Positions 1 to 64,000 of a DNA stretch of 64,000 nucleotides are shown piece after piece (within the stretch, counting starts at the first letter, position 1; every line of letters begins with the position of its first letter). The notes under the pieces were generated by a model. The model was not told the DNA's origin and did no database searches. It saw nothing but the letters and a program-made list of their open reading frames with translations. Origin of the DNA: Polaromonas sp. JS666 (lineage in GTDB: Bacteria; Pseudomonadota; Gammaproteobacteria; Burkholderiales; Burkholderiaceae_C). Both the position numbers and the translations under genes were made by a program. The stretch covers positions 1,736,001 to 1,800,000 of the forward strand of contig NC_007948.1 in assembly GCF_000013865.1 (NCBI RefSeq). The letters run 5' to 3'.

Positions 1-817
1 CCTGTGGAATACGGCGCCAGGTTGGCAGGTCACCACGAACCTGGCTTATACCGAACGGGCGCCCAAGGACTACGAGCTTTTCGCCCAGGGCCCTCATGTG
101 GCGACCAACGCCTGGGAAACCGGCGATGCAACGCTGGGCAAGGAAAGGTCGAGAAGCCTTGATGTGGGCACCAGCTGGAAATCGGGGGCCAACCGCTTTG
201 CCGCCAACGTTTACATGCACCGCTTCAGGAACTACATCGGCCTGATGGCAACGGGCAACACCTATGGCCAGGAACTAGGCAATCTCAACCCGGCCGACCA
301 GGATGGCGATGGTGTCGATGACGCCGATCCCGACAACGCCATCCTGCCCGAGTTCGCCTACACCGGAGTGCGTGCCCGCTTTGTGGGCCTGGAAGCCAGC
401 GGCAATATCCGCCTGCTGGAAGGCGCTTCCACGCTGGACCTGGCTTTGCGCGGTGACCTGGTGCGTGCTACCAACCTGAACAACGGCCAGCCGTTGCCGC
501 GCATTGCACCGGTTAGGCTGGGTGCCAGCCTGTTGTGGGCAAGCGGGCCCTGGGGCAGCAGCATTGGGTTTGACCATTCCATGGCGCAGAACCGCGTGGC
601 TGCGGGCCAGCGCGCCACATCGGCTTACACGCTGTGGAACCTGGCGGCGACGTACCGCACGAAAGCCGGCCCTTCCAGCCTGCTCTGGTATGCCAGGGTG
701 GACAACCTGACCAACCAGCTGGCCTACAGTGCTTCGTCGGTGTTGACCACCACGGCATTTCCCAAAGCACCTTTGCCGGGTCGCAGTCTGAAGGTGGGAC
801 TGCAGGTCGCCTTTTAA
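1..817 (+). CDS. TonB-dependent outer-membrane receptor, C-terminal part (5' end outside window)
   Basis: The reading frame is open from base 2 and runs to TAA at 815-817, so only about 271 C-terminal residues are visible and the plug domain is missing. The segment reads as beta-barrel strands. An early ERAPKDYELFAQGPHVAT stretch resembles the ZnuD-like branch of TonB-dependent receptors, which move metal chelates or zinc across the outer membrane. It ends in PLPGRSLKVGLQVAF, the usual last strand with a terminal aromatic residue for barrel insertion. An acidic loop rich in D and G (DQDGDGVDDADPDN) could bind metal; that is inference. The substrate is not determined. Confidence 0.85.
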   Translation, partial: LWNTAPGWQVTTNLAYTERAPKDYELFAQGPHVATNAWETGDATLGKERSRSLDVGTSWKSGANRFAANVYMHRFRNYIGLMATGNTYGQELGNLNPADQDGDGVDDADPDNAILPEFAYTGVRARFVGLEASGNIRLLEGASTLDLALRGDLVRATNLNNGQPLPRIAPVRLGASLLWASGPWGSSIGFDHSMAQNRVAAGQRATSAYTLWNLAATYRTKAGPSSLLWYARVDNLTNQLAYSASSVLTTTAFPKAPLPGRSLKVGLQVAF

Positions 818-892
818 GCGCAGGCAGATAGAGCACCAGGAGGCGGGACACCAGGAGCGCGCGCGGTGGAGGGCGCGCTAAGATTGCCCCGG

Positions 893-1855
893 ATGAACCA
901 GCCTGTCTTTGTGTCCCTGCTCCCGGTTGTCTTGTTGATTGCTGCAGGTTTTATAGCTGGTCGCGCAGGCTGGATAAGGCCTGTGGCCATTAAAGATCTT
1001 TCCAACCTGGTGTTTCTGCTGCTCACGCCGGCGCTGCTGTTTCGCACCATGAGCCGTGTGCGCGTCGAGCAACTTGACTTCAAGCCGGTCGCCGCGTATT
1101 TCCTGGCCGTCATCATCCTGTTCAGCGGTACGCTGCTGGTGCAGGGCTTCAACCGCCGCGCCGCCGTGCTGGCGCTGGCCAACACGTTCTCCAACACGGT
1201 CATGATCGGCATTGCGCTGGTCGGCCTGATGTACGGGCCCGCAGGCTTGGTCACGCTGCTCACGCTGGTTTCCGTGCATTCACTCGTGTTGCTGACAAGC
1301 GCTACCGTGGTGCTCGAGCTGGCTGTGGCCTACGAGCAGAAGCAGGGTACCTCCGACGAGGTCACGACGGCACCGCGCCACCCGGTGGCCACGGTGCTGA
1401 TGGCCGTGAAAAACGCATTGCTGCACCCGGTGCCGCTGCCCATCATCGCGGGCCTGCTGTTTGCGCAGACCGGGCTGGCGATTCCCGCCGTGATCGACAA
1501 GCCGCTGGAGTTGCTGGCCAATGCCTTCGGACCGCTCGCGCTGGTGCTGGTGGGTGTGACGCTGGCCTACACGCCTGTAGGCAGGCACTGGCGCCAGGCG
1601 CTGTTGCTGGCCGGGGTGAAGAACCTGTTGCATCCCTTGCTGGTGTTTGCCCTGTGCCATCTGCTGGGGGTAGGCGGCGTGCCCATGGCCGTGATGGTGG
1701 TGGCGGCCGCCTTGCCGATTGGCGCCAATGTGTTTTTGTTTTCGCAGCGCTACAAGGTCGCCGAAGAACTGACCACGGCCAGCGTGGCGGTTTCCACCGT
1801 GCTGGCGCTGCTGACCCTGACCGTGGTGCTGCTGCTGGTCGGGCATCCCGTGTGA
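893..1855 (+). CDS. AEC-family (auxin efflux carrier-like) transporter
   Basis: This is an integral inner-membrane protein of about 320 residues, almost entirely hydrophobic segments. It begins with PVFVSLLPVVLLIAAGFIAG, the usual first helix of bacterial AEC carriers, and ends in a hydrophobic helix. Bacterial members export or import small organic acids such as malate; the substrate here is unknown. I chose ATG at 893 because the first helix follows at once, as in homologues. A GTG at 866 sits 8 bases after AGGAG (853-857) and would add nine residues, so it is a real alternative. It lies between a TonB receptor and a DUF486 gene on the same strand. Confidence 0.85.
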   Translation: MNQPVFVSLLPVVLLIAAGFIAGRAGWIRPVAIKDLSNLVFLLLTPALLFRTMSRVRVEQLDFKPVAAYFLAVIILFSGTLLVQGFNRRAAVLALANTFSNTVMIGIALVGLMYGPAGLVTLLTLVSVHSLVLLTSATVVLELAVAYEQKQGTSDEVTTAPRHPVATVLMAVKNALLHPVPLPIIAGLLFAQTGLAIPAVIDKPLELLANAFGPLALVLVGVTLAYTPVGRHWRQALLLAGVKNLLHPLLVFALCHLLGVGGVPMAVMVVAAALPIGANVFLFSQRYKVAEELTTASVAVSTVLALLTLTVVLLLVGHPV

Positions 1856-1881
1856 AATTTGAAGAATAGGAGCGTGATCTG

Positions 1882-2244
1882 ATGCAATTCCTGCAATCGT
1901 TTCCGGTGCCCGCCCAGGCCATTGGATTGTTGCTGCTGTCCAATGTGTTCATGACCTTTGCCTGGTACGGGCATCTGAAAAACCTGGCGACCTCGCCCTG
2001 GTATGTGGCCGCGCTGCTCAGCTGGGGCATTGCCTTGTTCGAGTACCTGCTGCAGGTGCCGGGCAACCGGATCGGCTTTACCCAGTTCAGCGTCGGGCAG
2101 CTTAAGATCATGCAGGAGGTAATTACCTTGGGCGTGTTTGTTCCTTTTGCCGTGTTTTATCTGAACGAACCCCTCAAGCTTGATTACCTGTGGGCGGCGC
2201 TGTGCATGATGGGCGCGGTGTACTTCATCTTCCGGTCCGCCTGA
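1882..2244 (+). CDS. DUF486 / DMT-family small membrane protein
   Basis: A 120-residue hydrophobic protein with about four membrane helices. The pattern around residues 18-45 (LSNVFMTFAWYGHLKN) and the C-terminal half (VFYLNEPLKLDYLWAALCMMGAVYF) match the DUF486 family, related to drug/metabolite transporters of half length. No function is established for the family. It follows the AEC carrier by 26 bases on the same strand and may be co-transcribed. A dispersed repeat follows its stop. Confidence 0.8.
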   Translation: MQFLQSFPVPAQAIGLLLLSNVFMTFAWYGHLKNLATSPWYVAALLSWGIALFEYLLQVPGNRIGFTQFSVGQLKIMQEVITLGVFVPFAVFYLNEPLKLDYLWAALCMMGAVYFIFRSA

Positions 2245-2261
2245 AAGGCTCTTCAGCCAAG

Positions 2262-2351
2262 CAGGGGCCGCGGAACCGGCTTAGCCGGGCCGCAGGCGCA
2301 GCGGCCCCCTCGGGGGGCAGCGCAGTACACGAAGTGACAAGCGTGGGGGCT
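2262..2351 (+). repeat. Dispersed Comamonadaceae-type GC-rich repeat, copy A
   Basis: The stretch between the DUF486 gene and the phosphate genes carries a repeat built of GGGGCCGCGGAACCGGC, then CCCCCTCGGGGGGCAGCGCA, then CACGAAGTG-CAAGCGTGGGGGC. Copies in the same orientation occur at 4191-4289 and in shorter form at 5798-5880. It is rich in short palindromes and has no coding potential. Function unknown; it is probably an extragenic palindromic repeat. Confidence 0.75.
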
Positions 2352-2427
2352 CTATCCCACACCCCGGTTAAACTCCCCCGCAGTTACAAAAACGTCATAG
2401 TTCTGACATATTCCCTGAGGATTCGAT

Positions 2428-3075
2428 ATGCTGTTTGGCAAATTGCTGCCGCGCGAAGGCAATTTTTTCGAGATGTTCAACCAGCATGCCAGCCGCATTG
2501 TCGAGGCTGCCCATGCCTTTTCGGACCTGGTGGCCAACTACAGCGACGTGCAGAAGCGGGAGTCCTACAACCTGGCCGTTGACAACGCCGAACGCGCGGC
2601 CGACCGGATTACCCAAGAGGTGAACCGGATGCTGCACAAGACTTTCATCACGCCGATTGATCGGGAACAGATCCATTCCCTGATCAACACCATGGACGAC
2701 GTGGCCGACCTGATCCAGGACTCGGCTGAAACCATGGCGCTGTATGACGTGCGCCACATGACCGAAGAGATCGTGCGCCTGACCGACCTGAGCGTGAAGT
2801 GCTGCGAGCGGCTCAAGGATGCCGTGGCGCTGATCGGCAAGCTTAATGACGCGGCCACCGCCGAGGCGGCGCTCAAGACCTGTGAGGAGATTGACAAGCT
2901 GGAGTCCGATGCCGACCGTGTGATGCGTTCGGCCATGAGCAAGCTGTTCCGTGAAGAGCCGGATGTGCGCGAAGTCATCAAGCTCAAAGCCATTTACGAG
3001 TTGCTCGAAACCATCACCGACAAATGCGAGGATGTGGCCAATCTCATCGAGGGCATCGTCCTCGAAAATTCCTGA
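2428..3075 (+). CDS. DUF47-family (PhoU-like) protein linked to phosphate transport
   Basis: A 215-residue, mostly helical, charged protein starting MLFGKLLPREGNFFEMFNQHA, the standard opening of DUF47 proteins. The family resembles PhoU four-helix bundles and is encoded almost always just upstream of a PiT phosphate transporter, whose activity it is thought to modulate from the cytoplasm. Here the PiT gene follows after 16 bases. Conserved family segments are visible at about 85-110 (INTMDDVADLIQDSAE) and near the end (ITDKCEDVANLIEGIVLE). Length is normal. Confidence 0.92.
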   Translation: MLFGKLLPREGNFFEMFNQHASRIVEAAHAFSDLVANYSDVQKRESYNLAVDNAERAADRITQEVNRMLHKTFITPIDREQIHSLINTMDDVADLIQDSAETMALYDVRHMTEEIVRLTDLSVKCCERLKDAVALIGKLNDAATAEAALKTCEEIDKLESDADRVMRSAMSKLFREEPDVREVIKLKAIYELLETITDKCEDVANLIEGIVLENS

Positions 3076-3091
3076 TCGCTGGTCACCTGTT

Positions 3092-4102
3092 ATGCAAACC
3101 GTACAGACCGCCCTGTGGGTCGTAGTGCTGCTGGTGTTCCTGGCCATCGCCTTTGACTTCATGAATGGCTTCCACGATGCAGCCAATTCGATCGCGACGG
3201 TGGTGTCCACCGGTGTGCTCAAGCCGGGCCAAGCCGTCGTCTTTGCGGCCGCGTTTAACCTGATCGCCATTTTCGTCTTCCACCTCAGTGTGGCCGCCAC
3301 CGTGGGCAAGGGCATTGTGCAGCCCGGTGTTGTCGACACACACGTGGTGTTTGGCGCGCTGACCGGCGCCATCACCTGGAACTTCGTGACCTGGTATTAC
3401 GGCATCCCGAGCAGCTCGTCGCATGCCCTGATAGGCGGCATTGTGGGCGCGGTGATTGCCAAGGCCGGTGCTGGCTCCCTGGTTTCGGCGGGCATCCTGA
3501 AGACGGTGCTTTTTATTTTCGTGTCGCCATTGCTGGGGTTCCTGCTCGGATCCCTGATGATGGTGCTGGTTGCCTGGGTCTGTCGGCGCGCAACGCCGTC
3601 GAAAGTGGATGGCTGGTTTCGCCGCCTGCAGTTGGTGTCTGCCGGGGCCTACAGCCTGGGGCATGGCGGCAATGATGCGCAGAAAACCATAGGCATCATC
3701 TGGATGCTGCTGATTGCCACCGGCTATGCGTCGGCGAGCGACGCCGCGCCCCCCGGCTGGACGATCGTGAGCTGCTACCTCGCCATTGCGGCGGGCACCA
3801 TGTTTGGCGGCTGGCGCATCGTCAAGACCATGGGCCAGAAAATTACCAAGCTCAAGCCCGTGGGCGGCTTTTGTGCTGAAACCGGCGGTGCGCTGACGCT
3901 GTTCCTGGCGACCGGGCTTGGTATTCCTGTCTCAACCACGCACACCATCACCGGTGCCATCGTCGGTGTGGGCTCCACGCAGCGCGCTTCTGCCGTGCGC
4001 TGGGGCGTCGCCGGCAACATTGTCTGGGCCTGGATTTTTACCATTCCCGCCTCCGCCTTCGTGGCGGCCATCGGCTACTGGTTCAGCCTGCAGATTTTTT
4101 AA
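3092..4102 (+). CDS. Inorganic phosphate transporter, PiT family
   Basis: A 336-residue integral membrane protein. The first helix is followed by the signature AFDFMNGFHDAANSIA, and the C-terminal half repeats the fold with SLGHGGNDAQKTIGI. Both GxHDAxN/GGNDAQ motifs form the ion-coupled phosphate path in PiT carriers, which use low-affinity uptake coupled to H+ or Na+. I chose ATG 3092 because the upstream open frame overlaps the DUF47 gene. It forms a two-gene operon with that DUF47 gene. Two dispersed-repeat segments follow the stop. Confidence 0.93.
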   Translation: MQTVQTALWVVVLLVFLAIAFDFMNGFHDAANSIATVVSTGVLKPGQAVVFAAAFNLIAIFVFHLSVAATVGKGIVQPGVVDTHVVFGALTGAITWNFVTWYYGIPSSSSHALIGGIVGAVIAKAGAGSLVSAGILKTVLFIFVSPLLGFLLGSLMMVLVAWVCRRATPSKVDGWFRRLQLVSAGAYSLGHGGNDAQKTIGIIWMLLIATGYASASDAAPPGWTIVSCYLAIAAGTMFGGWRIVKTMGQKITKLKPVGGFCAETGGALTLFLATGLGIPVSTTHTITGAIVGVGSTQRASAVRWGVAGNIVWAWIFTIPASAFVAAIGYWFSLQIF

Positions 4103-4190
4103 ACAATTTCCCGCAAGTCCGCCCCAAGCAAGTTCAGCCCCCGTGGAGGCATCCTTCGACAGGACGAACGGAATTCAGTGAATGAACGTT

Positions 4191-4289
4191 GGCCCCCAGC
4201 CGGGGCCGCGGAACCGGCTCCGCCGGGCCGCAGGCGCAGCGCCCCCTCGGGGGGCAGCGCATTACACGCAGTGAAAAGCGTGGGGGCCC
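4191..4289 (+). repeat. Dispersed Comamonadaceae-type repeat, copy B (with a partial second type at 4103-4146)
   Basis: Most similar to copy A at 2262-2351. The ends are an 8-bp perfect inverted repeat, GGCCCCCA at 4191-4198 and TGGGGGCC at 4281-4288. Just before it, 4103-4146 (ACAATTTCCCGC, then CCGCCCCAAG) matches the left part of the copy before rimM at 5798-5835. The gap 4103-4292 therefore holds two stacked repeat fragments and no gene. The stop codon of the TM2-like gene on the other strand lies 4 bases beyond the repeat. Confidence 0.75.
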
Positions 4290-4292
4290 TAT

Positions 4293-4751
4293 TTACTGGC
4301 TGATCTTCCTTGCCTCTTCCACCTGGTATTCAAAATACCGCTGGAAGCTGAACGCGATGCTGGACATCAGGGACACGGCACCAAACAGCAAGGCAAACAC
4401 CACGGCGCCTATCGTGAGCCAATTGGTGTGGCCGGCGGCGGCTTCGGGCGCATCCGGATTGTGGTGCGCATTCCATTTTTCGAACGGCATCAGGCCGTAG
4501 TAGATGGCGGTCAGCGCGGTGCCTGCCAGCGTGAAGCCCAGCAGCGGAATCAGCACCCAGGCGAGCTGATCGTCCTGGCCGTATAAGCGCACGCGCTCAA
4601 CACCCCACCAGCCCAGGGCTGCGGCGATGGGGTGTACCCACAGCCAGCGGTCTCTCAGACCAAACAGGTACAGGCGATGCAGTCCCAACTGGCCGCCGAT
4701 GAAGGCCAGCCAGGCGGCGGCCGTTTTGTTTTTTGAGGTGAGTGAGTGCAT
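4293..4751 (-). CDS. TM2-domain-like membrane protein, function unknown
   Basis: 152 residues starting at ATG 4751. Residues 8-32 (KNKTAAAWLAFIGGQLGLHRLYL) follow the TM2 pattern of a short basic start, a hydrophobic helix and a G-x-HR-Y-L turn. At least three hydrophobic helices are visible, and the tail is polar and charged. TM2 proteins have no single known role. The frame stays open upstream to 4934 but that part overlaps the GNAT gene and reads as non-coding composition. It is the second gene of a minus-strand pair, 7 bases after the acetyltransferase. Confidence 0.8.
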   Translation of the reverse strand: MHSLTSKNKTAAAWLAFIGGQLGLHRLYLFGLRDRWLWVHPIAAALGWWGVERVRLYGQDDQLAWVLIPLLGFTLAGTALTAIYYGLMPFEKWNAHHNPDAPEAAAGHTNWLTIGAVVFALLFGAVSLMSSIAFSFQRYFEYQVEEARKISQ

Positions 4752-4758
4752 GCGGGGA

Positions 4759-5295
4759 TTATGGAGCGGGCAGTTCGGTAGGCGGTTGCGTGTCGCCCAC
4801 GCCCAGGGTCTTTTGCATGATGACGATGTCGCGCCAGGCGCCGAATTTCCACCCGCAGGACTCGACGATGCCAACTTGCGTGAAGCCCAGCGCGAGATGG
4901 ACGCCGACGGACCCGGCATTGGCCGAGTCTCCAATAATGGCCATCATTTTGCGAATGCCCACAGCTTCGCAGTGTGCCAGCAGTGCGGTGAGCAGTGCGC
5001 GGCCCAGGCCCTTGCGGTGCAGGTCGGGTGCCAGGTAAATCGAGTCCTCCACCGAATACCGGTAGGCCGGCCGCGGCTTGAACCAGTTGCCGTAGGCAAA
5101 ACCGGCGATTCTGCCGTCCTCCTCGGCGACCAGGTAAGGCAGGCCCTTGGACAGCACATCGGCCCGCCGGGCCGTCATGTCGGCCAAACTGGGTGGCTCG
5201 GTTTCAAAGGTGCCTGTGCCGTGGAGCACATGATGGCCGTAAATGGCGGTGATGGCGGGAAGATCTTCGTCGCGGCTGGGGCGTATGAGAGGCAT
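4759..5295 (-). CDS. GNAT N-acetyltransferase, phosphinothricin/methionine-sulfoximine acetyltransferase type
   Basis: 178 residues covering one GNAT domain. The N-terminus IRPSRDEDLPAITAIYGHHV and the segment ETEPPSLADM are typical of the Pat/Bar/MddA subfamily, which acetylates glutamate analogues such as methionine sulfoximine. The acetyl-CoA loop is RKGLGRALLTALLAHCE, about residues 94-110. The family's HxxLGF region appears as VHLALGFTQVG. The C-terminal 12 residues (GDTQPPTELPAP) are an unusual proline-rich tail. The true substrate is inferred only from subfamily likeness. It reads away from rpsP. Confidence 0.88.
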   Translation of the reverse strand: MPLIRPSRDEDLPAITAIYGHHVLHGTGTFETEPPSLADMTARRADVLSKGLPYLVAEEDGRIAGFAYGNWFKPRPAYRYSVEDSIYLAPDLHRKGLGRALLTALLAHCEAVGIRKMMAIIGDSANAGSVGVHLALGFTQVGIVESCGWKFGAWRDIVIMQKTLGVGDTQPPTELPAP

Positions 5296-5383
5296 GGGGT
5301 GCAGTAGTTCAAAAAAAGCCGGTTTGGCTGGGGGCAGGGGGAATCCATTTTCCGATAAATCCGCTTGGCTCGGGTCAGCAGGT

Positions 5384-5389
5384 TATAAT
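5384..5389 (+). promoter_or_regulatory. -10 box upstream of rpsP
   Basis: A perfect TATAAT followed by GTC and AGGCTT, 113 bases before the rpsP start. The -35 region is weak; nothing close to TTGACA sits at 16-18 bp. The same TATAAT-N3-AGGCTT arrangement recurs before rplS (7330) and rhlE (14239), which supports a real promoter. Confidence 0.6.
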
Positions 5390-5502
5390 GTCAGGCTTTG
5401 CAGCATTTCGCTGGCCGGGTGGCCATGTCGTGTGTCTCAAGCGCTGCAGGAATATTTGGGGTGTGTATTACCCGTCACATCCCACCACCCGAAGGATAAA
5501 TC

Positions 5503-5754
5503 ATGGTCGTCATTCGACTTGCACGCGGCGGTTCCAAACACCGTCCTTTTTTCAATATTGTTGTGGCTGACAAACGCGTTCGCCGCGATGGCCGCTTTAT
5601 CGAGCGCATCGGTTTTTACAACCCGATCGCCAAAGGCGGTGAAGAAGGTTTGCGCATTGCGCAAGACCGTCTGACCCACTGGCTCGGTGTCGGCGCCCAG
5701 CCGTCGCCTACCGTTGAGCGTCTGGTCAAGCAGGGCGCCGCCAAGGCTGCCTGA
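5503..5754 (+). CDS. rpsP: 30S ribosomal protein S16
   Basis: 83 residues starting [20 protein letters not shown], with the S16 signature [15 protein letters not shown] and the usual end [10 protein letters not shown]16 binds 16S rRNA early in 30S assembly. The start ATG is preceded by GAAGGATAAATC, giving an AGGA ribosome site 6-7 bases away. It is first in the conserved rpsP-rimM-trmD-rplS order. A dispersed repeat of about 80 bases lies between it and rimM, which is unusual for this operon. Confidence 0.98.
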
Positions 5755-5797
5755 TTTTCAGCATTTTTCTGCAAAGATAAATGTTGGGGGTGAACAG

Positions 5798-5880
5798 GAC
5801 AATTTCCCGCCGGGCCGCCCCAAGGGAAATTCGCCCCCTTGAGGGGCAGCGCAGCACACGAAGTGGCAAGCGTGGGGGCT
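5798..5880 (+). repeat. Dispersed repeat, copy C, inside the rpsP operon
   Basis: Contains ACAATTTCCCGC, GCCGCCCCAAG, a short GCCCCCTTGAGGGGC palindrome and the shared right end GCAGCGCA-CACACGAAGTGGCAAGCGTGGGGGC seen in copies A and B. It separates rpsP from rimM, and its right end contains the candidate GTG starts of rimM. It could affect coupling or mRNA stability; that is inference. Confidence 0.7.
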
Positions 5881-6480
5881 AACAGTTCTTCGCCTGCGGG
5901 CTTGACACCGTCAAGCCTTCCGGACGACGCCATTGAGGTTGGGCGCATCCTGGATGCCTGGGGTGTCAAGGGCTGGGTGAAAATCCTGCCGCACAGCACC
6001 GATCCGGAGGCCCTTTTCTCGGCCAAATCCTGGTTTCTCCAGGCTCCGGAAGCCAAATTCCGCCCGGGTTTCAACGCGTTCTCCGGAACCGTTTTGCTCA
6101 GCGTGGACGAGGCCAAAACCCACTCCGACACTGTCGTCGCCAAATTCAGCGGCCAGGACGATCGCAATGCCGCAGAGGCCTTGCGGGGCGCCCGCATTTT
6201 TCTGCCGCGCAGCAGTTTCCCGGTTGCCTCCAAGGACGAGTATTACTGGGTCGACCTGATAGGCCTGAATGTCGTCAACCGCGAGGGCGTGCCCCTGGGG
6301 CAGGTGCGCGACCTGATGACGACCGGTCCCCATTCGGTGCTGTGCGTGGAGTACACGGCGCAGCAGGAAGACGGCACGGCTGTAACCGCCGAACGCATGA
6401 TTCCCTTTGTCTCCGCCTATATCGACACGGTCGATATCGCGGGCAAATGCATCACGGTCGACTGGCAGCCCGACTATTGA
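5872..6480 (+). CDS. rimM: Ribosome maturation factor RimM
   Basis: RimM binds S19 and helps 30S head assembly. The conserved N-terminal domain begins at DAIEVGRILDAWGVKGWVKI and the C-terminal PRC-barrel is at YYWVDLIGLNVVN through DIAGKCITVDW. The protein from GTG 5872 is 202 residues, slightly longer than usual because of a poorly conserved leader of about 20 residues. No ATG is available: the options are TTG 5839, GTG 5863, GTG 5872 or TTG 5902, and all but the last lie in the dispersed repeat, with no good ribosome site. The start is therefore uncertain although the gene is not. Confidence 0.92.
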   Translation: MGANSSSPAGLTPSSLPDDAIEVGRILDAWGVKGWVKILPHSTDPEALFSAKSWFLQAPEAKFRPGFNAFSGTVLLSVDEAKTHSDTVVAKFSGQDDRNAAEALRGARIFLPRSSFPVASKDEYYWVDLIGLNVVNREGVPLGQVRDLMTTGPHSVLCVEYTAQQEDGTAVTAERMIPFVSAYIDTVDIAGKCITVDWQPDY

Positions 6481-6545
6481 CGCCGGTGCAGGCTCTCGGG
6501 GGTGGATTGCCCTGAGCCGGCCGGTGCGCGCAAAATAGCCTTTCC

Positions 6546-7325
6546 ATGCGTTTTGACGTCATCACCCTTTTCCCTGAGCTTTTTGGGCCATTTCTGGTCA
6601 GTGGCGTCACCCGCCGTGCCTACGAAACAGGCCTGGTCGAGGTGAAGCTCTGGAATCCGCGCGATTTTGCCGAGGGCAGCTACCGCCGTGTGGACGACCG
6701 GCCGTTTGGCGGCGGACCCGGCATGGTGATGATGGCTGAGCCGCTCACACTCTGCCTCGAACAAATACGTGCCGAGCGTACCGCTGGCGGCGTGGCAGAT
6801 GTGCCCACCGTGCTGTTCTCCCCCATAGGCGAGGCGCTGAACCATGCGGGCGTCGAAGCCTGGTCAGCCAGCAGCGGTGCCGTGCTGGTTTGCGGCCGCT
6901 ATGAGGGCCTGGACCAGCGTTTCATCGAAACCCATATCGATCGCCAGATCAGCCTGGGCGATTTCGTGTTGTCCGGCGGCGAGATCGCCGCCATGGCCCT
7001 GCTGGACGCCGTCGCCCGTTTGCAGCCCGGCGTGCTGAACGACGAAGGCAGCCACCAGCTGGACAGCTTCAATCCGGCGCTGGATGGCTTGCTGGATTGC
7101 CCGCACTACACCCGTCCGGAATCCTGGCGCGGCCAGCCTGTGCCGCCCATCCTGTTGTCCGGCAACCATGCCCAGATCGAGCGCTGGCGGCGCGAAGAGC
7201 GCCTGGCGCTGACCCAGCGCCAGCGTCCCGAACTGGTGCAAAAGGCGCGGGCGGCCGGCCATTTGACTGCGCGCGACGAAGCTTTCCTGGCAGATTTGTT
7301 CGAAAATCCTGAACAAGATGCCTAG
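6546..7325 (+). CDS. trmD: tRNA (guanine37-N1)-methyltransferase
   Basis: 259 residues, SPOUT class. It opens MRFDVITLFPELF and contains the AdoMet-knot segments PFGGGPGMVMMAEPL (about 57-71), VCGRYEGLDQRFIE (about 117-130) and GDFVLSGGEIAAMAL (about 139-153). The enzyme methylates N1 of G37 next to the anticodon and prevents +1 frameshifting. It is 65 bases downstream of rimM in the ribosomal operon. The stop is followed by a -10-like box, so rplS probably has its own additional promoter. Confidence 0.98.
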   Translation: MRFDVITLFPELFGPFLVSGVTRRAYETGLVEVKLWNPRDFAEGSYRRVDDRPFGGGPGMVMMAEPLTLCLEQIRAERTAGGVADVPTVLFSPIGEALNHAGVEAWSASSGAVLVCGRYEGLDQRFIETHIDRQISLGDFVLSGGEIAAMALLDAVARLQPGVLNDEGSHQLDSFNPALDGLLDCPHYTRPESWRGQPVPPILLSGNHAQIERWRREERLALTQRQRPELVQKARAAGHLTARDEAFLADLFENPEQDA

Positions 7326-7329
7326 CTGC

Positions 7330-7335
7330 TATAAT
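7330..7335 (+). promoter_or_regulatory. -10 box upstream of rplS
   Basis: TATAAT five bases after the trmD stop codon, followed by CAAAGGCTT. The 17-base stretch GCTATAATCAAAGGCTT is identical to the one before rhlE at 14237-14253. No clear -35. It implies an internal promoter giving rplS a leader of about 115 bases. Confidence 0.55.
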
Positions 7336-7455
7336 CAAAGGCTTTTCGATCCTCTGGCGGCCACTGCAACCATCTGAATCATCTGCGGATGAATCCATGG
7401 ATTTGCGGTCTTTAGCGTAGCGCGTGAATGAACGAAGAAGTTAGATGGAAAAATC

Positions 7456-7821
7456 ATGAATCTGATTCAAACCCTCGAGCAGGAAGAAATTTCCCGCCTG
7501 AACAAGACCATTCCCGCTTACGCTCCCGGCGACACCGTCATCGTCAGCGTGAACGTGGTTGAAGGCACCCGCAAGCGTGTGCAGGCTTTTGAAGGTGTGG
7601 TGATTGCCAAGCGCAATCGCGGCCTCAATTCGAGCTTCATCGTTCGCAAGGTGTCAAACGGCGAAGGCGTTGAGCGTACCTTCCAGGTCTACAGCCCGCT
7701 GATCGCGAAGATTGAAGTCAAGCGCCGCGGTGATGTGCGTCGTGCCAAACTGTACTACCTGCGTAGCCGCAGCGGCAAATCCGCGCGTATCAAGGAAAAA
7801 CTCGGCGCCAAAGCTGCGTAA
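7456..7821 (+). CDS. rplS: 50S ribosomal protein L19
   Basis: 121 residues opening [26 protein letters not shown], with the L19 core [21 protein letters not shown] and [21 protein letters not shown]19 sits at the 30S-50S interface. It is last in the rpsP operon and is followed 17 bases later by a strong intrinsic terminator. Length is normal. Confidence 0.98.
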
Positions 7822-7838
7822 AAGCAGTTCACCCCCCG

Positions 7839-7866
7839 AAAAGCCGCTCTTCCGGGCGGCTTTTTT
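7839..7866 (+). terminator. Intrinsic terminator of the rpsP-rplS operon
   Basis: A perfect 9-bp stem AAAAGCCGC (7839-7847) / GCGGCTTTT (7856-7864), an 8-base loop, and a run of six T. Confidence 0.9.
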
Positions 7867-7932
7867 GCGTCTGTCCTGCGGTGTGTCATGCTTGCGTGAT
7901 AGCGCTATATATCCCGCCAAGCTGTGCTTCCC

Positions 7933-8640
7933 ATGAACTTCACCAAACCCTTGCCAAAATTTGATCCCCGCAGCATCCCGGTGCTGGGCATCGATGACCA
8001 TCTTGCCGGGGTGCCGCTGGAGCGCCTCATGCCGCAGGCCTTGCGCGACCGCTTCCGGCATCCGCCGGTCTGGACGCCAGAGCACAGCGTCGAAAAGAAA
8101 TTTGCCGACCGTGAACCGGCTCTTGCGGCAGTGCTGCTGCCCCTGGTGATGCGGGACGAGCTCACCCTGCTGCTGACCGAGCGGGCGACCAACCTGTCTA
8201 CACATTCCGGCCAGATCGCGTTTCCGGGCGGCCGCACGGACGAGTCCGACCAGGATGCGGTGGACACCGCCCTGCGCGAAGCCCACGAGGAAATTGGCCT
8301 GCCACGCGACCATGTGGAGGTGCTTGGTACCCTGCCTACCTATGTCACGGGAACGGCCTTCATCATCACGCCGGTGGTGGCGCTGGTGAAACCTGGCTTC
8401 GGCTTGCAGCCCAACCCTGGGGAAGTGGCGGATGTTTTTGAGGTGCCGCTGGGTTACCTGATGAATCCCGCCCATCATCGCCGCCATGAGGTCGAATTTG
8501 ACGGCGTGCTTCGGCAGTGGCTCTCCATGCCTTACACCGAACTGGTGGGCGAGGCTGAGGGCAACGAATCGAGAGAGCGCTATATCTGGGGCGCCACGGC
8601 CGGCATGCTGCGCAACCTGTACCGCTTCCTGAGTGCGTAG
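7933..8640 (+). CDS. NUDIX CoA pyrophosphatase (NudL-like)
   Basis: 235 residues from ATG 7933. The coenzyme-A-hydrolase signature LLTERATNLSTHSGQIAFPGG is visible around residues 76-96, followed by the NUDIX helix ending ALREAHEEIGL, whose glutamates bind the catalytic metal. Members split CoA and its esters to 4'-phosphopantetheine and adenosine 3',5'-bisphosphate. A GTG at 7924 would add three residues. The stop TAG merges with a sequence resembling the end of the palindromic element at 34493. It is separated from rplS by a terminator and so is a new unit. Confidence 0.9.
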   Translation: MNFTKPLPKFDPRSIPVLGIDDHLAGVPLERLMPQALRDRFRHPPVWTPEHSVEKKFADREPALAAVLLPLVMRDELTLLLTERATNLSTHSGQIAFPGGRTDESDQDAVDTALREAHEEIGLPRDHVEVLGTLPTYVTGTAFIITPVVALVKPGFGLQPNPGEVADVFEVPLGYLMNPAHHRRHEVEFDGVLRQWLSMPYTELVGEAEGNESRERYIWGATAGMLRNLYRFLSA

Positions 8641-8662
8641 GGCCTGTTAACGCTATTTTCGG
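8638..8662. repeat. Solo end of a palindromic element
   Basis: TAGGGCCTGTTAACGC followed by TATTTTCGG resembles the terminal inverted repeat of the element at 34493-34664 (TAGGGCCTG-TCACCC). As there, the element's TAG coincides with the stop codon of the upstream gene. No inverted partner is found in the following 145 bases, so this is a relic or chance likeness. A hairpin CCCGCAC-GCCT-GTGCGGG follows at about 8716-8733. Confidence 0.4.
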
Positions 8663-8785
8663 TGGTGCGAACGTACTGAATCGGGTCGGGCGCCAATCCA
8701 GGCGCACGTCGCCGCCCGCACGCCTGTGCGGGTAAGGCGGGCAACAAAGCCTGCGCCCCGGTGCCAGACGCCGTTATGATTTGCC

Positions 8786-9814
8786 ATGAGCTTTTTTGCC
8801 GTTTTGTTTGCACTCATCATCGAACAGGCCCGGCCCCTGGCCCGCGGCAACTGGGTTCATGCCGGATTTCGGGGATGGGCGCGCTGGGCCAATCGCAGCC
8901 TGGATGCCGGCAAACCACACCATGGCTGGATTGCCTGGACGGTCGCGGTGGTGTTCCCCGCGCTCGCAACACTGCTGATTCACTGGCTGCTCTGGAGCAT
9001 CAACGCCTTGCTGGCCTTTGCGTGGAGTGTGGCGATTTTGTATGTCACGCTTGGCTTCAGGCAGTTCAGCCACTATTTCACCGACATACGTGACGCGCTG
9101 GACGATGGCGATGAAACCACCGCACGCGAGCTGCTGGCGCAGTGGCGCCAGGTGGATGCGAGTGAATTGCCGCGCAGTGAAATCGTCCGGCACGTCATTG
9201 AATACTCGGTGCTCGCCGCCCATCGCCATGTGTTTGGGGTGTTGGGCTGGTTTTCGGTGCTCGCCGCACTCGGCCTGGGGCCGGCCGGGGCGGTTTTTTA
9301 CCGCATGAGCGAGTTTGTGTCGCGTTACTGGATCTACAAAAGCAAGCGGGCGGAAGCCGCCGGTGAGGGCGCCAGCCCAGCGCTCCAGCAGGCGGCCACG
9401 CGTGCGTGGGGCATCATTGATTTTCTGCCGGCCCGCGTCACCTCGCTGGGGTTTGCGGTGGTGGGCAGTTTTGAAGATGCCATTGACGCCTGGCGCAGCT
9501 ACACCCAGCGCTTTCCCGCCAGTGCACCTGTAGCCTCCGAAAATCGCAACGACGGACTGATTCTTGCCGCCACGTCGGGCGCGGTGAATGTGCGGCTGGG
9601 TGGCGAAGCGCTTAAGACAGCATACTCGTCCGAGGCTTCCCGGGGCGGTGGGCTGGATGCCGAAGTGGTGGAAGGGCCTGGAATTATCGAGACCACGTCG
9701 GGCCGGGAACCGGAAGTGGCGCACCTGCGCAGCATTGTTGGCCTGGTGTGGCGCTCCGTGGTGCTGTGGATGGTGCTGCTTGCCTTGTTGACGTTGGCGC
9801 GCCTGCTGGGCTGA
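8786..9814 (+). CDS. CobD/CbiB-family membrane protein
   Basis: 342 residues with hydrophobic helices at about 3-20, 50-95 and 320-340. The opening MSFFAVLFALIIEQARPL and the segments FTDIRDALDDGDETTARELL and ARAWGIIDFLPARVTSLGFAVVG (here TRAWGI) follow the CobD/CbiB family. In cobalamin makers this enzyme attaches aminopropanol to cobyric acid. In Burkholderiales a divergent CobD-like protein is often encoded next to hisC, and no other cobalamin gene is seen here, so the role in B12 synthesis is unproven. It ends 18 bases before hisC. Confidence 0.8.
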   Translation: MSFFAVLFALIIEQARPLARGNWVHAGFRGWARWANRSLDAGKPHHGWIAWTVAVVFPALATLLIHWLLWSINALLAFAWSVAILYVTLGFRQFSHYFTDIRDALDDGDETTARELLAQWRQVDASELPRSEIVRHVIEYSVLAAHRHVFGVLGWFSVLAALGLGPAGAVFYRMSEFVSRYWIYKSKRAEAAGEGASPALQQAATRAWGIIDFLPARVTSLGFAVVGSFEDAIDAWRSYTQRFPASAPVASENRNDGLILAATSGAVNVRLGGEALKTAYSSEASRGGGLDAEVVEGPGIIETTSGREPEVAHLRSIVGLVWRSVVLWMVLLALLTLARLLG

Positions 9815-9832
9815 GCCGCGGATTCGAGTCGA

Positions 9833-10903
9833 ATGAATTCTTCACAGTCTTTCTGGAGCCCGGTGGTCAGAGACCTGGTGCCGTACACGCCGGGTGAGCA
9901 GCCCAACATTGCGGGCTTGATCAAGCTCAACACCAATGAAAACCCGTATCCGCCTTCTCCGGCTGCAGTGCGGGCTATCGCTGCCACGGCACAAGATGGC
10001 TTGCAGCTTTATCCCGATCCGCAAGCCACTTCGCTGCGTCAGGCCATCGCGGCGTACCACGGCATTGACGCTGCGCAGGTGTTTCCAGGCAATGGGTCAG
10101 ACGAGGTGCTTGCACACGCTTTTTTTGCGTTTTTCCAGCAAGATCAACCCATCCTGATGCCCGATATCACCTACAGTTTTTACAAGGTGTACTGTGGACT
10201 GTATGGCATTGCTTTCGAGGTCGTTCCCCTGGATGCTGCGATGCGCATTCAGGTGGCTGATTACCAGCGCGCTTGCGGCGGTGTGGTGATTGCGAACCCC
10301 AATGCGCCTACGGGCACGGGATTGCCGCTGGCGCAGATTGAAAAGTTGTTGCAACAGCACAGCCGGCGGACAGTGCTTGTGGACGAGGCCTATGTGGACT
10401 TTGGTGGTGAGAGTGCCATCGGCCTGATTGATCGTTATCCCAATCTGCTGGTGGTGCACACTTTGTCGAAGTCGCGCTCGCTGGCCGGTTTGCGGGTGGG
10501 GTTCGCCGCAGGGCAACGCCATTTAATAGAAGCGCTCGAACGTGTCAAAGACAGCTTCAACTCCTACCCGCTGGACCGTCTGGCGATTGCCGGTGCGGTG
10601 GCGGCCTACGAAGACAGGGCTCACTTTGAGAAAACACGGGCAGCCGTGATGCAGAGTCGGGAGCTTTTGAGCAGGCAATTGCAGGCATTGGGCTTTGAGG
10701 TGTTACCGTCACAAGCCAATTTTCTGATGGCCCGCCATGGGCAGTATGACGCTGCGGCGCTGGCAGCCCGCCTGCGTGAAAAAGGCATTTTGGCACGCCA
10801 TTTCAAGCTGCCGCGCATTGAGCAATACCTCCGTATCAGCGTAGGCACTCCGTTGCAATGTGAGGCACTGGTAGGCGCTTTGCGTGTACTGCTTGCCGCC
10901 TGA
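9833..10903 (+). CDS. hisC: Histidinol-phosphate aminotransferase (class I/II PLP enzyme)
   Basis: 356 residues. It contains [15 protein letters not shown] at the N-terminus, the NPNAPTG turn at about 155-161, the cofactor-aspartate region [10 protein letters not shown], and the PLP lysine in [16 protein letters not shown] near residue 213. HisC transaminates histidinol phosphate in histidine synthesis. The same fold includes CobC, the threonine-phosphate decarboxylase of cobalamin synthesis, and the CobD-like gene just upstream makes that alternative worth noting. The sequence looks more like ordinary HisC. Confidence 0.85.
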
Positions 10904-10913
10904 CGTCGGGTTT

Positions 10914-11888
10914 TCAGTATCGGGTCTGCGACAACTCCGCAAACAATTCGCCATACAAACGATAGCGGTTTGGGCTGATGCTGCTGGGCTTATCTGCCGA
11001 ATTCACTTCTGAAATCACGCCGCAGCCGGGCTCATGAAGATGCGTGCAGTTGTAGAACTTGCAGTTCTGTGCGTGCGCCTTGAGGTCGGGCATGTAGCCG
11101 GCCAGCTGCATCGGGTCGATGTGGTGCAGGCCGAACTCCTGAAAACCCGGCGAGTCGATGAGTGCCGTGGTCCTGGCGCTGTCCACCCAGTACAGCGTGG
11201 TGCTGGTGGTGGTGTGCTTGCCTGAGTTCAGCGCTTGTGAAATCTCGGCCGTCAGCACCCGGGCCTGCGGCACCAGAAGATTGGTGAGGCTGCTTTTCCC
11301 GGCTCCGGAGGGCCCGAGCACCAACGTCTTTTTGCCCTGCAGCAGTTCGATGAGCCTGGCGGACTGCGTTCCGTCGATGTCGGTGTCGGCTTCGGGCTGG
11401 GCTGCCTTGGGCTTGATGGCCAGCGGCAGCATCTGGTAGCCCATGGCGCGGTAAGGCGCCAGTTTGGTCCATGCGCGCTGGAACGGCTCGGTCAAGTCGC
11501 TTTTGTTCAAGGCAATGATGGGGGTGATGCGCTCGGCTTCAGCCGCGATCAGGGCCCGGGTCAGCTGGCTTTCCGAGAATTCGGGCTCAGCCGCGATCAG
11601 GATGAGCACCTGGTCCAGGTTGGCGGCAAACGACTTGGTGCGCATCTCGTCCTGCCGGTAAAACAGGTTGCTGCGCTCCTCGATTTTCTCGATGGTGCCT
11701 TCATCCTGTGAGGGCAGCCAGCGTATGCGGTCACCGACCACGGCCTGGCTTTTCTTGCCGCGCGGGTGGCAAATCACGCGTTCGCCCGACTCGGTTTCCA
11801 CCAGCACATGGCGGCCAAAACCGGCCACCACCAGACCTGGCCGGGTGCCCGAGACCGGCACCGCCCAGGCGCGGGCCGGTTTGCTCAA
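10914..11888 (-). CDS. rsgA: Ribosome small-subunit-dependent GTPase RsgA
   Basis: 324 residues. The N-terminal OB fold is followed by a circularly permuted GTPase: NKSDL comes before the P-loop GPSGAGKSSL, then DSPGFQEFGL. A zinc-binding C-terminus has CKFYNCTHLHEPGCGV. RsgA checks the decoding centre late in 30S assembly. The start is an uncommon TTG at 11888, overlapping the stop of phhB as TTGA, so translation is coupled. It is the last gene of the M48-phhB-rsgA operon. Confidence 0.95.
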   Translation of the reverse strand: MSKPARAWAVPVSGTRPGLVVAGFGRHVLVETESGERVICHPRGKKSQAVVGDRIRWLPSQDEGTIEKIEERSNLFYRQDEMRTKSFAANLDQVLILIAAEPEFSESQLTRALIAAEAERITPIIALNKSDLTEPFQRAWTKLAPYRAMGYQMLPLAIKPKAAQPEADTDIDGTQSARLIELLQGKKTLVLGPSGAGKSSLTNLLVPQARVLTAEISQALNSGKHTTTSTTLYWVDSARTTALIDSPGFQEFGLHHIDPMQLAGYMPDLKAHAQNCKFYNCTHLHEPGCGVISEVNSADKPSSISPNRYRLYGELFAELSQTRY

Positions 11889-12205
11889 GTGAGCAGGGCG
11901 TCAACCTTGGACGCGCAGAAGAAGTCGCTGGCGGAAATGCCGTTTACATCGTGCGTGTTGAAGCGGACCGTGCATTTGCTGTAACTCACCGCCAGGTCGG
12001 GGTGATGGTCTTCGGCATGGGCAATGAAGGCCAGCGCGTTCACAAAGGCTATGGTTTCGTAGTAGTTCTTGAAGCTAAAGGTCTTTTCCAGCGCGCCATC
12101 GATCAGTCGCCAGCCCAGTGGCTGTTCGCCATTGAGCTTGCTCAGTTGCGTGACGATTTCCGTGGCGCTCAGGGCACGGCGGTTTTGATGTACGGGATGG
12201 CTCAT
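11885..12205 (-). CDS. phhB: Pterin-4a-carbinolamine dehydratase
   Basis: 106 residues with the family signature EDHHPDLAVSYSKCTVRFNTHDVNGIS, which holds the two catalytic histidines and the distal H and D. The enzyme dehydrates 4a-hydroxytetrahydrobiopterin to recycle the cofactor of aromatic amino-acid hydroxylases. No such hydroxylase is in the window, so the physiological substrate here is not shown. Both ends overlap neighbours by four bases (ATGA with the M48 gene, TTGA with rsgA). Confidence 0.92.
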   Translation of the reverse strand: MSHPVHQNRRALSATEIVTQLSKLNGEQPLGWRLIDGALEKTFSFKNYYETIAFVNALAFIAHAEDHHPDLAVSYSKCTVRFNTHDVNGISASDFFCASKVDALLT

Positions 12206-13491
12206 GATGCTGCGCTTTGGGTTGAAGGGTTCATACGCCCCAGCCGCTCGGAGGCGGGCGGGTGCGAGTAATAAAACTTCACAAACACCGGGTCGGGCGT
12301 GAGGGTGCTGGCGTTGTCCTGGTAGAGCTTGAGCAGGGCACTTTGCAGATCCTTGCCGTCCGTTTGCGCAATCGCGTAGGCGTCGGCCTCGAACTCATGC
12401 TTGCGCGAGAACTGCGCGAACAGCGGCGAGACAAAAAAACTGAACAGCGGAACCACCAGCATGAACAACAGCAGGGCCAGCGCGTCGTTGGTCCCGGTCA
12501 TGCTCGGCCGCACGCCCAGGCCGGTATAAAACCAGACCTGGGATGACAGCCATCCCAGCAGTGCAAAACCGGCCAGGCTCAGGGCAAACATCGCGACGAT
12601 GCGCTTGATGATGTGTTTGTGCTTGAAGTGACCCAGTTCATGGGCCAGTACCGCGTCGACCTCGCCGGGGCTCAGTTGCTTGAGCAGGGTGTCATAAAAG
12701 ACCACGCGCTTGGCCGCGCCAAAGCCGGTGAAGTAGGCGTTGGCGTGGGCCGAGCGTTTGCTGCCATCCATCACGAAAAGCCCCTTGGCCGCAAAGCCGC
12801 AGCGCTGCATCAATGCCGTCACCCGCGCCTTCAGCACTTCGTCTTCGAGTGGTTTGAACTTGTTAAAGAGTGGTGCGATCACGGTGGGGTAGAGCACCAG
12901 AACCAGCAGGTTGAAAGCCATCCACACCCCCCAGGCCCACAGCCACCACCAGTTGCCGGCGCTGCCCATCAGCCAGAGGATCAGCGCCACAATTGGCAGG
13001 CCGATGACAGCGCCGACCAGCGTGGACTTCACCAGGTCCGTCAGCCAGAGCCGCAAGGTCATTTTGTTGAAGCCGAAGCGTTCTTCAATCCTGAAGGTGC
13101 TGTACAGGGTAAAAGGCAAATCCAGCAGTCCGCTGATGACGCCGAAGGCCGCCAGCAGGGCAAGCTGGGGCACCAGGCTGCCATAGGCTGCCAGGCCAGA
13201 GTGGAGCAGCGCCTGATTGAGCGCATCGATGCCGCCCAGCAGCGTCCAGCCCAGCAGCAAGGCGGCGGCGAACGCCGTCTCCAGCATGCCGAAGCGCGCT
13301 TTGGCGACGGTGTAGTCGGCTGCCTTCTGGTGCGCCTCCAGTGAAATGGTGGCTGCAAACGCCGCGGGCACGCTGCTTCGGTGCCGCATCACATGGTGTA
13401 TTTGCCGCGACGCCAGATAGAACCTGACCAGCAACCCGATCACCAGCAAGGCGGCAAACACCAGGGTAAAGACAAGTGAATAGTCGGTCAT
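12202..13491 (-). CDS. M48-family zinc metallopeptidase (Ste24/CAAX-protease-like)
   Basis: 429 residues with several membrane helices in the first 200 residues (for example LVFTLVFAALLVIGLLVRFYL). The zinc motif HELGH lies in VLAHELGHFKHKH at about residue 287, and a second glutamate ligand is in KHEFEADAYA at about 373. Family members cut proteins or peptides at the inner membrane on the cytoplasmic side. It is the first gene of an operon with phhB and rsgA, divergent from orn. No prenylation substrate is expected in bacteria, so its target is unknown. Confidence 0.92.
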   Translation of the reverse strand: MTDYSLVFTLVFAALLVIGLLVRFYLASRQIHHVMRHRSSVPAAFAATISLEAHQKAADYTVAKARFGMLETAFAAALLLGWTLLGGIDALNQALLHSGLAAYGSLVPQLALLAAFGVISGLLDLPFTLYSTFRIEERFGFNKMTLRLWLTDLVKSTLVGAVIGLPIVALILWLMGSAGNWWWLWAWGVWMAFNLLVLVLYPTVIAPLFNKFKPLEDEVLKARVTALMQRCGFAAKGLFVMDGSKRSAHANAYFTGFGAAKRVVFYDTLLKQLSPGEVDAVLAHELGHFKHKHIIKRIVAMFALSLAGFALLGWLSSQVWFYTGLGVRPSMTGTNDALALLLFMLVVPLFSFFVSPLFAQFSRKHEFEADAYAIAQTDGKDLQSALLKLYQDNASTLTPDPVFVKFYYSHPPASERLGRMNPSTQSAAS

Positions 13492-13526
13492 GATTCGCAG
13501 TTTAGGCTATCGGCGAGAATCGGGAG

Positions 13527-14090
13527 ATGCCTGAAATTGAATCCACACTCAAAAAATCCGACCAGAACCTTGTCTGGCTTGACTGCGAAATGACCGGCCT
13601 GGACCCGGAAAAAGAACGGCTGATCGAAATTGCAGTGGTCGTCACCGGGCCGCAGCTCACGCCGCGCATCGAAGGCCCGGTACTGGCCATTCACCAGTCC
13701 GACGAGCTGCTGGACCAGATGGACAACTGGAACAAGGGCACGCACGGCCGCAGCGGGCTGATTGACAAGGTCAAGGCCAGCACGGTCACCGAGGAGGCTG
13801 CGGAGGCCCAGTTGCTGGCGTTTTTGGCCCAGTACGTACCCAAGGGCGGATCGCCCCTGTGCGGCAACAGCATCAGCCAGGACCGCCGTTTTCTGGTCAA
13901 GTACATGCCGAAGCTGGAAGCGTTTTTGCACTACCGCAATGTCGATGTCAGCACGTTCAAGGAGCTGGCCAAACGCTGGCGACCCGAGGTCTATAACAGT
14001 TTCAAGAAACGCCAGAGCCACACCGCCCTGGCCGATGTGCATGAATCGATTGACGAGCTGGAACACTACCGGCAGCATTTTTTGAAGTGA
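13527..14090 (+). CDS. orn: Oligoribonuclease
   Basis: 187 residues of the DEDDh exonuclease class. [12 protein letters not shown] near residue 18 carries the D-x-E metal site, [12 protein letters not shown] holds the second acidic motif, and [14 protein letters not shown] gives the final H and D. The enzyme degrades 2- to 5-base RNAs and pGpG in the cytoplasm. GGGAG precedes the start by a few bases. It is divergent from the M48 peptidase with a 35-base gap, so the two promoters must overlap. Confidence 0.97.
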
Positions 14091-14238
14091 TTCTTCAAGC
14101 GATTTCTGGCCATTTTCCGCGCAATGACGGAATTCGTAGCTCCTGAAATAATAGCAAACAGCCTGGCGAGCGCCTCCCGTGGAAAGCCGTAATGGCCTTG
14201 GTTGAGGCAGGGGACTGGTAGAAACCCGTAAACCAGGC

Positions 14239-14244
14239 TATAAT
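14239..14244 (+). promoter_or_regulatory. -10 box and long leader upstream of the DEAD-box helicase
   Basis: The gap 14091-14468 has no gene. It holds a perfect TATAAT followed by CAAAGGCTT, as before rplS. Transcription from here would give a leader of about 220 bases before the helicase ATG, long enough for structure or cold-responsive control; that is inference. No clear -35 at 16-18 bp. Confidence 0.55.
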
Positions 14245-14468
14245 CAAAGGCTTGCAGTTGCACAGGGTGCGCTGCATTTGTACATCTACCTCACACTTTT
14301 GGACTCTACCGACAGAGTCACCGCTTCAGGCTGATTCGCCTGAACCGCATATTCGTTTGATGGTTGGTGTTTTATTAACCATGAACGAATCCTCTCGCAT
14401 CGCGGGGGGTGAAGTTTCCTGTCCTTCGCCAACAAGGCGTTGCGCACAGGTGATGATTGAGAATAAAC

Positions 14469-16343
14469 ATGACTGACTCTTTTGAGGCTCGCGGCGACTT
14501 TTTGCCTGAAGCAAACACCGATACCGACATCCTGGGCGTTCCGGACTTTTCCGATGCTCCCGCCGCTGCCGTGGCTACTTCGCTGGACGCCGTTGCACCC
14601 CAACCCAACGGTTTCGTGAAGCTGGGCCTGGCCAAGGAACTGCTGCAGGCCGTGGCCGACATGGGTTTTACCCAGCCGACCGCTGTGCAACTCGCCACCA
14701 TCCCCAAGGCCATGCAAGGCCTGGACGCTGACGGCGCCGACCCGAAAGCCAAATTCACCGACCTGCTGGTTTCCAGCCAGACCGGCAGCGGCAAGACCGC
14801 CGCCTTCCTGCTGCCCGTGCTGCACACTCTGCTGATGCAGCAGGAAGAAGCCGAGCGCCAGGAACGCGCTGAATTTGAACGCCTGAGCGCGGAAGCCATC
14901 GCCAAGGGCGAAGCCCCTCCGAAAAAGCCCAAGCGCAAAGATCCGACCAATGCCCGCAACTTCAAGGCCGCCACCCCCGGCGCGCTGATTTTGTGCCCAA
15001 CGCGCGAACTGGCCCAGCAAGTCTGCGCCGACGCCATTGACCTGGTTCGCCATTGCCGCGGCCTGCGCATCGCCAACGTGGTGGGTGGCATTCCTTACCA
15101 GCTGCAGATTGCCAAGCTGCAAAACGCCAACCTGGTGGTGGCCACGCCAGGCCGCCTGCTGGACCTGCAGCGCAGCATGCAGATCAAGCTCGACCAGGTG
15201 CAGTTCCTGGTGGTCGACGAAGCCGACCGCATGCTGGACCTCGGCTTTGCCGATGACCTGACCGAGGTCAACCAGCTCACCATTGAGCGCAAGCAGACCA
15301 TGATGTTCAGCGCCACGTTTGCGCCGCGCATCATGCAGCTGGCCACGCGCGTCATGCGCACGCCGCAGCGCGTCGAGATCGATTCGCCGCACGAAAAGCA
15401 CACGTCCATCACGCAGTCACTGCTGTGGGCCGACAACATGACGCACAAGCGCAAGCTGCTGGATCATCACCTTCGCGACACCACCATGAACCAGTCCATC
15501 GTGTTTGCCTGCACCCAGGTGGAATGTGATGGCCTGGCCAATGACCTGGTGCAAGAGGGCTTCAGCGCCGTGGCACTGCATGGTGCCCTGGGCCAGGGTC
15601 TGCGCAATCGCCGCCTGATGGCTTTCCGCGATGGCCGGGTGCAGGTTCTGGTTGCCACCGATGTGGCCGCCCGCGGCCTGGACGTGCCCACCATCACCCA
15701 CGTGATCAACTACGGCCTGCCGATGAAAGCCGAAGACTATGTGCACCGCATTGGCCGTACCGGCCGTGCCGGCCGCGAAGGTCAGGCGATCACCATTGCC
15801 GAGTTCCGTGATCGCCGCAAGATCCAGGACATAGAGCACTACATGCAGCAAAACCTCAAGCCCAGCGTGATTGCCGGTCTGGAGCCGCAGCAGCGTTTTG
15901 CACCGACGTCCGAGCGTCCGCGCGGCAATTTCGGTGGTGATCGCGGTGGTCGCAGCTTTGGCGGCGGCGGCGGTGGTGGCTACGCAGGCCGCAAGCCGTC
16001 CGGCGGCTTTGGCGGTGGTTCGGGTGGTGGGTTTGGCGGCAACCGCGATGACCGCGGCGGCTCCTTCCCGGCGCGTCCTGCGCCGCAGGGCAACGGGTAT
16101 GCCGACCGCACCAGTTTCAATGATCGCGGCCCACGCCGTCAGGACGACCGCGGCTTTGGTAACAACAGCGCTGGCTTCACGCCGCGCGATGACCGCAACT
16201 TTGGCGCCCGCAATGAAGGCTTTGCGCCACGCGCTGACTTTGCGAACCGCAAACCCGCGTTCGCCAAGCCTGCGGGCAAGGTGTTTGTGCCACGCGATGC
16301 CGCCAAGAAGGCGGGTAAGTTTGCCAAACCGGCTCGTGACTGA
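14469..16343 (+). CDS. rhlE: DEAD-box ATP-dependent RNA helicase, RhlE type
   Basis: 624 residues from ATG 14469. It shows the Q motif FTQPTAVQ, P-loop SQTGSGKT, PTRELAQQV, DEAD box VVDEADRMLD, SAT, and the C-terminal HRIGRTGRAGREGQ. Residues from about 480 on form a low-complexity tail rich in G, R, D and F with RGG-like repeats and a basic KKAGKFAKPARD end, as in RhlE-type helicases that bind RNA nonspecifically. An insertion of about 15 residues (LDADGADPKAKFTD) precedes the P-loop and a charged insert rich in E and K follows it. Role inferred: RNA remodelling in ribosome assembly, decay or cold growth. Confidence 0.92.
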   Translation: MTDSFEARGDFLPEANTDTDILGVPDFSDAPAAAVATSLDAVAPQPNGFVKLGLAKELLQAVADMGFTQPTAVQLATIPKAMQGLDADGADPKAKFTDLLVSSQTGSGKTAAFLLPVLHTLLMQQEEAERQERAEFERLSAEAIAKGEAPPKKPKRKDPTNARNFKAATPGALILCPTRELAQQVCADAIDLVRHCRGLRIANVVGGIPYQLQIAKLQNANLVVATPGRLLDLQRSMQIKLDQVQFLVVDEADRMLDLGFADDLTEVNQLTIERKQTMMFSATFAPRIMQLATRVMRTPQRVEIDSPHEKHTSITQSLLWADNMTHKRKLLDHHLRDTTMNQSIVFACTQVECDGLANDLVQEGFSAVALHGALGQGLRNRRLMAFRDGRVQVLVATDVAARGLDVPTITHVINYGLPMKAEDYVHRIGRTGRAGREGQAITIAEFRDRRKIQDIEHYMQQNLKPSVIAGLEPQQRFAPTSERPRGNFGGDRGGRSFGGGGGGGYAGRKPSGGFGGGSGGGFGGNRDDRGGSFPARPAPQGNGYADRTSFNDRGPRRQDDRGFGNNSAGFTPRDDRNFGARNEGFAPRADFANRKPAFAKPAGKVFVPRDAAKKAGKFAKPARD

Positions 16344-16455
16344 GCGGTTGATCAGCCTTTACAGCGCCTGAACAAAGAAAGGCCGCTGCGAACCGCAAGC
16401 TATACCGTGTAAAAGCTGTACTAATAGCGCGTGAGTGAGTGATTTCGGGGTTTTC

Positions 16456-16465
16456 CTAATAGTAA
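16456..16465 (+). repeat. Candidate left attachment repeat of the GMT island (CTAATAGTAA)
   Basis: The same 10 bases occur at 25517-25526, just outside the other end of the GMT gene block. A shorter CTAATAG also sits at 16421 and 25457. A chance 10-base match between two flanks of about 500 bases has a probability of roughly one in four, so this is only a candidate. Confidence 0.35.
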
Positions 16466-16472
16466 GCCAACT

Positions 16473-16503
16473 AAAAGCCGCCGAGAAATCTGCGGCTTTT
16501 TTT
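16473..16503 (+). terminator. Intrinsic terminator downstream of rhlE
   Basis: Stem AAAAGCCGC (16473-16481) / GCGGCTTTT (16492-16500), a 10-base loop and a run of seven T. It probably ends rhlE transcription. Confidence 0.85.
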
Positions 16504-16858
16504 AAGAGTCTCGGGGCACTGCCCCCAACCCCAAGTTCACTAACTCCCGGCGCTGTGCGCCGCCTCCTCTACACGAGGGGCACCGAAGGTGGCGCGTATT
16601 CCAGTCCTTCCTGAGCAGGCAATCCAGTACGCCTTGATCAGCCAGCCTGACGCGGACTGCGCAAGCAGTCCGATCGATCTGATCAAGCGCCTAGTCCCTC
16701 ATCTGTTCTTGCTGGACTTCACAGCCCGATCGATTCATCATCAATCCGATCCATCAAATGCCGGGGCTGGACACCTAGGTGCGGACGCTGGTTATGACTT
16801 TTATCCGGGCGCGTCAGCAGCAATCGTCCTGACGTAGCCGGCCTGTCAGTTGCTAGGG
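16504..16858. other. Non-coding spacer with nested hairpins at the GmtX-hydrolase end of the island
   Basis: No convincing gene. It holds GGGGCA-C-TGCCCC, CGGCGC-TGT-GCGCCG, and a nested structure: CTTGATCAG (16633-16641) pairs with CTGATCAAG (16679-16687) around a perfect hairpin CGGACTGC-GCAA-GCAGTCCG (16653-16672) with a GNRA-type loop. It could be an element end, a structured RNA, or a terminator region for the minus-strand operon. The ends do not match an integron attC consensus. Confidence 0.4.
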
Positions 16859-18367
16859 TTAAATGGCCGTCCGCACAGGCGCAACTTCCGACAACAGCTT
16901 CTCCAGACAGCCTGTCGTGAACTCGGGGTTTTCGATGCTTGGTAAATGCGCCATTCCCGGGAGCGCTTCGCATCGTCCGTCCTCGACCGATTCCGCGATC
17001 CAACGACTGCGCTCCTGAATGTATGGGACATCAAGATCCCCGCACAGAATTCGGATGGGGATCTGAATCTTCCGCAGTTGATCCCAGGCTGAGCATGGAG
17101 GCAGCATCTTGCTGATGCCTTGTGAATCAAGAATGATGCGGTGCATTTCGAGAAACTGAAAGCGGGCGACACCTTGCACCCGTGGATGTTTCGTATATGG
17201 TCCGTCCAGGAACAGCTTGGCTTTCAGTTGGTTCACCGCATCTTTTTCCCCGGATTTGCTCGCCGCCTCAATCTGTTTCAGGACTTGGTGAGTGACCTCA
17301 TCGGTCTCGGGTGCAGGTGCGCCGCTGACTGAGGGAGAGATGAGCAGGAGCGCCGATATACGGTCTGGCATCTCAAGAGCGGCGTCAATAGCGATGCCAC
17401 CACCCTGCGAGCACCCGACAAGAATCGCTTTCTCCCCCTTTGGCACGAGGTGATCGAGCACAGCCTTCAAATCGCCCGTGTTGCTATAAGCCGCATCAAC
17501 AGCGTGTGTTTCCCCGCATCCCCTCCGGTCGTAGGCAATAGTTTTATAGCGCCCTCCAAGAACAGAAACTTGATGACGCCACATCCGGCGATCAGCGATT
17601 GCGGCGTGGAGAAACACAATGGCTTGTCCACTACCTACGTGCTCCACCGCGATGCTTGCGCGACCAGATTGCACGCGAGTGGTAGAGGTAGATAAAGCCG
17701 TGCACATCGAGCTGTCATCAGCAGGCATCACGTGGGTACCAACAATCTTCCGAATCGCTGTCACGTACCCAACTTTGTAGATCGCACGCCCTCTGGGGTT
17801 CAGAACTCGCCCGTGATCGTCCTGTGTCCAGCCCTCATCCTGCATCAGTTTCTCGCTGATGGCATACCGTAGCGCCTCCTTTTCAGAGTCGGTGAGGCCG
17901 GTGGAAGCCGGCAGGATCTGGATCGTATCCTTGGGCTGGCTTGCAGCCACCGTTCTCTGGTCAATCACCACTTCGGTGTTCGCCTTGAGCAGATTTACTT
18001 CGCCCCGCAGCTTCTTGTTCTCGGCCAACACCGCGCCCATGACGCCGCGAACCGCTGGATCGGGAATCTTGTCGAGGACGGCATAGACAGGGTTCTCGCT
18101 GACCTTGCGCACCTTGCGGGTCGCGCCACCCGTATGGCCGGCCCACGCCTGAATCAAGCCCTTGAAGTCATCGCCGGTCTTGTTGTGGATGGTCGATTTG
18201 ACCGGACCCCCGCGCTCCTGGGCGATCCTTGAGATCGTCGCCACCGAGAAGTCGCTACTGCCGCGCTCGTGCTGCTCCCGGCACACGGCATGAATGATGT
18301 CGAGATTCCTGGCCTTGCGCGGCGTCGCGCTGGCCTTGAGTTGTTCCAGCAGTTCATCAGGATGCAT
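16859..18367 (-). CDS. gmtX: GmtX fused in frame to an alpha/beta hydrolase
   Basis: 502 residues from ATG 18367, which follows GTGGAGACAGCG and overlaps the gmtZ end by 11 bases. Residues 1-210 match GmtX: MHPDELLEQL, then GSSDFSVATISRIAQERGG, a charged coiled coil with LAENKKLRGEVNLLKAN, and the closing GRAIYKVGYVTAIRKIVG where GmtX proteins normally stop. Residues from about 230 form a complete alpha/beta hydrolase: FLHAAIADRRMW (oxyanion region), the nucleophile elbow GCSQGG, the acid in CGDLDVPY, and the histidine in GMAHLPS. Internal ATGs at 17728 and 17707 lack ribosome sites, so the fusion seems to be the product. The hydrolase half has visibly lower GC than the GmtX half. Its substrate is unknown. 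Confidence 0.8.
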   Translation of the reverse strand: MHPDELLEQLKASATPRKARNLDIIHAVCREQHERGSSDFSVATISRIAQERGGPVKSTIHNKTGDDFKGLIQAWAGHTGGATRKVRKVSENPVYAVLDKIPDPAVRGVMGAVLAENKKLRGEVNLLKANTEVVIDQRTVAASQPKDTIQILPASTGLTDSEKEALRYAISEKLMQDEGWTQDDHGRVLNPRGRAIYKVGYVTAIRKIVGTHVMPADDSSMCTALSTSTTRVQSGRASIAVEHVGSGQAIVFLHAAIADRRMWRHQVSVLGGRYKTIAYDRRGCGETHAVDAAYSNTGDLKAVLDHLVPKGEKAILVGCSQGGGIAIDAALEMPDRISALLLISPSVSGAPAPETDEVTHQVLKQIEAASKSGEKDAVNQLKAKLFLDGPYTKHPRVQGVARFQFLEMHRIILDSQGISKMLPPCSAWDQLRKIQIPIRILCGDLDVPYIQERSRWIAESVEDGRCEALPGMAHLPSIENPEFTTGCLEKLLSEVAPVRTAI

Positions 18368-21305
18368 CGCTGTCTCCACGGGGGGCGGGCAACATACGTT
18401 TGGCACGTGCCGCATCAAGGATTTCACGGGCGGGTGTCCCGGCGACATTCTCGGCAAGCACGTCCCAGGTCTCGTCGACAATGCCCAGATCGCGCAGCCG
18501 CCGCAGGCCTTCGACGTACTCCAGTGCGCCCTTGAGTGAGCCGGTGCGCGCCTGAATGAGTTGCATGACGGCGTTGCCTGCCGCCAGTTGCTGCCTGGGG
18601 TTCAGGCGGAAGAAGACCGGTGGCATCTTGTTGAATTCGAGCATGCAGTCGAGCAATTGACTGCGCCTGAGAACCGGTTTTCGGGCATCAATCTCGGGGT
18701 AGATCACGGCATTTTCGCAGAGGACTTCGATCTGGTGCAGTTCCGAAGGGGTCTCGGTGAAGGCCACTTTAATGTCGCTCATTTCACCGACCGCCACCAA
18801 CTGCACCCCGTCCTTGTTCGCGTCCTTCATGATCTCCAGCGAGCGGGCGATCAGGTAGTGGGTTGCCTGCATGTCGTTGACCAGCATGCCCATCGCCTCC
18901 GCTTCGGCTTCGTAGCGCTGTGAGAGCCGTTCCAGCTCGCGGGTTTCGGTGAACAGCTGTCCATCACGTTCGCAGTCGGCACGCCGGTTTTCCATCAGGG
19001 TGACTTCTTCATGCAGCTCGTTATGGCGCTCGGAGCGTTCGTGCGCCTCGTAGCTGATGGCGTTGAAGTGCGCCTGCAGGCCCGGCAGGAAGGCGGGACC
19101 GGTCAGGAAGAAACGGCAACGCACGCAGTTGCGCTGCTGCGGGTAGCCGGAGACGGGAGCGTAGATTTGTTCAGTCAACCGCTCTTTGATGCACTCCCCG
19201 CCCACATCGCACATTGCGCCACCGACCGGGCAGATGCCCTTGTCCTCGAAGACAAAGGCGGCTGCCGACTTCTGCCCGATGGCGGCGCGCACGGCATCGA
19301 CGCTCACGCTGGCAAAGCGCTGGCTGACCTGCTCCATCGTCGCATCCATCAGGAAGCGCCGATGGCTGGCTTCATCCGCCGCCAACACGTTGCGCTCGGC
19401 CGCATCCAGCACCTCCTTCATATAGGCGTGCCCGAACTTGGTGTAGTAGAGCGTCATGATGATGCGGGCGTGTCCGGCGATCAGCTTGGACACCACGGCA
19501 ATAGGCAACTGCAGGTCCAGCACCAGATAGCTGATCAGAGACACCCGCAGCGCATGCGGAGGGTAATACGTCATTGTTTTACTGTCATGATCCACAAACT
19601 GGATGGGCGTGCCGTCGTCCAGCGTCTCGTCGTTCTCTGCGCAGCGCTGTTCGAGGCGGGCGAGGAGCAAATACCAGGGGCGGTCGAGCGCGGTCCTTGT
19701 CAGAGGCTTTTGCCGGTCGCGCCCCTCTGCCGCCGCATCGCGAAACAGGAAGCATGCGGTGCCGCGCGCTTCCAGCACCTCGGGGTGGGGCGGGGTGAAG
19801 CCGAAGTGCTTGGACTCCAGATCGCGCCACGCCATGGGCGCCCTGATCGGGTTGTAGCGCTCCTGCCACTGGCGCAGCTTGTCCAGCCAGTACAGCACGG
19901 TCTCGTGGGCCCAGGGAATGATGTAGCCTTTGGCGTTCTCCGGCTTGGTAATGTCGGCGGTCTTGTTGGTGTTGATGAACAGGCCCGCGCCGGATTCGCT
20001 GGCGTTGCGGTGAAACACGCCGCGCTGGTAGGGACGCCTGGCGCTGCCGGTGGCGAGCGGCGAATCGTTCAGCACGAAGCTGCCGCCTTGCGTTCCATGC
20101 AGGTAGCGCCAGGTATCGGCTTCACCGGAGTCCAGCATGCGGACCTGAAACGTGCGCAGCGGCAGCTCCAGCTTCACGTAGAGCGCCACGGCGCGTACCG
20201 GCGACCAGAGTTCGGTCACACGGGGCGGGAGGTCATGTGTTTTTTGCTCGTGCTCGGTCGTATCGCGCTCGCGCCACACGCAGTCCGGGTCGTCGGGGTT
20301 AATGGCTTGGGGGGCCACCATGAACCAGTCCCCGCCATTGCTGCCGCCCTCCATCGACTGCTGCGCCCAGACCCAGTCTCGGAAATGCAGGCCCTCGGCC
20401 AGCATCGTGCGCAGCTCCTTGATGTAGCGGATCGAGAGCGAGGATTTGGTGGTTTCCGTGGGCGCGGCGATTCCAGACCTGGACAGTCGCGCCACGGGAT
20501 TGTGCAGTTCGTGCGGCACGATCCGGTGACCGAGATCGTCCTCGATGGAGAGCTTTTCGAGGAGCACCCAATCGATGAAGTCGGCGACATATTTATGGAC
20601 TTTGACGTCCTCAGCGCTTAGCGAGCCGACGGCCCCTTTGGCTTTGGCCTTGAGCAGCACTTCGCTGAGGCTCGGTTTGGGTGTGGTGCGGGTCAGAAAC
20701 ACCATGGGATGGCGCGGCAGATCGCAAGCCAGGATGTACTGCACCAGAAACTTGTCGAGGGCTATGCGGCGTACGGACACGGCCGACTTTTGTACGCCCA
20801 GCCACTCGGCCGCGAGTTCCTGCCAATGCAGCAGGCGCGGATCAAGGGCCAGCACATGCGCGAACGTGATGTCCGAGCCCTTGCCGGTATGTTTGTTCTG
20901 AATACGCGGAAACGGATTTCTCAGTTGGGCTGGCACCACCCGATGACCAGCGGCATCGGGCTGCGCCAGTGTCGTGCGCAGCACCCAGTCGAGGAAGTCG
21001 CTGATGATGTCGTGCTGTTTTTTTCCTCGCTCTTCGCTTTGCCTGTCCAGTTCCAGTGTTGCCCACAGGTCGGGCTGGCGGGTGCCGGCGTCGAACAGGG
21101 TCGCGGGGCGCTTGTCCAGGGACTGCGCGTGAAGGCAGCGCACGAAGAAGGCGCTGAGCGCAACGGCCTTGTGGCTTGAGCCTTTCTGCTGCGCATACCA
21201 CTCGGCGGCCAGCACCCGCCAGTCCTCGAAGGCCGGATCGAGGGCCAGCAGGAAGCGGAACCCGGGGTCGAAGCTTTGATCGGTTCCCTTAATTTTTTTG
21301 GCCAT
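18357..21305 (-). CDS. gmtZ: GmtZ integrase-like protein of the Gamma-Mobile-Trio (VPA1269 type)
   Basis: 982 residues, the usual size for GmtZ. Residues about 18-135 and 149-276 are an internal duplication: both contain LALDP, then W-x-LAAEW, then F-DWVL and GHR-VP-L-NP. The middle has a degenerate tyrosine-recombinase core: LPLRTFQVR (R384), HALRVS (H584, R587), AGHAR (H612) and LYYTK (Y620/Y621). A cysteine cluster C692, C699, C704, C727 and C730 probably binds zinc. A long charged coiled coil at about 750-810 follows. Presumably it acts with GmtY on DNA. It starts one base after the gmtY stop. Confidence 0.8.
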   Translation of the reverse strand: MAKKIKGTDQSFDPGFRFLLALDPAFEDWRVLAAEWYAQQKGSSHKAVALSAFFVRCLHAQSLDKRPATLFDAGTRQPDLWATLELDRQSEERGKKQHDIISDFLDWVLRTTLAQPDAAGHRVVPAQLRNPFPRIQNKHTGKGSDITFAHVLALDPRLLHWQELAAEWLGVQKSAVSVRRIALDKFLVQYILACDLPRHPMVFLTRTTPKPSLSEVLLKAKAKGAVGSLSAEDVKVHKYVADFIDWVLLEKLSIEDDLGHRIVPHELHNPVARLSRSGIAAPTETTKSSLSIRYIKELRTMLAEGLHFRDWVWAQQSMEGGSNGGDWFMVAPQAINPDDPDCVWRERDTTEHEQKTHDLPPRVTELWSPVRAVALYVKLELPLRTFQVRMLDSGEADTWRYLHGTQGGSFVLNDSPLATGSARRPYQRGVFHRNASESGAGLFINTNKTADITKPENAKGYIIPWAHETVLYWLDKLRQWQERYNPIRAPMAWRDLESKHFGFTPPHPEVLEARGTACFLFRDAAAEGRDRQKPLTRTALDRPWYLLLARLEQRCAENDETLDDGTPIQFVDHDSKTMTYYPPHALRVSLISYLVLDLQLPIAVVSKLIAGHARIIMTLYYTKFGHAYMKEVLDAAERNVLAADEASHRRFLMDATMEQVSQRFASVSVDAVRAAIGQKSAAAFVFEDKGICPVGGAMCDVGGECIKERLTEQIYAPVSGYPQQRNCVRCRFFLTGPAFLPGLQAHFNAISYEAHERSERHNELHEEVTLMENRRADCERDGQLFTETRELERLSQRYEAEAEAMGMLVNDMQATHYLIARSLEIMKDANKDGVQLVAVGEMSDIKVAFTETPSELHQIEVLCENAVIYPEIDARKPVLRRSQLLDCMLEFNKMPPVFFRLNPRQQLAAGNAVMQLIQARTGSLKGALEYVEGLRRLRDLGIVDETWDVLAENVAGTPAREILDAARAKRMLPAPRGDSDAS

Positions 21306-21306
21306 C

Positions 21307-22797
21307 TCAGTTTTTCCTCAACAATTTCGGGTTCGGACCGCTCATCAGTCCCAGCGGGTCGACGTCCTTGAAGCCATAGCGCAGCAGGTCGGGTGGCGGC
21401 AGTACCGTGCCGGCCTTCTCGCGCTCGGCGGCGGCCTCCAGTGCGCGCACGAGCCTGGCCCGATCCGGCTCGGTATAGACCACCTGCGATTCAAGCGACT
21501 TGTGGTGCAGCGCCTTCTTGCGGTAGATCGGGTCAATCTTGGCATCGGCCAGCGCCTGGCCGTAGGCATGGCGATGCCCGTGCGGCGAGGTGCCCAGGGC
21601 TTTGGCAGCTTGCAGCCCAATGCGCTCCACGGCGCGCCGATGCTGACGCTCGAACGAGTCGATGGCATAGGGTTTGCCCTCCCTGGTCACGAAGGCAAAG
21701 GGATGGTCACATTCCAGTTGCGCCCGCTGCGCCATGTACAGAAACCATAGCTTCCAGAACAACTCCCCCGCCCATGGTGGATACCAATTGACATACATGA
21801 AGTGTCCTTTGGAGTCGAGCGCATTGCCTTTCCAGCCGGCGTGCCACTGGTCGCTGCTGGCGTATTCGTCGCGTGGCCGCATCGCGTACTTGCCGTTCAA
21901 GTAGGCCAGACGGTTGCACTTGATGGGCTTGCCCCTGGCATCCAGCCAATCGGGCGGGGCGGTACCCAGACTCGGGTGGTAGATGTGCACCAAGGCCCGA
22001 TCCGGACGGATGGGGTCGGCTGGACGCCTGGATTCGGACACCACGTCCCGCACATAGAGATGAAAGGGCTCGGACATGCGCAGCCCGCCGTAGTGCATCA
22101 GCATGGTGATCAGGATGTCGCGCAGGTTCAGCCGTTCTTCCAGACGCGGGCTTTTCTGTTTGCCCGGCACAATGAAGCCCTTGAACAGCAGATCGTGGAT
22201 GCGATCCTCGGGAAACTTCTTGACCGGTTCATGGTCAATCACAGGCGTGCGCTTGAGCAGGACGTTGCGGGCGCGGGTCATGGCGAGCGACGCGGTTTCC
22301 CGATCCCAGCTGTGCGCCAGAAAGGCGCGGTCGCGCTTCTGATGCCACGCCGCCCAGGCCAGCATTTCTTCGCTGCGCGTGGCCTGGCGCCACGGGTTGA
22401 GCGGCTTGCTGCCCTGGGTTTGTGCCATCCAGTCCGAGAACCCCGAGATGCCCTGCACCAAGGGCCGCACGACCGCCGGGTTGCGTCCCTGCCAGTAGAG
22501 CCCGCTGGGATCGTTGCCGTCGTCGCCCACGGTGCCCGTGTAGAGACGCTGCGTAAAGGTTTCGAACAAGTCCTTGGGATCGTCGAAACAGTCATGGTTG
22601 GCAGCCATGTAGTCGATCAGGAGGCCGACCGCTTGCGTAACCTTGAGCATCCACGCATGGCTGCGCACCTGCACATGCGCCAACAGGTAGTCGACCAGCG
22701 GCTGCAAGGGGCCGTGCTCGGTCAGGATGATGGGGATTTCCGTGACCACGCCGCTGTTGTCGCGATGCACCTTGCCGCGAATCGTGGTGTGCTGCAT
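21307..22797 (-). CDS. gmtY: GmtY tyrosine recombinase of the Gamma-Mobile-Trio
   Basis: 496 residues. The full tyrosine-recombinase set is visible: R240 in GGLRMSEPFHLYVRDV, H406/R409 in SPHGHRHAYG, H432 in KALHHKS and the nucleophile Y441 in QVVYTEP. A long segment (about 250-340) with HPSLGTAPPDWLDARGK separates the arginine boxes, which is longer than in phage integrases and typical of GmtY. It should cut and rejoin DNA at the element's ends. Its ATG overlaps the helicase stop by one base (TGATG), and GmtZ follows after one base, so the operon is translationally coupled. Confidence 0.85.
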   Translation of the reverse strand: MQHTTIRGKVHRDNSGVVTEIPIILTEHGPLQPLVDYLLAHVQVRSHAWMLKVTQAVGLLIDYMAANHDCFDDPKDLFETFTQRLYTGTVGDDGNDPSGLYWQGRNPAVVRPLVQGISGFSDWMAQTQGSKPLNPWRQATRSEEMLAWAAWHQKRDRAFLAHSWDRETASLAMTRARNVLLKRTPVIDHEPVKKFPEDRIHDLLFKGFIVPGKQKSPRLEERLNLRDILITMLMHYGGLRMSEPFHLYVRDVVSESRRPADPIRPDRALVHIYHPSLGTAPPDWLDARGKPIKCNRLAYLNGKYAMRPRDEYASSDQWHAGWKGNALDSKGHFMYVNWYPPWAGELFWKLWFLYMAQRAQLECDHPFAFVTREGKPYAIDSFERQHRRAVERIGLQAAKALGTSPHGHRHAYGQALADAKIDPIYRKKALHHKSLESQVVYTEPDRARLVRALEAAAEREKAGTVLPPPDLLRYGFKDVDPLGLMSGPNPKLLRKN

Positions 22798-24989
22798 CAG
22801 ACCATCCTCTCGAACTGCTCACGCAGCAACGCGCCCAACGCGACATGCCGGCGATCCGAATGGCGCGGCGCTCGTATGGCTGTTTTGGCCGCTTCCACGT
22901 CGCCGACCAGAATCACCTGTTGCTCTGCCCGCGTCACGGCGGTGTACAGCAGCGTGCGATCCAGCAGCTTGCTCTGGCGCACAGGAATGATGACCCGCTG
23001 AAAGCCGCTGCCCTGCGCCTTGTGAATGGTGATGGCGTAGGCCAGTTCCAGATGCGCCAGCAACTCAGGGGTCAGGTCACGCGTGCGTCCGTCATCCCAC
23101 AGGATGCGCCCAAGGCGGCGCTCCGGCGCAATGTCCGGCACGGGTGGCTCCACGGACAGCACGACGCCGAGTGAGCCGTTCTGCAAATCGATCTCCCAGT
23201 CATTGCGCAGACAGATGACAGGATCGCCCACGCGTATACCAGTGCCTTGCGGCTGGTCGAATTCCAGGTTCCAGTGCATCAGCCCTTCACCGTGGGCGTT
23301 GGTGTGGCGCTGGCACAGCGCGTTGATGGCATTCATGCCACCGGCTGCGGCATTGCGCGTGGCGCACAGAATCTGACTGGCACTGCGATCCTGGTCGTAC
23401 AGACGCAGCACGACTTCGTTGATCTGATCCGGTGGACATGCCAGGAAGGCAATGTCGGCGAGAGCGTCGGCGGGCAAATCGGGCCACTCGCCGTCGCGGA
23501 TCAGGGCGGCGGCCTCGGCAATCGCCCCGCCATAGCGCTTGACCTGCGAGAGTTCCACGACGGGAACTTGGGGTTGATGCGCCAGTTCATGCAGCAGCAA
23601 GCCTGGCCCAACCGGTGGCAGTTGGTTCGGGTCACCGACCAATACCACACGGTAGTGGAGCGGCAGATGCCGGATCACCCGATAAGCGGACGGCAAATCC
23701 ACCATCGAGGCCTCATCGATCACCACCACCGCGTTCGAAGGCGCATCATCTGCATTGAAGTGCTTGAGGAAACCGGCGATGGTTTGGGCGCCATGGCCGG
23801 TGGCCTCGCCAATGCGCTTGGCGGCACGCCCGGAGAGCGCCATGGGGTAGATCGTGTGGCCAGCCGCCTCAAAGACGCGAAACAAGCCGCGCAACACGGT
23901 GGTCTTGCCGGTGCCGGCGCCCCCGGTAATGACGCAGAACGGGTTGGCATTCGCCAGTTCCAGCGCCTCGACCTGCTTTTGATGCAAGCTGATGCCGGCT
24001 TGTGCCTGATAGTCGGCGATGAGTTCCGCCAGTGAGTCGGCGTCGAGCAAGGGGTCTGGATTGGCGGCGCGGCGGGCGATGGCTTGGGCCACGCCCTGCT
24101 CCATCACAAAGGGGCCCGGCGCGTGCAGTCGCTCGCCATGGCGGATGAACCGCCCCGCTGATTCGGCTTGCGCCAGTGCCGACCCCAGCACATCGCTTCG
24201 CTGCAACAAGACGCGCAGGCGACGCGCAAGCTCAAGCTCGGGGATGCAGGTGTGGCCGGCGTCAAACGCGGCGTACAGCGCTTCCTCGACCGAGCCCGCG
24301 AGACGTCGCGGGTCGGTGGGACTGAGGCCGAAGGTGTCTTGCGCCAGGGCATCCACGGTGGCCCAGTTGGCGGCAAAGCTCAGCAGGCGATAGGGGTCGT
24401 CCTCGATCTTGCGGGCGGCGTCCTTGCCGAAGAAGTCCAGTACCTTGCGCCCGAGCGCTACGGCAAACCCCTTGGACTGCAGCCATTGCAGGGTAAAGGT
24501 GTTGCCCCACTGCTGCCATGCATCCGCGAGCTTTTGCGCCATCGGCCTGGGCAGTACCTCTGCGAGTCGGTCGACGTCCGACCGGTCGAGCAGGTCGTAC
24601 AAGGCATCGCCAAAGTGTTCCCACAAGCGCCTTGCCTTGACTTCGCCGATGCCCTCGAAGGCTTCGCCCTGACCAAGCAGCGTAATGATGTGCTCGCCCG
24701 AGGGGCGCAGCATTTCCATGGATTCGGCCGTGATGGTGGCTTCGGTGAGCCGGTAGCCATTGACGACTATGGTGTTGGCCTCGGGTGTGCCGGCAATGCG
24801 CCACAGTTGCCCGCATTCGACCGGGGCCTGAAGCAATTGGCTGGAGGCTTTGATGACGTAGTGGGTTTTGGCATCGACGCGCCAGCCTTTGTCGTCCACC
24901 TCGATGCCCGTGAAGATCGCGCCACCCCGCCCACACGGGTTCTGGCTGCGCACGGCACTGATACGCACGGTGACACTTGGCACATTCAT
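22797..24989 (-). CDS. RecD-like superfamily-1 DNA helicase carried by the GMT element
   Basis: 730 residues from ATG 24989, whose ATGA overlaps the upstream stop. The N-terminal third contains helix-hairpin-helix-like segments (FEGIGEVKARRLWEHFGDAL). The helicase core has GGAGTGKTT (P-loop), VVVIDEASMVD, GDPNQLPPVGPG, and the C-terminal AITIHKAQGSGFQRVI and LLYTAVTRAEQQVILVG motifs of RecD2-type 5'-3' helicases. A role in processing element DNA during transfer or integration is inferred from its position. Upstream ATG 25013 would add eight residues but overlaps more of the previous gene. Confidence 0.85.
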   Translation of the reverse strand: MNVPSVTVRISAVRSQNPCGRGGAIFTGIEVDDKGWRVDAKTHYVIKASSQLLQAPVECGQLWRIAGTPEANTIVVNGYRLTEATITAESMEMLRPSGEHIITLLGQGEAFEGIGEVKARRLWEHFGDALYDLLDRSDVDRLAEVLPRPMAQKLADAWQQWGNTFTLQWLQSKGFAVALGRKVLDFFGKDAARKIEDDPYRLLSFAANWATVDALAQDTFGLSPTDPRRLAGSVEEALYAAFDAGHTCIPELELARRLRVLLQRSDVLGSALAQAESAGRFIRHGERLHAPGPFVMEQGVAQAIARRAANPDPLLDADSLAELIADYQAQAGISLHQKQVEALELANANPFCVITGGAGTGKTTVLRGLFRVFEAAGHTIYPMALSGRAAKRIGEATGHGAQTIAGFLKHFNADDAPSNAVVVIDEASMVDLPSAYRVIRHLPLHYRVVLVGDPNQLPPVGPGLLLHELAHQPQVPVVELSQVKRYGGAIAEAAALIRDGEWPDLPADALADIAFLACPPDQINEVVLRLYDQDRSASQILCATRNAAAGGMNAINALCQRHTNAHGEGLMHWNLEFDQPQGTGIRVGDPVICLRNDWEIDLQNGSLGVVLSVEPPVPDIAPERRLGRILWDDGRTRDLTPELLAHLELAYAITIHKAQGSGFQRVIIPVRQSKLLDRTLLYTAVTRAEQQVILVGDVEAAKTAIRAPRHSDRRHVALGALLREQFERMV

Positions 24990-25411
24990 CGCGGCAGGCG
25001 TCCGGTGCTGCACAGCACGCTATCCATCAACCGGTAGCGATCCAGGTCCGCCCGCACCTGGGTGAGTTCGGCGCGCAGGGAGGCGTTTTCTGATTCGAGG
25101 CGCTTGAGACGCGCTTTGTCGGCTGCGACTCGTGGGTTGGGTGTTGCCTGAGCTGCCGCGTCGCTCTCGCCTGTTTCCGCCACAGGCGGCAGGACCTTGC
25201 GCTCACGCAATTGCGTCTCCAGCGTTTTGAGGGCATCCTTGACGCGCGGGTTCTGGAGCAGCGCCGATTTGGCGAATCCGCACTCGCGGGCAATTTCCTG
25301 GCGCGACAGCTGTCCCCGCGCCACCATCTCGCGGAAATCATCGTCGGTTTTGCTGGCCACCCATGAGCGGAAGGTGGCGAGGTTTTGCTCGGATCGTTGT
25401 TGGCCGTTCAT
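24986..25411 (-). CDS. VPA1267-like small protein, first gene of the GMT operon
   Basis: 141 residues. The first 60 look like a helix-turn-helix: SRQEIARECGFAKSALLQNPRVKDALKTLE. A linker rich in A and P follows, then a coiled coil (KARLKRLESENASLRAELTQVRADLDRYRLMD, about 100-131). This matches the small VPA1267-type proteins found beside GMT genes in Vibrio. The role is not known; DNA binding, perhaps autoregulation or directing the recombinases, is inferred. A promoter with a short inverted repeat lies just upstream. No good ribosome site precedes the ATG. Confidence 0.7.
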   Translation of the reverse strand: MNGQQRSEQNLATFRSWVASKTDDDFREMVARGQLSRQEIARECGFAKSALLQNPRVKDALKTLETQLRERKVLPPVAETGESDAAAQATPNPRVAADKARLKRLESENASLRAELTQVRADLDRYRLMDSVLCSTGRLPR

Positions 25412-25418
25412 GGGATTA

Positions 25419-25470
25419 GTAAGGGACTTACAATTAGTTCAAATAATACACCATAGCTAATAGCTTACAA
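25419..25470 (-). promoter_or_regulatory. Promoter and possible operator of the GMT operon
   Basis: On the minus strand TTGTAA (25465-25470), a 16-base spacer and TATTAT (25443-25448) form a good sigma-70-type promoter about 30 bases before the first start codon. An inverted repeat GTAAG-GGA-CTTAC at 25419-25431 lies between promoter and gene and could bind the first gene's product. The region is much richer in A and T than its surroundings. Confidence 0.55.
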
Positions 25471-25476
25471 GACAAA

Positions 25477-25510
25477 AAAATGCCACTCTCTGGATCGAGA
25501 GTGGCATTTT
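25477..25510. terminator. Bidirectional intrinsic terminator at the right edge of the island
   Basis: A perfect 14-bp stem AAAATGCCACTCTC (25477-25490) / GAGAGTGGCATTTT (25497-25510) with a 6-base loop. T runs are present on both strands. It insulates the GMT operon from the Bug gene cluster. Confidence 0.85.
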
Positions 25511-25516
25511 GGGGTG

Positions 25517-25526
25517 CTAATAGTAA
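25517..25526 (+). repeat. Candidate right attachment repeat of the GMT island (CTAATAGTAA)
   Basis: Direct copy of 16456-16465, located just outside the terminator beyond the GMT operon. See the left copy for the chance estimate. Confidence 0.35.
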
Positions 25527-25619
25527 CGACTAGCTACACCATATAACGCAAGGTTTGCAGCGGCCTTTTTCATGGGCCGGAGCGAATCAGGCGGCTGAAC
25601 CGACCTGATTGAAGCGACC

Positions 25620-26588
25620 TTATTCCAGCTTGATGCCGGTTTCCTTGACCACTTTGCCCCAGCGGTCCATCTCCTGCACCATGTACTCCGACATCGCCTC
25701 TGGGGTGGAGTGGGCCACTTCCACGCCAGCGTCGTACAGGGCCTTGCGGGTCTCTGGTGAACTCATCAGCTTGCCAATCTCCGTGTTGAGCCGGGTAACG
25801 ATGTCACGCGGCGTGCCGGCCGGCGCAAGCAGTGCCAGCCACACTGACGCTTCATAACCCGGCACACCCGCCTCCTGCAGGGTGGGAACATCAGGTAGTT
25901 GCGGAATGCGTTTGGCCGTGGTCACGGCGAGCGCCTTGAGGCGGCCCTGCGGTACCTGGGCCAGGGCATTGGGCACACCCGCAAAGCTGCTTTCCACCAC
26001 CCCCGCCACCAGGTCGGTGGCCGCACCGCCGCTGCCTTTGTATGGCACATGCTTGAGCCTGGCACCCGTCATCGACACAAAGAGTCCGCCCATCAGGTGC
26101 TGCGAACTGCCGTTGCCTGAGGACGCATAGTGAATGGTGTCGGGCGCAGCCTTGGCCAGCGCAATGAATTCCTGCACATTGCGGGCCGGCACCTTCGGGT
26201 TGACCAGCAGCACATACGGCGAGTCGACCAGTTTGGAGACCACCGTAAAACTCTTGATCGGGTCGTAAGGCATGTTTTTGTAGATCCACGGGCTGATCAC
26301 ATGCGTGGTCGACACCATCACCAGCGTGTAGCCATCGGGCGCTGCCTTGGCCACGAAGTCGGTGCCGATGATGGAGCCCGCTCCCGCCTTGTTTTCAATC
26401 ACGAACTGCTGCCCCATGGCGGTCGAGAGCCGCAATCCGAGGATGCGGGCGACCACGTCGGTGAAGCCGCCGGGTGCAAACGGAACAATCAGCTTGACCG
26501 GTTTGGTCGGATAGGTCTGGGCCCATGCGGCAGACAGGGACACCGCGAGCAGCGAGCCCAGCAACAATGATCTGGCAATGGCTTTCAT
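25620..26588 (-). CDS. Bug-family (TctC-like) periplasmic binding protein
   Basis: 322 residues with an N-terminal signal peptide ending SLSAAWAQ. The mature part opens YPTKPVKLIVPFAPGGFTDVVARI, the Bug signature loop that holds the carboxylate ligand. These proteins feed tripartite tricarboxylate transporters or act as sensors; no TctA/TctB genes are in the window. Family segments YKGSGGAATDLVAG and FAGVPNALAQV are present. It is last in the FAH-hydrolase-Bug operon, 4 bases after the hydrolase stop. The ligand is unknown but probably a carboxylate handled by the neighbouring enzymes. Confidence 0.93.
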   Translation of the reverse strand: MKAIARSLLLGSLLAVSLSAAWAQTYPTKPVKLIVPFAPGGFTDVVARILGLRLSTAMGQQFVIENKAGAGSIIGTDFVAKAAPDGYTLVMVSTTHVISPWIYKNMPYDPIKSFTVVSKLVDSPYVLLVNPKVPARNVQEFIALAKAAPDTIHYASSGNGSSQHLMGGLFVSMTGARLKHVPYKGSGGAATDLVAGVVESSFAGVPNALAQVPQGRLKALAVTTAKRIPQLPDVPTLQEAGVPGYEASVWLALLAPAGTPRDIVTRLNTEIGKLMSSPETRKALYDAGVEVAHSTPEAMSEYMVQEMDRWGKVVKETGIKLE

Positions 26589-26592
26589 GGTC

Positions 26593-27519
26593 TTACCCCT
26601 TGTATGCCGGCTCTGGCATGGTGAAAAAGCTGTGCAGGATCTGGTAGACCATCATGTAGTTCTTCTGCTGGAAGCTCGCGTGCGATATGCCGCGCATCAC
26701 GCTGAACTGCTTGTTCATGTTGGGCAAGAGCTTGAAGTAGTCGATCAGGTCGTCCATGCCGGCGATGCCGTCGTACTCACCGCGCAGGATGATGGTGGGC
26801 ACGGTCAGCTTCTTTGGGTCCAGCAGCGGCAGTCTGGAACACATGTCCACGTAGGTTCCGGTGGGCATGGAGTCGTCCAGCGTCAGGATGGCATCGGCAA
26901 ATGCCTCGACCACTGTCTGCTCCACCGTGTCCGGATGGTCGCGCTGAAAGATGCTGTGGACGAAAGGGCGGTCAATCGGGCGCCGGTTCCTGGCCAGGAA
27001 CTCCGGCAGTTTTTTCCTGCGTTGCTCCAGCGTGTGACTGCCTTCGCCGGTCCACACAAACGCATCGAGTGCGACTTTGGCGATGCGCTCCGGATGCCGT
27101 TCGGTGAACAGGCCTGCCTTGAGCGCACCCGATGAAATGCCGTACATCAGCAGCGACGTAGCGCCGGAGACCTTCATGGCGTATTCGGTGCCGGCGGCGA
27201 GATCGTCGGCGCCGTTGCTGATGTCGAAGTTGATGTTGCGGTGCTTGTCCGAGCGGCCATAGCCCTCGTTGTCCATGGTCCAGGTGTTAAAGCCCTGGTC
27301 CGAAAACCAGTCCATTGCCGACGACCAGGGCCGGCCAGGCACGTGCAGGTCAAAGGTCGGTTGCGAGGCCATTGACGAGCCGTGCACAAAGAAAATAGTG
27401 CCCGCATGCGGCACCTTGGGCGAGGCTTTTTTCTCCCAGAGAAACAGCTTGATATCGCCCTCGGGCGTCTTCTTGTGGGTCCAGTGTTCCACACCGCCCG
27501 TCCACTTCACATCACTCAT
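26593..27519 (-). CDS. Alpha/beta hydrolase
   Basis: 308 residues from ATG 27519 (AGGAG 7 bases upstream; a TTG one codon earlier is less likely). FFVHGSSMAS forms the oxyanion region, YGISSGALKAG the nucleophile elbow (G-I-S-S-G), ILRGEYDGIAG supplies the acid and RGISHASFQQ the histidine. There is no signal peptide, so it is cytoplasmic. The substrate is unknown; with a FAH-family neighbour it may cleave an ester or C-C bond of a ring-cleavage product. It lies between the FAH gene and the Bug gene. Confidence 0.85.
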   Translation of the reverse strand: MSDVKWTGGVEHWTHKKTPEGDIKLFLWEKKASPKVPHAGTIFFVHGSSMASQPTFDLHVPGRPWSSAMDWFSDQGFNTWTMDNEGYGRSDKHRNINFDISNGADDLAAGTEYAMKVSGATSLLMYGISSGALKAGLFTERHPERIAKVALDAFVWTGEGSHTLEQRRKKLPEFLARNRRPIDRPFVHSIFQRDHPDTVEQTVVEAFADAILTLDDSMPTGTYVDMCSRLPLLDPKKLTVPTIILRGEYDGIAGMDDLIDYFKLLPNMNKQFSVMRGISHASFQQKNYMMVYQILHSFFTMPEPAYKG

Positions 27520-27579
27520 CAATGTCTCCTGTTACGGCACCCCGCAGGGCGTCTTTTTTTGATTCATGCCCGGATGGGC

Positions 27580-28443
27580 TCACACAAAACGGTTTTCAAT
27601 CGCGCCGATGCCGTCAATCTCGATGCGCACGACGTCACCCGCTTTCAGGTATTGCGGTGGCTTCATGCCCATGCCGACACCGGCTGCCGTACCCGTGGCG
27701 ATCACGTCGCCGGGGTAGAGCGTGATGCCGCGCGAACAGGTTTCGATCAGCGCCGGAATATCAAAGATCAGGTCGGTCGTCTGCGCGTCCTGGCGCAGCT
27801 CGCCATTGACCCAGCCGCGCACGCGCGTGCGGCTGCCGTCAAGCTCGTCAGCCGTGACGATCCACGGCCCCATGGGGCAAAAGGTATCGAAGGACTTGCC
27901 CAGGTCCCATTGCTGGTGCCGCATCTGGACATCGCGGGCCGTCACGTCGTTGATGATGGTGTAGCCAAATACATGCTGCATCGCCGCGGCGCGCGAGATG
28001 TTGCGCCCGCCTGTGCCGATCACGATGGCGAGCTCGGATTCGTAGTCGATCTCTTCGGAGACACCCGTTGGCAGCATCACGTCGTCCGTGGGACCGACCA
28101 CGCATTCGGGCACCTTGGTGAACACGATGGGCCACGATGCCGGATTGGCGCTGTTGTCCTTGAACACCGACGCCGACAGCTCTTTGGCATGGGCATGGTA
28201 GTTGCGCCCCACGCAAAAGATATTGCGGCGTGGCAGCGGAATGGGGGCTTCCAGCTTCACGTCATGCAGCGATACGGACTCGCTGCGCAAAGGCAGCTTC
28301 TTCGGGTCGCCCAAAGCGATGACCGCCAGCGCGCCAGTGTCAGCCTGACCCGGCGCCAGGTTCACGGGTGTGAGGGACCGGCCGTCTTCAGACACGACGC
28401 CGACGTGCCGCTGTCCATTCCATTGATAAGTCGCGATGCGCAA
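27580..28443 (-). CDS. Fumarylacetoacetate hydrolase (FAH) family enzyme
   Basis: 287 residues starting at an uncommon TTG (28441-28443) with AAGGAG six bases before it. The FAH core is clear: FCVGRNYHAHAKEL, DYESELAVVIGTGGRN with metal-binding E residues, FGYTIINDVTARDVQ, and LYPGDVIATGTAAGVG. The family hydrolyses or decarboxylates acylpyruvates such as fumarylpyruvate and 2-hydroxyhepta-diene-dioates. It is first in the operon with the hydrolase and Bug genes and divergent from a FadR-like regulator, which is the likely controller. The exact substrate is not known. Confidence 0.92.
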   Translation of the reverse strand: MRIATYQWNGQRHVGVVSEDGRSLTPVNLAPGQADTGALAVIALGDPKKLPLRSESVSLHDVKLEAPIPLPRRNIFCVGRNYHAHAKELSASVFKDNSANPASWPIVFTKVPECVVGPTDDVMLPTGVSEEIDYESELAIVIGTGGRNISRAAAMQHVFGYTIINDVTARDVQMRHQQWDLGKSFDTFCPMGPWIVTADELDGSRTRVRGWVNGELRQDAQTTDLIFDIPALIETCSRGITLYPGDVIATGTAAGVGMGMKPPQYLKAGDVVRIEIDGIGAIENRFV

Positions 28444-28636
28444 AAGGATCTCCTTGACGATAACTGTTGGGATTGGCTGGCTCGGCGGGGCGGCCTCGAT
28501 CGCGTTTCAGCGCGCATCGCCAGCCTGCGCAATTTCAACCAAATCACACCAATAGTCAACCAAAATGCGCAAGGAAATTCAAAATACCGGGAAAACCCCG
28601 TAAATGTAGAGTGAGAAATCTGTTGATCGTTAAAAC

Positions 28637-28690
28637 CAATTAGGCCCAATTGTGTCGATTTTGGGACCGCCTCTGGCAAATTGGTATCAT
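28637..28690 (+). promoter_or_regulatory. Promoter and possible operator between the FAH gene and its FadR-like regulator
   Basis: TTGGGA (28661-28666), an 18-base spacer and TATCAT (28685-28690) form a plausible promoter for the regulator. Upstream, CAATT-N6-AATTG (28637-28652) is a perfect inverted repeat of the kind bound by FadR/GntR proteins. The rest of 28444-28636 is A/T-rich and holds no gene. Confidence 0.45.
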
Positions 28691-28718
28691 GTCGGCGGCT
28701 TCACCCCACACTTTTCGG

Positions 28719-29399
28719 ATGAGATTTATGGACAGCGCGGCAGCTTTGGAAGAAACCATCCTCGACAACCTGAAGTCGCGGAAATGGCGCGCGGGTCACC
28801 GGATTCCGACCGAACGCGACTTCAGCGCCGAGAGCGGCCTGAGCCGGTCCACCGTACGGCGTGTGCTCGCAGGCCTGAAAGAGCGCGGGCTGATTACCCA
28901 GACCGTGGGCAGCGGCACTTATGTGAGCGAGCGCATTGCCGAGGCGCTGGGCAGTCTGCCTGATTCCGGTACGGTCACCTCGACCAGCCCGGCCGAGTTG
29001 ATGAGTGCGCGTCTGGTGCTGGAGCCAGCCATCATCGACATGGTGATCGGCAACGCCAATTCCGCCGACTTTGCACGCATGGAAGAGTGCTGCAGCAAGG
29101 CTGAACTCGCCACCACGCTGGAAGATTTCGAGCGCTGGGACAGCCTGCTGCATGAGGTGATTGCGGATGCGGCCCACAATGCTTTGATTGCGGGCGTTTT
29201 TCGTCTCATGGGCCAGGCCCGCTCCGAAGCCGAATGGGGCATGCTCAAGCGCCGCAGTGCCACGCCCGCGCGACGGCTGGAGTACCAGCAGGAGCACCGC
29301 GCCCTGGTGGCCGCGCTGAAGGAGCGCGACGCGGTGCGGGCCAAGGCGCTGTGCGCCGCCCACCTGGCGCATGTACGCAGCAACATGCTGGGCTACTGA
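28719..29399 (+). CDS. GntR-family transcriptional regulator, FadR/FCD subfamily
   Basis: About 226 residues. The winged helix-turn-helix is RIPTERDFSAESGLSRSTVRRVLAGLKERGLITQTVGSGTYV (quoted in parts: TERDFSAESGLSRSTVRR and GLITQTVGSGTYV). A helical FCD ligand domain follows with SARLVLEPAIIDMVI, HEVIADAAHN and EHRALVAALKERDA, which carry the conserved metal-binding D and H positions. ATG 28719 or 28728 is favoured because 28689 lies inside the predicted -10 box. It is divergent from the FAH operon and probably represses it in response to a carboxylate. Confidence 0.88.
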   Translation: MRFMDSAAALEETILDNLKSRKWRAGHRIPTERDFSAESGLSRSTVRRVLAGLKERGLITQTVGSGTYVSERIAEALGSLPDSGTVTSTSPAELMSARLVLEPAIIDMVIGNANSADFARMEECCSKAELATTLEDFERWDSLLHEVIADAAHNALIAGVFRLMGQARSEAEWGMLKRRSATPARRLEYQQEHRALVAALKERDAVRAKALCAAHLAHVRSNMLGY

Positions 29400-29465
29400 G
29401 CCGGCCTGCCTCCCCGGCCGTCCCGGCATCGGAGACGGTAGCGGAAGGCCTTCGCGGGCTTGAAC

Positions 29466-30362
29466 TCAGCTCATGCCATTGCGGCTGGCCAGTTCCACAA
29501 AGAGTCCCGACTGGTCGAGGTCTGTCAGGCCGTGTTCCACACCCTCGGCGTAGAGCTGCTCGAAGAGCCCGGTGATGGGTGCATCAAAGCCGATTTCCTG
29601 CGCGGTCGCCAGCGCATTGCGCATGTCCTTGAGCTGTATCGACAAGCGCGCGCGTGGCGCGAAGTCCCGCTCCACCATGCGCTGGCCGTGCAACTGCAAC
29701 ACGCGGCTGTCGGCAAAACCGCCGGTGATGGCTTCCTTGACCTTGGCCATGTCGGCGCCGCCCTTGGTGGCGAACAGCAAGGCTTCGGCCACCGCGCCTA
29801 TCGTGATGCCGACAATCATCTGGTTGGCCAGTTTGGTGAGCTGCCCGCTGCCGTGCGGGCCCACGTGCGTGGCGCGGCCGAATACCTTGAGCAAGGGCAG
29901 GGAGCGCTCGAAGTCGGCCGGCTTGCCGCCCGCCATGATGACCAGCGTGCCCTGCTCGGCGCCGACGGTGCCGCCAGAGACCGGCGTATCCAGGTGGGCG
30001 ATGCCCAAGGCGCCCAGCCGCGCGGCGTGGTCACGTGCTTCACGGGGCGTGATGGATGCCATGTCGAGGAAGAGCGACCCTGGTTTCATCGCTGCAGCAA
30101 CGCCTTGCGCGAACAGCACGTCTTGCACCACGGCGCCGTTTTCCAGCATGCTGACCACGATGTCGGCATCCCTGGCCGCTGCGCGGGCCTGCTCGTGAAT
30201 GGTCGCGCCCAGCGCCGCCAGCGAGGCGGCCCTGGCTGGCGTGCGGTTCCACACCTGCAGTGCATACCCGGCCTCGCACAGGCGTCGGGCCATGGGCAGG
30301 CCCATGCTGCCTGTGCCCAAAAAGGTGATTTTTCTTGCGTACGGGTCGCTTTCAACGGTCAT
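29466..30362 (-). CDS. 3-hydroxyisobutyrate dehydrogenase-family NAD(P)-dependent reductase
   Basis: 298 residues. A Rossmann start ITFLGTGSMGLPMARRLCEAGY is followed by the substrate loop DTPVSGGTVGAEQGTL (about 122-137), the catalytic lysine in GQLTKLANQMIVG (about residue 175) and FAPRARLSIQLKDMRNAL. The family includes tartronate semialdehyde reductase, 3-hydroxyisobutyrate dehydrogenase and GLYR enzymes. It is last in a minus-strand set after the SAF oxidoreductase and PhyH gene, and likely reduces or oxidises a beta-hydroxyacid from that pathway. Confidence 0.9.
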   Translation of the reverse strand: MTVESDPYARKITFLGTGSMGLPMARRLCEAGYALQVWNRTPARAASLAALGATIHEQARAAARDADIVVSMLENGAVVQDVLFAQGVAAAMKPGSLFLDMASITPREARDHAARLGALGIAHLDTPVSGGTVGAEQGTLVIMAGGKPADFERSLPLLKVFGRATHVGPHGSGQLTKLANQMIVGITIGAVAEALLFATKGGADMAKVKEAITGGFADSRVLQLHGQRMVERDFAPRARLSIQLKDMRNALATAQEIGFDAPITGLFEQLYAEGVEHGLTDLDQSGLFVELASRNGMS

Positions 30363-30421
30363 TCGGGTTCCTGGTTAATGGCAGATGTACCCATCATCCG
30401 GCACGCAGCGCAAGAAGGCTG

Positions 30422-31780
30422 TCAGGCAGCTTTCTTGATGGCCGGCGAGAACATGGTTTCCATTTCATGGCGCACCTTGTAGGCGGGCGTCGAGGTGTCC
30501 ATGGCCACATCGGCCCAGCTCAGGCTCTGGCCCTTCTTGACCGCCCGCACCACCTTGACCTGGTGCGCCAGGCCCAGGGGCAGGCCGCCCATCTGCAGGG
30601 AGGTTTCGGCCGGCAGCAGCTTGCCCCAGACGGTATAGCCGCCTTCGCCGTCCAGCATGTCGCCGGGTTTGAGGTCGCGCTTGGCGGTGGCCACCACGTC
30701 GGCGTTCCAGCAGGTCGCCACGCCGGTCGGTTCGCCGCGCAGCGCCACGCTGGCCACCGACACGCCGACCTCCAGCCCGATCAGGTGCCAGCGCTTGTAC
30801 AGCGTGAAATAGCGGCCGCTGGGATCGGTATGCGCGTTGTACTCTTCAAAGCAGTTCTTGATGTAGTCGGTTTCGGCCTCGACCGTGACCCAGACTCCCA
30901 TGCGGATGTCGTAGGGAATCTTGCGGCCATTGGCTTCCAGCGAGGAGATGACTTCGACCATGCCCTTGCGTTCCAGCACGCCGCCCTCTTGAATAGGTCG
31001 CGTCACAAAGGGAATGTCTTCCACGCTGGCGGGCGGGTAGAGCAGGCCGTTGCTGGGCACGGTGAGGCCGGTGGCGTTGGCCACGGCAGTGCATTCGATG
31101 GACGGTTTGGAGCCATCGAGGAAGCTGTTGAACATTTTCGGGTTCAGTCCGCCACGCAGGGCCTGCTCGGGCGTGAGGCCGTAGTTGCCCCACACCGTAT
31201 CGGGCGTGGATTCGCAAAAATGCGGCAGCCATTTATGGCCGCGGCCTGCCGCCACCACCGGAAACCCGCAGGTGCGGGCCCAGTCCACCAGGTCGCAGAT
31301 CAGCGCCGGCTGGTCACCGAAGGCCAGCGAGTACACCACACCCGCTTCGGCCGCCTTGCGCGCCAGCAGCGGGCCGCAAAAGGCGTCGGCTTCCACCGTC
31401 ACGTTGACCACATGCTTGCCATGCGCAAAGGCCTGCAGGCAGTGCTCGACGGCCGCCACCGGGTTGCCTGTGCATTCCACGATGATGTCGATCTGCGGAT
31501 GCGTGACCACCGCCTGCCAGTCGTCGGTGATCCAGGTCGCTCCTGTCTTGATCGCCGTTTGCGCCGATTCCGCCTGGCTCATTTCGGGCTTCCAGCCGAC
31601 GCGGGTGAGGTTGGTGCGGGCCGCGTCGGGCGACAGGTCGGCAATGGCGACGAGGTGCACGCCGGGGGTTCTGGGAATCTGCGCCAGGTACATGGAACCG
31701 AATTTGCCGGCGCCTATCAGGCCGATGCGCACGGGTTGGTTGTCGGCGGCGCGTTGCTGGAGTTTGGTGTAGAGGTTCAT
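30422..31780 (-). CDS. Homoserine dehydrogenase-like oxidoreductase with C-terminal SAF domain
   Basis: 452 residues. The N-terminal NAD(P) fold is RIGLIGAGKFGSMYLAQIP (about 18-36). ECTGNPVAAVEHCLQAFAHGKHVVNV and SLAFGDQPALICDLVDWA follow. The C-terminal part, ATAKRDLKPGDMLDGEGG through GQSLSWADV, is an SAF (antifreeze-like) domain that usually binds sugars or carboxylates. Proteins of this layout occur in catabolic operons for sugar acids, but this one's substrate is not known. It lies between the HIBADH-like and PhyH genes and is likely co-transcribed with them. Confidence 0.85.
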   Translation of the reverse strand: MNLYTKLQQRAADNQPVRIGLIGAGKFGSMYLAQIPRTPGVHLVAIADLSPDAARTNLTRVGWKPEMSQAESAQTAIKTGATWITDDWQAVVTHPQIDIIVECTGNPVAAVEHCLQAFAHGKHVVNVTVEADAFCGPLLARKAAEAGVVYSLAFGDQPALICDLVDWARTCGFPVVAAGRGHKWLPHFCESTPDTVWGNYGLTPEQALRGGLNPKMFNSFLDGSKPSIECTAVANATGLTVPSNGLLYPPASVEDIPFVTRPIQEGGVLERKGMVEVISSLEANGRKIPYDIRMGVWVTVEAETDYIKNCFEEYNAHTDPSGRYFTLYKRWHLIGLEVGVSVASVALRGEPTGVATCWNADVVATAKRDLKPGDMLDGEGGYTVWGKLLPAETSLQMGGLPLGLAHQVKVVRAVKKGQSLSWADVAMDTSTPAYKVRHEMETMFSPAIKKAA

Positions 31781-31788
31781 TGGGGTCC

Positions 31789-31877
31789 TGTCATTGCGGG
31801 CTTGACCCGCAATCCATGGTGGATCGAAATTAAAGTGGTTAACGGGTCATGGATGCCGGATCAAGTCCGGCATGACA
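31789..31877. repeat. Extragenic palindromic repeat (two hairpins between inverted TGTCAT/ATGACA ends)
   Basis: TGTCAT at 31789-31794 and ATGACA at 31872-31877 bound the element. Inside are TTGCGGG-CTTGA-CCCGCAA (31794-31812) and ATGCCGG-ATCAAGT-CCGGCAT (31853-31873). It fills most of the gap between the PhyH and SAF oxidoreductase genes and resembles REP elements widespread in proteobacteria. It may stabilise the mRNA of the upstream gene. Confidence 0.7.
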
Positions 31878-31888
31878 TGCCACTTGGC

Positions 31889-32770
31889 TCAGGCCGCTTT
31901 GCGTTCAGGTGCGATTTCATCCATCGAGGTCTGTAGTGCGCTCGCCGGCACACCGTCTTTCCACGGCAGGTCCACCGGGTAGTCTTTCAGCAGGCAGTCA
32001 TCCGGCAGGCAACTGATCGGTGTGAAGTCGCGGTGCGCAATGTATTCAGGGCGCTTGTAGCGGCGAATGTGGTTGCTGACGGCGCACAGGCTCAGGTAGA
32101 CGCTGACGCGGTTGAAGGGCGACAGGTTGCTCCCCGAGGCGTGGACCAGGCAGGAGTGGAACAGGATCATCGAGCCGGCTGGGCCTTTGGGGCTGACAAT
32201 GCCACCCTGTTTGCCACCGGCGCGCTGCACCAGCTGGCGAATCAGGTCGTTGTCCACCGTCCACAGCGGGTAGCTGGTGGTGGTGAGGTCATGTTTGGCG
32301 TCCACCACGCCCTTTTTGTGGCTGCCGGGAATGAACATCAGCGGGCCGTTGTGCTCGGTGACATCGTCCAGGAAGATCGCCACATTCATCGCGCGTTCGG
32401 TCGGCATCATGTCGTCGTTCAGCCAGGTGCCGTAGTCCTGGTGCCACTGCCAGACATCGCCTTCAAAGGCCATCTTGCCGTTGATCTTGAACTGGTGCAT
32501 GTAGAGTTTTTCACCCAGCAGGTCTTCCACCGGCTCGATCATGCGCGGATGCCGGCCCAGTTTGGCAAACGGCTTGCTGTACATGTGCGCGGCGAAGTTG
32601 GTGCGCACCGCGTCCTTGCCTTTTTCGCGCACGTTGTAGTCCTCGCGCCGGCTATAGAGCTCGGGTACGGCATCGTTGAGCGTTTGCGTTTCTTCCGGTG
32701 TGAACAGGCCAGGAAAAAACAGGTAACCGTCGCGGTCAAATTGGGCGAGTTGTTCAGGGGTCAGTTTCAT
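31889..32770 (-). CDS. Phytanoyl-CoA dioxygenase (PhyH) family Fe(II)/2-oxoglutarate oxygenase
   Basis: 293 residues. The iron triad is visible: HQD in WQWHQDYGTWLND (about residue 120) and the distal histidine in SCLVHASGSNLSPFNR, with R for 2-oxoglutarate in NRVSVYL. MNVAIFLDDVTEHNGPLMFIPGSHK is typical of PhyH and ectoine-hydroxylase relatives. It would hydroxylate a small molecule using oxygen and 2-oxoglutarate in the cytoplasm. AAGGAG lies 8 bases before the ATG. It is the first enzyme gene after the GntR regulator. Confidence 0.9.
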   Translation of the reverse strand: MKLTPEQLAQFDRDGYLFFPGLFTPEETQTLNDAVPELYSRREDYNVREKGKDAVRTNFAAHMYSKPFAKLGRHPRMIEPVEDLLGEKLYMHQFKINGKMAFEGDVWQWHQDYGTWLNDDMMPTERAMNVAIFLDDVTEHNGPLMFIPGSHKKGVVDAKHDLTTTSYPLWTVDNDLIRQLVQRAGGKQGGIVSPKGPAGSMILFHSCLVHASGSNLSPFNRVSVYLSLCAVSNHIRRYKRPEYIAHRDFTPISCLPDDCLLKDYPVDLPWKDGVPASALQTSMDEIAPERKAA

Positions 32771-32806
32771 CGCTTGTCTCCTTGGGGTGGGTGTGTTTGT
32801 GGCGGC

Positions 32807-33499
32807 TCAGGGCGCAGGGGCCGCAGAAGGGGCGGGCTGGCTGAGTGCGCTGGACAGCAGGCTCGCCAGGTTGCGGCTGGCGTCCTCGTCGTGTTGGCGG
32901 ATCAGGGTTTCGGCCGCCTCTTCATCGCCGCGACCTATCGCGTTGGCAATCGCCTCGTGCTCATCCCAGATCGATTCGCGCATGGTCGACACCTGTAGCA
33001 CCGCGCCCATGGCGCGGCGGATGTGGTGCCAATGCAGCTGCGCGCTCTGGGCGATCAGCGGGTTGCCGGATGCGGCATAAATCGCAGCATGAAACTGCGC
33101 ATCCGCCGCCATCATGGCCTTGACCTTGTTGCTGCGTGCGGCAGCGCGACCCTGGCTGATCAGGCGCGGGTCCAGCGGGCTGCGGGCACGTGCAGCCAGC
33201 CGGGCGGCCAGCGCGTCCAGGGCGCCGCGCACCTGGTAAATCTGCACCAGCCAGGCCACGTCGAGCGGCGCCACCAGCACTCCGCGGCCGGGCGCGTCCA
33301 GCACAAAGCCATCTTTTTTCAGCAGCCGCAGGGCCTGCAGCACCGGCTGGCGCGACACCGCCAGCCGCTCCGCAATATCTTCCTGCATGATGCGCGAACC
33401 CGGCGCCAGGGAGCCGTCGCTGATGGCGTCCAGCAGGCTGCGGTAGACCTGGTCCACCAGGTCGGGGGTTGATTCGATTTTGATGAGATGGGAAGTCAT
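32807..33499 (-). CDS. GntR-family transcriptional regulator (FCD type)
   Basis: 230 residues from ATG 33499. The DNA-binding domain is DLVDQVYRSLLDAI, then IMQEDIAERLAVSRQPVLQAL and GFVLDAPGRGVLV. An FCD-type helical domain follows with ADAQFHAAIYAASGNPLI (metal/ligand histidine) and EHEAIANAIGRGDEEAAE. The tail is A/P-rich. A CTGTATACAG palindrome lies 10 bases before the start. It probably controls the downstream PhyH-SAF-HIBADH genes and itself. A frame extension to 33535 would cross that palindrome and is unlikely. Confidence 0.9.
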   Translation of the reverse strand: MTSHLIKIESTPDLVDQVYRSLLDAISDGSLAPGSRIMQEDIAERLAVSRQPVLQALRLLKKDGFVLDAPGRGVLVAPLDVAWLVQIYQVRGALDALAARLAARARSPLDPRLISQGRAAARSNKVKAMMAADAQFHAAIYAASGNPLIAQSAQLHWHHIRRAMGAVLQVSTMRESIWDEHEAIANAIGRGDEEAAETLIRQHDEDASRNLASLLSSALSQPAPSAAPAP

Positions 33500-33504
33500 T
33501 TTTG

Positions 33505-33524
33505 TACTCTGTATACAGAATACG
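33505..33524. promoter_or_regulatory. Palindromic operator candidate for the GntR regulator
   Basis: CTGTATACAG (33509-33518) is a perfect 10-bp palindrome within TACTCTGTATACAGAATA, immediately upstream of the regulator's ATG. FCD-type GntR proteins often bind TGTATACA-like sites, so autorepression is likely. Confidence 0.55.
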
Positions 33525-33637
33525 CCAAATGGCAAAAAAGCTACTCCGGGTTTTCCCGTGGGGTCGGGGGCGTGTGCGACTGTGCCAAGATGGCGGCAGT
33601 TTGAGCAGTTTTGACGACTTGATCTTCAGGAGCATCC

Positions 33638-34495
33638 ATGAACCAACCTGACCCTGCGTGGCTTGACCGCATGTACAACAACCGGGCGCGCGTGGCGGAG
33701 CACGAGGCGCATTTCACGCACTGGGCCGAGGCTTCGGCGCAGGCCAGAAGCACGCTGCCTTGCACGCTGGACATCCCCTACGGCCAGGGCCGCGGTGAAA
33801 AGCTGGACGTGTTTCCGGCTGCGAAGCCCGGGGCGCCGGTGGTGGTGTTCATTCACGGCGGTTACTGGCGGTCGCTGGACAAGGCCGACCACTCCTTTGT
33901 CGCTCCTGCCTTCGTGGAGGCGGGCGCCTGTGTGGTGATTCCCAATTACGACCTGTGCCCGGCCGTGACCATTCCCGACATCACGCTGCAGATGGTCAGG
34001 GCGCTGGCCTGGACTTACCGCAACGTGGCGCGGTTTGGCGGCGACCCGAAGCGCATCACCGTGATGGGCCATTCGGCCGGTGGCCATCTGGCCGCCATGC
34101 TGCTGGCCTGCCGGTGGCCGGTCCATGCCGGGGACCTGCCGGCCGACCTGGTCAAAAATGCGCTATCGATTTCGGGCCTTTATGAGCTTGAATCCATCAT
34201 GCATACGCCGTTCTTGCAGGAGGCGCTGCGCTTGACCCCGGCGCAAGTCCTGCAGGTCAGCCCGGCGTGGATGCCGCCGCCTGCACAGGGCGTGCTCTAC
34301 ACGGTGGCCGGGGCCGACGAGAGCGAAGAGTTCCTGCGTCACAACGCGCTGATCGAGCAGGCGTGGGGGCCCCGGGTGGTGTCGGTGCGCGAAGCCTTGC
34401 TGGGGCTGAATCACTTCAGCATCGTCGAGGCCCTGGTGCAGCCTGGCCACCGGCTGAACCAGTTGGCCCTGGAGCTGTTGCGGGCTACGGCCTAG
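33638..34495 (+). CDS. Alpha/beta hydrolase, kynurenine-formamidase/esterase type
   Basis: 285 residues. IHGGYWRSLDKADHS near residue 70 is the HGGxW oxyanion motif of the formamidase/carboxylesterase group. The nucleophile is in VMGHSAGGHLAAM (about 145), the acid in the GADESEEF region and the histidine in LLGLNHFSIVEAL. The opening LDRMYNNRARV is typical of this subfamily. The substrate is unknown. Its stop codon TAG (34493-34495) is also the first three bases of a palindromic element. Confidence 0.88.
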   Translation: MNQPDPAWLDRMYNNRARVAEHEAHFTHWAEASAQARSTLPCTLDIPYGQGRGEKLDVFPAAKPGAPVVVFIHGGYWRSLDKADHSFVAPAFVEAGACVVIPNYDLCPAVTIPDITLQMVRALAWTYRNVARFGGDPKRITVMGHSAGGHLAAMLLACRWPVHAGDLPADLVKNALSISGLYELESIMHTPFLQEALRLTPAQVLQVSPAWMPPPAQGVLYTVAGADESEEFLRHNALIEQAWGPRVVSVREALLGLNHFSIVEALVQPGHRLNQLALELLRATA

Positions 34496-34664
34496 GGCCT
34501 GCTCACCCTAAAACGGGAGATGCATTGGTGCCTCATGTGGATGGGTGCGCGAAGGGCGGCGCAGCAAATAGCCGTAGCTATTTGCAAGCTGACCGACAAA
34601 GCAGACGCCGCATGAGGGACCAACCCGAAGGGAAGGACTCCCGTTTTAGGGTGAACAGGCCCTA
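34493..34664. mobile_element. MITE-like palindromic element with 27-bp inverted ends
   Basis: 172 bases. The left end 34493-34519 and right end 34638-34664 are inverted repeats differing at one base (TAGGGCCTG, then CACCCTAAAACGGGAG). The centre is a perfect hairpin GCAAATAGC-CGTA-GCTATTTGC (34564-34585). There is no coding capacity. The two ends supply the TAG stop codons of the convergent genes on each side. The same architecture is seen at 36128-36398 and 53701-53970. Confidence 0.75.
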
Positions 34665-35051
34665 AATATTGACGTCGTACTCCAGTGCGACGTCAGACGC
34701 CGGGATGCCGCCGCGAATCGCCCAGTTCTCGCGTGGCGCTTCCCGCATCACCACCTTGATGTGGTCGGCGGGGACGCCGCACAGGCCCAGGTTTTGCACG
34801 ATGGCCTGGTACAGCGCGCGTTTGGTCTCGACGGAGCGCCCTATGAAGCAGTCAATGCTGACCAGGGTGTATTGGTCGCCCTTGTCCGGAGGCCCGACAA
34901 AGCGGTGCGGCTCGTGGACGAAAAGGCGAATCATCGTGGTGCAGTGCGGGACTTTAAGCGCCGCAATCATCGCGGCCTGCACGGCATCGATGAGGGCCGT
35001 TTCTTCTTCGCGTGAATATTTTCGGCGTATTTCAATGGCTGCAGTGGGCAC
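34662..35051 (-). CDS. Tautomerase-superfamily protein (MIF/4-oxalocrotonate tautomerase-like)
   Basis: 129 residues from a GTG start (35049-35051, GAGG seven bases upstream). The second residue is proline, the catalytic base of the superfamily after removal of the first Met. The segment HRFVGPPDKGDQYTLVSIDCFIGRSVETKRALY follows the two-subdomain form of the fold. Substrate unknown; these enzymes convert enol and keto forms of ring-cleavage acids, which fits the nearby catabolic genes. The stop codon TAG is contributed by the right end of the palindromic element. Confidence 0.85.
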   Translation of the reverse strand: MPTAAIEIRRKYSREEETALIDAVQAAMIAALKVPHCTTMIRLFVHEPHRFVGPPDKGDQYTLVSIDCFIGRSVETKRALYQAIVQNLGLCGVPADHIKVVMREAPRENWAIRGGIPASDVALEYDVNI

Positions 35052-35114
35052 GGATCCTCGCTTTCATGGTTTGGCGATGACTGTACTCCTGCGGCAGGCT
35101 GGATCGGCCAAGCC

Positions 35115-36092
35115 TCACATCAGCAGGTGCTCGCCTGCGTTGTCGCCGCCCAGGATCACGTAGTTGGCCTTGCGGATGTCCATCAGTTTTTTGCCCCCGG
35201 CATAGCTGATGGAGCTCTGGATGTCTTCTTCCATCTCGCGCAGGGTGTCCGCCAGCGTGCCCTTGATGGGTTCCAGGATGCGTTTGCCTTCAACGTGCTT
35301 GTACTCGCCCTTGTTGAAGTCCGAGGCGCTGCCGTAATACTCCTTGAAGAGCTTGCCATCGACCTCCACGGTCTTGCCGGGGCTTTCTTCCAGGCCGGCG
35401 AGCAGGGAGCCGATCATCACCATGGTCGCGCCAAAACGGATGGACTTGGCAATGTCACCGTGTTCGCGGATGCCGCCGTCGGCAATGATGGGCTTGGTCG
35501 CCACCCGGGCGCACCATTTGAGCGCCGAGAGCTGCCAGCCGCCGGTGCCAAAGCCCGTCTTCATTTTCGTGATGCAGACCTTGCCGGGGCCGATGCCCAC
35601 CTTGGTCGCATCGGCGCCCCAGTTTTCCAGGTCAATCACCGCTTCGGGTGTGGCCACGTTGCCGGCAATCACGAACGATGCAGGCAGTTTCTGTTTCAGG
35701 TAGGCGATCATGCGCTGCACGGTGTCGGCATGGCCATGGGCAATGTCGATCGTGATGTATTCGGGGGCGAGACCCTCGGCCACAAACTGGTCCACCGTGT
35801 CGTAGTCTGGTTTTTTGACGCCCAGCGAGATCGACGCGTAAACGCCTTTGGCCTTCATGTTTTTGACGAACTGCAGGTTGTCCAGGTCAAAGCGGTGCAT
35901 CACGTAGAAGTAGCCGTTTTTGGCCATCCAGGCACAGATGTTTTCGTCGACCACCGTTTTCATGTTGGCCGGCACCACCGGGATACGGAAGGTGCGCCCG
36001 CCCAGCGCCACACCGGCATTGCATTCCGAGCGGCTTTCCACCCGGCATTTGCGCGGCAGCAGCAGCACGTTTTCGTAATCGAAGATTTCCAT
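35115..36092 (-). CDS. guaC: GMP reductase
   Basis: 325 residues from ATG 36092. It is an IMPDH/GMPR barrel: [20 protein letters not shown] start, [33 protein letters not shown] with the catalytic cysteine near residue 176, [21 protein letters not shown], and an [19 protein letters not shown] flap. GuaC converts GMP to IMP with NADPH. There is no CBS domain, which supports reductase rather than IMP dehydrogenase. A 271-base palindromic element begins 35 bases upstream of the start, so the promoter must lie in or beyond it. Confidence 0.92.
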
Positions 36093-36127
36093 AGTTTCCC
36101 AAGCTCCTGAAGACTGTTGATAACCAG

Positions 36128-36398
36128 GGATGCTCTGTCTAACTCGCGCCGCGCGCGGCGGGGCTTTTGCGGGATGAGCCGCAAGGCGCAAAACCCAAGG
36201 CAAGGCTGGACGCCTTGCCTGGTTTTGCAACGCGGCGGATCACCCGCAAAACCACGCCCCTTCGGGTTCGACCCAAAACGGGCGCTTTGCCCACCAAACC
36301 GCTTGCGTGTGCCTTCGGGCACGTGACGCGCGGTGTTGGCGGACAAATCATCCCGTTTTGGACTCGAACGCGCATGGCGGGAGTTAGGCAGAGCATCC
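36128..36398. mobile_element. MITE-like palindromic element upstream of guaC
   Basis: The inverted ends GGATGCTCTGTCTAACTC (left) and its near match on the right (two mismatches over 23 bases) are flanked by CCAG at 36124-36127 and 36399-36402, a possible 4-bp target duplication. The centre is AGGCAAGGC-TGGAC-GCCTTGCCT (36198-36220), a perfect 9-bp hairpin. It accounts for most of the gene-free stretch 36093-36593 and has no credible coding frame. Confidence 0.7.
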
Positions 36399-36454
36399 CC
36401 AGGCACTTGGACTGGACCGGTCCTTGCTCGCATTGTCCCCATGGAACGCAGAAA

Positions 36455-36486
36455 CAAAAAACCGGGCGCAATTGCTTGGGCCCGGT
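36455..36486 (-). terminator. Intrinsic terminator of the secreted-protein gene
   Basis: On the minus strand ACCGGGC (36480-36486), a 12-base loop and GCCCGGT (36461-36467) are followed by a run of T (complement of 36455-36461). It lies about 110 bases after the stop of the gene at 36594. Confidence 0.75.
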
Positions 36487-36555
36487 AAGTGATTCTAGGC
36501 GTGCGGGTGTCTGGCGATGATGCCGCGACCTGTATACCCTTTATATGGGCAGTCC

Positions 36556-36606
36556 CATTCCGGGACGCTATTCCGGGCTCCTATTTCGGGCCGCTATTTC
36601 GGGCCC
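36556..36606 (+). repeat. 13-bp tandem repeat, four imperfect copies
   Basis: CATTCCGGGACGC, TATTCCGGGCTCC, TATTTCGGGCCGC and TATTTCGGGCCC run head to tail. The array overlaps the last codons and stop of the minus-strand gene beginning at 36594. Period 13 does not match helical phasing. Function unknown. Confidence 0.7.
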
Positions 36607-37322
36607 TGGCTGGGTGTTTGGGGGCTTGCCTCGCAACGCGACTGGGCCGCAGCCCGCACCCGGTTTTTTTCATCCTCAACCCAGCCAATCACACGCAGCC
36701 GGCCCGCATTGGCGCCCTGCGCAATGGCCATGGAGCGCGCTTCGAAAAAGCGGTTCTGGTTCTGCTCTGTGTTTGACAGCTTTCGACCATCCCAGGAGAC
36801 CTGGAGCAGGTTTCTGACGAGGTTCCGCTCGGTGGGCGAGCCTTCGGTGCCGGCGGGCAGGGTTTCAACCAATGCCAGCCAAGCCGTCCAGCGCTGGCCC
36901 CGTGCGGCGGGCGGGATGGGTTTGAGCTCTATCGAGGCACCCAGATAGTCGGCCAGCGGCAGGCCGTGGGCCACGCGCAGTGTGCTGCCTGTGAGGCGGT
37001 TGACGGAATGGGTACGGTTGCTGGCCTTGGCGGGAACGGCCTGCCCCGAGGCCTCCAGACGGGCCAGCGCATCGCGCGTTGCCACCGCAGACAGCGGCGC
37101 GTCGTCACCCTTGCTGCCCGGGACCACCCAATCCAGCGCGATCTGGCCGGCGCCCGCCTTGGGCGTGGCCGGGTCGGTCCAGCAGCTGTCGCAGTCGGCG
37201 TTGATGAAGCGCTCCATGAGCTGCGCGGGCCGCGGCTGGCCGTCGCTGGCGCAGAACGATTGGGCCCAGGTGCCGGGCGCGGTGCAACTGAACAAGGCGG
37301 TTAACAGAACAAGGTGTTTCAT
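36594..37322 (-). CDS. Secreted protein of unknown function
   Basis: 242 residues with a signal peptide (MKHLVLLTALFSCTAPGTWA, cut after AWA-Q). The mature part has C24 and a CDSCW pair near residue 45, possibly disulfide-bonded in the periplasm. The rest contains QIALDWVVPGSKGDD, LPLADYLGASIELKPIPPA and RLRVIGWVEDEKNRV, reading as mixed beta structure. I do not recognise the family. It appears to be a single-gene unit ended by the terminator at 36455. Confidence 0.7.
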   Translation of the reverse strand: MKHLVLLTALFSCTAPGTWAQSFCASDGQPRPAQLMERFINADCDSCWTDPATPKAGAGQIALDWVVPGSKGDDAPLSAVATRDALARLEASGQAVPAKASNRTHSVNRLTGSTLRVAHGLPLADYLGASIELKPIPPAARGQRWTAWLALVETLPAGTEGSPTERNLVRNLLQVSWDGRKLSNTEQNQNRFFEARSMAIAQGANAGRLRVIGWVEDEKNRVRAAAQSRCEASPQTPSQGPK

Positions 37323-37388
37323 TTCAGGGGTTCCTGCAGCACAGGCATTTTCCCAGATGTCGTTTGGGGTGCCTGGCTCTTACATCCT

Positions 37389-38303
37389 CTAAGCAGCCTG
37401 GCCAAGCCTGAGCGCAGTCGCTATCAGGTGATCCCTGAAGTCGCTGGCCAGCGTGCCGGGCGTTTGCCCCTGCAGTGTCAGCACTTGCAGGCTGCGCTGG
37501 CGAAATTGCGGCTCGCTCACCGGCACGGCCACCAACTCACCTGCCCGAACGGCGTGCGCGGCGCTGACCAGCGCCGAGAGCGTCAGCACCTCGCCCTGCA
37601 TGACCAGCGCCAGCAAGGTGGGGTAATTGCCGGTGTAGGCCACCTGGTAGTGCAGGCCCTTGAGGCTGCAGCACAGGTCCAGCATCTGCCGCACGGTGGT
37701 GCCGGCCTCGGGGACGGCCAGCGGATGGCGCACGATGTCAGCCACCGACACACTGCGTCGCCGGGCCAGCGCATGGCCGGGTGCCGCCAGCACCATGATG
37801 GGGGCGCTCTGGTTGTGTTCGATCTTCAGGCCCTTTTCCGGGGCGACGGAAAATTTGATCCCCAGGTCCACCTCGCCGCGCAGCAGGTGCCGGCTCACTT
37901 CGTCGGGCGTGCCCACCTGCAGGTGAATGCCGCAGCCGGGATGCGCTGTGCGAAATGAAGACATCACCTCCGCCATGAAGCCGCAGGCCAGGCCTTCGGT
38001 GCAGGCGAGGCGGATGCGGCTGGCGCGTTGCCCGCCCAGCCCCTTGACTTCGTCGACCACGCGTTCGGCATCGAGCATGGTGGTGCGCACATAGGCGGCC
38101 AGCCGCTCCCCGGCAGCGCTGAGCGCCATGCCGCGGGCCTGGCGCTCGAACAAGGCACAGCCCAGGCTGCCTTCGAGTTTGGTGATCTGGCGGCTGACGG
38201 CCGATACCGCCACATGCAGCTGCTCAGCCGCCTGGGTCACCGAGCCGGTACGGGCGACCTCCAGAAAGTAGCGGGTGGCTGTGCCCAGCAATGACAAGGA
38301 CAT
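37389..38303 (-). CDS. LysR-family transcriptional regulator
   Basis: 304 residues from ATG 38303, preceded by GGGAAG at 8 bases. The helix-turn-helix is ARTGSVTQAAEQLHVAVSAVSRQITKLEGSLGCALFER (first 60 residues; the motif TQAAEQLHVAVSAVSRQI). The effector domain has EGLACGFMAEVMSSF and EVDLGIKFSVAPEKGL. An extended frame to 38441 lacks a ribosome site. It is divergent from the M20 peptidase and probably controls that gene and the following Bug gene. Confidence 0.92.
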   Translation of the reverse strand: MSLSLLGTATRYFLEVARTGSVTQAAEQLHVAVSAVSRQITKLEGSLGCALFERQARGMALSAAGERLAAYVRTTMLDAERVVDEVKGLGGQRASRIRLACTEGLACGFMAEVMSSFRTAHPGCGIHLQVGTPDEVSRHLLRGEVDLGIKFSVAPEKGLKIEHNQSAPIMVLAAPGHALARRRSVSVADIVRHPLAVPEAGTTVRQMLDLCCSLKGLHYQVAYTGNYPTLLALVMQGEVLTLSALVSAAHAVRAGELVAVPVSEPQFRQRSLQVLTLQGQTPGTLASDFRDHLIATALRLGQAA

Positions 38304-38426
38304 CGTATGGCTTCCCGTGTGGCTTGCGTGCATTGCCGCCAACGCAAGGCTGAGTTGCTTATTCTCAAATTGTGAAAGCTTTTTGAGTTTATTAGACTTT
38401 TGGCAATGCTCCAAGGATGCCAAAAC

Positions 38427-39833
38427 ATGACGCGCGACCAATTACTCGAATCTGCCTCCGCCTGGTTTGACGCCGGGCATTTCCAGCGTGACCTGGCCCG
38501 CCGCGTGGCCTGGCGCACCGAGAGCGACGGCGGGCAGCCCGGCCCAGCCCTGGGCGACTACTTGCGCGATGACATCGTGCCATCCCTGATCCGGCTGGGC
38601 TTTGACTGCGAGGTGCAGGCCAACCCGGTGGCTACCGGTGGGCCGCTGCTGGTGGCGCGCCGCGTCGAGGGCCAGGACCTGCCTACCGTGCTGACCTACG
38701 GGCATGGCGACGTGGTCAACGGCCAGGACAAGCACTGGCGTGAAGGCCTGAGCCCGTGGCAATTGACCGTGGAGGGCGACCGCTGGTACGGCCGCGGCAC
38801 GGCAGACAACAAGGGCCAGCACACCATCAACTTCGCGGCGCTGGAGCACACCCTGGGCGCGCGTGGCGGCCGGCTGGGCTACAACGTGACGGTGCTGCTG
38901 GAAATGGGCGAGGAGGCGGGCAGTCCGGGCCTGCGTGAGCTGTGCGAGCGCGAACGCGAGCTGCTGCGCGCCGATTTGCTGATCGCCTGCGACGGGCCGC
39001 GCGTGCAGGCGCAGCAGCCCACCCTGTTCCTGGGCTCACGCGGGCTGGTCAATTTCTCGCTGCGCCTGCAAAGCCGCGAGCGCGCCTACCACTCGGGCAA
39101 CTGGGGTGGCGTGTTGACCAACCCCGGCATCGTGCTGGCGCATGCCATCGCATCCATGGTCGATGAACGGGGGCGTATCCAGGTCGATGGTTTGCGCCCA
39201 CCGGCACTGGCGGACAACATCCGGCGCGCGCTGCGCGACGTGCAGGTCGGCGGCGGCACAGACGATCCGCAGATCAATCCCGCCTGGGGTGAGCCCGGCC
39301 TGACGGCGGCTGAACGCCTGGTTGGCTGGAACACGCTGGAAGTGCTGGCGCTGGGAGCTGGCTCGGCCGAGCGTCCGGTCAATGCGATTCCACCTCAGGC
39401 GGTGGCGCACTGCCAGCTGCGCTTTGTGCCGGGTACGCCGTGGCAGCAGTTGCAGAGCATCGTGCGCGCCCATCTGGACGCGCACGGCTTTGACGCCGTG
39501 GAAGTGAGCGTTACCGCCGACTCGCCCGCCACGCGCCTGGATCTGGACAACCCCTGGGTCGGCTGGGCCATGCAGTCCATGGCGATGAGCAGCGGCAAGC
39601 CCGTCACCCTGTTGCCCAATCTGGCCGGCTCGTTGCCCAACGACGTGTTTGCCGATGTGCTGGGCCTGCCCACGCTATGGGTGCCGCATTCCTATCCGGC
39701 CTGTGCCCAGCACGCGCCCAACGAACACCTGCTGGCGTCCGTCGCCAGCGAAGGCCTGCGCATCATGGCTGGACTGTACTGGGATCTGGGCGAGCCGGGC
39801 CTGCCCTGGCAGCGCAGTGCGCGTGCTCAATGA
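38427..39833 (+). CDS. M20-family metallopeptidase/amidohydrolase
   Basis: 468 residues from ATG 38427 (AAGGA nine bases upstream). Di-zinc ligands are visible: LTYGHGDVV (H and D), GRGTADNKGQH, LLEMGEEAGSPG (catalytic E and ligand E), LLIACDG (D), and WVPHSYPACAQHAPNEH near the end. A lid domain lies between. The family removes amino acids from peptides or acyl groups from amides. It is divergent from a LysR gene and followed after 49 bases by a Bug binding protein, suggesting import and hydrolysis of one amide-type compound; that is inference. Confidence 0.9.
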   Translation: MTRDQLLESASAWFDAGHFQRDLARRVAWRTESDGGQPGPALGDYLRDDIVPSLIRLGFDCEVQANPVATGGPLLVARRVEGQDLPTVLTYGHGDVVNGQDKHWREGLSPWQLTVEGDRWYGRGTADNKGQHTINFAALEHTLGARGGRLGYNVTVLLEMGEEAGSPGLRELCERERELLRADLLIACDGPRVQAQQPTLFLGSRGLVNFSLRLQSRERAYHSGNWGGVLTNPGIVLAHAIASMVDERGRIQVDGLRPPALADNIRRALRDVQVGGGTDDPQINPAWGEPGLTAAERLVGWNTLEVLALGAGSAERPVNAIPPQAVAHCQLRFVPGTPWQQLQSIVRAHLDAHGFDAVEVSVTADSPATRLDLDNPWVGWAMQSMAMSSGKPVTLLPNLAGSLPNDVFADVLGLPTLWVPHSYPACAQHAPNEHLLASVASEGLRIMAGLYWDLGEPGLPWQRSARAQ

Positions 39834-39882
39834 GCCTCACGGAGCCCCTCGCTTGAGTTTTTTAACCTGAAAAGAGAACAGC

Positions 39883-40899
39883 ATGACATCGACATCGACA
39901 TCGACATCGACATCGACATCGACATCACGCCGCGCGACGCTGATAACTGCCCTGGCCGCTCTGGTGACCAGCCTGGTGAGCCCGCTGGCCCTGGCCCAGA
40001 GCTGGCCCAGCAAGCCCCTCAAGCTGATCGTGCCGTTCCCGCCGGGCGGCGCAACCGACACCGTGGCTCGCCTGATTGCGGAGCGCCTGGGGCCACGCCT
40101 GGGGCAAGCCGTCATCATCGAGAACAAACCGGGTGCGGCGACCGTCATCGGTGTGGATGCGGTGGTCAAGTCCATCCCCGACGGCCACACGCTGCTGGTC
40201 TCAGGCACCAGCAGCTTCACCGTCGTGCCGGGCTTGCGCAGCAAGCTGCCCTTCGACGTGCTCAAGGATTTGACCCCGATCGCGCTGGTTGTCAATGCGC
40301 CCCTGGTGCTGGTGACGGCGCCGTCCAAGCCCTACCAGCGCCTGTCTGACGTCATTGCGCAAGCCAGGGCCAAGCCCAAATCGCTGACCTACTCCACCTA
40401 TGGGCCCGGGACTGCGCCCCATCTTTCCGCGGAGCTGCTGGCCCACGCCGCCGGTGTCGAACTGGAGGCCGTGCCCTACAAGGGCAGCGCCGAAGCCCTG
40501 ATAGGCCTGATGCGCGGTGATATTGATGTGGGCGTGGAAACCCTCTCGGCCGCCAGTGCGCAGATCAAGGCCGGCAAGCTGCGCGTGCTGGCGGTGACCA
40601 GCGGCAAGCGCACGAGCTTTTTGCCCGAAACGCCGGGCATGGAGGAGCTGCGCCTGCCGCAGGCCAGTTTTGATGGTTTCTATGCCGTCGCCGCACCTGC
40701 AGGAACGCCTGTGGCGGTGGTCCAGCGGCTGACGCGGGAAATCAGCGAAATCATGGCCATGCCGGAGGTGAAGGAAAAATGCGCCCAGTTGTCGCTGGAA
40801 GCCGTAGCCCTGGGCCCTGACGCGTTGCGTGCAATCATGAAAACCGACATCGCCAGGTTTCGTGAACTGGGGGAGCGGATCAAGATCAGTCTGGATTAA
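39883..40899 (+). CDS. Bug-family (TctC-like) binding protein with a repeat-encoded signal-peptide start
   Basis: 338 residues. The first 15 residues are M(TS)7, encoded by seven copies of a hexamer, followed by SRRATLITALAALVTSL and cleavage after ALA-Q. The mature start WPSKPLKLIVPFPPGGATDTVARL is the Bug signature. GTAPHLSAELLAHAAGVE and YKGSAEALIGLMRGD are further family segments. The ligand is unknown; it likely works with the M20 enzyme just upstream. The SRRAT motif could give Tat export. The TS repeat is absent from normal family members. Confidence 0.93.
   Translation: MTSTSTSTSTSTSTSRRATLITALAALVTSLVSPLALAQSWPSKPLKLIVPFPPGGATDTVARLIAERLGPRLGQAVIIENKPGAATVIGVDAVVKSIPDGHTLLVSGTSSFTVVPGLRSKLPFDVLKDLTPIALVVNAPLVLVTAPSKPYQRLSDVIAQARAKPKSLTYSTYGPGTAPHLSAELLAHAAGVELEAVPYKGSAEALIGLMRGDIDVGVETLSAASAQIKAGKLRVLAVTSGKRTSFLPETPGMEELRLPQASFDGFYAVAAPAGTPVAVVQRLTREISEIMAMPEVKEKCAQLSLEAVALGPDALRAIMKTDIARFRELGERIKISLD
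39886..39927 (+). repeat. Hexanucleotide microsatellite (ACATCG)6-ACATCA within a coding region
   Basis: Seven head-to-tail hexamers immediately after the ATG. Each adds one Thr-Ser to the n-region of the signal peptide. Copy-number slippage would change length but never the frame, so export efficiency rather than expression on/off could vary. Confidence 0.95.
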
Positions 40900-40953
40900 C
40901 CATTCCCGGGGTGCGGGGAGGGGGTGTGGGTGCCGGTTTTCTACAATGGACCC

Positions 40954-43407
40954 ATGTTTCCACAAGTCACCCGAGATTCCCCGCTGCTGCACAACCTCAA
41001 CCCCGAGCAACATGCCGCTGTCACCCTGCCGAATGAGCACGCCCTGATTCTTGCCGGGGCGGGCTCCGGCAAGACCCGCGTGCTGACCACCCGCATTGCC
41101 TGGCTGCTGCAAACCGGCCAGGTCTCGCCCGGCGGCATCCTGGCCGTGACGTTTACCAACAAGGCTGCCAAGGAAATGCTGGCCCGCCTGTCTGCCATGC
41201 TGCCCGTCAATGTGCGCGGCATGTGGATTGGCACCTTCCATGGCTTGTGCAACCGTTTTTTGCGCGCGCATTACAAGCTGGCCAATCTGCCGCAGAGTTT
41301 CCAGATTCTGGACACGCAAGACCAGCTGTCGGCCATCAAGCGGCTGTGCAAGCAGTTCAATGTGGACGACGAGCGCTTTCCGCCCAAGCAGCTGGCATGG
41401 TTTATTGCCAGCTGCAAGGAAGACGGCCTGCGTGCCAAGGACGTGCAGGTGCGTGACGAGGAAGGCCGCAAGAAGGTCGAGATCTACGCGCTGTACGAAG
41501 AGCAGTGCCAGCGCGAAGGCGTGGTGGATTTTGGCGAGCTGATGCTGCGCAGCTATGAACTGCTGCGTGACAACACCGCCGTGCGCGAGCACTACCAGCG
41601 GCGTTTTCGCCACATCCTGATCGATGAGTTCCAGGACACCAACAAGCTGCAATACGCCTGGATCAAGATGCTGGCGGGCCAGGGCCCCGAAGCCACGCAG
41701 GGCGCCGCCGTGATGCCGGGCGGCTCGGTGGTGGCGGTGGGTGACGACGACCAGAGCATCTACGCCTTTCGCGGTGCGCGCGTGGGCAACATGACCGATT
41801 TCGTGCGCGAATTCGATGTGCAGCACCAGATCAAGCTGGAGCGCAACTACCGCAGCTTCGGCAACATCCTGGATTCGGCCAACGAGCTGATCAGCCACAA
41901 CAGCAAGCGTCTGGGCAAGAACCTGCGCACCGAGGCCGGCCCTGGCGAGCCGGTGCGGGTGTACGAAGCCACCTCTGATTTTGCCGAGGCCCAGTGGTTT
42001 GTCGATGAGGTGAAGCAGCTGGTGCGAGACGGCGCCGAGCGCAAGGAGATCGCGCTGCTGTACCGCAGCAATGCGCAAAGCCGGGTGATGGAGACGGCGC
42101 TGTTCAACGCTGGTGTGCCTTACCGCGTGTATGGCGGCCTGCGCTTTTTCGAGCGCGCCGAGATCAAGCATGCGCTGGCCTACCTGCGCCTGCTGGAGAA
42201 TCCGCACGATGACACCAGCTTTTTGCGCGTAGTCAACTTTCCGCCGCGCGGCATTGGCGCACGCAGCATTGAGCAACTGCAGGACATTTCGCGCGCCTCG
42301 GGTTGCTCGCTGCATGACGGTGTCAGTGCGGTGACTGGCAAGGCCGGAGCCAACCTGGGCGCCTTTGTGGCCAAAATCGATGTGCTGCGCGAGCAGACCA
42401 CGGGCCTCACCCTGCGCGAAATCATCGAGCTGGTGCTGCAGCACAGCGGGCTGGAAGAGCATTACAAGCTGGAAAAAGAAGGCCAGGACCGCCTGGAGAA
42501 CCTGGCCGAACTGGTCAACGCCGCCGAGTCTTTTGTCAGCCAGGAAGGCTTTGGCCGCGATGCCGTAGCCTTGCCGGTGGACGAACTGGGTTCGCGTGCG
42601 AACCTGGCCCTGGGCCAGTCGCCAGCCAGCCAGGGCCTCGATCCTTCGGCTGCGCTGCTGAGTGAACCCTTGCCGGAATTGCTGGCGCCCGACACCGAGA
42701 CCGGTGAAACGCTGTCGCCGCTCGCGGCCTTTCTCACGCACGCCGCGCTGGAGTCCGGCGACAACCAGGCGCAGGCCGGCCAGGATGCCGTGCAACTGAT
42801 GACGGTGCACTCGTCCAAGGGGCTGGAGTTTGACTGCGTCTTCGTCACCGGCATGGAAGAGGGCCTGTTCCCGCATGAAAATTCCATGAGCGACCACGAT
42901 GGCCTGGAGGAAGAGCGCCGCCTGATGTACGTGGCCATCACGCGCGCGCGCAAGCGCCTCTACCTCAGCTATTCACAGACCCGCATGCTGCACGGCCAGA
43001 CGCGCTACCACCTGAAAAGCCGGTTTTTTGACGAGCTGCCGGAAGCGGCGCTCAAATGGATCACGCCCAAAAACCAGGGCTTTGCTTCCGGCCTGGGCAT
43101 GGGATCCAGCGGCTGGGGTGGTGCCGGTAATTCAGGTGCGAGTGGCACCCGTGGCGACTGGGCCAGCAACGTTTTTTCTTCAAAGTCCGGTTCATCGGAG
43201 CGCTTTGCCAATCCACCGGTGCCGCCGCAACGCAACGCGCCTTCGCATGGGTTCAAGGGCGGCATGCAGGTGTTTCACGCCAAGTTTGGCGAGGGCAAGG
43301 TGCTGATGCTCGAAGGCAGTGGTGACGATGCGCGGGCGCAGATCAATTTCACCCGGCATGGCGTGAAATGGCTGGCACTGAGTGTGGCCAAGCTGACGGT
43401 GGTTTAA
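40954..43407 (+). CDS. uvrD: UvrD/PcrA-type superfamily-1 DNA helicase
   Basis: 817 residues from ATG 40954. Motifs in order: LNPEQHAAVT (Q), AGAGSGKTRVL (P-loop), VTFTNKAAKEML, LIDEFQDTN, GDDDQSIYAFRGA, ERNYRS, VHSSKGLEFDCVFV and VAITRARKRLYLS. An insertion of about 60 residues (DELGSRANLA to SPLAAFLTHAAL) lies before motif V. The C-terminal VFHAKFGEGKVLMLEG is the small RNA-polymerase-binding domain of UvrD/PcrA. It acts in nucleotide-excision and mismatch repair. It follows the Bug gene with a 54-base gap and is probably independent. Confidence 0.95.
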   Translation: MFPQVTRDSPLLHNLNPEQHAAVTLPNEHALILAGAGSGKTRVLTTRIAWLLQTGQVSPGGILAVTFTNKAAKEMLARLSAMLPVNVRGMWIGTFHGLCNRFLRAHYKLANLPQSFQILDTQDQLSAIKRLCKQFNVDDERFPPKQLAWFIASCKEDGLRAKDVQVRDEEGRKKVEIYALYEEQCQREGVVDFGELMLRSYELLRDNTAVREHYQRRFRHILIDEFQDTNKLQYAWIKMLAGQGPEATQGAAVMPGGSVVAVGDDDQSIYAFRGARVGNMTDFVREFDVQHQIKLERNYRSFGNILDSANELISHNSKRLGKNLRTEAGPGEPVRVYEATSDFAEAQWFVDEVKQLVRDGAERKEIALLYRSNAQSRVMETALFNAGVPYRVYGGLRFFERAEIKHALAYLRLLENPHDDTSFLRVVNFPPRGIGARSIEQLQDISRASGCSLHDGVSAVTGKAGANLGAFVAKIDVLREQTTGLTLREIIELVLQHSGLEEHYKLEKEGQDRLENLAELVNAAESFVSQEGFGRDAVALPVDELGSRANLALGQSPASQGLDPSAALLSEPLPELLAPDTETGETLSPLAAFLTHAALESGDNQAQAGQDAVQLMTVHSSKGLEFDCVFVTGMEEGLFPHENSMSDHDGLEEERRLMYVAITRARKRLYLSYSQTRMLHGQTRYHLKSRFFDELPEAALKWITPKNQGFASGLGMGSSGWGGAGNSGASGTRGDWASNVFSSKSGSSERFANPPVPPQRNAPSHGFKGGMQVFHAKFGEGKVLMLEGSGDDARAQINFTRHGVKWLALSVAKLTVV

Positions 43408-43484
43408 GAGCCTTACATGGTTAAGATAGGTCAACCCTTGGTGCTGTGCCCGCATCCCCTTGATCCAGCCGCCCGCGAGAATAC

Positions 43485-43847
43485 ATGAACGAGCCCGAAC
43501 CGTCCGCTGACACCTCTTCCCCGATTTACGTGCCGCATCAGGAGTTTTGCGCCGGTATGCCCATGGGGCGTTTCCGCTTGATCGTGAACCCGGAGCGCGC
43601 GCAAAAGTACGTCAAGCATCGGCTGTTTGTCGTGGGTATCTCGCTGCCTCTCCTGGGCATTGGAACGGCGCTGAGCCTGTGGGGTTACCTTTGGGCGGGG
43701 CTTCCGCTGGTCATCGTCGGCGTCCTGCTGCACCGTGTCATCAAGGCACACGCCGCGAAAATCCTGCTGTACCTTGCGATGCATGACGCCAAGACCTACG
43801 ACCAGGCCATTGAATACGAAATCCTCGAAGTACGCTACGCGAACTGA
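43485..43847 (+). CDS. Small membrane protein of unknown function
   Basis: 120 residues. Two adjacent hydrophobic helices are visible at about 47-66 (LFVVGISLPLLGIGTALSLWG) and 68-85 (LWAGLPLVIVGVLLHRVI), between a charged N-terminus and a C-terminus with YLAMHDAKTYDQAIEYEILEV. No family recognised. It lies 77 bases after uvrD on the same strand. Codon use resembles the surrounding genes. Confidence 0.7.
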   Translation: MNEPEPSADTSSPIYVPHQEFCAGMPMGRFRLIVNPERAQKYVKHRLFVVGISLPLLGIGTALSLWGYLWAGLPLVIVGVLLHRVIKAHAAKILLYLAMHDAKTYDQAIEYEILEVRYAN

Positions 43848-44024
43848 GGACTGCCCGGGAACCCGCCACCAGCCTGCCTGACGGGCGCTCCCTGACCCGT
43901 CAACTCGCCAAAGGCAACAGCGCCAAAGGCAGCAGCCATCGCCGGCTCCCCGGCAGGCCGTGACTTGACCTGCATCAGGCGCCTGCCCCGCACCTGGCCC
44001 TGTTTGGTGCCTGGCGCCGGCGCG

Positions 44025-46256
44025 TCAGCTGCCGATACGCCCACCGTCGTTTTTCGTGATCACGATAGTGGCCGAGCGCGGGCGTTTGCCGGCGCCGTAA
44101 CCCGCATTGGCCGGCCACTGGCTGGTGTATTTGGCCGGGTCGCCGACGTTGGCCTGTGCGGTAGTCTCGCCTGGGTGCTGGATGTTCACAAACAGGGTCT
44201 TGCCGTCCGGTGTTTCGGCCAGCCCCGTGATCTCGCAAGCCACTGGCCCCACCAGAAAGCGCTTGAGCTTGTCGGGCGTCGGTGCCTTGCCGACGTAGGT
44301 GTCAACCGTCAGCGCGCCACCATCCGCTTTGGGGTAGTTCAGCGTGACCTTGCGGCCGTCGCCCACCTGACCCGGCAGGCCGGCCAGCATCATGCAGTTG
44401 GTGACGTCGGTGTAGGCGCCGTCGTCGGTCTGGATCCAGCAAATGCCCGTGCTTGGGCTGAAGGCCAGGCCGTCAGGGCTCGAAAAATCCTGTTCGCCCG
44501 TCAATTTCGACAAATTCACCGAGCCGGGTGCTGCGCTGGCTTCGGCGCCAAAAAGATACACGTCCCAGGTGAAGCTGGTCGCTGCCGAGCCAGCGGCGCC
44601 TTCCTTCATGCGCAGGATGTGGCCATGTGGATTGCCGGTTTGCACCGTAACTGTGCCCTTGATGTCGGAGTAGGCACGCGGGTTGGCGCTGTCGGGGGCC
44701 AGCTGCGACGAACCGCTGGGCTCGACACGGCGGTTGCTGTTGTTGGTCAGCGAGTAATAAATTTCACCATTGGCCGGGTTGACCGAGCACCATTCGGGGC
44801 GGTCCATTTTGGTGGCACCCACGGCGTCGCCCGCCAGGCGCGTGTTCACGGCGATGTCGGCCTGATCGGCGAACGGGTATTTGGCATAACCGGCAACTGC
44901 CGGGTTGGTTTGCGAAAGCTCCAGCCACTGGCCGGTGCCGTCGGCGTTGAATCTGGCTGCGTAGAGCTTGCCGTTGTCGAGGTACTTGTCACCGGCGGCC
45001 AGGCGGTCGGCCGGGTTGGCGTCAGCCGCATCCCATTTGGCGGCAGACACCCACTTGTAGATGTACTCGTTGCGCGAATCGTCGCCCTGGTACATGGCCA
45101 GCGGCTGGCCGGGCACCACTTTGCCGAATGCCGCGCTTTCATGGGCGAAACGGCCCAGGCCGGTGCGTTTTTTGGCAAGTTTTGTTTTGTTGTAGGCGTC
45201 CATCTCGACGATGTAGCCCATGCCGTTGAGCTCGTTGCGGTAGTCGTCGCTGCCATCGGCGGAGGTGCCGGTCTTGGCGTTGATCCAGCGCGCGAACCTG
45301 TCGTCCTTACCGGCGGTTTCCCAGCCGTGGCGCGTGCTGGCGCCTTCTGCGCGGCCGTAGCGCACCAGTGCGGTGACGCTTTTGTGGCCTTCGCGGGCCG
45401 CGTCATCGCCCTTGGGTCGCGTGAAGTAGCCGGCCCAGTTTTCCTCGCCGGTCAAAAAGGTGCCCCAGGGCGTTTTGCCGGTACCGCAGTTGTTCAGCGT
45501 GCCGCGGGTTTTGGTGCCGTTGGGCGAGAACCTGGTGACCATCAGCGGGTTGCCGCGTGCTGGCCCGGCAATCTCGATTTCGCTCAGCGGTGTCAGGCGT
45601 GTGTTGAAAGCGGAGTCTTTGAGATATTCCCACTTGGCGCCCTTGCGGCGGACTTCGACCACGGCCACACCATGGATGGCAAGCTCTTTTTCGACTTCGC
45701 TGGCCGGGCGCGGCAGGCTGCTGGTGCCGCCGTTGGCATGCAGGAAGAAGGACGAGAGTTTTTCGTCGGTTGTCGCTTCGTGGTTCATTGCCAGCAGGCC
45801 GCGGCTATTGGCGTTGTTTGATGGCCGGCCGTTGTTGTCCAGCCCGAACCACTCCATGCCGTCGTGGTGGTCGCCCGCGCGGTTTTCATAGTCGCTGTCG
45901 GTGCCGTCGTTTTTGTAGGCGGGTGTGGACGCCGTCAGGGGGTCGCCCAACGCGTAGAGCACGCTGGTGGTATAGCCGGGCGGCACCACCACCATGTCGG
46001 CCAGGCCTTTGGCCACTTCCTTGAAACCCAGCAGCTTTTCATGGGGTGCGGCGACAGCTTCCTCGCCGATACCCACGGCCGACGCGGCCAGGCTGCCAAA
46101 GACGGCGGCGGCAGCGGTGCCTACCGAGCTCCGCAACACCGAGCGGCGGCTCAGGCGGGCATCCAGAACCGTTTCGAAAGACGGATTGTTCGACGTGTTG
46201 TTGTTCAGGTCATCAGGGTCGATATAGGTGCTATCGGTGTGGGTTGGCTTGGACAT
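44025..46256 (-). CDS. phoX: PhoX-type alkaline phosphatase (DUF839), Tat-exported
   Basis: 743 residues from ATG 46256. A Tat signal SRRSVLRSSVGTAAAAVFGS lies unusually far in (about residues 36-55). The mature part has GDHHDGMEWFGLDNNG, LAMNHEATTDEKL, GTGKTPWGTFLTGEENW and DRPEWCSVNPANGEIYYSLTNN, typical of PhoX, a Ca/Fe phosphatase releasing phosphate from esters in the periplasm. The end GYGAGKRPRSATIVITKNDGG is also conserved. I found no clear PHO box in the 190 bases upstream, so phosphate control is not shown. Length is normal. Confidence 0.92.
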   Translation of the reverse strand: MSKPTHTDSTYIDPDDLNNNTSNNPSFETVLDARLSRRSVLRSSVGTAAAAVFGSLAASAVGIGEEAVAAPHEKLLGFKEVAKGLADMVVVPPGYTTSVLYALGDPLTASTPAYKNDGTDSDYENRAGDHHDGMEWFGLDNNGRPSNNANSRGLLAMNHEATTDEKLSSFFLHANGGTSSLPRPASEVEKELAIHGVAVVEVRRKGAKWEYLKDSAFNTRLTPLSEIEIAGPARGNPLMVTRFSPNGTKTRGTLNNCGTGKTPWGTFLTGEENWAGYFTRPKGDDAAREGHKSVTALVRYGRAEGASTRHGWETAGKDDRFARWINAKTGTSADGSDDYRNELNGMGYIVEMDAYNKTKLAKKRTGLGRFAHESAAFGKVVPGQPLAMYQGDDSRNEYIYKWVSAAKWDAADANPADRLAAGDKYLDNGKLYAARFNADGTGQWLELSQTNPAVAGYAKYPFADQADIAVNTRLAGDAVGATKMDRPEWCSVNPANGEIYYSLTNNSNRRVEPSGSSQLAPDSANPRAYSDIKGTVTVQTGNPHGHILRMKEGAAGSAATSFTWDVYLFGAEASAAPGSVNLSKLTGEQDFSSPDGLAFSPSTGICWIQTDDGAYTDVTNCMMLAGLPGQVGDGRKVTLNYPKADGGALTVDTYVGKAPTPDKLKRFLVGPVACEITGLAETPDGKTLFVNIQHPGETTAQANVGDPAKYTSQWPANAGYGAGKRPRSATIVITKNDGGRIGS

Positions 46257-46452
46257 TGGCGGCTTTCGTGTGACATTGCATTGAAACTGGCAACGGGATC
46301 GCGTTGCCGATTCACGCATTGTGTGAAAGAAAGGTGTCAATTCCGTGACGCCCGCTCGCCCCAGGCTTGCCGGGATATGCGGGGATCAGGCTCGCGTATG
46401 AGCCTTGCCTGTGAATGCCCGGCCGGTTGCTTCTGCGATGTTCAGTCCGCGC

Positions 46453-47262
46453 TCAGGAGAGATCGGCTGGCTGGTCACCGGAGTCGGTGGGTAGCTCGGG
46501 CGTGGCCAGGAAGCTGTCCCGGAAGGTGAAGTAAATCGAGGTAAAAAACATCGCCACGATGACCAGCGCCACGGGAAACATCACGACCGTTGCGAGCGCG
46601 GGGTTGCCCAGCACGCTGGCAATCAATGAAACCAGCAGGGCGGCAAACAGAAACACGCCGGTCCAGGCGAAAGCAAATACGGTCAGGGCGCCCAGATTCT
46701 TGTAGCAGGCCATGAGGCTGAAAAACAGGCTTTTGATCGGCGTCACGCCATGCCAGTGCACCAGCGCCGGGGCATGCCAGAACAGCAGTGACAGCGGCAG
46801 GTAAAGAGCCAGCGCCACCCACATGGCCGTTTGAAAACCGCGTTGCAGCAGCAGCTCTTCGGTGATCTTGCCACCCACAAGATACAGCCTGGCAAATTCT
46901 CCGCCGTCGAACAGGGCCGAGATTCCCATCAGCGTTAAAAACCCTGCCGCGTACAGCCCGCCCAGCACCATCATGGCCCGCATGCGTTGCTGGCCGGCGC
47001 GAAACGCGCTGATCAGAATCGACGGCATTGGAAATTTGCCCTTGGTGGCTTCCTGCGTCGCAGCCATCAGGCCCAGGGTGGCGGCGGGCAGCAGGGCGAG
47101 TGCCAGCGCCGCGCCAATGAAGGGCACCAGCGTCGCCAGCGAGAGCATGGCCATGAACATGAAGAACAGGCCCGACATGGCCAGCGGCTGCATCATGAAG
47201 GTTTTGATGCCGAGCTTGACCCAGGTGATGCCGGTACGCGCGGGAACAATATTGAGTTTCAT
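46453..47262 (-). CDS. BPSS1780-like inner-membrane protein
   Basis: 269 residues from ATG 47262, with about six hydrophobic helices. The opening KLNIVPARTGITWVKLGIKTF and the following LATLVPFIGAALALALLPAATLG match a family named after Burkholderia BPSS1780. HAPALVHWHGVTPIKSLFFS is another conserved piece. No function is known. The frame stays open upstream to 47319 but that part is not conserved in character. It probably forms a separate unit between phoX and thrB. Confidence 0.82.
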   Translation of the reverse strand: MKLNIVPARTGITWVKLGIKTFMMQPLAMSGLFFMFMAMLSLATLVPFIGAALALALLPAATLGLMAATQEATKGKFPMPSILISAFRAGQQRMRAMMVLGGLYAAGFLTLMGISALFDGGEFARLYLVGGKITEELLLQRGFQTAMWVALALYLPLSLLFWHAPALVHWHGVTPIKSLFFSLMACYKNLGALTVFAFAWTGVFLFAALLVSLIASVLGNPALATVVMFPVALVIVAMFFTSIYFTFRDSFLATPELPTDSGDQPADLS

Positions 47263-47462
47263 GGTGTTGACAGGGACGGGCCGAAAATAGGATGTAAAAG
47301 GGGGCAGGGGACAGGGCAAACCTGTTCAAGGATCTGCGACAACGCCGGATGACGCATAAATTGGACGCTGCAAAGGCACAGTTTGCCTCAAAGTCGGGCC
47401 GCCACGCCCGGAGTTGCCCCCTGCGGCGGGGAGCCGCAGGCTTGCTGGGGTTGAAGGTTGGT

Positions 47463-48413
47463 TTAAAGGGCGTACGGGTCTGTGAGCCGCTGGCGCAGCA
47501 CACGCTCGAAATGGCCCGGGTCGTGCGCCTTGAGCACGGCCGCCTCGCGCGGCAAATGAAAGTCCCACAGCCGTGAGATCCAGAAGCGCAGCGCCCCGGC
47601 GCGTTGCATGGCCGGCAGCAAGGTGCGCTCCTGCGCAGTCAGGCGGCGCACGCTCTGGTAGGCGGCCACGAAAGCATCGGCACGCGCGCTGTCCTGCGCA
47701 CCGCTGTCCAGATCAATGCACCAGTCATTGAGACAAACCCCGATATCAAACAAAAAGGTATCGCAGCCGGCAAAATAAAAATCAAAAAACCCGGTGAGCT
47801 TGCCGTCCTCAAACATGACGTTGTCACGAAACAGGTCGGCGTGCACCGCGCCCCGCGGCAGGCTGCGGCAGGCCGATGAGTCGGTGACATGGTTCTGATA
47901 AGCCAATTCACCCAGGATCAGGCTGCGCTGCTCTGGCGTGAGGTGCGGCAGCACCACGGGCACAGTTTCGTTCCACCAGGCGAGGCCGCGCAGGTTGGGC
48001 TGCTGGCGCGGGTAGTCCAGCCCGGCCAGGTGCATGCGGGCCAGCATCTCGCCTACGGCAGCGCAGTGCGCGGGTGTGGGGGCGAGTTCGCTGTGGCCAC
48101 GCAGCTTGTTGACCACGGCAGTCGGCTTGCCCTTCAGCCGGTGGAGGATCTCACCCTTGCCGTTTTCGGCCGGATCGGGCACCGGAATGCCACGTGCCGC
48201 CAGGTGTTTCATCAGGTGCAGGTAATACGGCAGTTGTTCGAACGTCAGGCGCTCGAACAGCGTCAGCACGTAATGGCCCTGATCGGTGTCTACAAAGTAG
48301 TTGGTGTTTTCGATGCCGCCTGCAGCGCCCTTGATGCTCTGCAGTTGCCCCAAATTCAAGGCGTTCAAGAACGCTGCGGCCTCGTCAAACGAGACCTCGG
48401 TAAAAACGGCCAT
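47463..48413 (-). CDS. thrB: Homoserine kinase, aminoglycoside-phosphotransferase fold
   Basis: 316 residues starting MAVFTEVSFDEAAAFL. GGIENTNYFVDTDQGHYVLTLFE is the nucleotide loop, HADLFRDNVMFEDGKLTGFFDF carries the catalytic D and metal-binding D of the APH fold. This is the second class of ThrB used by many proteobacteria, converting homoserine to O-phosphohomoserine in threonine synthesis. It is followed upstream by a DUF2782-like gene and polA, a common Burkholderiales order. Length is normal. Confidence 0.94.
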   Translation of the reverse strand: MAVFTEVSFDEAAAFLNALNLGQLQSIKGAAGGIENTNYFVDTDQGHYVLTLFERLTFEQLPYYLHLMKHLAARGIPVPDPAENGKGEILHRLKGKPTAVVNKLRGHSELAPTPAHCAAVGEMLARMHLAGLDYPRQQPNLRGLAWWNETVPVVLPHLTPEQRSLILGELAYQNHVTDSSACRSLPRGAVHADLFRDNVMFEDGKLTGFFDFYFAGCDTFLFDIGVCLNDWCIDLDSGAQDSARADAFVAAYQSVRRLTAQERTLLPAMQRAGALRFWISRLWDFHLPREAAVLKAHDPGHFERVLRQRLTDPYAL

Positions 48414-48441
48414 GCCTGAAACTGAACCCTGAGCTAAAAAA

Positions 48442-48786
48442 TTAAAACTTGAGCACGTTCCAGACGCGCGAACCGTTGGTGTCGCCGCTGGCTGCTGCCG
48501 GTGCGGCGCCCCTTGCGCCTTCTGCCGGCTTGACCTCGTAGGCGGGGCCGCCGGTTTTGGGTTGGACGACGATTTGCTGGGTCTCGCCGCCTACCCGCAA
48601 CTCGTCGATGCTCGTGCCGGCATCTTCGGTATGGATGCGTTTGATGGCTTTGTCCGGGCGTCCGGTGCGCGCTGGTGCCGCCTCTTTTTTCTCTGCGGCC
48701 GCAGGTGCCTGCGTTTGCGCCACAGCTGCAGCCAGCGGCAGCGCTGTGAGCACAGCGGCAAGAAGGGGGCTAAAAACGTGTTTCAT
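48442..48786 (-). CDS. DUF2782-like secreted protein
   Basis: 114 residues from ATG 48786. Signal peptide KHVFSPLLAAVLTALPLAAAVAQ. The mature part has an A/P/K/E-rich linker, then IKRIHTEDAGTSIDELRVGGETQQIVVQPKTGGPAYEV, the DUF2782 core, and ends SRVWNVLKF. The family has no known function and is usually encoded next to polA and thrB, as here. The frame stays open to 48957 but would then overlap polA on the opposite strand. Its promoter predicts a leaderless mRNA. Confidence 0.82.
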   Translation of the reverse strand: MKHVFSPLLAAVLTALPLAAAVAQTQAPAAAEKKEAAPARTGRPDKAIKRIHTEDAGTSIDELRVGGETQQIVVQPKTGGPAYEVKPAEGARGAAPAAASGDTNGSRVWNVLKF

Positions 48787-48792
48787 ACTTGT

Positions 48793-48821
48793 ATTGTAGG
48801 CTTGCGGGGACGTGTTTACAA
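48793..48821 (-). promoter_or_regulatory. Promoter of the DUF2782-like gene
   Basis: On the minus strand TTGTAA (48816-48821), a 17-base spacer and TACAAT (48793-48798). The -10 ends 6 bases before the A of the ATG, so transcription should begin at or next to the start codon. No ribosome site is present. Confidence 0.6.
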
Positions 48822-48943
48822 AGGCCTTGAGTGTCGTAAAAAGGTGGCTTGCGACGTAGGTGAAAATCCAGTGTGAAAGAAGGCGCCAGGCGCCGTTAGC
48901 GTTTGATGGAGGCATCCGCCGATATCCCTGACAATCAGGCCCT

Positions 48944-51778
48944 ATGAGTTCTGACAAAAAAACACTGCTGCTGGTGGACGGCTCCAGCTACCTGTACCGC
49001 GCCTTCCACGCCATGCCCGACCTGCGCGCTAACCCGGGCGATCCCACCAGCCCGGCCACCGGCGCCATCCGCGGCATGATCAACATGATGCAGAAGCTGC
49101 GCAAGGACGTACGCGCCGACTACGCCGCCTGCGTGTTTGACGCCAAGGGCCCGACCTTTCGCGATGCGCTTTACCCGCAGTACAAGGCCCAGCGCTCGCC
49201 CATGCCCGACGACCTGCGCAGCCAGGTGGAGCCTATCCATGAAGTGGTGCGCCTGCTCGGCTGGAAGGTGCTGGATGTGCCCGGCGTGGAGGCCGACGAC
49301 GTGATTGGCACGCTGGCCTGCCTGGCCTCGAAGCAGGGCATTGAAGTCATCATCTCCAGCGGCGACAAGGACCTGAGCCAGCTGGTCGACGAGAACATCA
49401 CCGTCATCGACACCATGAACGACCGCCGGCGCGACCTGGCCGGCGTCGAAGCCGAATTCGGCGTGCCGCCGCGCCTGATGGTGGACTACCAGGCGCTGGT
49501 GGGTGATGCCGTGGACAACGTGCCCGGCGTGCCCAAGGTCGGTCCCAAAACGGCGGTGAAGTGGTTGCTGGAATACGGCTCGCTCGATGCCCTGGTGGCG
49601 CGCGCGGGTGAAATCAAGGGCGTGGTTGGCGACAACCTTCGCCTGTCGCTGGACTGGTTGCCCAAAGGCCGGGAACTGCTGACGATCAAGAAAGACTGCG
49701 ACCTGATCGGGTACATCGATGGCCTGCCTGCCCTGGAGTCCATTGCCATCGGTGGTCAGCAGACGGATGCCTTGAAGGCTTTTTATGAGAAATACGGCTT
49801 CAAGGGGCTGGTCAGGCAAATCGACACCGAAAGTGCGCCGCCCGAATTGATTGGCGGACCCGAGGGCCGGCATGCCAAATCGCCGGGCTCCGTGGGTTCC
49901 GCGGGTTCTTCGGCTTCGCCCGGCCTGTTTGACGAACCCTCGCTGCCGGACGCCCCTTTGGCCGGGCGGGCCAGCAATCTCAAGTACGACACCATCTTCA
50001 CCTGGGAGTTGCTTGACAGCTGGCTGGCCAAAATTGAAGCCGCAGAATTGGTGGCGGTGGACACCGAAACCACCTCGCTGGACGAAATGCTGGCCCAGAT
50101 CGTGGGCATCAGCTTCAGCGTGACACCCGGCGAGGCAGCCTACATTCCGCTGACGCATGATTACCCCGATGCGCCCGCACAACTGCCACGCGACGAGGTA
50201 CTGGCCCGCCTGAAGCCCTGGCTGGAAAACCCGGCTATAGCCAAGCTGGGCCAGCACGTCAAATACGACCGCCACGTATTTGCCAACCACGGTATTGAAG
50301 TGCAGGGCTATGCCCACGACACCATGCTGCAAAGCTATGTGCTGGAAGTGCACAAGCCGCATGGGCTGGCCAGTCTGGCCGAGCGGCATGTAGGGCGCAG
50401 CGGCATCAACTACGAAGACCTGTGCGGCAAGGGCGTGCACCAGATCAAGTTCAACCAGGTCGATATTGCCAAGGCCGCCGAATACTCGTGCGAAGACTCC
50501 GACCAGACGCTGGACGTGCACCGCGTGCTGTGGCCCCAGATCGAGGCCAACGACAAGCTGCGCTTTGTTTACGAACTTGAAATGAAAAGCAGTGAAACGC
50601 TCTACCGCATCGAGCGCAACGGCGTGCTGATTGACGCCCCCACGCTGGCCAAACAAAGCGGTGAGCTGGGCGCGCGTATTGTGCAGCTGGAAGCCGAGGC
50701 CCACGAGTTGGCGGGCCAGCCCTTCAACCTGGGCAGTCCCAAGCAGATCGGTGAAATCTTCTTTACCAAACTGGGTCTGCCGGTGGTCAAGAAAACCCCG
50801 AGCGGCGCGCCCAGCACCGACGAGGAAGTGCTGGAAAAACTGGCAGAGGACTACCCCTTGCCCGCCAAGATCCTGGAGCACCGCGGGCTTTCCAAACTCA
50901 AGGGCACCTACACCGACAAGCTGGCGCAGCTCGCGCACCCCAGGACGGGCCGGGTGCATACCCATTACGCACAGGCGGTCGCGGTCACCGGGCGCCTGTC
51001 GAGCAACGACCCCAACCTGCAGAACATTCCGGTGAAAACAGCGGAGGGCCGCCGCGTGCGCGAAGCCTTCGTCGCGCCTGCGGGCAGTGTGATTGCCAGC
51101 GCCGATTATTCGCAGATCGAGCTGCGCATCATGGCGCACCTCAGCGAAGACGAAGCCCTGCTGCGCGCTTTCACCGAGGGGCTCGACGTGCACCGCGCCA
51201 CCGCGGCCGAAGTGTTTGGGGTGGCGGTTGACCAGGTGAGCAGCGAACAGCGCCGCTACGCCAAGGTCATCAACTTCGGCCTCATCTACGGCATGAGCAG
51301 CTTTGGCCTGGCGCGCAACCTGGGCATCGAAACCAAGGCGGCAGCCGCCTACATTGACCGCTATTTCCAGCGCTACCCAGGTGTCAAGCACTACATGGAC
51401 GAAACGCGCCTTTCCGCCAAAAGCAAGGGCTATGTGGAGACCGTGTTCGGCCGGCGCCTGTACCTTCCCGAAATCAACTCACCCAACGGGCCGCGCCGGG
51501 GCGGCGCCGAGCGTGCTGCCATCAACGCGCCCATGCAAGGCACGGCGGCCGACCTGATCAAGCTCAGCATGGTCAAGGTGCAGGAGGTGCTCGACGCCGA
51601 GAAACGCGCCACCAAAATGATCATGCAGGTGCACGATGAACTGGTGTTTGAAGTACCCGAGGCGGAAGTCGAATGGGTGAGGGTCGAGATCCCTCGCATC
51701 ATGGCGGGCGTGGCCGACCTCAGGGTCCCGCTGCTGGCCGAGATCGGAGTCGGCCCGAACTGGGACAAGGCGCACTGA
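48944..51778 (+). CDS. polA: DNA polymerase I
   Basis: 944 residues. The 5' nuclease domain opens KTLLLVDGSSYLYRAFHAMP and has ADDVIGTLA and ISSGDKDLSQLV. A low-complexity linker (SPGSVGSAGSSASPG) precedes the proofreading domain, which keeps the metal residues in VAVDTETTSLDEM, so 3'-5' exonuclease is probably active. The polymerase has SSNDPNLQNIP, ADYSQIELRIMAHLSED, INFGLIYGMSSFGLA and MQVHDELVFEVPE. It fills gaps in repair and removes RNA primers. Divergent from the DUF2782-like gene. Confidence 0.98.
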   Translation: MSSDKKTLLLVDGSSYLYRAFHAMPDLRANPGDPTSPATGAIRGMINMMQKLRKDVRADYAACVFDAKGPTFRDALYPQYKAQRSPMPDDLRSQVEPIHEVVRLLGWKVLDVPGVEADDVIGTLACLASKQGIEVIISSGDKDLSQLVDENITVIDTMNDRRRDLAGVEAEFGVPPRLMVDYQALVGDAVDNVPGVPKVGPKTAVKWLLEYGSLDALVARAGEIKGVVGDNLRLSLDWLPKGRELLTIKKDCDLIGYIDGLPALESIAIGGQQTDALKAFYEKYGFKGLVRQIDTESAPPELIGGPEGRHAKSPGSVGSAGSSASPGLFDEPSLPDAPLAGRASNLKYDTIFTWELLDSWLAKIEAAELVAVDTETTSLDEMLAQIVGISFSVTPGEAAYIPLTHDYPDAPAQLPRDEVLARLKPWLENPAIAKLGQHVKYDRHVFANHGIEVQGYAHDTMLQSYVLEVHKPHGLASLAERHVGRSGINYEDLCGKGVHQIKFNQVDIAKAAEYSCEDSDQTLDVHRVLWPQIEANDKLRFVYELEMKSSETLYRIERNGVLIDAPTLAKQSGELGARIVQLEAEAHELAGQPFNLGSPKQIGEIFFTKLGLPVVKKTPSGAPSTDEEVLEKLAEDYPLPAKILEHRGLSKLKGTYTDKLAQLAHPRTGRVHTHYAQAVAVTGRLSSNDPNLQNIPVKTAEGRRVREAFVAPAGSVIASADYSQIELRIMAHLSEDEALLRAFTEGLDVHRATAAEVFGVAVDQVSSEQRRYAKVINFGLIYGMSSFGLARNLGIETKAAAAYIDRYFQRYPGVKHYMDETRLSAKSKGYVETVFGRRLYLPEINSPNGPRRGGAERAAINAPMQGTAADLIKLSMVKVQEVLDAEKRATKMIMQVHDELVFEVPEAEVEWVRVEIPRIMAGVADLRVPLLAEIGVGPNWDKAH

Positions 51779-51788
51779 ACCTGCGGCG

Positions 51789-52499
51789 CTAGCGCGACAC
51801 GGGAGGCAGCATGCCGGTCGCCAGACCGAGCGACAGGGCCTCGGGTGCGCCCAGCGTCTCGTGACTGCGGCAGGTCGCCTGGCGGATCTTCTCGTACAGC
51901 GAGGTCGCCGTCGGCAACGGCAGCATGGCGCGCAGATAGCGCAGCAGCGTGAGCTGCTGGCCGGGGCTGAGTTCGGTCGCACACGTTGCCTGACCGAAAT
52001 CCAGGTCCGGGCGGACCTGCGACAGCAGCAGACGAGCCGGCGGGCTGCTGTCGGGCAGCAGGCGCTGGCGGCCTGCGGCCAGTACCAGCACGCAGGGTGT
52101 GTGGCAGTAGCTGCCCGGAAGCAATTCGGTGTTGAATTGGCGGTTTTTCAGCATGGAGCCGAGCGTGATGGCGGGGCCGATGTCACCGCCTTGCAGGTCC
52201 AGGGCCATGATCTTTCGCTGGCAGCGATGGTGCTCCATCTCGTACAAAGCCTGGTTCATCAGTGCCACGGCGTTGGAAGGGAACTCGCCGCGCCATTGCA
52301 GCTTGCAGGTCTGGCCCTGTATCTGCAACTCGAGTCGGCTGTTGTCAAAGCGCAGCAAGACAGGCGCATCACTGCCGCCCGGCACGGCTGGCGCCTGGGC
52401 GCCACGCCCCGCGGGCGGTGGTGAGGTGGCACAACCGGCCAGGGCCAACAGGCCGCAAATCGCCAGCCGGCAGGTCAATTTGAACCGGATGGCAGGCAT
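51789..52499 (-). CDS. Lipoprotein with a degenerate ClpP-like (serine protease fold) domain
   Basis: 236 residues from ATG 52499. The signal peptide ends in the lipobox LALAGC, so it is a lipoprotein. The mature part has a short A/P-rich linker. ALYEMEHHRCQRKIMALDLQGGDIGPAITLGSMLKNRQFNT followed by YCHTPCVLVLAAGRQRLL resembles periplasmic ClpP-like proteins (GGxxxxAxxLG, then C-x-S-x-C). The serine expected before the second cysteine is replaced in CHTPC, so it is probably not a protease. Four cysteines may form disulfides. Function unknown. Convergent with polA, with stops 10 bases apart. Confidence 0.65.
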   Translation of the reverse strand: MPAIRFKLTCRLAICGLLALAGCATSPPPAGRGAQAPAVPGGSDAPVLLRFDNSRLELQIQGQTCKLQWRGEFPSNAVALMNQALYEMEHHRCQRKIMALDLQGGDIGPAITLGSMLKNRQFNTELLPGSYCHTPCVLVLAAGRQRLLPDSSPPARLLLSQVRPDLDFGQATCATELSPGQQLTLLRYLRAMLPLPTATSLYEKIRQATCRSHETLGAPEALSLGLATGMLPPVSR

Positions 52500-52792
52500 G
52501 CCCGGACCTTTAAGTTGCGGGAGGGAGGTGACAGGGGAAAACATGGCTGTTCCTTTGCTCGACTGACGACGCTTTCACTGGCGCTCCGTTGCCGGGCACG
52601 CCGAAAGAAACCTTGAATTCGTCGGTGTTCATGTACCTTGGCGTAAAAGCGGTGAACAAGTGGTGGGCTCTGGATGCTGCGATGCGGACTGCTCGCCAGG
52701 ACCAGGGCCTGTTTGTGCTATTTTGCACCGCATCAGGCCTCGGTTGGAACACTCGTGCGCCGGTACTGGCCAATAAGCTGAGAATACTGCGC

Positions 52793-53701
52793 ATGACAGA
52801 CATCAAGACCTATGGCATGTCCGAGCGCGCGGACCATCTCGACTTTGATATCCGGTCGCAACTGGTGCGGCCGCCGCTGGTGCGCCCGCATCGACACGAA
52901 TATTTCCAGATCCAGATCAGCCTGCAGGGTGATACCGAGCAGAATGTGGCCGGTACCGTGCGGCCATTCCGGCGCGGTTACCTCAGCTTCATCCTGCCTT
53001 ACCGCGTGCATGTGATCCCGCACCCGGAGGGTTCGCGCTACGTCATCATCAACATGGCGCAGCAGTTCCTGCGGCCCGGGCTGGATGTGGATCCGCTGGA
53101 TCTGGAAGACGTGCCGCTGACCAGGGCGCCCGAGCTGGCACCGTTTCTCTTTCAGGAATACACCGACTTTTATTTTTCGGAGGACGAGTTTGCTGACGTT
53201 GAAGCCCTGCTGGACAAGCTGGCCCATGAAAACGCCAACCGCCGCTTCGGCTCGGTGGAAATCATCCGCGGCCTTATGCTGCAACTGCTGGGGCTGACCT
53301 GTCGCAAGTTTGAAGCCGACCTGCTGCGCTTGTCAGCCAGCCAGGCGCAACAGGGCAGCCGGCGGGCCGGCCTGCAACGGGCAGTCCGCTACATCCGCGA
53401 GCATCTGGCGGGCGAAATCACGCTGGCCGATGCCGCTGCGGCGGCCTTTCTGTCTCCCAATTACCTCGCGCATCTGCTGAAAAAAGAAACCGGCAAGACC
53501 TTCACCGATCTGGTGACGGAGCGGCGCCTGGAGTTTGCGCAGGAGTTGCTGGCGCACAGCAGCCAGCGCATTGCCGCCGTCGCCCATGCGTCGGGTTTTG
53601 CCGACGAGGCCTATTTCGCGCGGCGCTTTCGCCAGCGCTTCGGCCAGACGCCCAGGACCTTCCGCGACAGCGTGCGCGCCAAGATTTCCGGCGCAGCCTA
53701 A
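52793..53701 (+). CDS. AraC-family transcriptional regulator
   Basis: 302 residues from ATG 52793. The N-terminal half is a cupin-type sensor (PPLVRPHRHEYFQIQISLQGD, YLSFILPYRVHVIPHPEGS). The C-terminal double helix-turn-helix is LQRAVRYIREHLAGEITLADAAAAAFLSPNYLAHLLKKETGKTF and HASGFADEAYFARRFRQRFGQTPRTFR (motifs LADAAAAAFLSPNYLAHLL and DEAYFARRFRQRFG). The target genes are not evident; the neighbours downstream are an exported FAH-type enzyme and a dienelactone hydrolase. Its stop TAA runs directly into a palindromic element. Confidence 0.92.
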   Translation: MTDIKTYGMSERADHLDFDIRSQLVRPPLVRPHRHEYFQIQISLQGDTEQNVAGTVRPFRRGYLSFILPYRVHVIPHPEGSRYVIINMAQQFLRPGLDVDPLDLEDVPLTRAPELAPFLFQEYTDFYFSEDEFADVEALLDKLAHENANRRFGSVEIIRGLMLQLLGLTCRKFEADLLRLSASQAQQGSRRAGLQRAVRYIREHLAGEITLADAAAAAFLSPNYLAHLLKKETGKTFTDLVTERRLEFAQELLAHSSQRIAAVAHASGFADEAYFARRFRQRFGQTPRTFRDSVRAKISGAA

Positions 53702-53970
53702 GAACCTGTTTACGATCTAAACGGGGCCGCGCAAGCACCTTCTCGGGATGGGATGCAAGGCGCGGTGCGCCGCCCATAGCTTGGGCTATGGGCAAGCGCC
53801 GCAACGCCGCAGACCGCCCGAGAAGGCGCTTGCCCTTCGGGTTGGGGTGAAATCGGGCGATTGAGCCACCCAGGCCCTTGCATGGGCATTAGCCCATGCG
53901 GCGGACCCGGGCGCCCCACTCATCCCGATTGCACCCCAACGCGGCCTCGTTTAGATCGTCAACAGGTTCT
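53701..53970. mobile_element. MITE-like palindromic element with 30-bp inverted ends
   Basis: The ends 53701-53730 and 53941-53970 are inverted repeats matching at 28 of 30 bases (AGAACCTGTT, then ACGATCTAAACG). The central hairpin is GCCCATAGC-TTGG-GCTATGGGC (53772-53793). An extra AGAACCTGTT at 53972-53981 is a further copy of the end. This element accounts for most of the gene-free gap 53702-54136. It starts at the last base of the araC-type stop codon. Confidence 0.75.
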
Positions 53971-54136
53971 AAGAACCTGTTCCAAACCCTGCTGCAGCGC
54001 AACACCGCTGCATTGAATCGTCCGGTAAATGCGTAATTGCGTCTGCCTGCGCACGGCGCGCCCGCCCTAAGCTCAATAGTTGGAGAAAAACACGCTGACA
54101 ACAAGCTCCAGCTTTTATCAATCCCAGGAGACACAC

Positions 54137-54937
54137 ATGACAAAACCAGACATGAGCAAACGCGGAGTTCTGCAAACAGGCGCCCTGATGGCGACGGGCG
54201 CCGTCGTCGGTTGCGCCACGCCGGGCACGGCGGCCAACGCACCTGCCACGCCTTTCAGCGTAGCCAATACCTATGTGCCCATCGCCGGCAGTGCCGAGAT
54301 GTTTCCCGTGCGGCGCATTTACTGCATTGGCCGCAACTATGCAGCCCATGCGATCGAGATGGGCTCCGACCCCACCCGCGAGCCGCCTTTCTTCTTCCAG
54401 AAACCAACCGACGCGATTCAGGTCGTGCCGCCTGGCCAGGTGGCCGACCATGCCTATCCCACGCTCACCAAGAACTACCACTACGAAGTCGAACTCGTGG
54501 CGGCCCTGTCCAAAGGCGGACGAAACATTCCCATGAGCAAGGCGCTGGACCATGTTTACGGCTACACGCTGGGCCTTGACATGACACGCCGCGATCTGCA
54601 GCGCGGCATGGGCGACCAGAAAAAGCCGTGGGAAATCGGCAAGAGCTTTGACCGCTCGGCACCCATAGGTCCCATCCATAAAGTCGCGCAGACCGGCCAC
54701 TACACCAAGGGCGCGATCTGGCTCAAGGTCAACGGCCAGGTCAAGCAGCAGGCCACGCTGAACCACATGATCTGGTCGGTGGCCGAGCAGATCTCCAAGC
54801 TGTCCGAAGCGTTTGAACTGTTTCCTGGCGACATCATTTACTCGGGTACGCCGGAAAACGTCGGGCCAGTCGTCAAGGGCGACGTGATTGAATGCCACGT
54901 TGATGGCCTGCCGGAGTTGAGCGTCAAGATCGTCTGA
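54137..54937 (+). CDS. Exported fumarylacetoacetate hydrolase-family enzyme (lipoprotein or Tat-type signal)
   Basis: 266 residues from ATG 54137, with AGGAG seven bases upstream. The first 35 residues are an export signal: SKRGVLQTG with a KR pair, a hydrophobic stretch and the lipobox-like AVVGCATPG. Then comes a FAH-family core: RRIYCIGRNYAAHAIEM, HYEVELVAALSKGGRNIP with metal-binding E residues, VYGYTLGLDMTRRDLQ, and LFPGDIIYSGTPENVGPV. It resembles fumarylpyruvate hydrolases, which are cytoplasmic, so the signal is unusual. A Tat-type dienelactone hydrolase follows. Confidence 0.88.
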   Translation: MTKPDMSKRGVLQTGALMATGAVVGCATPGTAANAPATPFSVANTYVPIAGSAEMFPVRRIYCIGRNYAAHAIEMGSDPTREPPFFFQKPTDAIQVVPPGQVADHAYPTLTKNYHYEVELVAALSKGGRNIPMSKALDHVYGYTLGLDMTRRDLQRGMGDQKKPWEIGKSFDRSAPIGPIHKVAQTGHYTKGAIWLKVNGQVKQQATLNHMIWSVAEQISKLSEAFELFPGDIIYSGTPENVGPVVKGDVIECHVDGLPELSVKIV

Positions 54938-55036
54938 GCCGGCGGTCTCTGCGGTTGGGTCTGCTCCGGCAGGAACTTCCGCAGTCGCACGGACTCCGAC
55001 TGCGTGCTTCAAACCGCTCCTTCTATGGAAATCACC

Positions 55037-55948
55037 ATGCTGAACAACGACCAGAAAAATGACTTCAATGCCTTGTTGCCCGGGCAGTCCAGCGAAAACG
55101 GCGCCAGCCGTCGCACCGCCCTGAAAGCTGCCTTGGGTGTGGGCTACGCGGCCACCGCCATGCCCATCATGGCGCAGACCGCCATCAAGACGCCGGCTCA
55201 GGGTCTCAAGACCGGCGAGACGACCTATGAAGTCAACGGCTTCAAGGTGCCCGCTTTTTACGCGGCGCCTGAAGGCAAAACCGACCTGCCGGTGATTCTG
55301 GTGATCCAGGAAATCTTTGGCGTGCATGAATACATTGCCGACACCGCCCGCCGCTTTGCGAAGGCCGGCTACCTGGCCATCGCCCCCGAGCTGTATGCGC
55401 GCCAGGGTGACCCCGGCAGTTACAACGAAATGGCCAGGCTCATGACTGAAGTCGTCGCCAGGGTGTCGGATGAGCAGGTCATGGCCGATCTGGACGGCGC
55501 CGTCAAGTGGGCCGGTGCCAATGGTGGCAATGTTCAGAAGGTGGGCATCACCGGCTTTTGCTGGGGTGGCCGCATCACCTGGCTGTATGCCGAGCGGAGC
55601 AAAAACGTCAAGGCGGGCGTCGCCTGGTATGGCCGTCTGGTCGGCACCCCTTCGGCGCTCACGCCCAGGCATCCGGTCGACCTGGCGGCCAGCCTGAAGG
55701 CACCCGTGCTGGGCCTCTACGGCGGGCAGGACGGCGGCATTCCGCTGACCACCGTCAACCAGATGAAGGACGCGCTGGCCGAGGCCGCCGCCAGGGGCAA
55801 CGCCGCCGCCAAAGCCAGCGAGTTTGTGGTCTACCCGAAGACCCCTCATGCTTTTCACGCTGACTATCGTCCCAGCTACCGCAAGGAAGCGGCGGATGAC
55901 GGCTTCAGGCGTACGTTGGAGTGGTTCAAGGCCCGGGGCGTTGCCTGA
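55037..55948 (+). CDS. Dienelactone hydrolase-family enzyme with Tat signal
   Basis: 303 residues from ATG 55037 (ATG 55025 and GTG 55004 are alternatives). A Tat signal SRRTALKAALGVGYAATAMP ends IMAQ. The mature enzyme has VIQEIFGVHEYI, the nucleophile cysteine in GITGFCWGGRITW, the acid in YGGQDGGIPL and the histidine in TPHAFHADYRPSY, that is the Cys-Asp-His triad of dienelactone hydrolase. Members open the dienelactone from chlorocatechols or act on other esters. It is exported as a folded enzyme. It lies 99 bases after the exported FAH enzyme and may be co-expressed. Confidence 0.9.
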   Translation: MLNNDQKNDFNALLPGQSSENGASRRTALKAALGVGYAATAMPIMAQTAIKTPAQGLKTGETTYEVNGFKVPAFYAAPEGKTDLPVILVIQEIFGVHEYIADTARRFAKAGYLAIAPELYARQGDPGSYNEMARLMTEVVARVSDEQVMADLDGAVKWAGANGGNVQKVGITGFCWGGRITWLYAERSKNVKAGVAWYGRLVGTPSALTPRHPVDLAASLKAPVLGLYGGQDGGIPLTTVNQMKDALAEAAARGNAAAKASEFVVYPKTPHAFHADYRPSYRKEAADDGFRRTLEWFKARGVA

Positions 55949-56005
55949 ACCCATAAGTTGACGCCAGGCGCGTGGGCGAGCGCGCCCTGGCGTTGTATGA
56001 GCCGC

Positions 56006-56107
56006 CGCCGCATGGGCCGGCGTCTTTTTTTACGTGCCCCTCTTGACACGCTTGATAAGATAAAGAGCAACCCCGGATGGCGGCGCCAACGCTGCATCCG
56101 GGGTTTT
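56006..56107 (+). terminator. Tandem terminator-like hairpins after the dienelactone hydrolase
   Basis: CGCCG-CATGGGC-CGGCG (56006-56022) is followed by TCTTTTTTT. A second hairpin CCCCGGATG (56071-56079) / CATCCGGGG (56095-56103) is followed by TTTT. A longer imperfect stem, ACGCCAGGCGCG and its partner, precedes them at 55961-55993. Confidence 0.65.
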
Positions 56108-56196
56108 GTCGTCTGTGGTGTAACCTTCGGGTTGCCTCTACAGGTATCAGGTAATAATTCAGGGCCGCGGCCCAATAAAAACGGGCGTTATTGGCT

Positions 56197-57024
56197 ATGA
56201 TTTTGGTAGCAATTTTGGTGGGAACGCTGGCCGCCGGTATCGGCAGCGTGTGGCTGGCGGCCTTGCTCAGTTTTGGTGTGCTGGCCCGCTACACCCAGCA
56301 CATGCTCAGTCTGGCGGCCGGGGCGTTGCTGGCCACCGCCTTCATGCACCTGTTGCCCGAAGCGTTTGAGAGCCAGGCCGGCGCCAAGGAGCTGTTTGCC
56401 ACCCTGCTGGTCGGGCTGGTGTTCTTCTTCCTGCTCGACAAGGCCGAGCTGTGGCACCACGGCCATGAACACCATGACGGCGAACACCATGAGCCTGCCC
56501 AACCCGTTCACGATGCGCACGCGCATCACCATCACCGGCATGATCATCATCACCCCGCTGACGGCAAGAAGTCCGGCGGCTGGGCTGTGCTGGCGGGCGA
56601 CAGCGTGCACGCCTTCGGCGACGGCATCCTGATTGCATCGGCCTTCATGGCCGACCTGCGCCTGGGCGCCGTTGCCGCGCTGGCGGTGCTGGTGCATGAA
56701 GTGCCCCACCACATGGGCGACCTGGTGGTGCTGCGCCAAAGCTCCAACAACAACCGCCGTGCGGCTGTGGTCAAAGTGTCACTGGCCGGCGCCGTCACCG
56801 CGCTGGGCGGCATGATCGGCTATGCGCTGGTCGACAAGCTGTACGACTACCTGCCTTTCTTTTTGATTGCCGCCTCCAGCAGCTTTATTTATGTGGCGCT
56901 GGCCGACCTGATTCCCCAGCTGCAAAAGCGCGTGACGGCGAAGGAAACCGCCGCGCAAATTGCCTGGCTGGTCATTGGCATCGGTATGGTGACGCTGATC
57001 AGCGGGCTGGCGCACTGGCATTGA
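56197..57024 (+). CDS. ZIP-family metal transporter
   Basis: 275 residues from ATG 56197. Eight hydrophobic helices with a long cytoplasmic-loop histidine cluster (about residues 90-125, with runs such as HHHHRHDHHH) typical of ZIP carriers. Helix 4 has DSVHAFGDGILIASAF with the metal-site HxxxDG and helix 5 has VLVHEVPHHMGDLVVL (HExPH). These form the binuclear site for zinc or similar divalent metals entering the cytoplasm. It is flanked by terminators upstream and probably monocistronic. Confidence 0.93.
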   Translation: MILVAILVGTLAAGIGSVWLAALLSFGVLARYTQHMLSLAAGALLATAFMHLLPEAFESQAGAKELFATLLVGLVFFFLLDKAELWHHGHEHHDGEHHEPAQPVHDAHAHHHHRHDHHHPADGKKSGGWAVLAGDSVHAFGDGILIASAFMADLRLGAVAALAVLVHEVPHHMGDLVVLRQSSNNNRRAAVVKVSLAGAVTALGGMIGYALVDKLYDYLPFFLIAASSSFIYVALADLIPQLQKRVTAKETAAQIAWLVIGIGMVTLISGLAHWH

Positions 57025-57108
57025 TGGGCAGGCGTGATTGATCGATTAATTCGCGGCCGGGCGCATCAGCCCTGCCAGCAGGAGATGTCAGTAGATGTCA
57101 GGAGATGT

Positions 57109-57459
57109 ATGAGTAAGGATTTGCAGGCATTGATCAACTCTCTCCGGGAGTTTTCCAGCCAGCGCGATTGGGATCAATTCCATTCACCCAAAAATCTTGC
57201 TTCGGCCTTGACGGTGGAGGCTGCCGAGCTTCTGGAACATTTCCAGTGGCTGACGGAAGCTCAGAGCCGGGACCTCCCGGCCGACAAGCGCGTTGCCGTG
57301 GGGGAAGAGATGGCGGATGTATTGCTGTATCTGTTGCGCCTGTCTGACCAGTTGAACATTGATCTGGTCGAGGCGGCCAGGCGCAAGCTGACACTGAATG
57401 CAGCCAAGTATCCGGTAGACAGGTCGCGCGGAACCAGCAAAAAGTACACCGAGCTGTAA
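57109..57459 (+). CDS. MazG-like nucleotide pyrophosphohydrolase
   Basis: 116 residues from ATG 57109 (AGGAG five bases upstream). LREFSSQRDWDQFHSPKNLASALTVEAAELLEHFQWLTE and VGEEMADVLLYLLRLSDQLNID carry the EExxE and ExxD metal motifs of the MazG/dCTPase (RS21-C6-like) fold. The family removes non-canonical nucleotides by releasing pyrophosphate. The end KYPVDRSRGTSKKYTEL is typical. Upstream frame to 57034 overlaps direct repeats of GATGTCAG and is not coding in character. Confidence 0.9.
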   Translation: MSKDLQALINSLREFSSQRDWDQFHSPKNLASALTVEAAELLEHFQWLTEAQSRDLPADKRVAVGEEMADVLLYLLRLSDQLNIDLVEAARRKLTLNAAKYPVDRSRGTSKKYTEL

Positions 57460-57618
57460 ACGGCAGGGAGTAGCAGCTTCGTATCAATGGGTAGCTGCTA
57501 CAAAAGCAGGCACTGATGCAGGCACTGATTTTTCTCAGGCTTTCCTGGCCGGCGTGTTGGGCGGAGGTTTGGCTGCAGGCAGGGCCGGCCCATCAATGAT
57601 GACTTGATACTGGTTCTG

Positions 57619-58626
57619 CTATGAAGTCCCGGTGGCGAACACCGCCCCCGGCCGCTCCCCCGCCAGAGCCTGCAGCAGGTTGCTCGTCGCCAGCACCGCC
57701 ATCGCATGCCTCGTCTCGAACGTGGCCGAGCCGATGTGCGGCAGGGCGGTCACCTTGGGATGGGTGCGCAGCGGTGAGTCCATTGGCAGCGGCTCGGTAG
57801 CAAATACATCGAGACCGGCGGCGCGCAGCGTGCCATGGTCCAGCGCATTGAGCAGGGCGTCTTCCTGCACGATGGCGCCGCGCGCACCGTTGACGAAGAT
57901 GGCGCCGGGTTTCATCAAATCAAATTCGCGCGCACCCATCAGGCCGCGGGTTTCTTTCGACAAGGGCAGCACGGCGGCGACGATGTCTGCGCGTTGCAGC
58001 AATTCATCGAAGGGTGTGTGCGTGGCCTTGCCGGCGAGTTCGGGCAGCTCATGGGCGACGTCGACCGGCCGGCGGCTGTGGTACAGCACGGGCATGTTGA
58101 AGCCCAGCGCGGCACGCCGTGCCACGGCCTGGCCGATGCGGCCGAATCCGAGGATGCCCAGCGTCTTGCCGTGCACGTCCCAGCCAAACAGGTCTTCACC
58201 GATGTTGCGTGTCCAGCGGCCTTCGCGCACATGGCTGGCCAGTTCCACCAGGCGGCGGCTGGAGGCCATGATCAATGAAAAAATGGTATCGGCCGTGGTT
58301 TCAGTCAGCACGCCGGGCGTGTGGCACAGCATGATGCCGCGCGCAGCCAGGGCGGGCAGGTCGTAGTTGTCAACGCCGACGGAGACGCTGGAAATCACCT
58401 TGAGCTGCGGCGCGCTCGCCAGCAGGGAGGCAGTGATGGCGTAGCTCGAGCCGATCATGCCGTCCGCGCTGGCCAGGGCGGCGTGGAATGCGGCCAGCTG
58501 TCCGGGCAGGCGGGGGTTGGCCACGGTGACCTCGTGCATTGCCTGCAGGCGCGCCAGCTGGTCGGGCGGCAGCTCGCGGAAGACCAGGATCTTCTTGCGA
58601 ACGGGTGGTGAAGCTGGCGCGCCCAT
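57619..58626 (-). CDS. ghrB: D-2-hydroxyacid dehydrogenase (2-ketogluconate/glyoxylate reductase type)
   Basis: 335 residues. The NAD(P) loop is LGILGFGRIGQAVARRAALGF (about 151-171). Catalytic R is in VNGARGAIVQEDAL, E in DVFATEPLPM and H in LPHIGSATFETRHAMAV. GVDNYDLPALAARGIMLCHTP and TETTADTIFSLIMASSRR follow the GhrB/TkrA branch. It would reduce 2-ketogluconate, glyoxylate or hydroxypyruvate. It is the second gene after kdgK, with a 3-base gap, and is therefore likely under the LacI-type regulator. The precise substrate is not proven. Confidence 0.88.
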   Translation of the reverse strand: MGAPASPPVRKKILVFRELPPDQLARLQAMHEVTVANPRLPGQLAAFHAALASADGMIGSSYAITASLLASAPQLKVISSVSVGVDNYDLPALAARGIMLCHTPGVLTETTADTIFSLIMASSRRLVELASHVREGRWTRNIGEDLFGWDVHGKTLGILGFGRIGQAVARRAALGFNMPVLYHSRRPVDVAHELPELAGKATHTPFDELLQRADIVAAVLPLSKETRGLMGAREFDLMKPGAIFVNGARGAIVQEDALLNALDHGTLRAAGLDVFATEPLPMDSPLRTHPKVTALPHIGSATFETRHAMAVLATSNLLQALAGERPGAVFATGTS

Positions 58627-58629
58627 GAT

Positions 58630-59574
58630 TTAAAGCTTTGCGGCGTTGAGTTCGGCGCGCGTCGGCAGGCCTTCGCTGTCGCCCAGCACCTGCACCGCGC
58701 GCGCGCCGATCCAGGCGCCGCGCTTCACGGCCTCGGGCACGCCCAGGCCGTCGAGCAGCGCGCTGATCACGCCCACCGCGAAGCCGTCACCCGCGCCCAC
58801 GGTGTCCACCACTTCGGCCACCGGAAAACCCGCCACACGGCCGCTGCCGGCTTCGCCGTCAAAGTAAGCCCCTTCTGCACCGAGCTTGACCACGACCAGC
58901 TTCGCACCGAGCTGGCGGTAAAAGCGGGCGACGCCTTCGGGCGTGGTTTCGCCGGTCAGGAAGCGGCCTTCTTCCATGCCGGGCAGCACCCAGTCGGCGC
59001 GCGTGGCCAGGTCGTTGATGGCGTCGCGCATCAGTTCGGGCGTGGCCCACAGCGTGGGGCGCAGGTTGGGGTCGAACGACACGCTGCGGCCGGCGGCGCG
59101 CATCAGGTCCATGGTCTTGCGGGCGGCGGGCAGGGTGGTGGCCGAGATGGCCGGAAACACGCCGGTGGCGTGCAGGTGCCGGGCCGACAGCAGCCAGGCT
59201 TCGTCAATGTCGGCAACGCCCATGTGGCTGGCGGCCGAGCCCTTGCGGTGGTATTCCACCGGCGGGTCGCTGCCGTCAGTGACCTTGCCCTTGAACTGGA
59301 AGCCGGTTTTTTGCGTCGCATCGCAGACCACGTGCGAGCAGTCGATGCCTTCGGCGGCCATGGCGGCCAGCAAGTAACGGCCCATGGAGTCTGTGCCCAG
59401 GCGGCTGGCCCAGCCGACCTTCAGGCCCAGGCGCGCCAGGCCGATGGCCACATTGGTCTCCGCGCCGGCGGTGCGCTTGTGAAAGGCCTCGGCATGCTCG
59501 AGCGGGCCTGGCCGGTCGGCAACCAGCAGCATCATGGCTTCGCCAAAAGTAATAACGTCCAGCGCACTGGTCAT
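58630..59574 (-). CDS. kdgK: 2-keto-3-deoxygluconate kinase-like PfkB sugar kinase
   Basis: 314 residues from ATG 59574, with AGGAGAG eight bases upstream. PfkB features: DVITFGEAMMLLVADRPGPL, AGAETNVAIGLARLGLKVGWASRLGTDSMGRYL, and the catalytic DTVGAGDGFAVG near residue 250. The SFDPNLRPTLW segment is typical of KdgK. It phosphorylates 2-keto-3-deoxygluconate at C6. An operator with a LacI-type palindrome lies just upstream and the ketoacid reductase just downstream. An extended frame to 59742 would cover the promoter and is rejected. Confidence 0.9.
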   Translation of the reverse strand: MTSALDVITFGEAMMLLVADRPGPLEHAEAFHKRTAGAETNVAIGLARLGLKVGWASRLGTDSMGRYLLAAMAAEGIDCSHVVCDATQKTGFQFKGKVTDGSDPPVEYHRKGSAASHMGVADIDEAWLLSARHLHATGVFPAISATTLPAARKTMDLMRAAGRSVSFDPNLRPTLWATPELMRDAINDLATRADWVLPGMEEGRFLTGETTPEGVARFYRQLGAKLVVVKLGAEGAYFDGEAGSGRVAGFPVAEVVDTVGAGDGFAVGVISALLDGLGVPEAVKRGAWIGARAVQVLGDSEGLPTRAELNAAKL

Positions 59575-59655
59575 GAGGGGGCTCTCCTGCTGTTGGATGA
59601 AAGCGTGGGGCCGCGGCTTTGAAGGCTTAAAGCCGCGGCCAGATGGGCTTGATTG

Positions 59656-59703
59656 TGAAATCGGTTTCAGTGAATTATAAAAGAAGCGTGACTTGCGCCG
59701 CAA
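59656..59703 (-). promoter_or_regulatory. kdgK promoter with LacI-type operator
   Basis: On the minus strand TTGCGG (59698-59703), an 18-base spacer and TATAAT (59674-59679). Directly downstream lies TGAAATCGGTTTCA (59656-59669), a near-perfect palindrome with central CG, the classic LacI-family form. A bound repressor here would block elongation or open-complex formation. Confidence 0.75.
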
Positions 59704-59750
59704 CCGGGAATCTCCAGGGTTCCCGGGCATTCTTCCCGTCAATCTGGCGG

Positions 59751-60827
59751 CTAAGCAGTCCGGTCTGGCACCGACGAGCCGCGCGGCACCAGCCGGCCGG
59801 ACAGCAAAATCTGGCGCGGCGGCAGGTCCAGGCCTTTGAGGCGCTCAATCAGGCAGCCGGCAGCCAGCTGGCCCAGTTCGTCGGTCGGCTGGGCGATGGT
59901 GCTCAGGCCTGGGCCCACATAAGGCGACCACTCGGTCTCGTCAAAACCCACCAGGCCCACCTCGGAGCCAAAGCGCCAGCCCAGCCGCGCCATGGCCGCC
60001 ACCACCCGCAGGGTCACCACGGCGTTGCTGGAGACCACGCCGGGCAGGCGGTCACCGGCGCGCTGGCGCAAGTCACGCAGGGCCTGGTCCAGCCCTTGCG
60101 TGTCGTCTGCCGCGCTTTCAAACGTGTGGCCTGCCAGCCCTGGCGTATCCGCCGCAGACTCGCCGATAAAGTTGCGAAACGCGCTTTCGCGCTCCATGCG
60201 TGAGCTCACATCCTTCAGCGGCTCCGAGACAAAAAGCAGCTCGCGGTAGCCCGCCTCCACCAGGTGTCGGGCGCCCAGCCGCACGGCGCCGGCGTTGTCG
60301 AGCGACACGAAGTCGGCCTGCATGTCCTGGTGGCGCCGGTCCACCAGCACCACCGGCTTGCCGTGGCGCGCGGCTTCGGCGGCGGCGCCGGCATCGCGCC
60401 CCAGCGTGTTCAGAATCAGCCCTTCCACCTGGTAGGCGGTCAGGGCCTCGATGGCTTCGCTCTCGCGCTGGCTGTCATTGCCGAGGTTGAACAGCATGAG
60501 CAGGTAACCGGCCTCCCGGCAGGCCTTCTCGGCGCCCCGCAACACGGCGACGGAAAACGGGTTGCTGACATCGGCCACCACCAGGCCGATCAGGCGGGAA
60601 CGGCCCCGCTTCAGCGCCTGGGCCATGGGGCTGGGGCTGAAGTTCAGCGCGGCAATGGCGACTTCAACGCGGGCCGCAATGTCCGGCGTGAGCAGCCGTT
60701 CGCGGTGGTTCAGAAATCGTGACACCGTGGCTTTGGAGACGCCGGCTTCGCGCGCGACATCGGCAATCGTGGCGCGTGCCGAAGGCTGGGTGGCGGAAAG
60801 AGGAGGCAGAATTTTCTTGCCGGGCAT
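59751..60827 (-). CDS. LacI-family transcriptional repressor of the kdgK operon
   Basis: 358 residues. The N-terminal headpiece is ATIADVAREAGVSKATVSRFLN followed by the hinge SPSPMAQALKRGRS. The periplasmic-binding-like effector domain has IGLVVADVSNPFSVAVLRG, VLVDRRHQDMQADFVSLDN and GLVGFDETEWSPYVGPGLS. Two matching operators lie in front of kdgK (59656) and of this gene (60847), so it likely represses both and is released by a keto sugar acid. It lies upstream of kdgK on the same strand. Confidence 0.92.
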   Translation of the reverse strand: MPGKKILPPLSATQPSARATIADVAREAGVSKATVSRFLNHRERLLTPDIAARVEVAIAALNFSPSPMAQALKRGRSRLIGLVVADVSNPFSVAVLRGAEKACREAGYLLMLFNLGNDSQRESEAIEALTAYQVEGLILNTLGRDAGAAAEAARHGKPVVLVDRRHQDMQADFVSLDNAGAVRLGARHLVEAGYRELLFVSEPLKDVSSRMERESAFRNFIGESAADTPGLAGHTFESAADDTQGLDQALRDLRQRAGDRLPGVVSSNAVVTLRVVAAMARLGWRFGSEVGLVGFDETEWSPYVGPGLSTIAQPTDELGQLAAGCLIERLKGLDLPPRQILLSGRLVPRGSSVPDRTA

Positions 60828-60846
60828 GGGTTGGGTGCTGGGGTTT

Positions 60847-60860
60847 TGAAACCAGTTTCA
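60847..60860. promoter_or_regulatory. LacI-type operator before the lacI-like gene
   Basis: TGAAAC-CA-GTTTCA, with perfect 6-bp half-sites, 20 bases upstream of the repressor start. The half-sites match the kdgK operator, indicating autoregulation. Confidence 0.7.
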
Positions 60861-61173
60861 GCGAATGGTAGCACCAGTCGATTCATTCAAGGCGATCGAG
60901 TGGGCCTGCGATCTGACGAGCGATGCGGTCAGCGGCGGCGCCCGGCCTGGGCCGGCGGGCTGCGGATTATCGGGATTGGCCTTGACCATGGTCATCGGGT
61001 CACCGGGTCACTGATGATGGGTAGTGGGCTGCCGCGAATGTAGGTTTTTTCCTACTCGGTTCTCTGAAAAAGCTGAGGTGGCGCGTCCAGCCGAGTCCGT
61101 AAATTGAGGACATCGACCACCTGGCGCGAATCAATCACGTACAGCGAATTCCGGTGGAGCCAAGGAGACTTCC
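60861..61173. other. Gene-free stretch with a 12-bp palindrome
   Basis: No gene is seen. It contains a perfect palindrome TGACCATGGTCA (60983-60994) followed by a GGGTCA-N2-GGGTCA direct repeat (about 60997-61010), and a small GTAGG-TTTTTT-CCTAC hairpin near 61039. The palindrome could be an operator for the small gene at 61174. Confidence 0.35.
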
Positions 61174-61347
61174 ATGAAAAAAGGCATCGAGACAAGCGGC
61201 CCCAAGCCGGAAACCGGTCCGTGCAGGGAAGTCGTTTCCGACCGGCCCGATAACGGTTCACGGAGCAGCAAGGGCTCCGGGCCCAGTTCCGAGCCCCGCA
61301 AGGACAACCCGCATTGGCGAATCAAACTGGCCACCCACGCGAGTTGA
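61174..61347 (+). CDS. Small protein of unknown function (57 residues)
   Basis: ATG 61174 is preceded by AAGGAG six bases away, a strong ribosome site. The product is very polar: MKKGIETSGPKPETGPCREV at the start, then an S/G/K-rich middle, and DNPHWRIKLATHAS at the end. It has no hydrophobic segment and looks disordered and basic. No family recognised. The frame opposite is open for a similar length but lacks a ribosome site. Near a KGG stress protein and a small lipoprotein; a stress-related role is only a guess. Confidence 0.6.
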   Translation: MKKGIETSGPKPETGPCREVVSDRPDNGSRSSKGSGPSSEPRKDNPHWRIKLATHAS

Positions 61348-61595
61348 TACGGCGCGCTGGGCCGGCCTGCACCGGCGTCATCGCCGATGCCCTCAATTGA
61401 AGGCTCTCAATTGAATGCGCTGAAGTGAGCGGGCTCTGCAGGCTGGACCCGCGGTCGTTCCGCGTTCGTTATATTTCCCAGCCCCATGTCGCGCGTCTGC
61501 CCGGTGGCCCCGTCTGTGAAGGTCGACCCTGGAAGGCAAGACCAGGTCATAACCTCAGGCCTGTCTGGCGGTTCTCTTCAAGTTTTCGGGGCAAA
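61348..61595. other. Gene-free stretch between the small gene and the tandem repeat
   Basis: No coding region or clear signal is visible. A CAATTGA motif occurs twice close together (about 61394-61411), CTCAATTGAAGG and CTCAATTGAATG. Confidence 0.4.
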
Positions 61596-61652
61596 ATAAC
61601 GGGGCGCCATTTATAGCGGGACGACATTTATAACGGGGCGACATTTGCCCCG
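61587..61652. repeat. 17-bp tandem repeat array between inverted CGGGGCAAA/TTTGCCCCG ends
   Basis: Three copies, ATAACGGGGCGCCATTT (61596-61612), ATAGCGGGACGACATTT (61613-61629) and ATAACGGGGCGACATTT (61630-61646), lie between CGGGGCAAA (61587-61595) and TTTGCCCCG (61644-61652). It is just downstream of the KGG gene's stop. It may be a remnant of an insertion-sequence end with repeated transposase sites, or a decay-resistant 3' structure; neither is shown. Confidence 0.75.
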
Positions 61653-61677
61653 CTGTCAGGTCGTGTAGCAGGGCTGC

Positions 61678-62058
61678 TTAGTTGCGGCTGCCCCGGTCGC
61701 CGCCTTGGTGATCATCCGGGCTGCTGCTGGCCTGGTTACCTCGCTGGTCGTCCCCTTGCCCTTGGCCAGTGCCTTGGTTGTCGCCCTGGCTGCTCCCCCG
61801 GTTTGCGCTCCGGTTACCGCCTCTGCTGGCCTGGCCTCCTTTGCGGCCCGCCTCGCTGGCTTCCCTGGAGGTGAACTGATGGGCCTTGCCGCTCTGGTGC
61901 GCAGCCTTGCCGCCTTCGCTGGCGATTTCCCGCTGGCGTTGCGGGTCCATGGAGGCGAAACCGCGCTCGGACTTGCCGCTGCCCGGGTTGTCGCCCCGGT
62001 TACCCATCTGGTTCTGCTTACCCTGATTGCCTTGATTCCCTTGATTGCTGGAAGCCAT
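61678..62058 (-). CDS. KGG-repeat general stress protein
   Basis: 126 residues with AAGGAGAC eight bases upstream of the ATG. The core is GFASMDPQRQREIASEGGKAAHQSGKAHQFTSREASEAGRKGGQASRGG, holding two KGG-type repeats (EGGKAAH, RKGGQAS) as in YciG and GsiB hydrophilic stress proteins. Both tails are low-complexity runs of Q, N, G, S and D. Expected to be soluble and disordered, made under stress or in stationary phase. The role is not molecularly defined. Confidence 0.88.
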   Translation of the reverse strand: MASSNQGNQGNQGKQNQMGNRGDNPGSGKSERGFASMDPQRQREIASEGGKAAHQSGKAHQFTSREASEAGRKGGQASRGGNRSANRGSSQGDNQGTGQGQGDDQRGNQASSSPDDHQGGDRGSRN

Positions 62059-62472
62059 TTGAAAAAGTCTCCTTCAGGATTGAAACAACGCTGCGACTGA
62101 TGGATTGCTCCGTCGCGTTGCCGGTGGAAGTGGCGGGCACCATTGCCCGCCACACCTTCAATTTAGGGAGGCAGAGGGCGCCTTTCTGTCAGCCCTGCCG
62201 GGCTGGCGATGTAGGACAGACGGAAGACGAAATTCGACGCGCATCTCGATGGCTGGTGTGGCAAATTTGCATTGTTATCGGCCTCCAGCCCGGTCAGGCC
62301 CGGCCGCAGCGCGATACAGCATAGCGACGCGGGGCGCAAGCCACTTTGGCAGCAGGCGAAGAATCCCTACAGGCGGGCAAGGCTGTGTCTCATGGGGAAA
62401 ACGTGCGGTATGGCTACATTGAAATCTGGCTGGACACCCGGCCAATCCCCGTTTAAAAAAGGAAACATCTAC
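62059..62472. other. Intergenic region between divergent KGG and lipoprotein genes
   Basis: No gene is supported. It has a perfect 10-bp hairpin GTGGCGGGCA-CCAT-TGCCCGCCAC at 62130-62153 without a T run. Both flanking genes must have their promoters here; no strong consensus box was identified. Confidence 0.5.
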
Positions 62473-62766
62473 ATGCACGCATCCAAATTGAAATCCGCTG
62501 CCGCGACGGCGCTGGCCTTGTCTGCCTTGCTGGCGTTGGGCGCTTGCGGCAAGAAAGTGGACGACGCCACGAAAGCAACACCCTCACCGGAGCCCATGAC
62601 GAGTCCTTCCACCACTCCCGGCTCCACCGGTTCCACCAGCGGTTCTGCCGGGTCTGCGGGCTCCACCGGTGCCGGCGCCATCTCGGGCAGCACCCCCATG
62701 GGAACCGATACGACGGGATCAGGCGCGACACCGCCGGCAGCGGCAGCCAGCGGCGCCCGCAACTGA
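62473..62766 (+). CDS. Small lipoprotein with Ser/Thr/Gly/Pro-rich tail
   Basis: 97 residues from ATG 62473, with AAGGA nine bases upstream. The signal peptide ends in the lipobox LLALGAC (Cys about 25). The mature part is KKVDDATKATPSPEPMTSPS followed by a low-complexity S/T/G/A/P sequence with no fold expected. No family recognised. A strong bidirectional terminator follows the stop by about 45 bases. Confidence 0.72.
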   Translation: MHASKLKSAAATALALSALLALGACGKKVDDATKATPSPEPMTSPSTTPGSTGSTSGSAGSAGSTGAGAISGSTPMGTDTTGSGATPPAAAASGARN

Positions 62767-62811
62767 ACCGCCGCTGAATCTTCCCGCAGGGAAGGATGAG
62801 GAATTTGTCAA

Positions 62812-62848
62812 AAAAACGCCATGGCCCTGTGAACGCCATGGCGTTTTT
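62812..62848. terminator. Bidirectional intrinsic terminator
   Basis: A perfect 14-bp stem AAAAACGCCATGGC (62812-62825) / GCCATGGCGTTTTT (62835-62848) with a 9-base loop. T runs on both strands. Confidence 0.88.
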
Positions 62849-63182
62849 ACGCAGGTACTGACGGGTTTCAGCCCTGCGCCACCGGCCGGTCCGGGTTGCT
62901 GCACCAGTGGCTGCAGTTGCTGGTACTTTGGTTCTAAGTTCATGGTCATGCCTTACTTGCTCTGGAGTCGGGTGCTGCCTCCAGATTCGAGACGGCGGGG
63001 GGCTGAAGGCTTTTCGGCTGGGCAGATTGACTTTTCCCGTCCGTTTGTCCTGAGGCCTCAACGGGTACCTCAGGACGAGCGGGTCCTGGCCTGGTAGCTG
63101 AGCCCGAAACGGAAGGTGCCATGGGTTGGGTCAACATCAATAGAAGCTGCTTGCGTCCGTTGTTGTTGGGCTTGAGGTCGAT
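62849..63182. other. Gene-free stretch before the histidine kinase 3' end
   Basis: Open frames here are short, lack ribosome sites and have biased composition. I see no supported gene, repeat or clear regulatory site. Confidence 0.45.
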
Positions 63183-64000
63183 TTAACCGGCACCCGGCCC
63201 GAAGCGCGGATCGAACGAGAAGTAAAAGCAGGCGCCAGCACCTTCGGTCGACTCGGCGCGTATCACGCCGCCGTGCCGTTCAAGAATGCGGTGCACGGTG
63301 GCCAGGCCGATGCCGCTGCCTTCGAACTCGTGCTCATGGTGCAGCCGGTGAAAGGGCTTGAACAGGCTGGCCGAGTAGGCCATGTTGAAGCCGGCGCCGT
63401 TGTCGCGCACAAACAGCATCTTGCGGCCGCCTTCGCGGGTCGGCAAGGCGCCAAATTCGATCTGCGCATCGGCTTGTGCGCGTGAGTATTTCCAGGCATT
63501 GCCGATCAGGTTTTCCAGAATGATGCGGGCGAACTTGCTGTCGCAGTGGGCGCTGATGCCGGGCTGGACGGTCACCCGCACCTGGCGCTGCGGCTCGCGC
63601 TGCCGCTCCTGCGCGATGACCTGCTGCGCCAGCGCACTGAGGTTGACCTGCTCAAGCAGCAGCTTGCCTTTGCTGACCCGGGCGAGCGCCAGCAGGTCGT
63701 TGATCAGCTCGTGCATGCGCACGACGTTGGCCTTGACCCGATCAAACAGACGCTGCTCCTCATGGCTGAGCCGCCCCCTGAGCCGGCGCGCCAGCAGCAC
63801 GCTGAAGCCTTCAATGCTGCGCAGCGGCGACTGCAGGTCGTGCGATACCGAATAGCCGAAAGACTCGAGTTCGGCGTTGGTCGCCCTGAGCTGGTCGGTG
63901 CGTTCGCTGACACGCTGCTCCAGCGTTTCATTGAGGCGGGCGATTTCGCGGTCGCGGCGCAGCCGCATCAGCTCGGCCGTGATGCGGCTGGCAAAAATCT
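63183..64000 (-). CDS. Sensor histidine kinase, C-terminal part (5' end outside window)
   Basis: About 272 residues are visible and the frame stays open at the window edge. A coiled-coil linker (REIARLNETLEQRVSERTDQLRATNAELE) leads to the H-box SYSVSHDLQSPLRSIEGFS type (here GYSVSHDLQSPLRSI), then NLIGNAWKYS (N box), RDNGAGFNM (G1), FKPFHRLHHEHEFEGSGIGLATVHRILERHGG (F and G2 in shortened form FKPFHRLH and GSGIGLATVHRI). It is of the phytochrome/PAS-linked type. The sensor domain is not in the window. No response regulator follows downstream, so its partner is unknown. Confidence 0.9.
   Translation of the reverse strand, partial: IFASRITAELMRLRRDREIARLNETLEQRVSERTDQLRATNAELESFGYSVSHDLQSPLRSIEGFSVLLARRLRGRLSHEEQRLFDRVKANVVRMHELINDLLALARVSKGKLLLEQVNLSALAQQVIAQERQREPQRQVRVTVQPGISAHCDSKFARIILENLIGNAWKYSRAQADAQIEFGALPTREGGRKMLFVRDNGAGFNMAYSASLFKPFHRLHHEHEFEGSGIGLATVHRILERHGGVIRAESTEGAGACFYFSFDPRFGPGAG

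Follow-up and report, generated by a model that had tools for sequence, protein, structure and literature searches.

Gamma-mobile-trio (GMT) islands were reportedly described by Mahata et al. in Nat Microbiol in 2024. A literature search under the words GmtX and GmtY returned unrelated titles and abstracts. The SE and GInt elements offer another point of comparison, which concerns general layout and not protein homology (PMC10214605). According to that article, SE elements have the core genes IntA-Tfp-IntB-Srap and GInt elements the core genes GinABCD, and the product of the last core gene (Srap or GinD) has a C-terminal coiled coil (PMC10214605). The same article places one SE copy just behind a terminator (PMC10214605).

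The stretch of DNA analyzed here, referred to as the window, comprises 64,000 nucleotides of Polaromonas sp. JS666 and contains a GMT element of 9147 bp (16400-25546) with CGCAAG on either flank. GmtX, GmtY and GmtZ each score above their NCBIfam cut-offs, and the genes follow the order gmtY-gmtZ-gmtX on one strand, all minus, from 22797 to 16859. The element has definable ends and a site that is empty in other genomes, which marks it as a mobile unit, and neighboring genes within it overlap or abut at their ends. Its gmtX continues in frame into an alpha/beta hydrolase gene. We consider it likely that this open reading frame is a real GmtX-hydrolase join, made when a GMT island acquired a single esterase gene as its cargo. 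The features of the locus are as follows.

14457..16343, plus strand: DEAD-box helicase gene (PF00270, E 4e-38); the island lies inside the terminator hairpin behind it
16394..16399, no strand: 6-bp CGCAAG at the outer edge of the right end
16400..16581, no strand: right end region, with parts common to L007, L009 and L006
16582..16858, no strand: stretch from the hydrolase stop to the conserved right end, with no L009 counterpart by blastn
16859..18367, minus strand: fused gmtX-hydrolase reading frame, 502 aa, 54.6 kDa
16859..17707, minus strand: alpha/beta hydrolase part, Met221 to stop, identified by Pfam profile, relatives and fold
17708..17737, minus strand: linker, residues 211-220, predicted to be disordered; 17737 marks the end of DNA homology to L005, L006 and L009
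17738..18367, minus strand: GmtX part, residues 1-210 (NF040692.1, 243 bits against a 40-bit cut-off; 88% identity to GmtX of Rhodoferax sp. OV413)
18357..21305, minus strand: gmtZ, integrase, its 3' end overlapping the gmtX start (NF047926.1, 1022 bits against 600)
21307..22797, minus strand: gmtY, tyrosine recombinase (NF040693.1, 553 bits against 340)
22797..25013, minus strand: RecD2-like helicase (TIGR01448, E 3e-112, under the model cut-off)
24986..25411, minus strand: VPA1267-family protein (NF040697.1, 176 bits against 90)
25412..25546, no strand: left end region, common to L005, L006, L007, L009 and L016, with a terminator-like hairpin at 25477-25510
25547..25552, no strand: 6-bp CGCAAG at the outer edge of the left end

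The ends of the element were fixed at 16400-25546 from empty sites in the same genus together with the 6-bp flanks. The search for DNA flanking the island covered 61 genomes of the genus, counting that of the window. The gap between the flanks is 37 bp in two genomes (G014 and G008) and, by match ends, 46, 80 and 112 bp in three others (G054, G058 and G020, respectively). Eight empty sites were fetched, and an alignment with the window included five of them. Each of the eight folds into a strong hairpin (-24.9 to -32.6 kcal/mol), with a run of T after it in most. This hairpin serves as the terminator that follows the DEAD-box helicase gene, and the window's element sits in its loop. A TctC-family gene lies on the other side of the island. 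Taken without the host arms, the island ends align as inverted repeats in which 22 of 34 columns agree, with 2 gaps.

Both ends could be placed for four GMT elements, namely those of the window, L009, L007 and, less surely, G036. In all four the mobility genes stand at the left end with the added DNA behind gmtX, and everything besides the mobility genes is found between the 3' end of gmtX and the right end. L009 has almost no cargo, its right-end region starting ~80 bp past the gmtX stop; the window has the hydrolase plus 277 bp between the gmtX part and the right end; and L007 has ~8.5 kb. The right end of G036 lies ~33 kb beyond gmtX with 7 of 28 mismatches, and is supported by an identical 6 bp, GTTTAC, on both sides. 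With the ends so placed, the hydrolase is the sole gene of the island in cargo position, and its in-frame junction with gmtX falls on the cargo boundary. The right-end patterns were derived from close relatives, and distant ends would escape them; in eight more element regions (seven genomes) and six loci they yielded one candidate, G897, for which no left end was found, and in G327 no right end was found within ~49 kb of gmtX. The cargo slot of L007 (L007:10987-17966) holds an MZA-like defense cluster with a C5 cytosine methyltransferase, MzaB, MzaC and weak MzaD matches. The hydrolase half of the window matched none of the defense families of PADLOC.

Several smaller observations concern the ends and their targets. 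Folding places a terminator-like hairpin just inside each island end (16467-16500 and 25477-25510), which may replace the terminator split by the insertion and insulate the island. A terminator pattern scan of 16350-18500 did not list the hairpin at 16467-16500, which its loop limits may exclude, and no Rfam family was found in 16000-26000. An inner motif beside the terminal repeat, ACTCACTCACGCG, is common to right ends (16428-16440, L007:19315 and L009:8416) and is a possible recombinase or accessory-protein site. The 6-bp core corresponds to the hairpin loop plus its closing C-G pair (CTTGCG in the window, CTTCGG in L007 and CCATCG in L009), and the targets of the window and L007 are clear terminators. 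GMT elements here tend to enter a hairpin loop (three of four), the exception being G036 with GTTTAC. The target sequence GTTTACGACTTTAAT occurs a second time in the left flank of the G036 element (L008:2723-2737), perhaps as the relic of an earlier insertion.

The fused frame runs from an ATG at 18367 to a stop at 16859 on the minus strand as 502 open codons, and spans 580 codons from stop to stop. A preceding reading of the letters, here called the sequence-only reading, had described one unbroken frame with full-length GmtX at residues 1-210, and the profile agrees: residues 4-209 align to positions 1-206 of the 207 in NF040692.1 (NCBIfam). It had also proposed a complete hydrolase with intact motifs, and Abhydrolase_6 of Pfam indeed matches residues 250-482 (E 7e-18) within a complete domain of about residues 221-502 which retains GCSQG (Ser320), GDLD (Asp446) and AHLP (His474). 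We take Ser320, Asp446 and His474 to be the catalytic triad, with roles assigned from the motifs. This presumed Ser-Asp-His triad on a predicted canonical fold is that of a carboxylesterase-type alpha/beta hydrolase. The product size of ~54 kDa expected by the same reading corresponds to a computed 54.6 kDa, and the lower GC of the hydrolase half was found again on recalculation (GC 0.561 and GC3 0.582, against 0.602 and 0.754 in the GmtX half). The GC3 of gmtZ and gmtY is 0.79-0.81.

AlphaFold modeling of GmtX alone (mean pLDDT 80, pTM 0.40) suggests that its N-terminal part is helical, that residues 104-130 form a long helix, and that a small C-terminal part closes with a helix over residues 201-209. 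Foldseek against the PDB gave no fold match for GmtX (best E 0.9), and the sequence profile gave a single hit at E 0.52. The model of the fusion has a mean pLDDT of 83.5 and a pTM of 0.62, with hydrolase blocks mostly at pLDDT 91-98 (dips to 73-83) and residues 116-157 and 212-222 below 50. In the underlying alignment, A10, 11 of the 33 rows below the query were checked, and the relative placement of the domains is meaningless because just four GmtX relatives stand behind the GmtX half. The closest solved relative of the hydrolase is an esterase from Thermogutta terrifontis (PDB 4UHC), which tops both the sequence comparison (4uhh and 4uhc tied, E 3e-19) and the fold comparison (E 5e-18, TMt 0.75), but is a stand-alone enzyme. 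Foldseek also matches many other hydrolases, and for this reason a substrate is not nameable from the fold. The 3-oxoadipate enol-lactonase PcaD (TIGR02427) belongs to the same fold family and matches over residues 248-491; an identity as PcaD was rejected at 77.4 bits against a curated cut-off of 255.85 bits. The hydrolase neighborhoods in L014 and L015 gave no clue to the substrate. The esterase is probably an ordinary small-ester hydrolase with no part in recombination.

The DNA similarity between gmtX of the window and its relatives breaks off close to codon 210. By blastn, ten distinct loci reach the 3' part of gmtX, with similarity ending at 17737 for L005, L006 and L009, at 17745 for L011, L012, L016 and L017, at 17754 for L007, at 17819 for L008 and at 17827 for L010; L013 and more distant loci end earlier, and L044 and L045 are repeats of L005 and L006. 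When the window and 22 relatives are aligned, the core stops at roughly one position, and the tails beyond it measure 0 to ~30 residues. A tail of 23 codons past the core is common to L006, L007 and L009 and absent in the window, and the tail of L005 differs. The alignments place the homology break at the end of the conserved GmtX core. They locate the cut point itself, which may be a recombination site or merely the end of constraint. Between the gmtX end and the right end, repeats were limited to two short, weak direct pairs, with no inverted pair. Ten codons separate the end of the core from Met221. The chance that ten random codons at 58% GC are free of stops is about 0.70, which with one frame in three gives a chance of ~0.2 for an accidental in-frame join, given an abutting gene on the same strand. 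Such an accident is thus not improbable.

The same join was present in no other record searched. The whole fusion gave 83 hits among 7999 scored protein candidates, none of which extends over both halves (best coverage 57%). When residues 1-210 were compared with proteins of 276-878 aa, in a search that needs a shared 5-residue word, a second GmtX fusion was found in none of 1014 candidates. In plasmids, 591 records match the whole fusion, none over more than 80% of its length; at one place the match extends over 78% with 24% identity and spans two hydrolase genes there. GmtX alone matches 144 plasmid records, and in the 60 of these that were listed the match is named GmtX, hypothetical protein or nothing at all. 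The GmtX part found no match in phages, and in viral contigs two stretches fit a search pattern, neither of which encodes a relative. Genome surveys found GmtX in 11 of 399 genomes at family level, 4 of 369 at class level and 7 of 399 at order level, counts that each include the window's own genome. The longest listed open frame besides that of the window has 329 codons, with the extra length at the 5' side. A stand-alone GmtX, which is a trait of the relatives examined and not a rule from the GMT study, is lacking in the window only. These searches sustain the earlier statement that other GmtX proteins stand alone, as far as the relatives examined are concerned, and the search for the junction in other genomes that it had called for leaves the fusion known from one genome.

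A junction without an independent record among those searched could be an artefact of assembly or base calling, with a missed stop or frameshift between two separate genes. We regard this as very unlikely, given an assembly of 5.9 Mb in 3 contigs at 100% completeness, 200 bases compared at the junction that contain no native gmtX tail or stop of the L006, L007 or L009 kind, and the lack of a ribosome site for a separate hydrolase at Met214 and Met221. The sequence-only reading had already remarked that the internal ATGs lack such sites, and anti-Shine-Dalgarno pairing supports it as a hint (-2.9 kcal/mol at Met214 and +0.6 at Met221, with -6.4 at the gmtX start, a background median of -4.0 and 10% of the background at -7.4). 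It is a hint and not proof because that table includes several accepted starts whose ribosome sites are as weak as that of Met221. These weak accepted starts leave some room for a hydrolase that is additionally made alone, via an internal translation start or an internal RNA start, as does the proximity of Met221 to the starts of stand-alone relatives. Among 59 such relatives the commonest start falls at residue 226 of the window, five residues past Met221 (22 relatives); in total, 39 have their start beyond Met221, 19 have one that precedes it, and 1 starts exactly there. The GTG codon of residue 251 has a pairing energy of -7.1 kcal/mol, but it lies within the domain, and translation from it would lose the first strands of the hydrolase. 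The pairing energies at Met221 and Met214 speak against separate production, as does a scan of 16350-18500 that found no sigma-70-like site (the scan suits E. coli better than the host), and we think it unlikely.

The hydrolase half might instead be an inactive passenger in decay. It departs from its relatives at 5 of 63 conserved columns (rank 5 of 60), or at 8 of 71 in a smaller alignment (rank 2 of 30), and given these departures some loss of constraint is possible. Set against this are 282 codons without a stop or frameshift, retained catalytic residues and a predicted fold of high confidence, which make decay doubtful; on its sequence features the hydrolase is a rather divergent yet intact family member. 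The intact motifs and the confident models, which extend to most of GmtX, together with a GmtX half that departs at merely 2 of 111 conserved columns, would also suit a fusion that is functional and selected, in which GmtX delivers the hydrolase to the recombination complex and the substrate there is a protein or a regulatory ester. We judge this highly improbable, as none of the 1014 candidates has another GmtX region, none of the 83 hits covers both halves, the linker is predicted to be disordered, and the hydrolase relatives found are stand-alone esterase-like enzymes. The sequence-only reading had offered two options, namely that the mobility operon acquired cargo at its 3' end or that a hydrolase was recruited to recombination. 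The former has gained from the empty site, the position in four of four elements, the break at codon 210 and the base composition, and the latter has no positive support, given the single fusion, the predicted disorder of the linker and the stand-alone relatives.

Capture of the esterase as cargo is favored by these four lines of evidence and, in addition, by the absence of ribosome sites at Met214 and Met221, the variable GmtX tails, the disordered linker and the absence of a second fusion. In such a capture, the cargo would have been attached to gmtX at about codon 210-211, gmtX would have lost its native tail and stop, and the ten codons up to Met221 would by chance have been in frame and free of stops. 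The hydrolase gene would have lost its own ribosome site and would now be translated from the gmtX start, giving one protein of 54.6 kDa in which a flexible linker connects a GmtX domain to an esterase domain. GmtX probably still works within the fusion, since neither the length nor the sequence of its natural C-terminal tail is constant. Two cautions apply: an identical trace would result if a deletion had brought an intact gmtX together with a gene downstream of it, and the join is known from one genome and from sequence alone. The fusion looks like an unusual one-off, an incidental outcome of gene capture and not a new kind of machinery.

By itself, a fusion known once matters little. The cargo place in these GMT islands extends from the gmtX 3' end to the right end, and its boundary can cross the gmtX frame. 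A bolder proposal, which we offer as speculation with rather little expectation that it is right, is that the 3' end of the gmtX frame is the GMT cargo boundary and that the cargo supplies the GmtX tail; a captured gene that lacks a promoter and ribosome site of its own could then be expressed immediately, as part of a GmtX fusion, and some fusions may gain a role in movement or defense. If the tail were routinely set by the cargo, the entry point of new cargo could be predicted and the tolerance of GmtX would be open to a simple test.

Compared with SE and GInt, the window has a similar layout with recombinase genes at the left end (PMC10214605). Both have imperfect terminal inverted repeats and a 6-bp crossover, represented in the window by the 22 of 34 matching columns with 2 gaps and by CGCAAG on both sides (PMC10214605). 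The authors saw no inverted repeat in SE target sites, in contrast to the hairpins at three of four GMT targets here (PMC10214605). The GMT islands are the nearer system: the window shares with them gmtY, gmtZ and gmtX in order on one strand, a VPA1267-family gene upstream, and the character of a mobile island with variable cargo, its relative L007 having defense genes in the same slot. It differs from them in that its GmtX is fused to a cargo protein and one esterase is the sole gene in cargo position.
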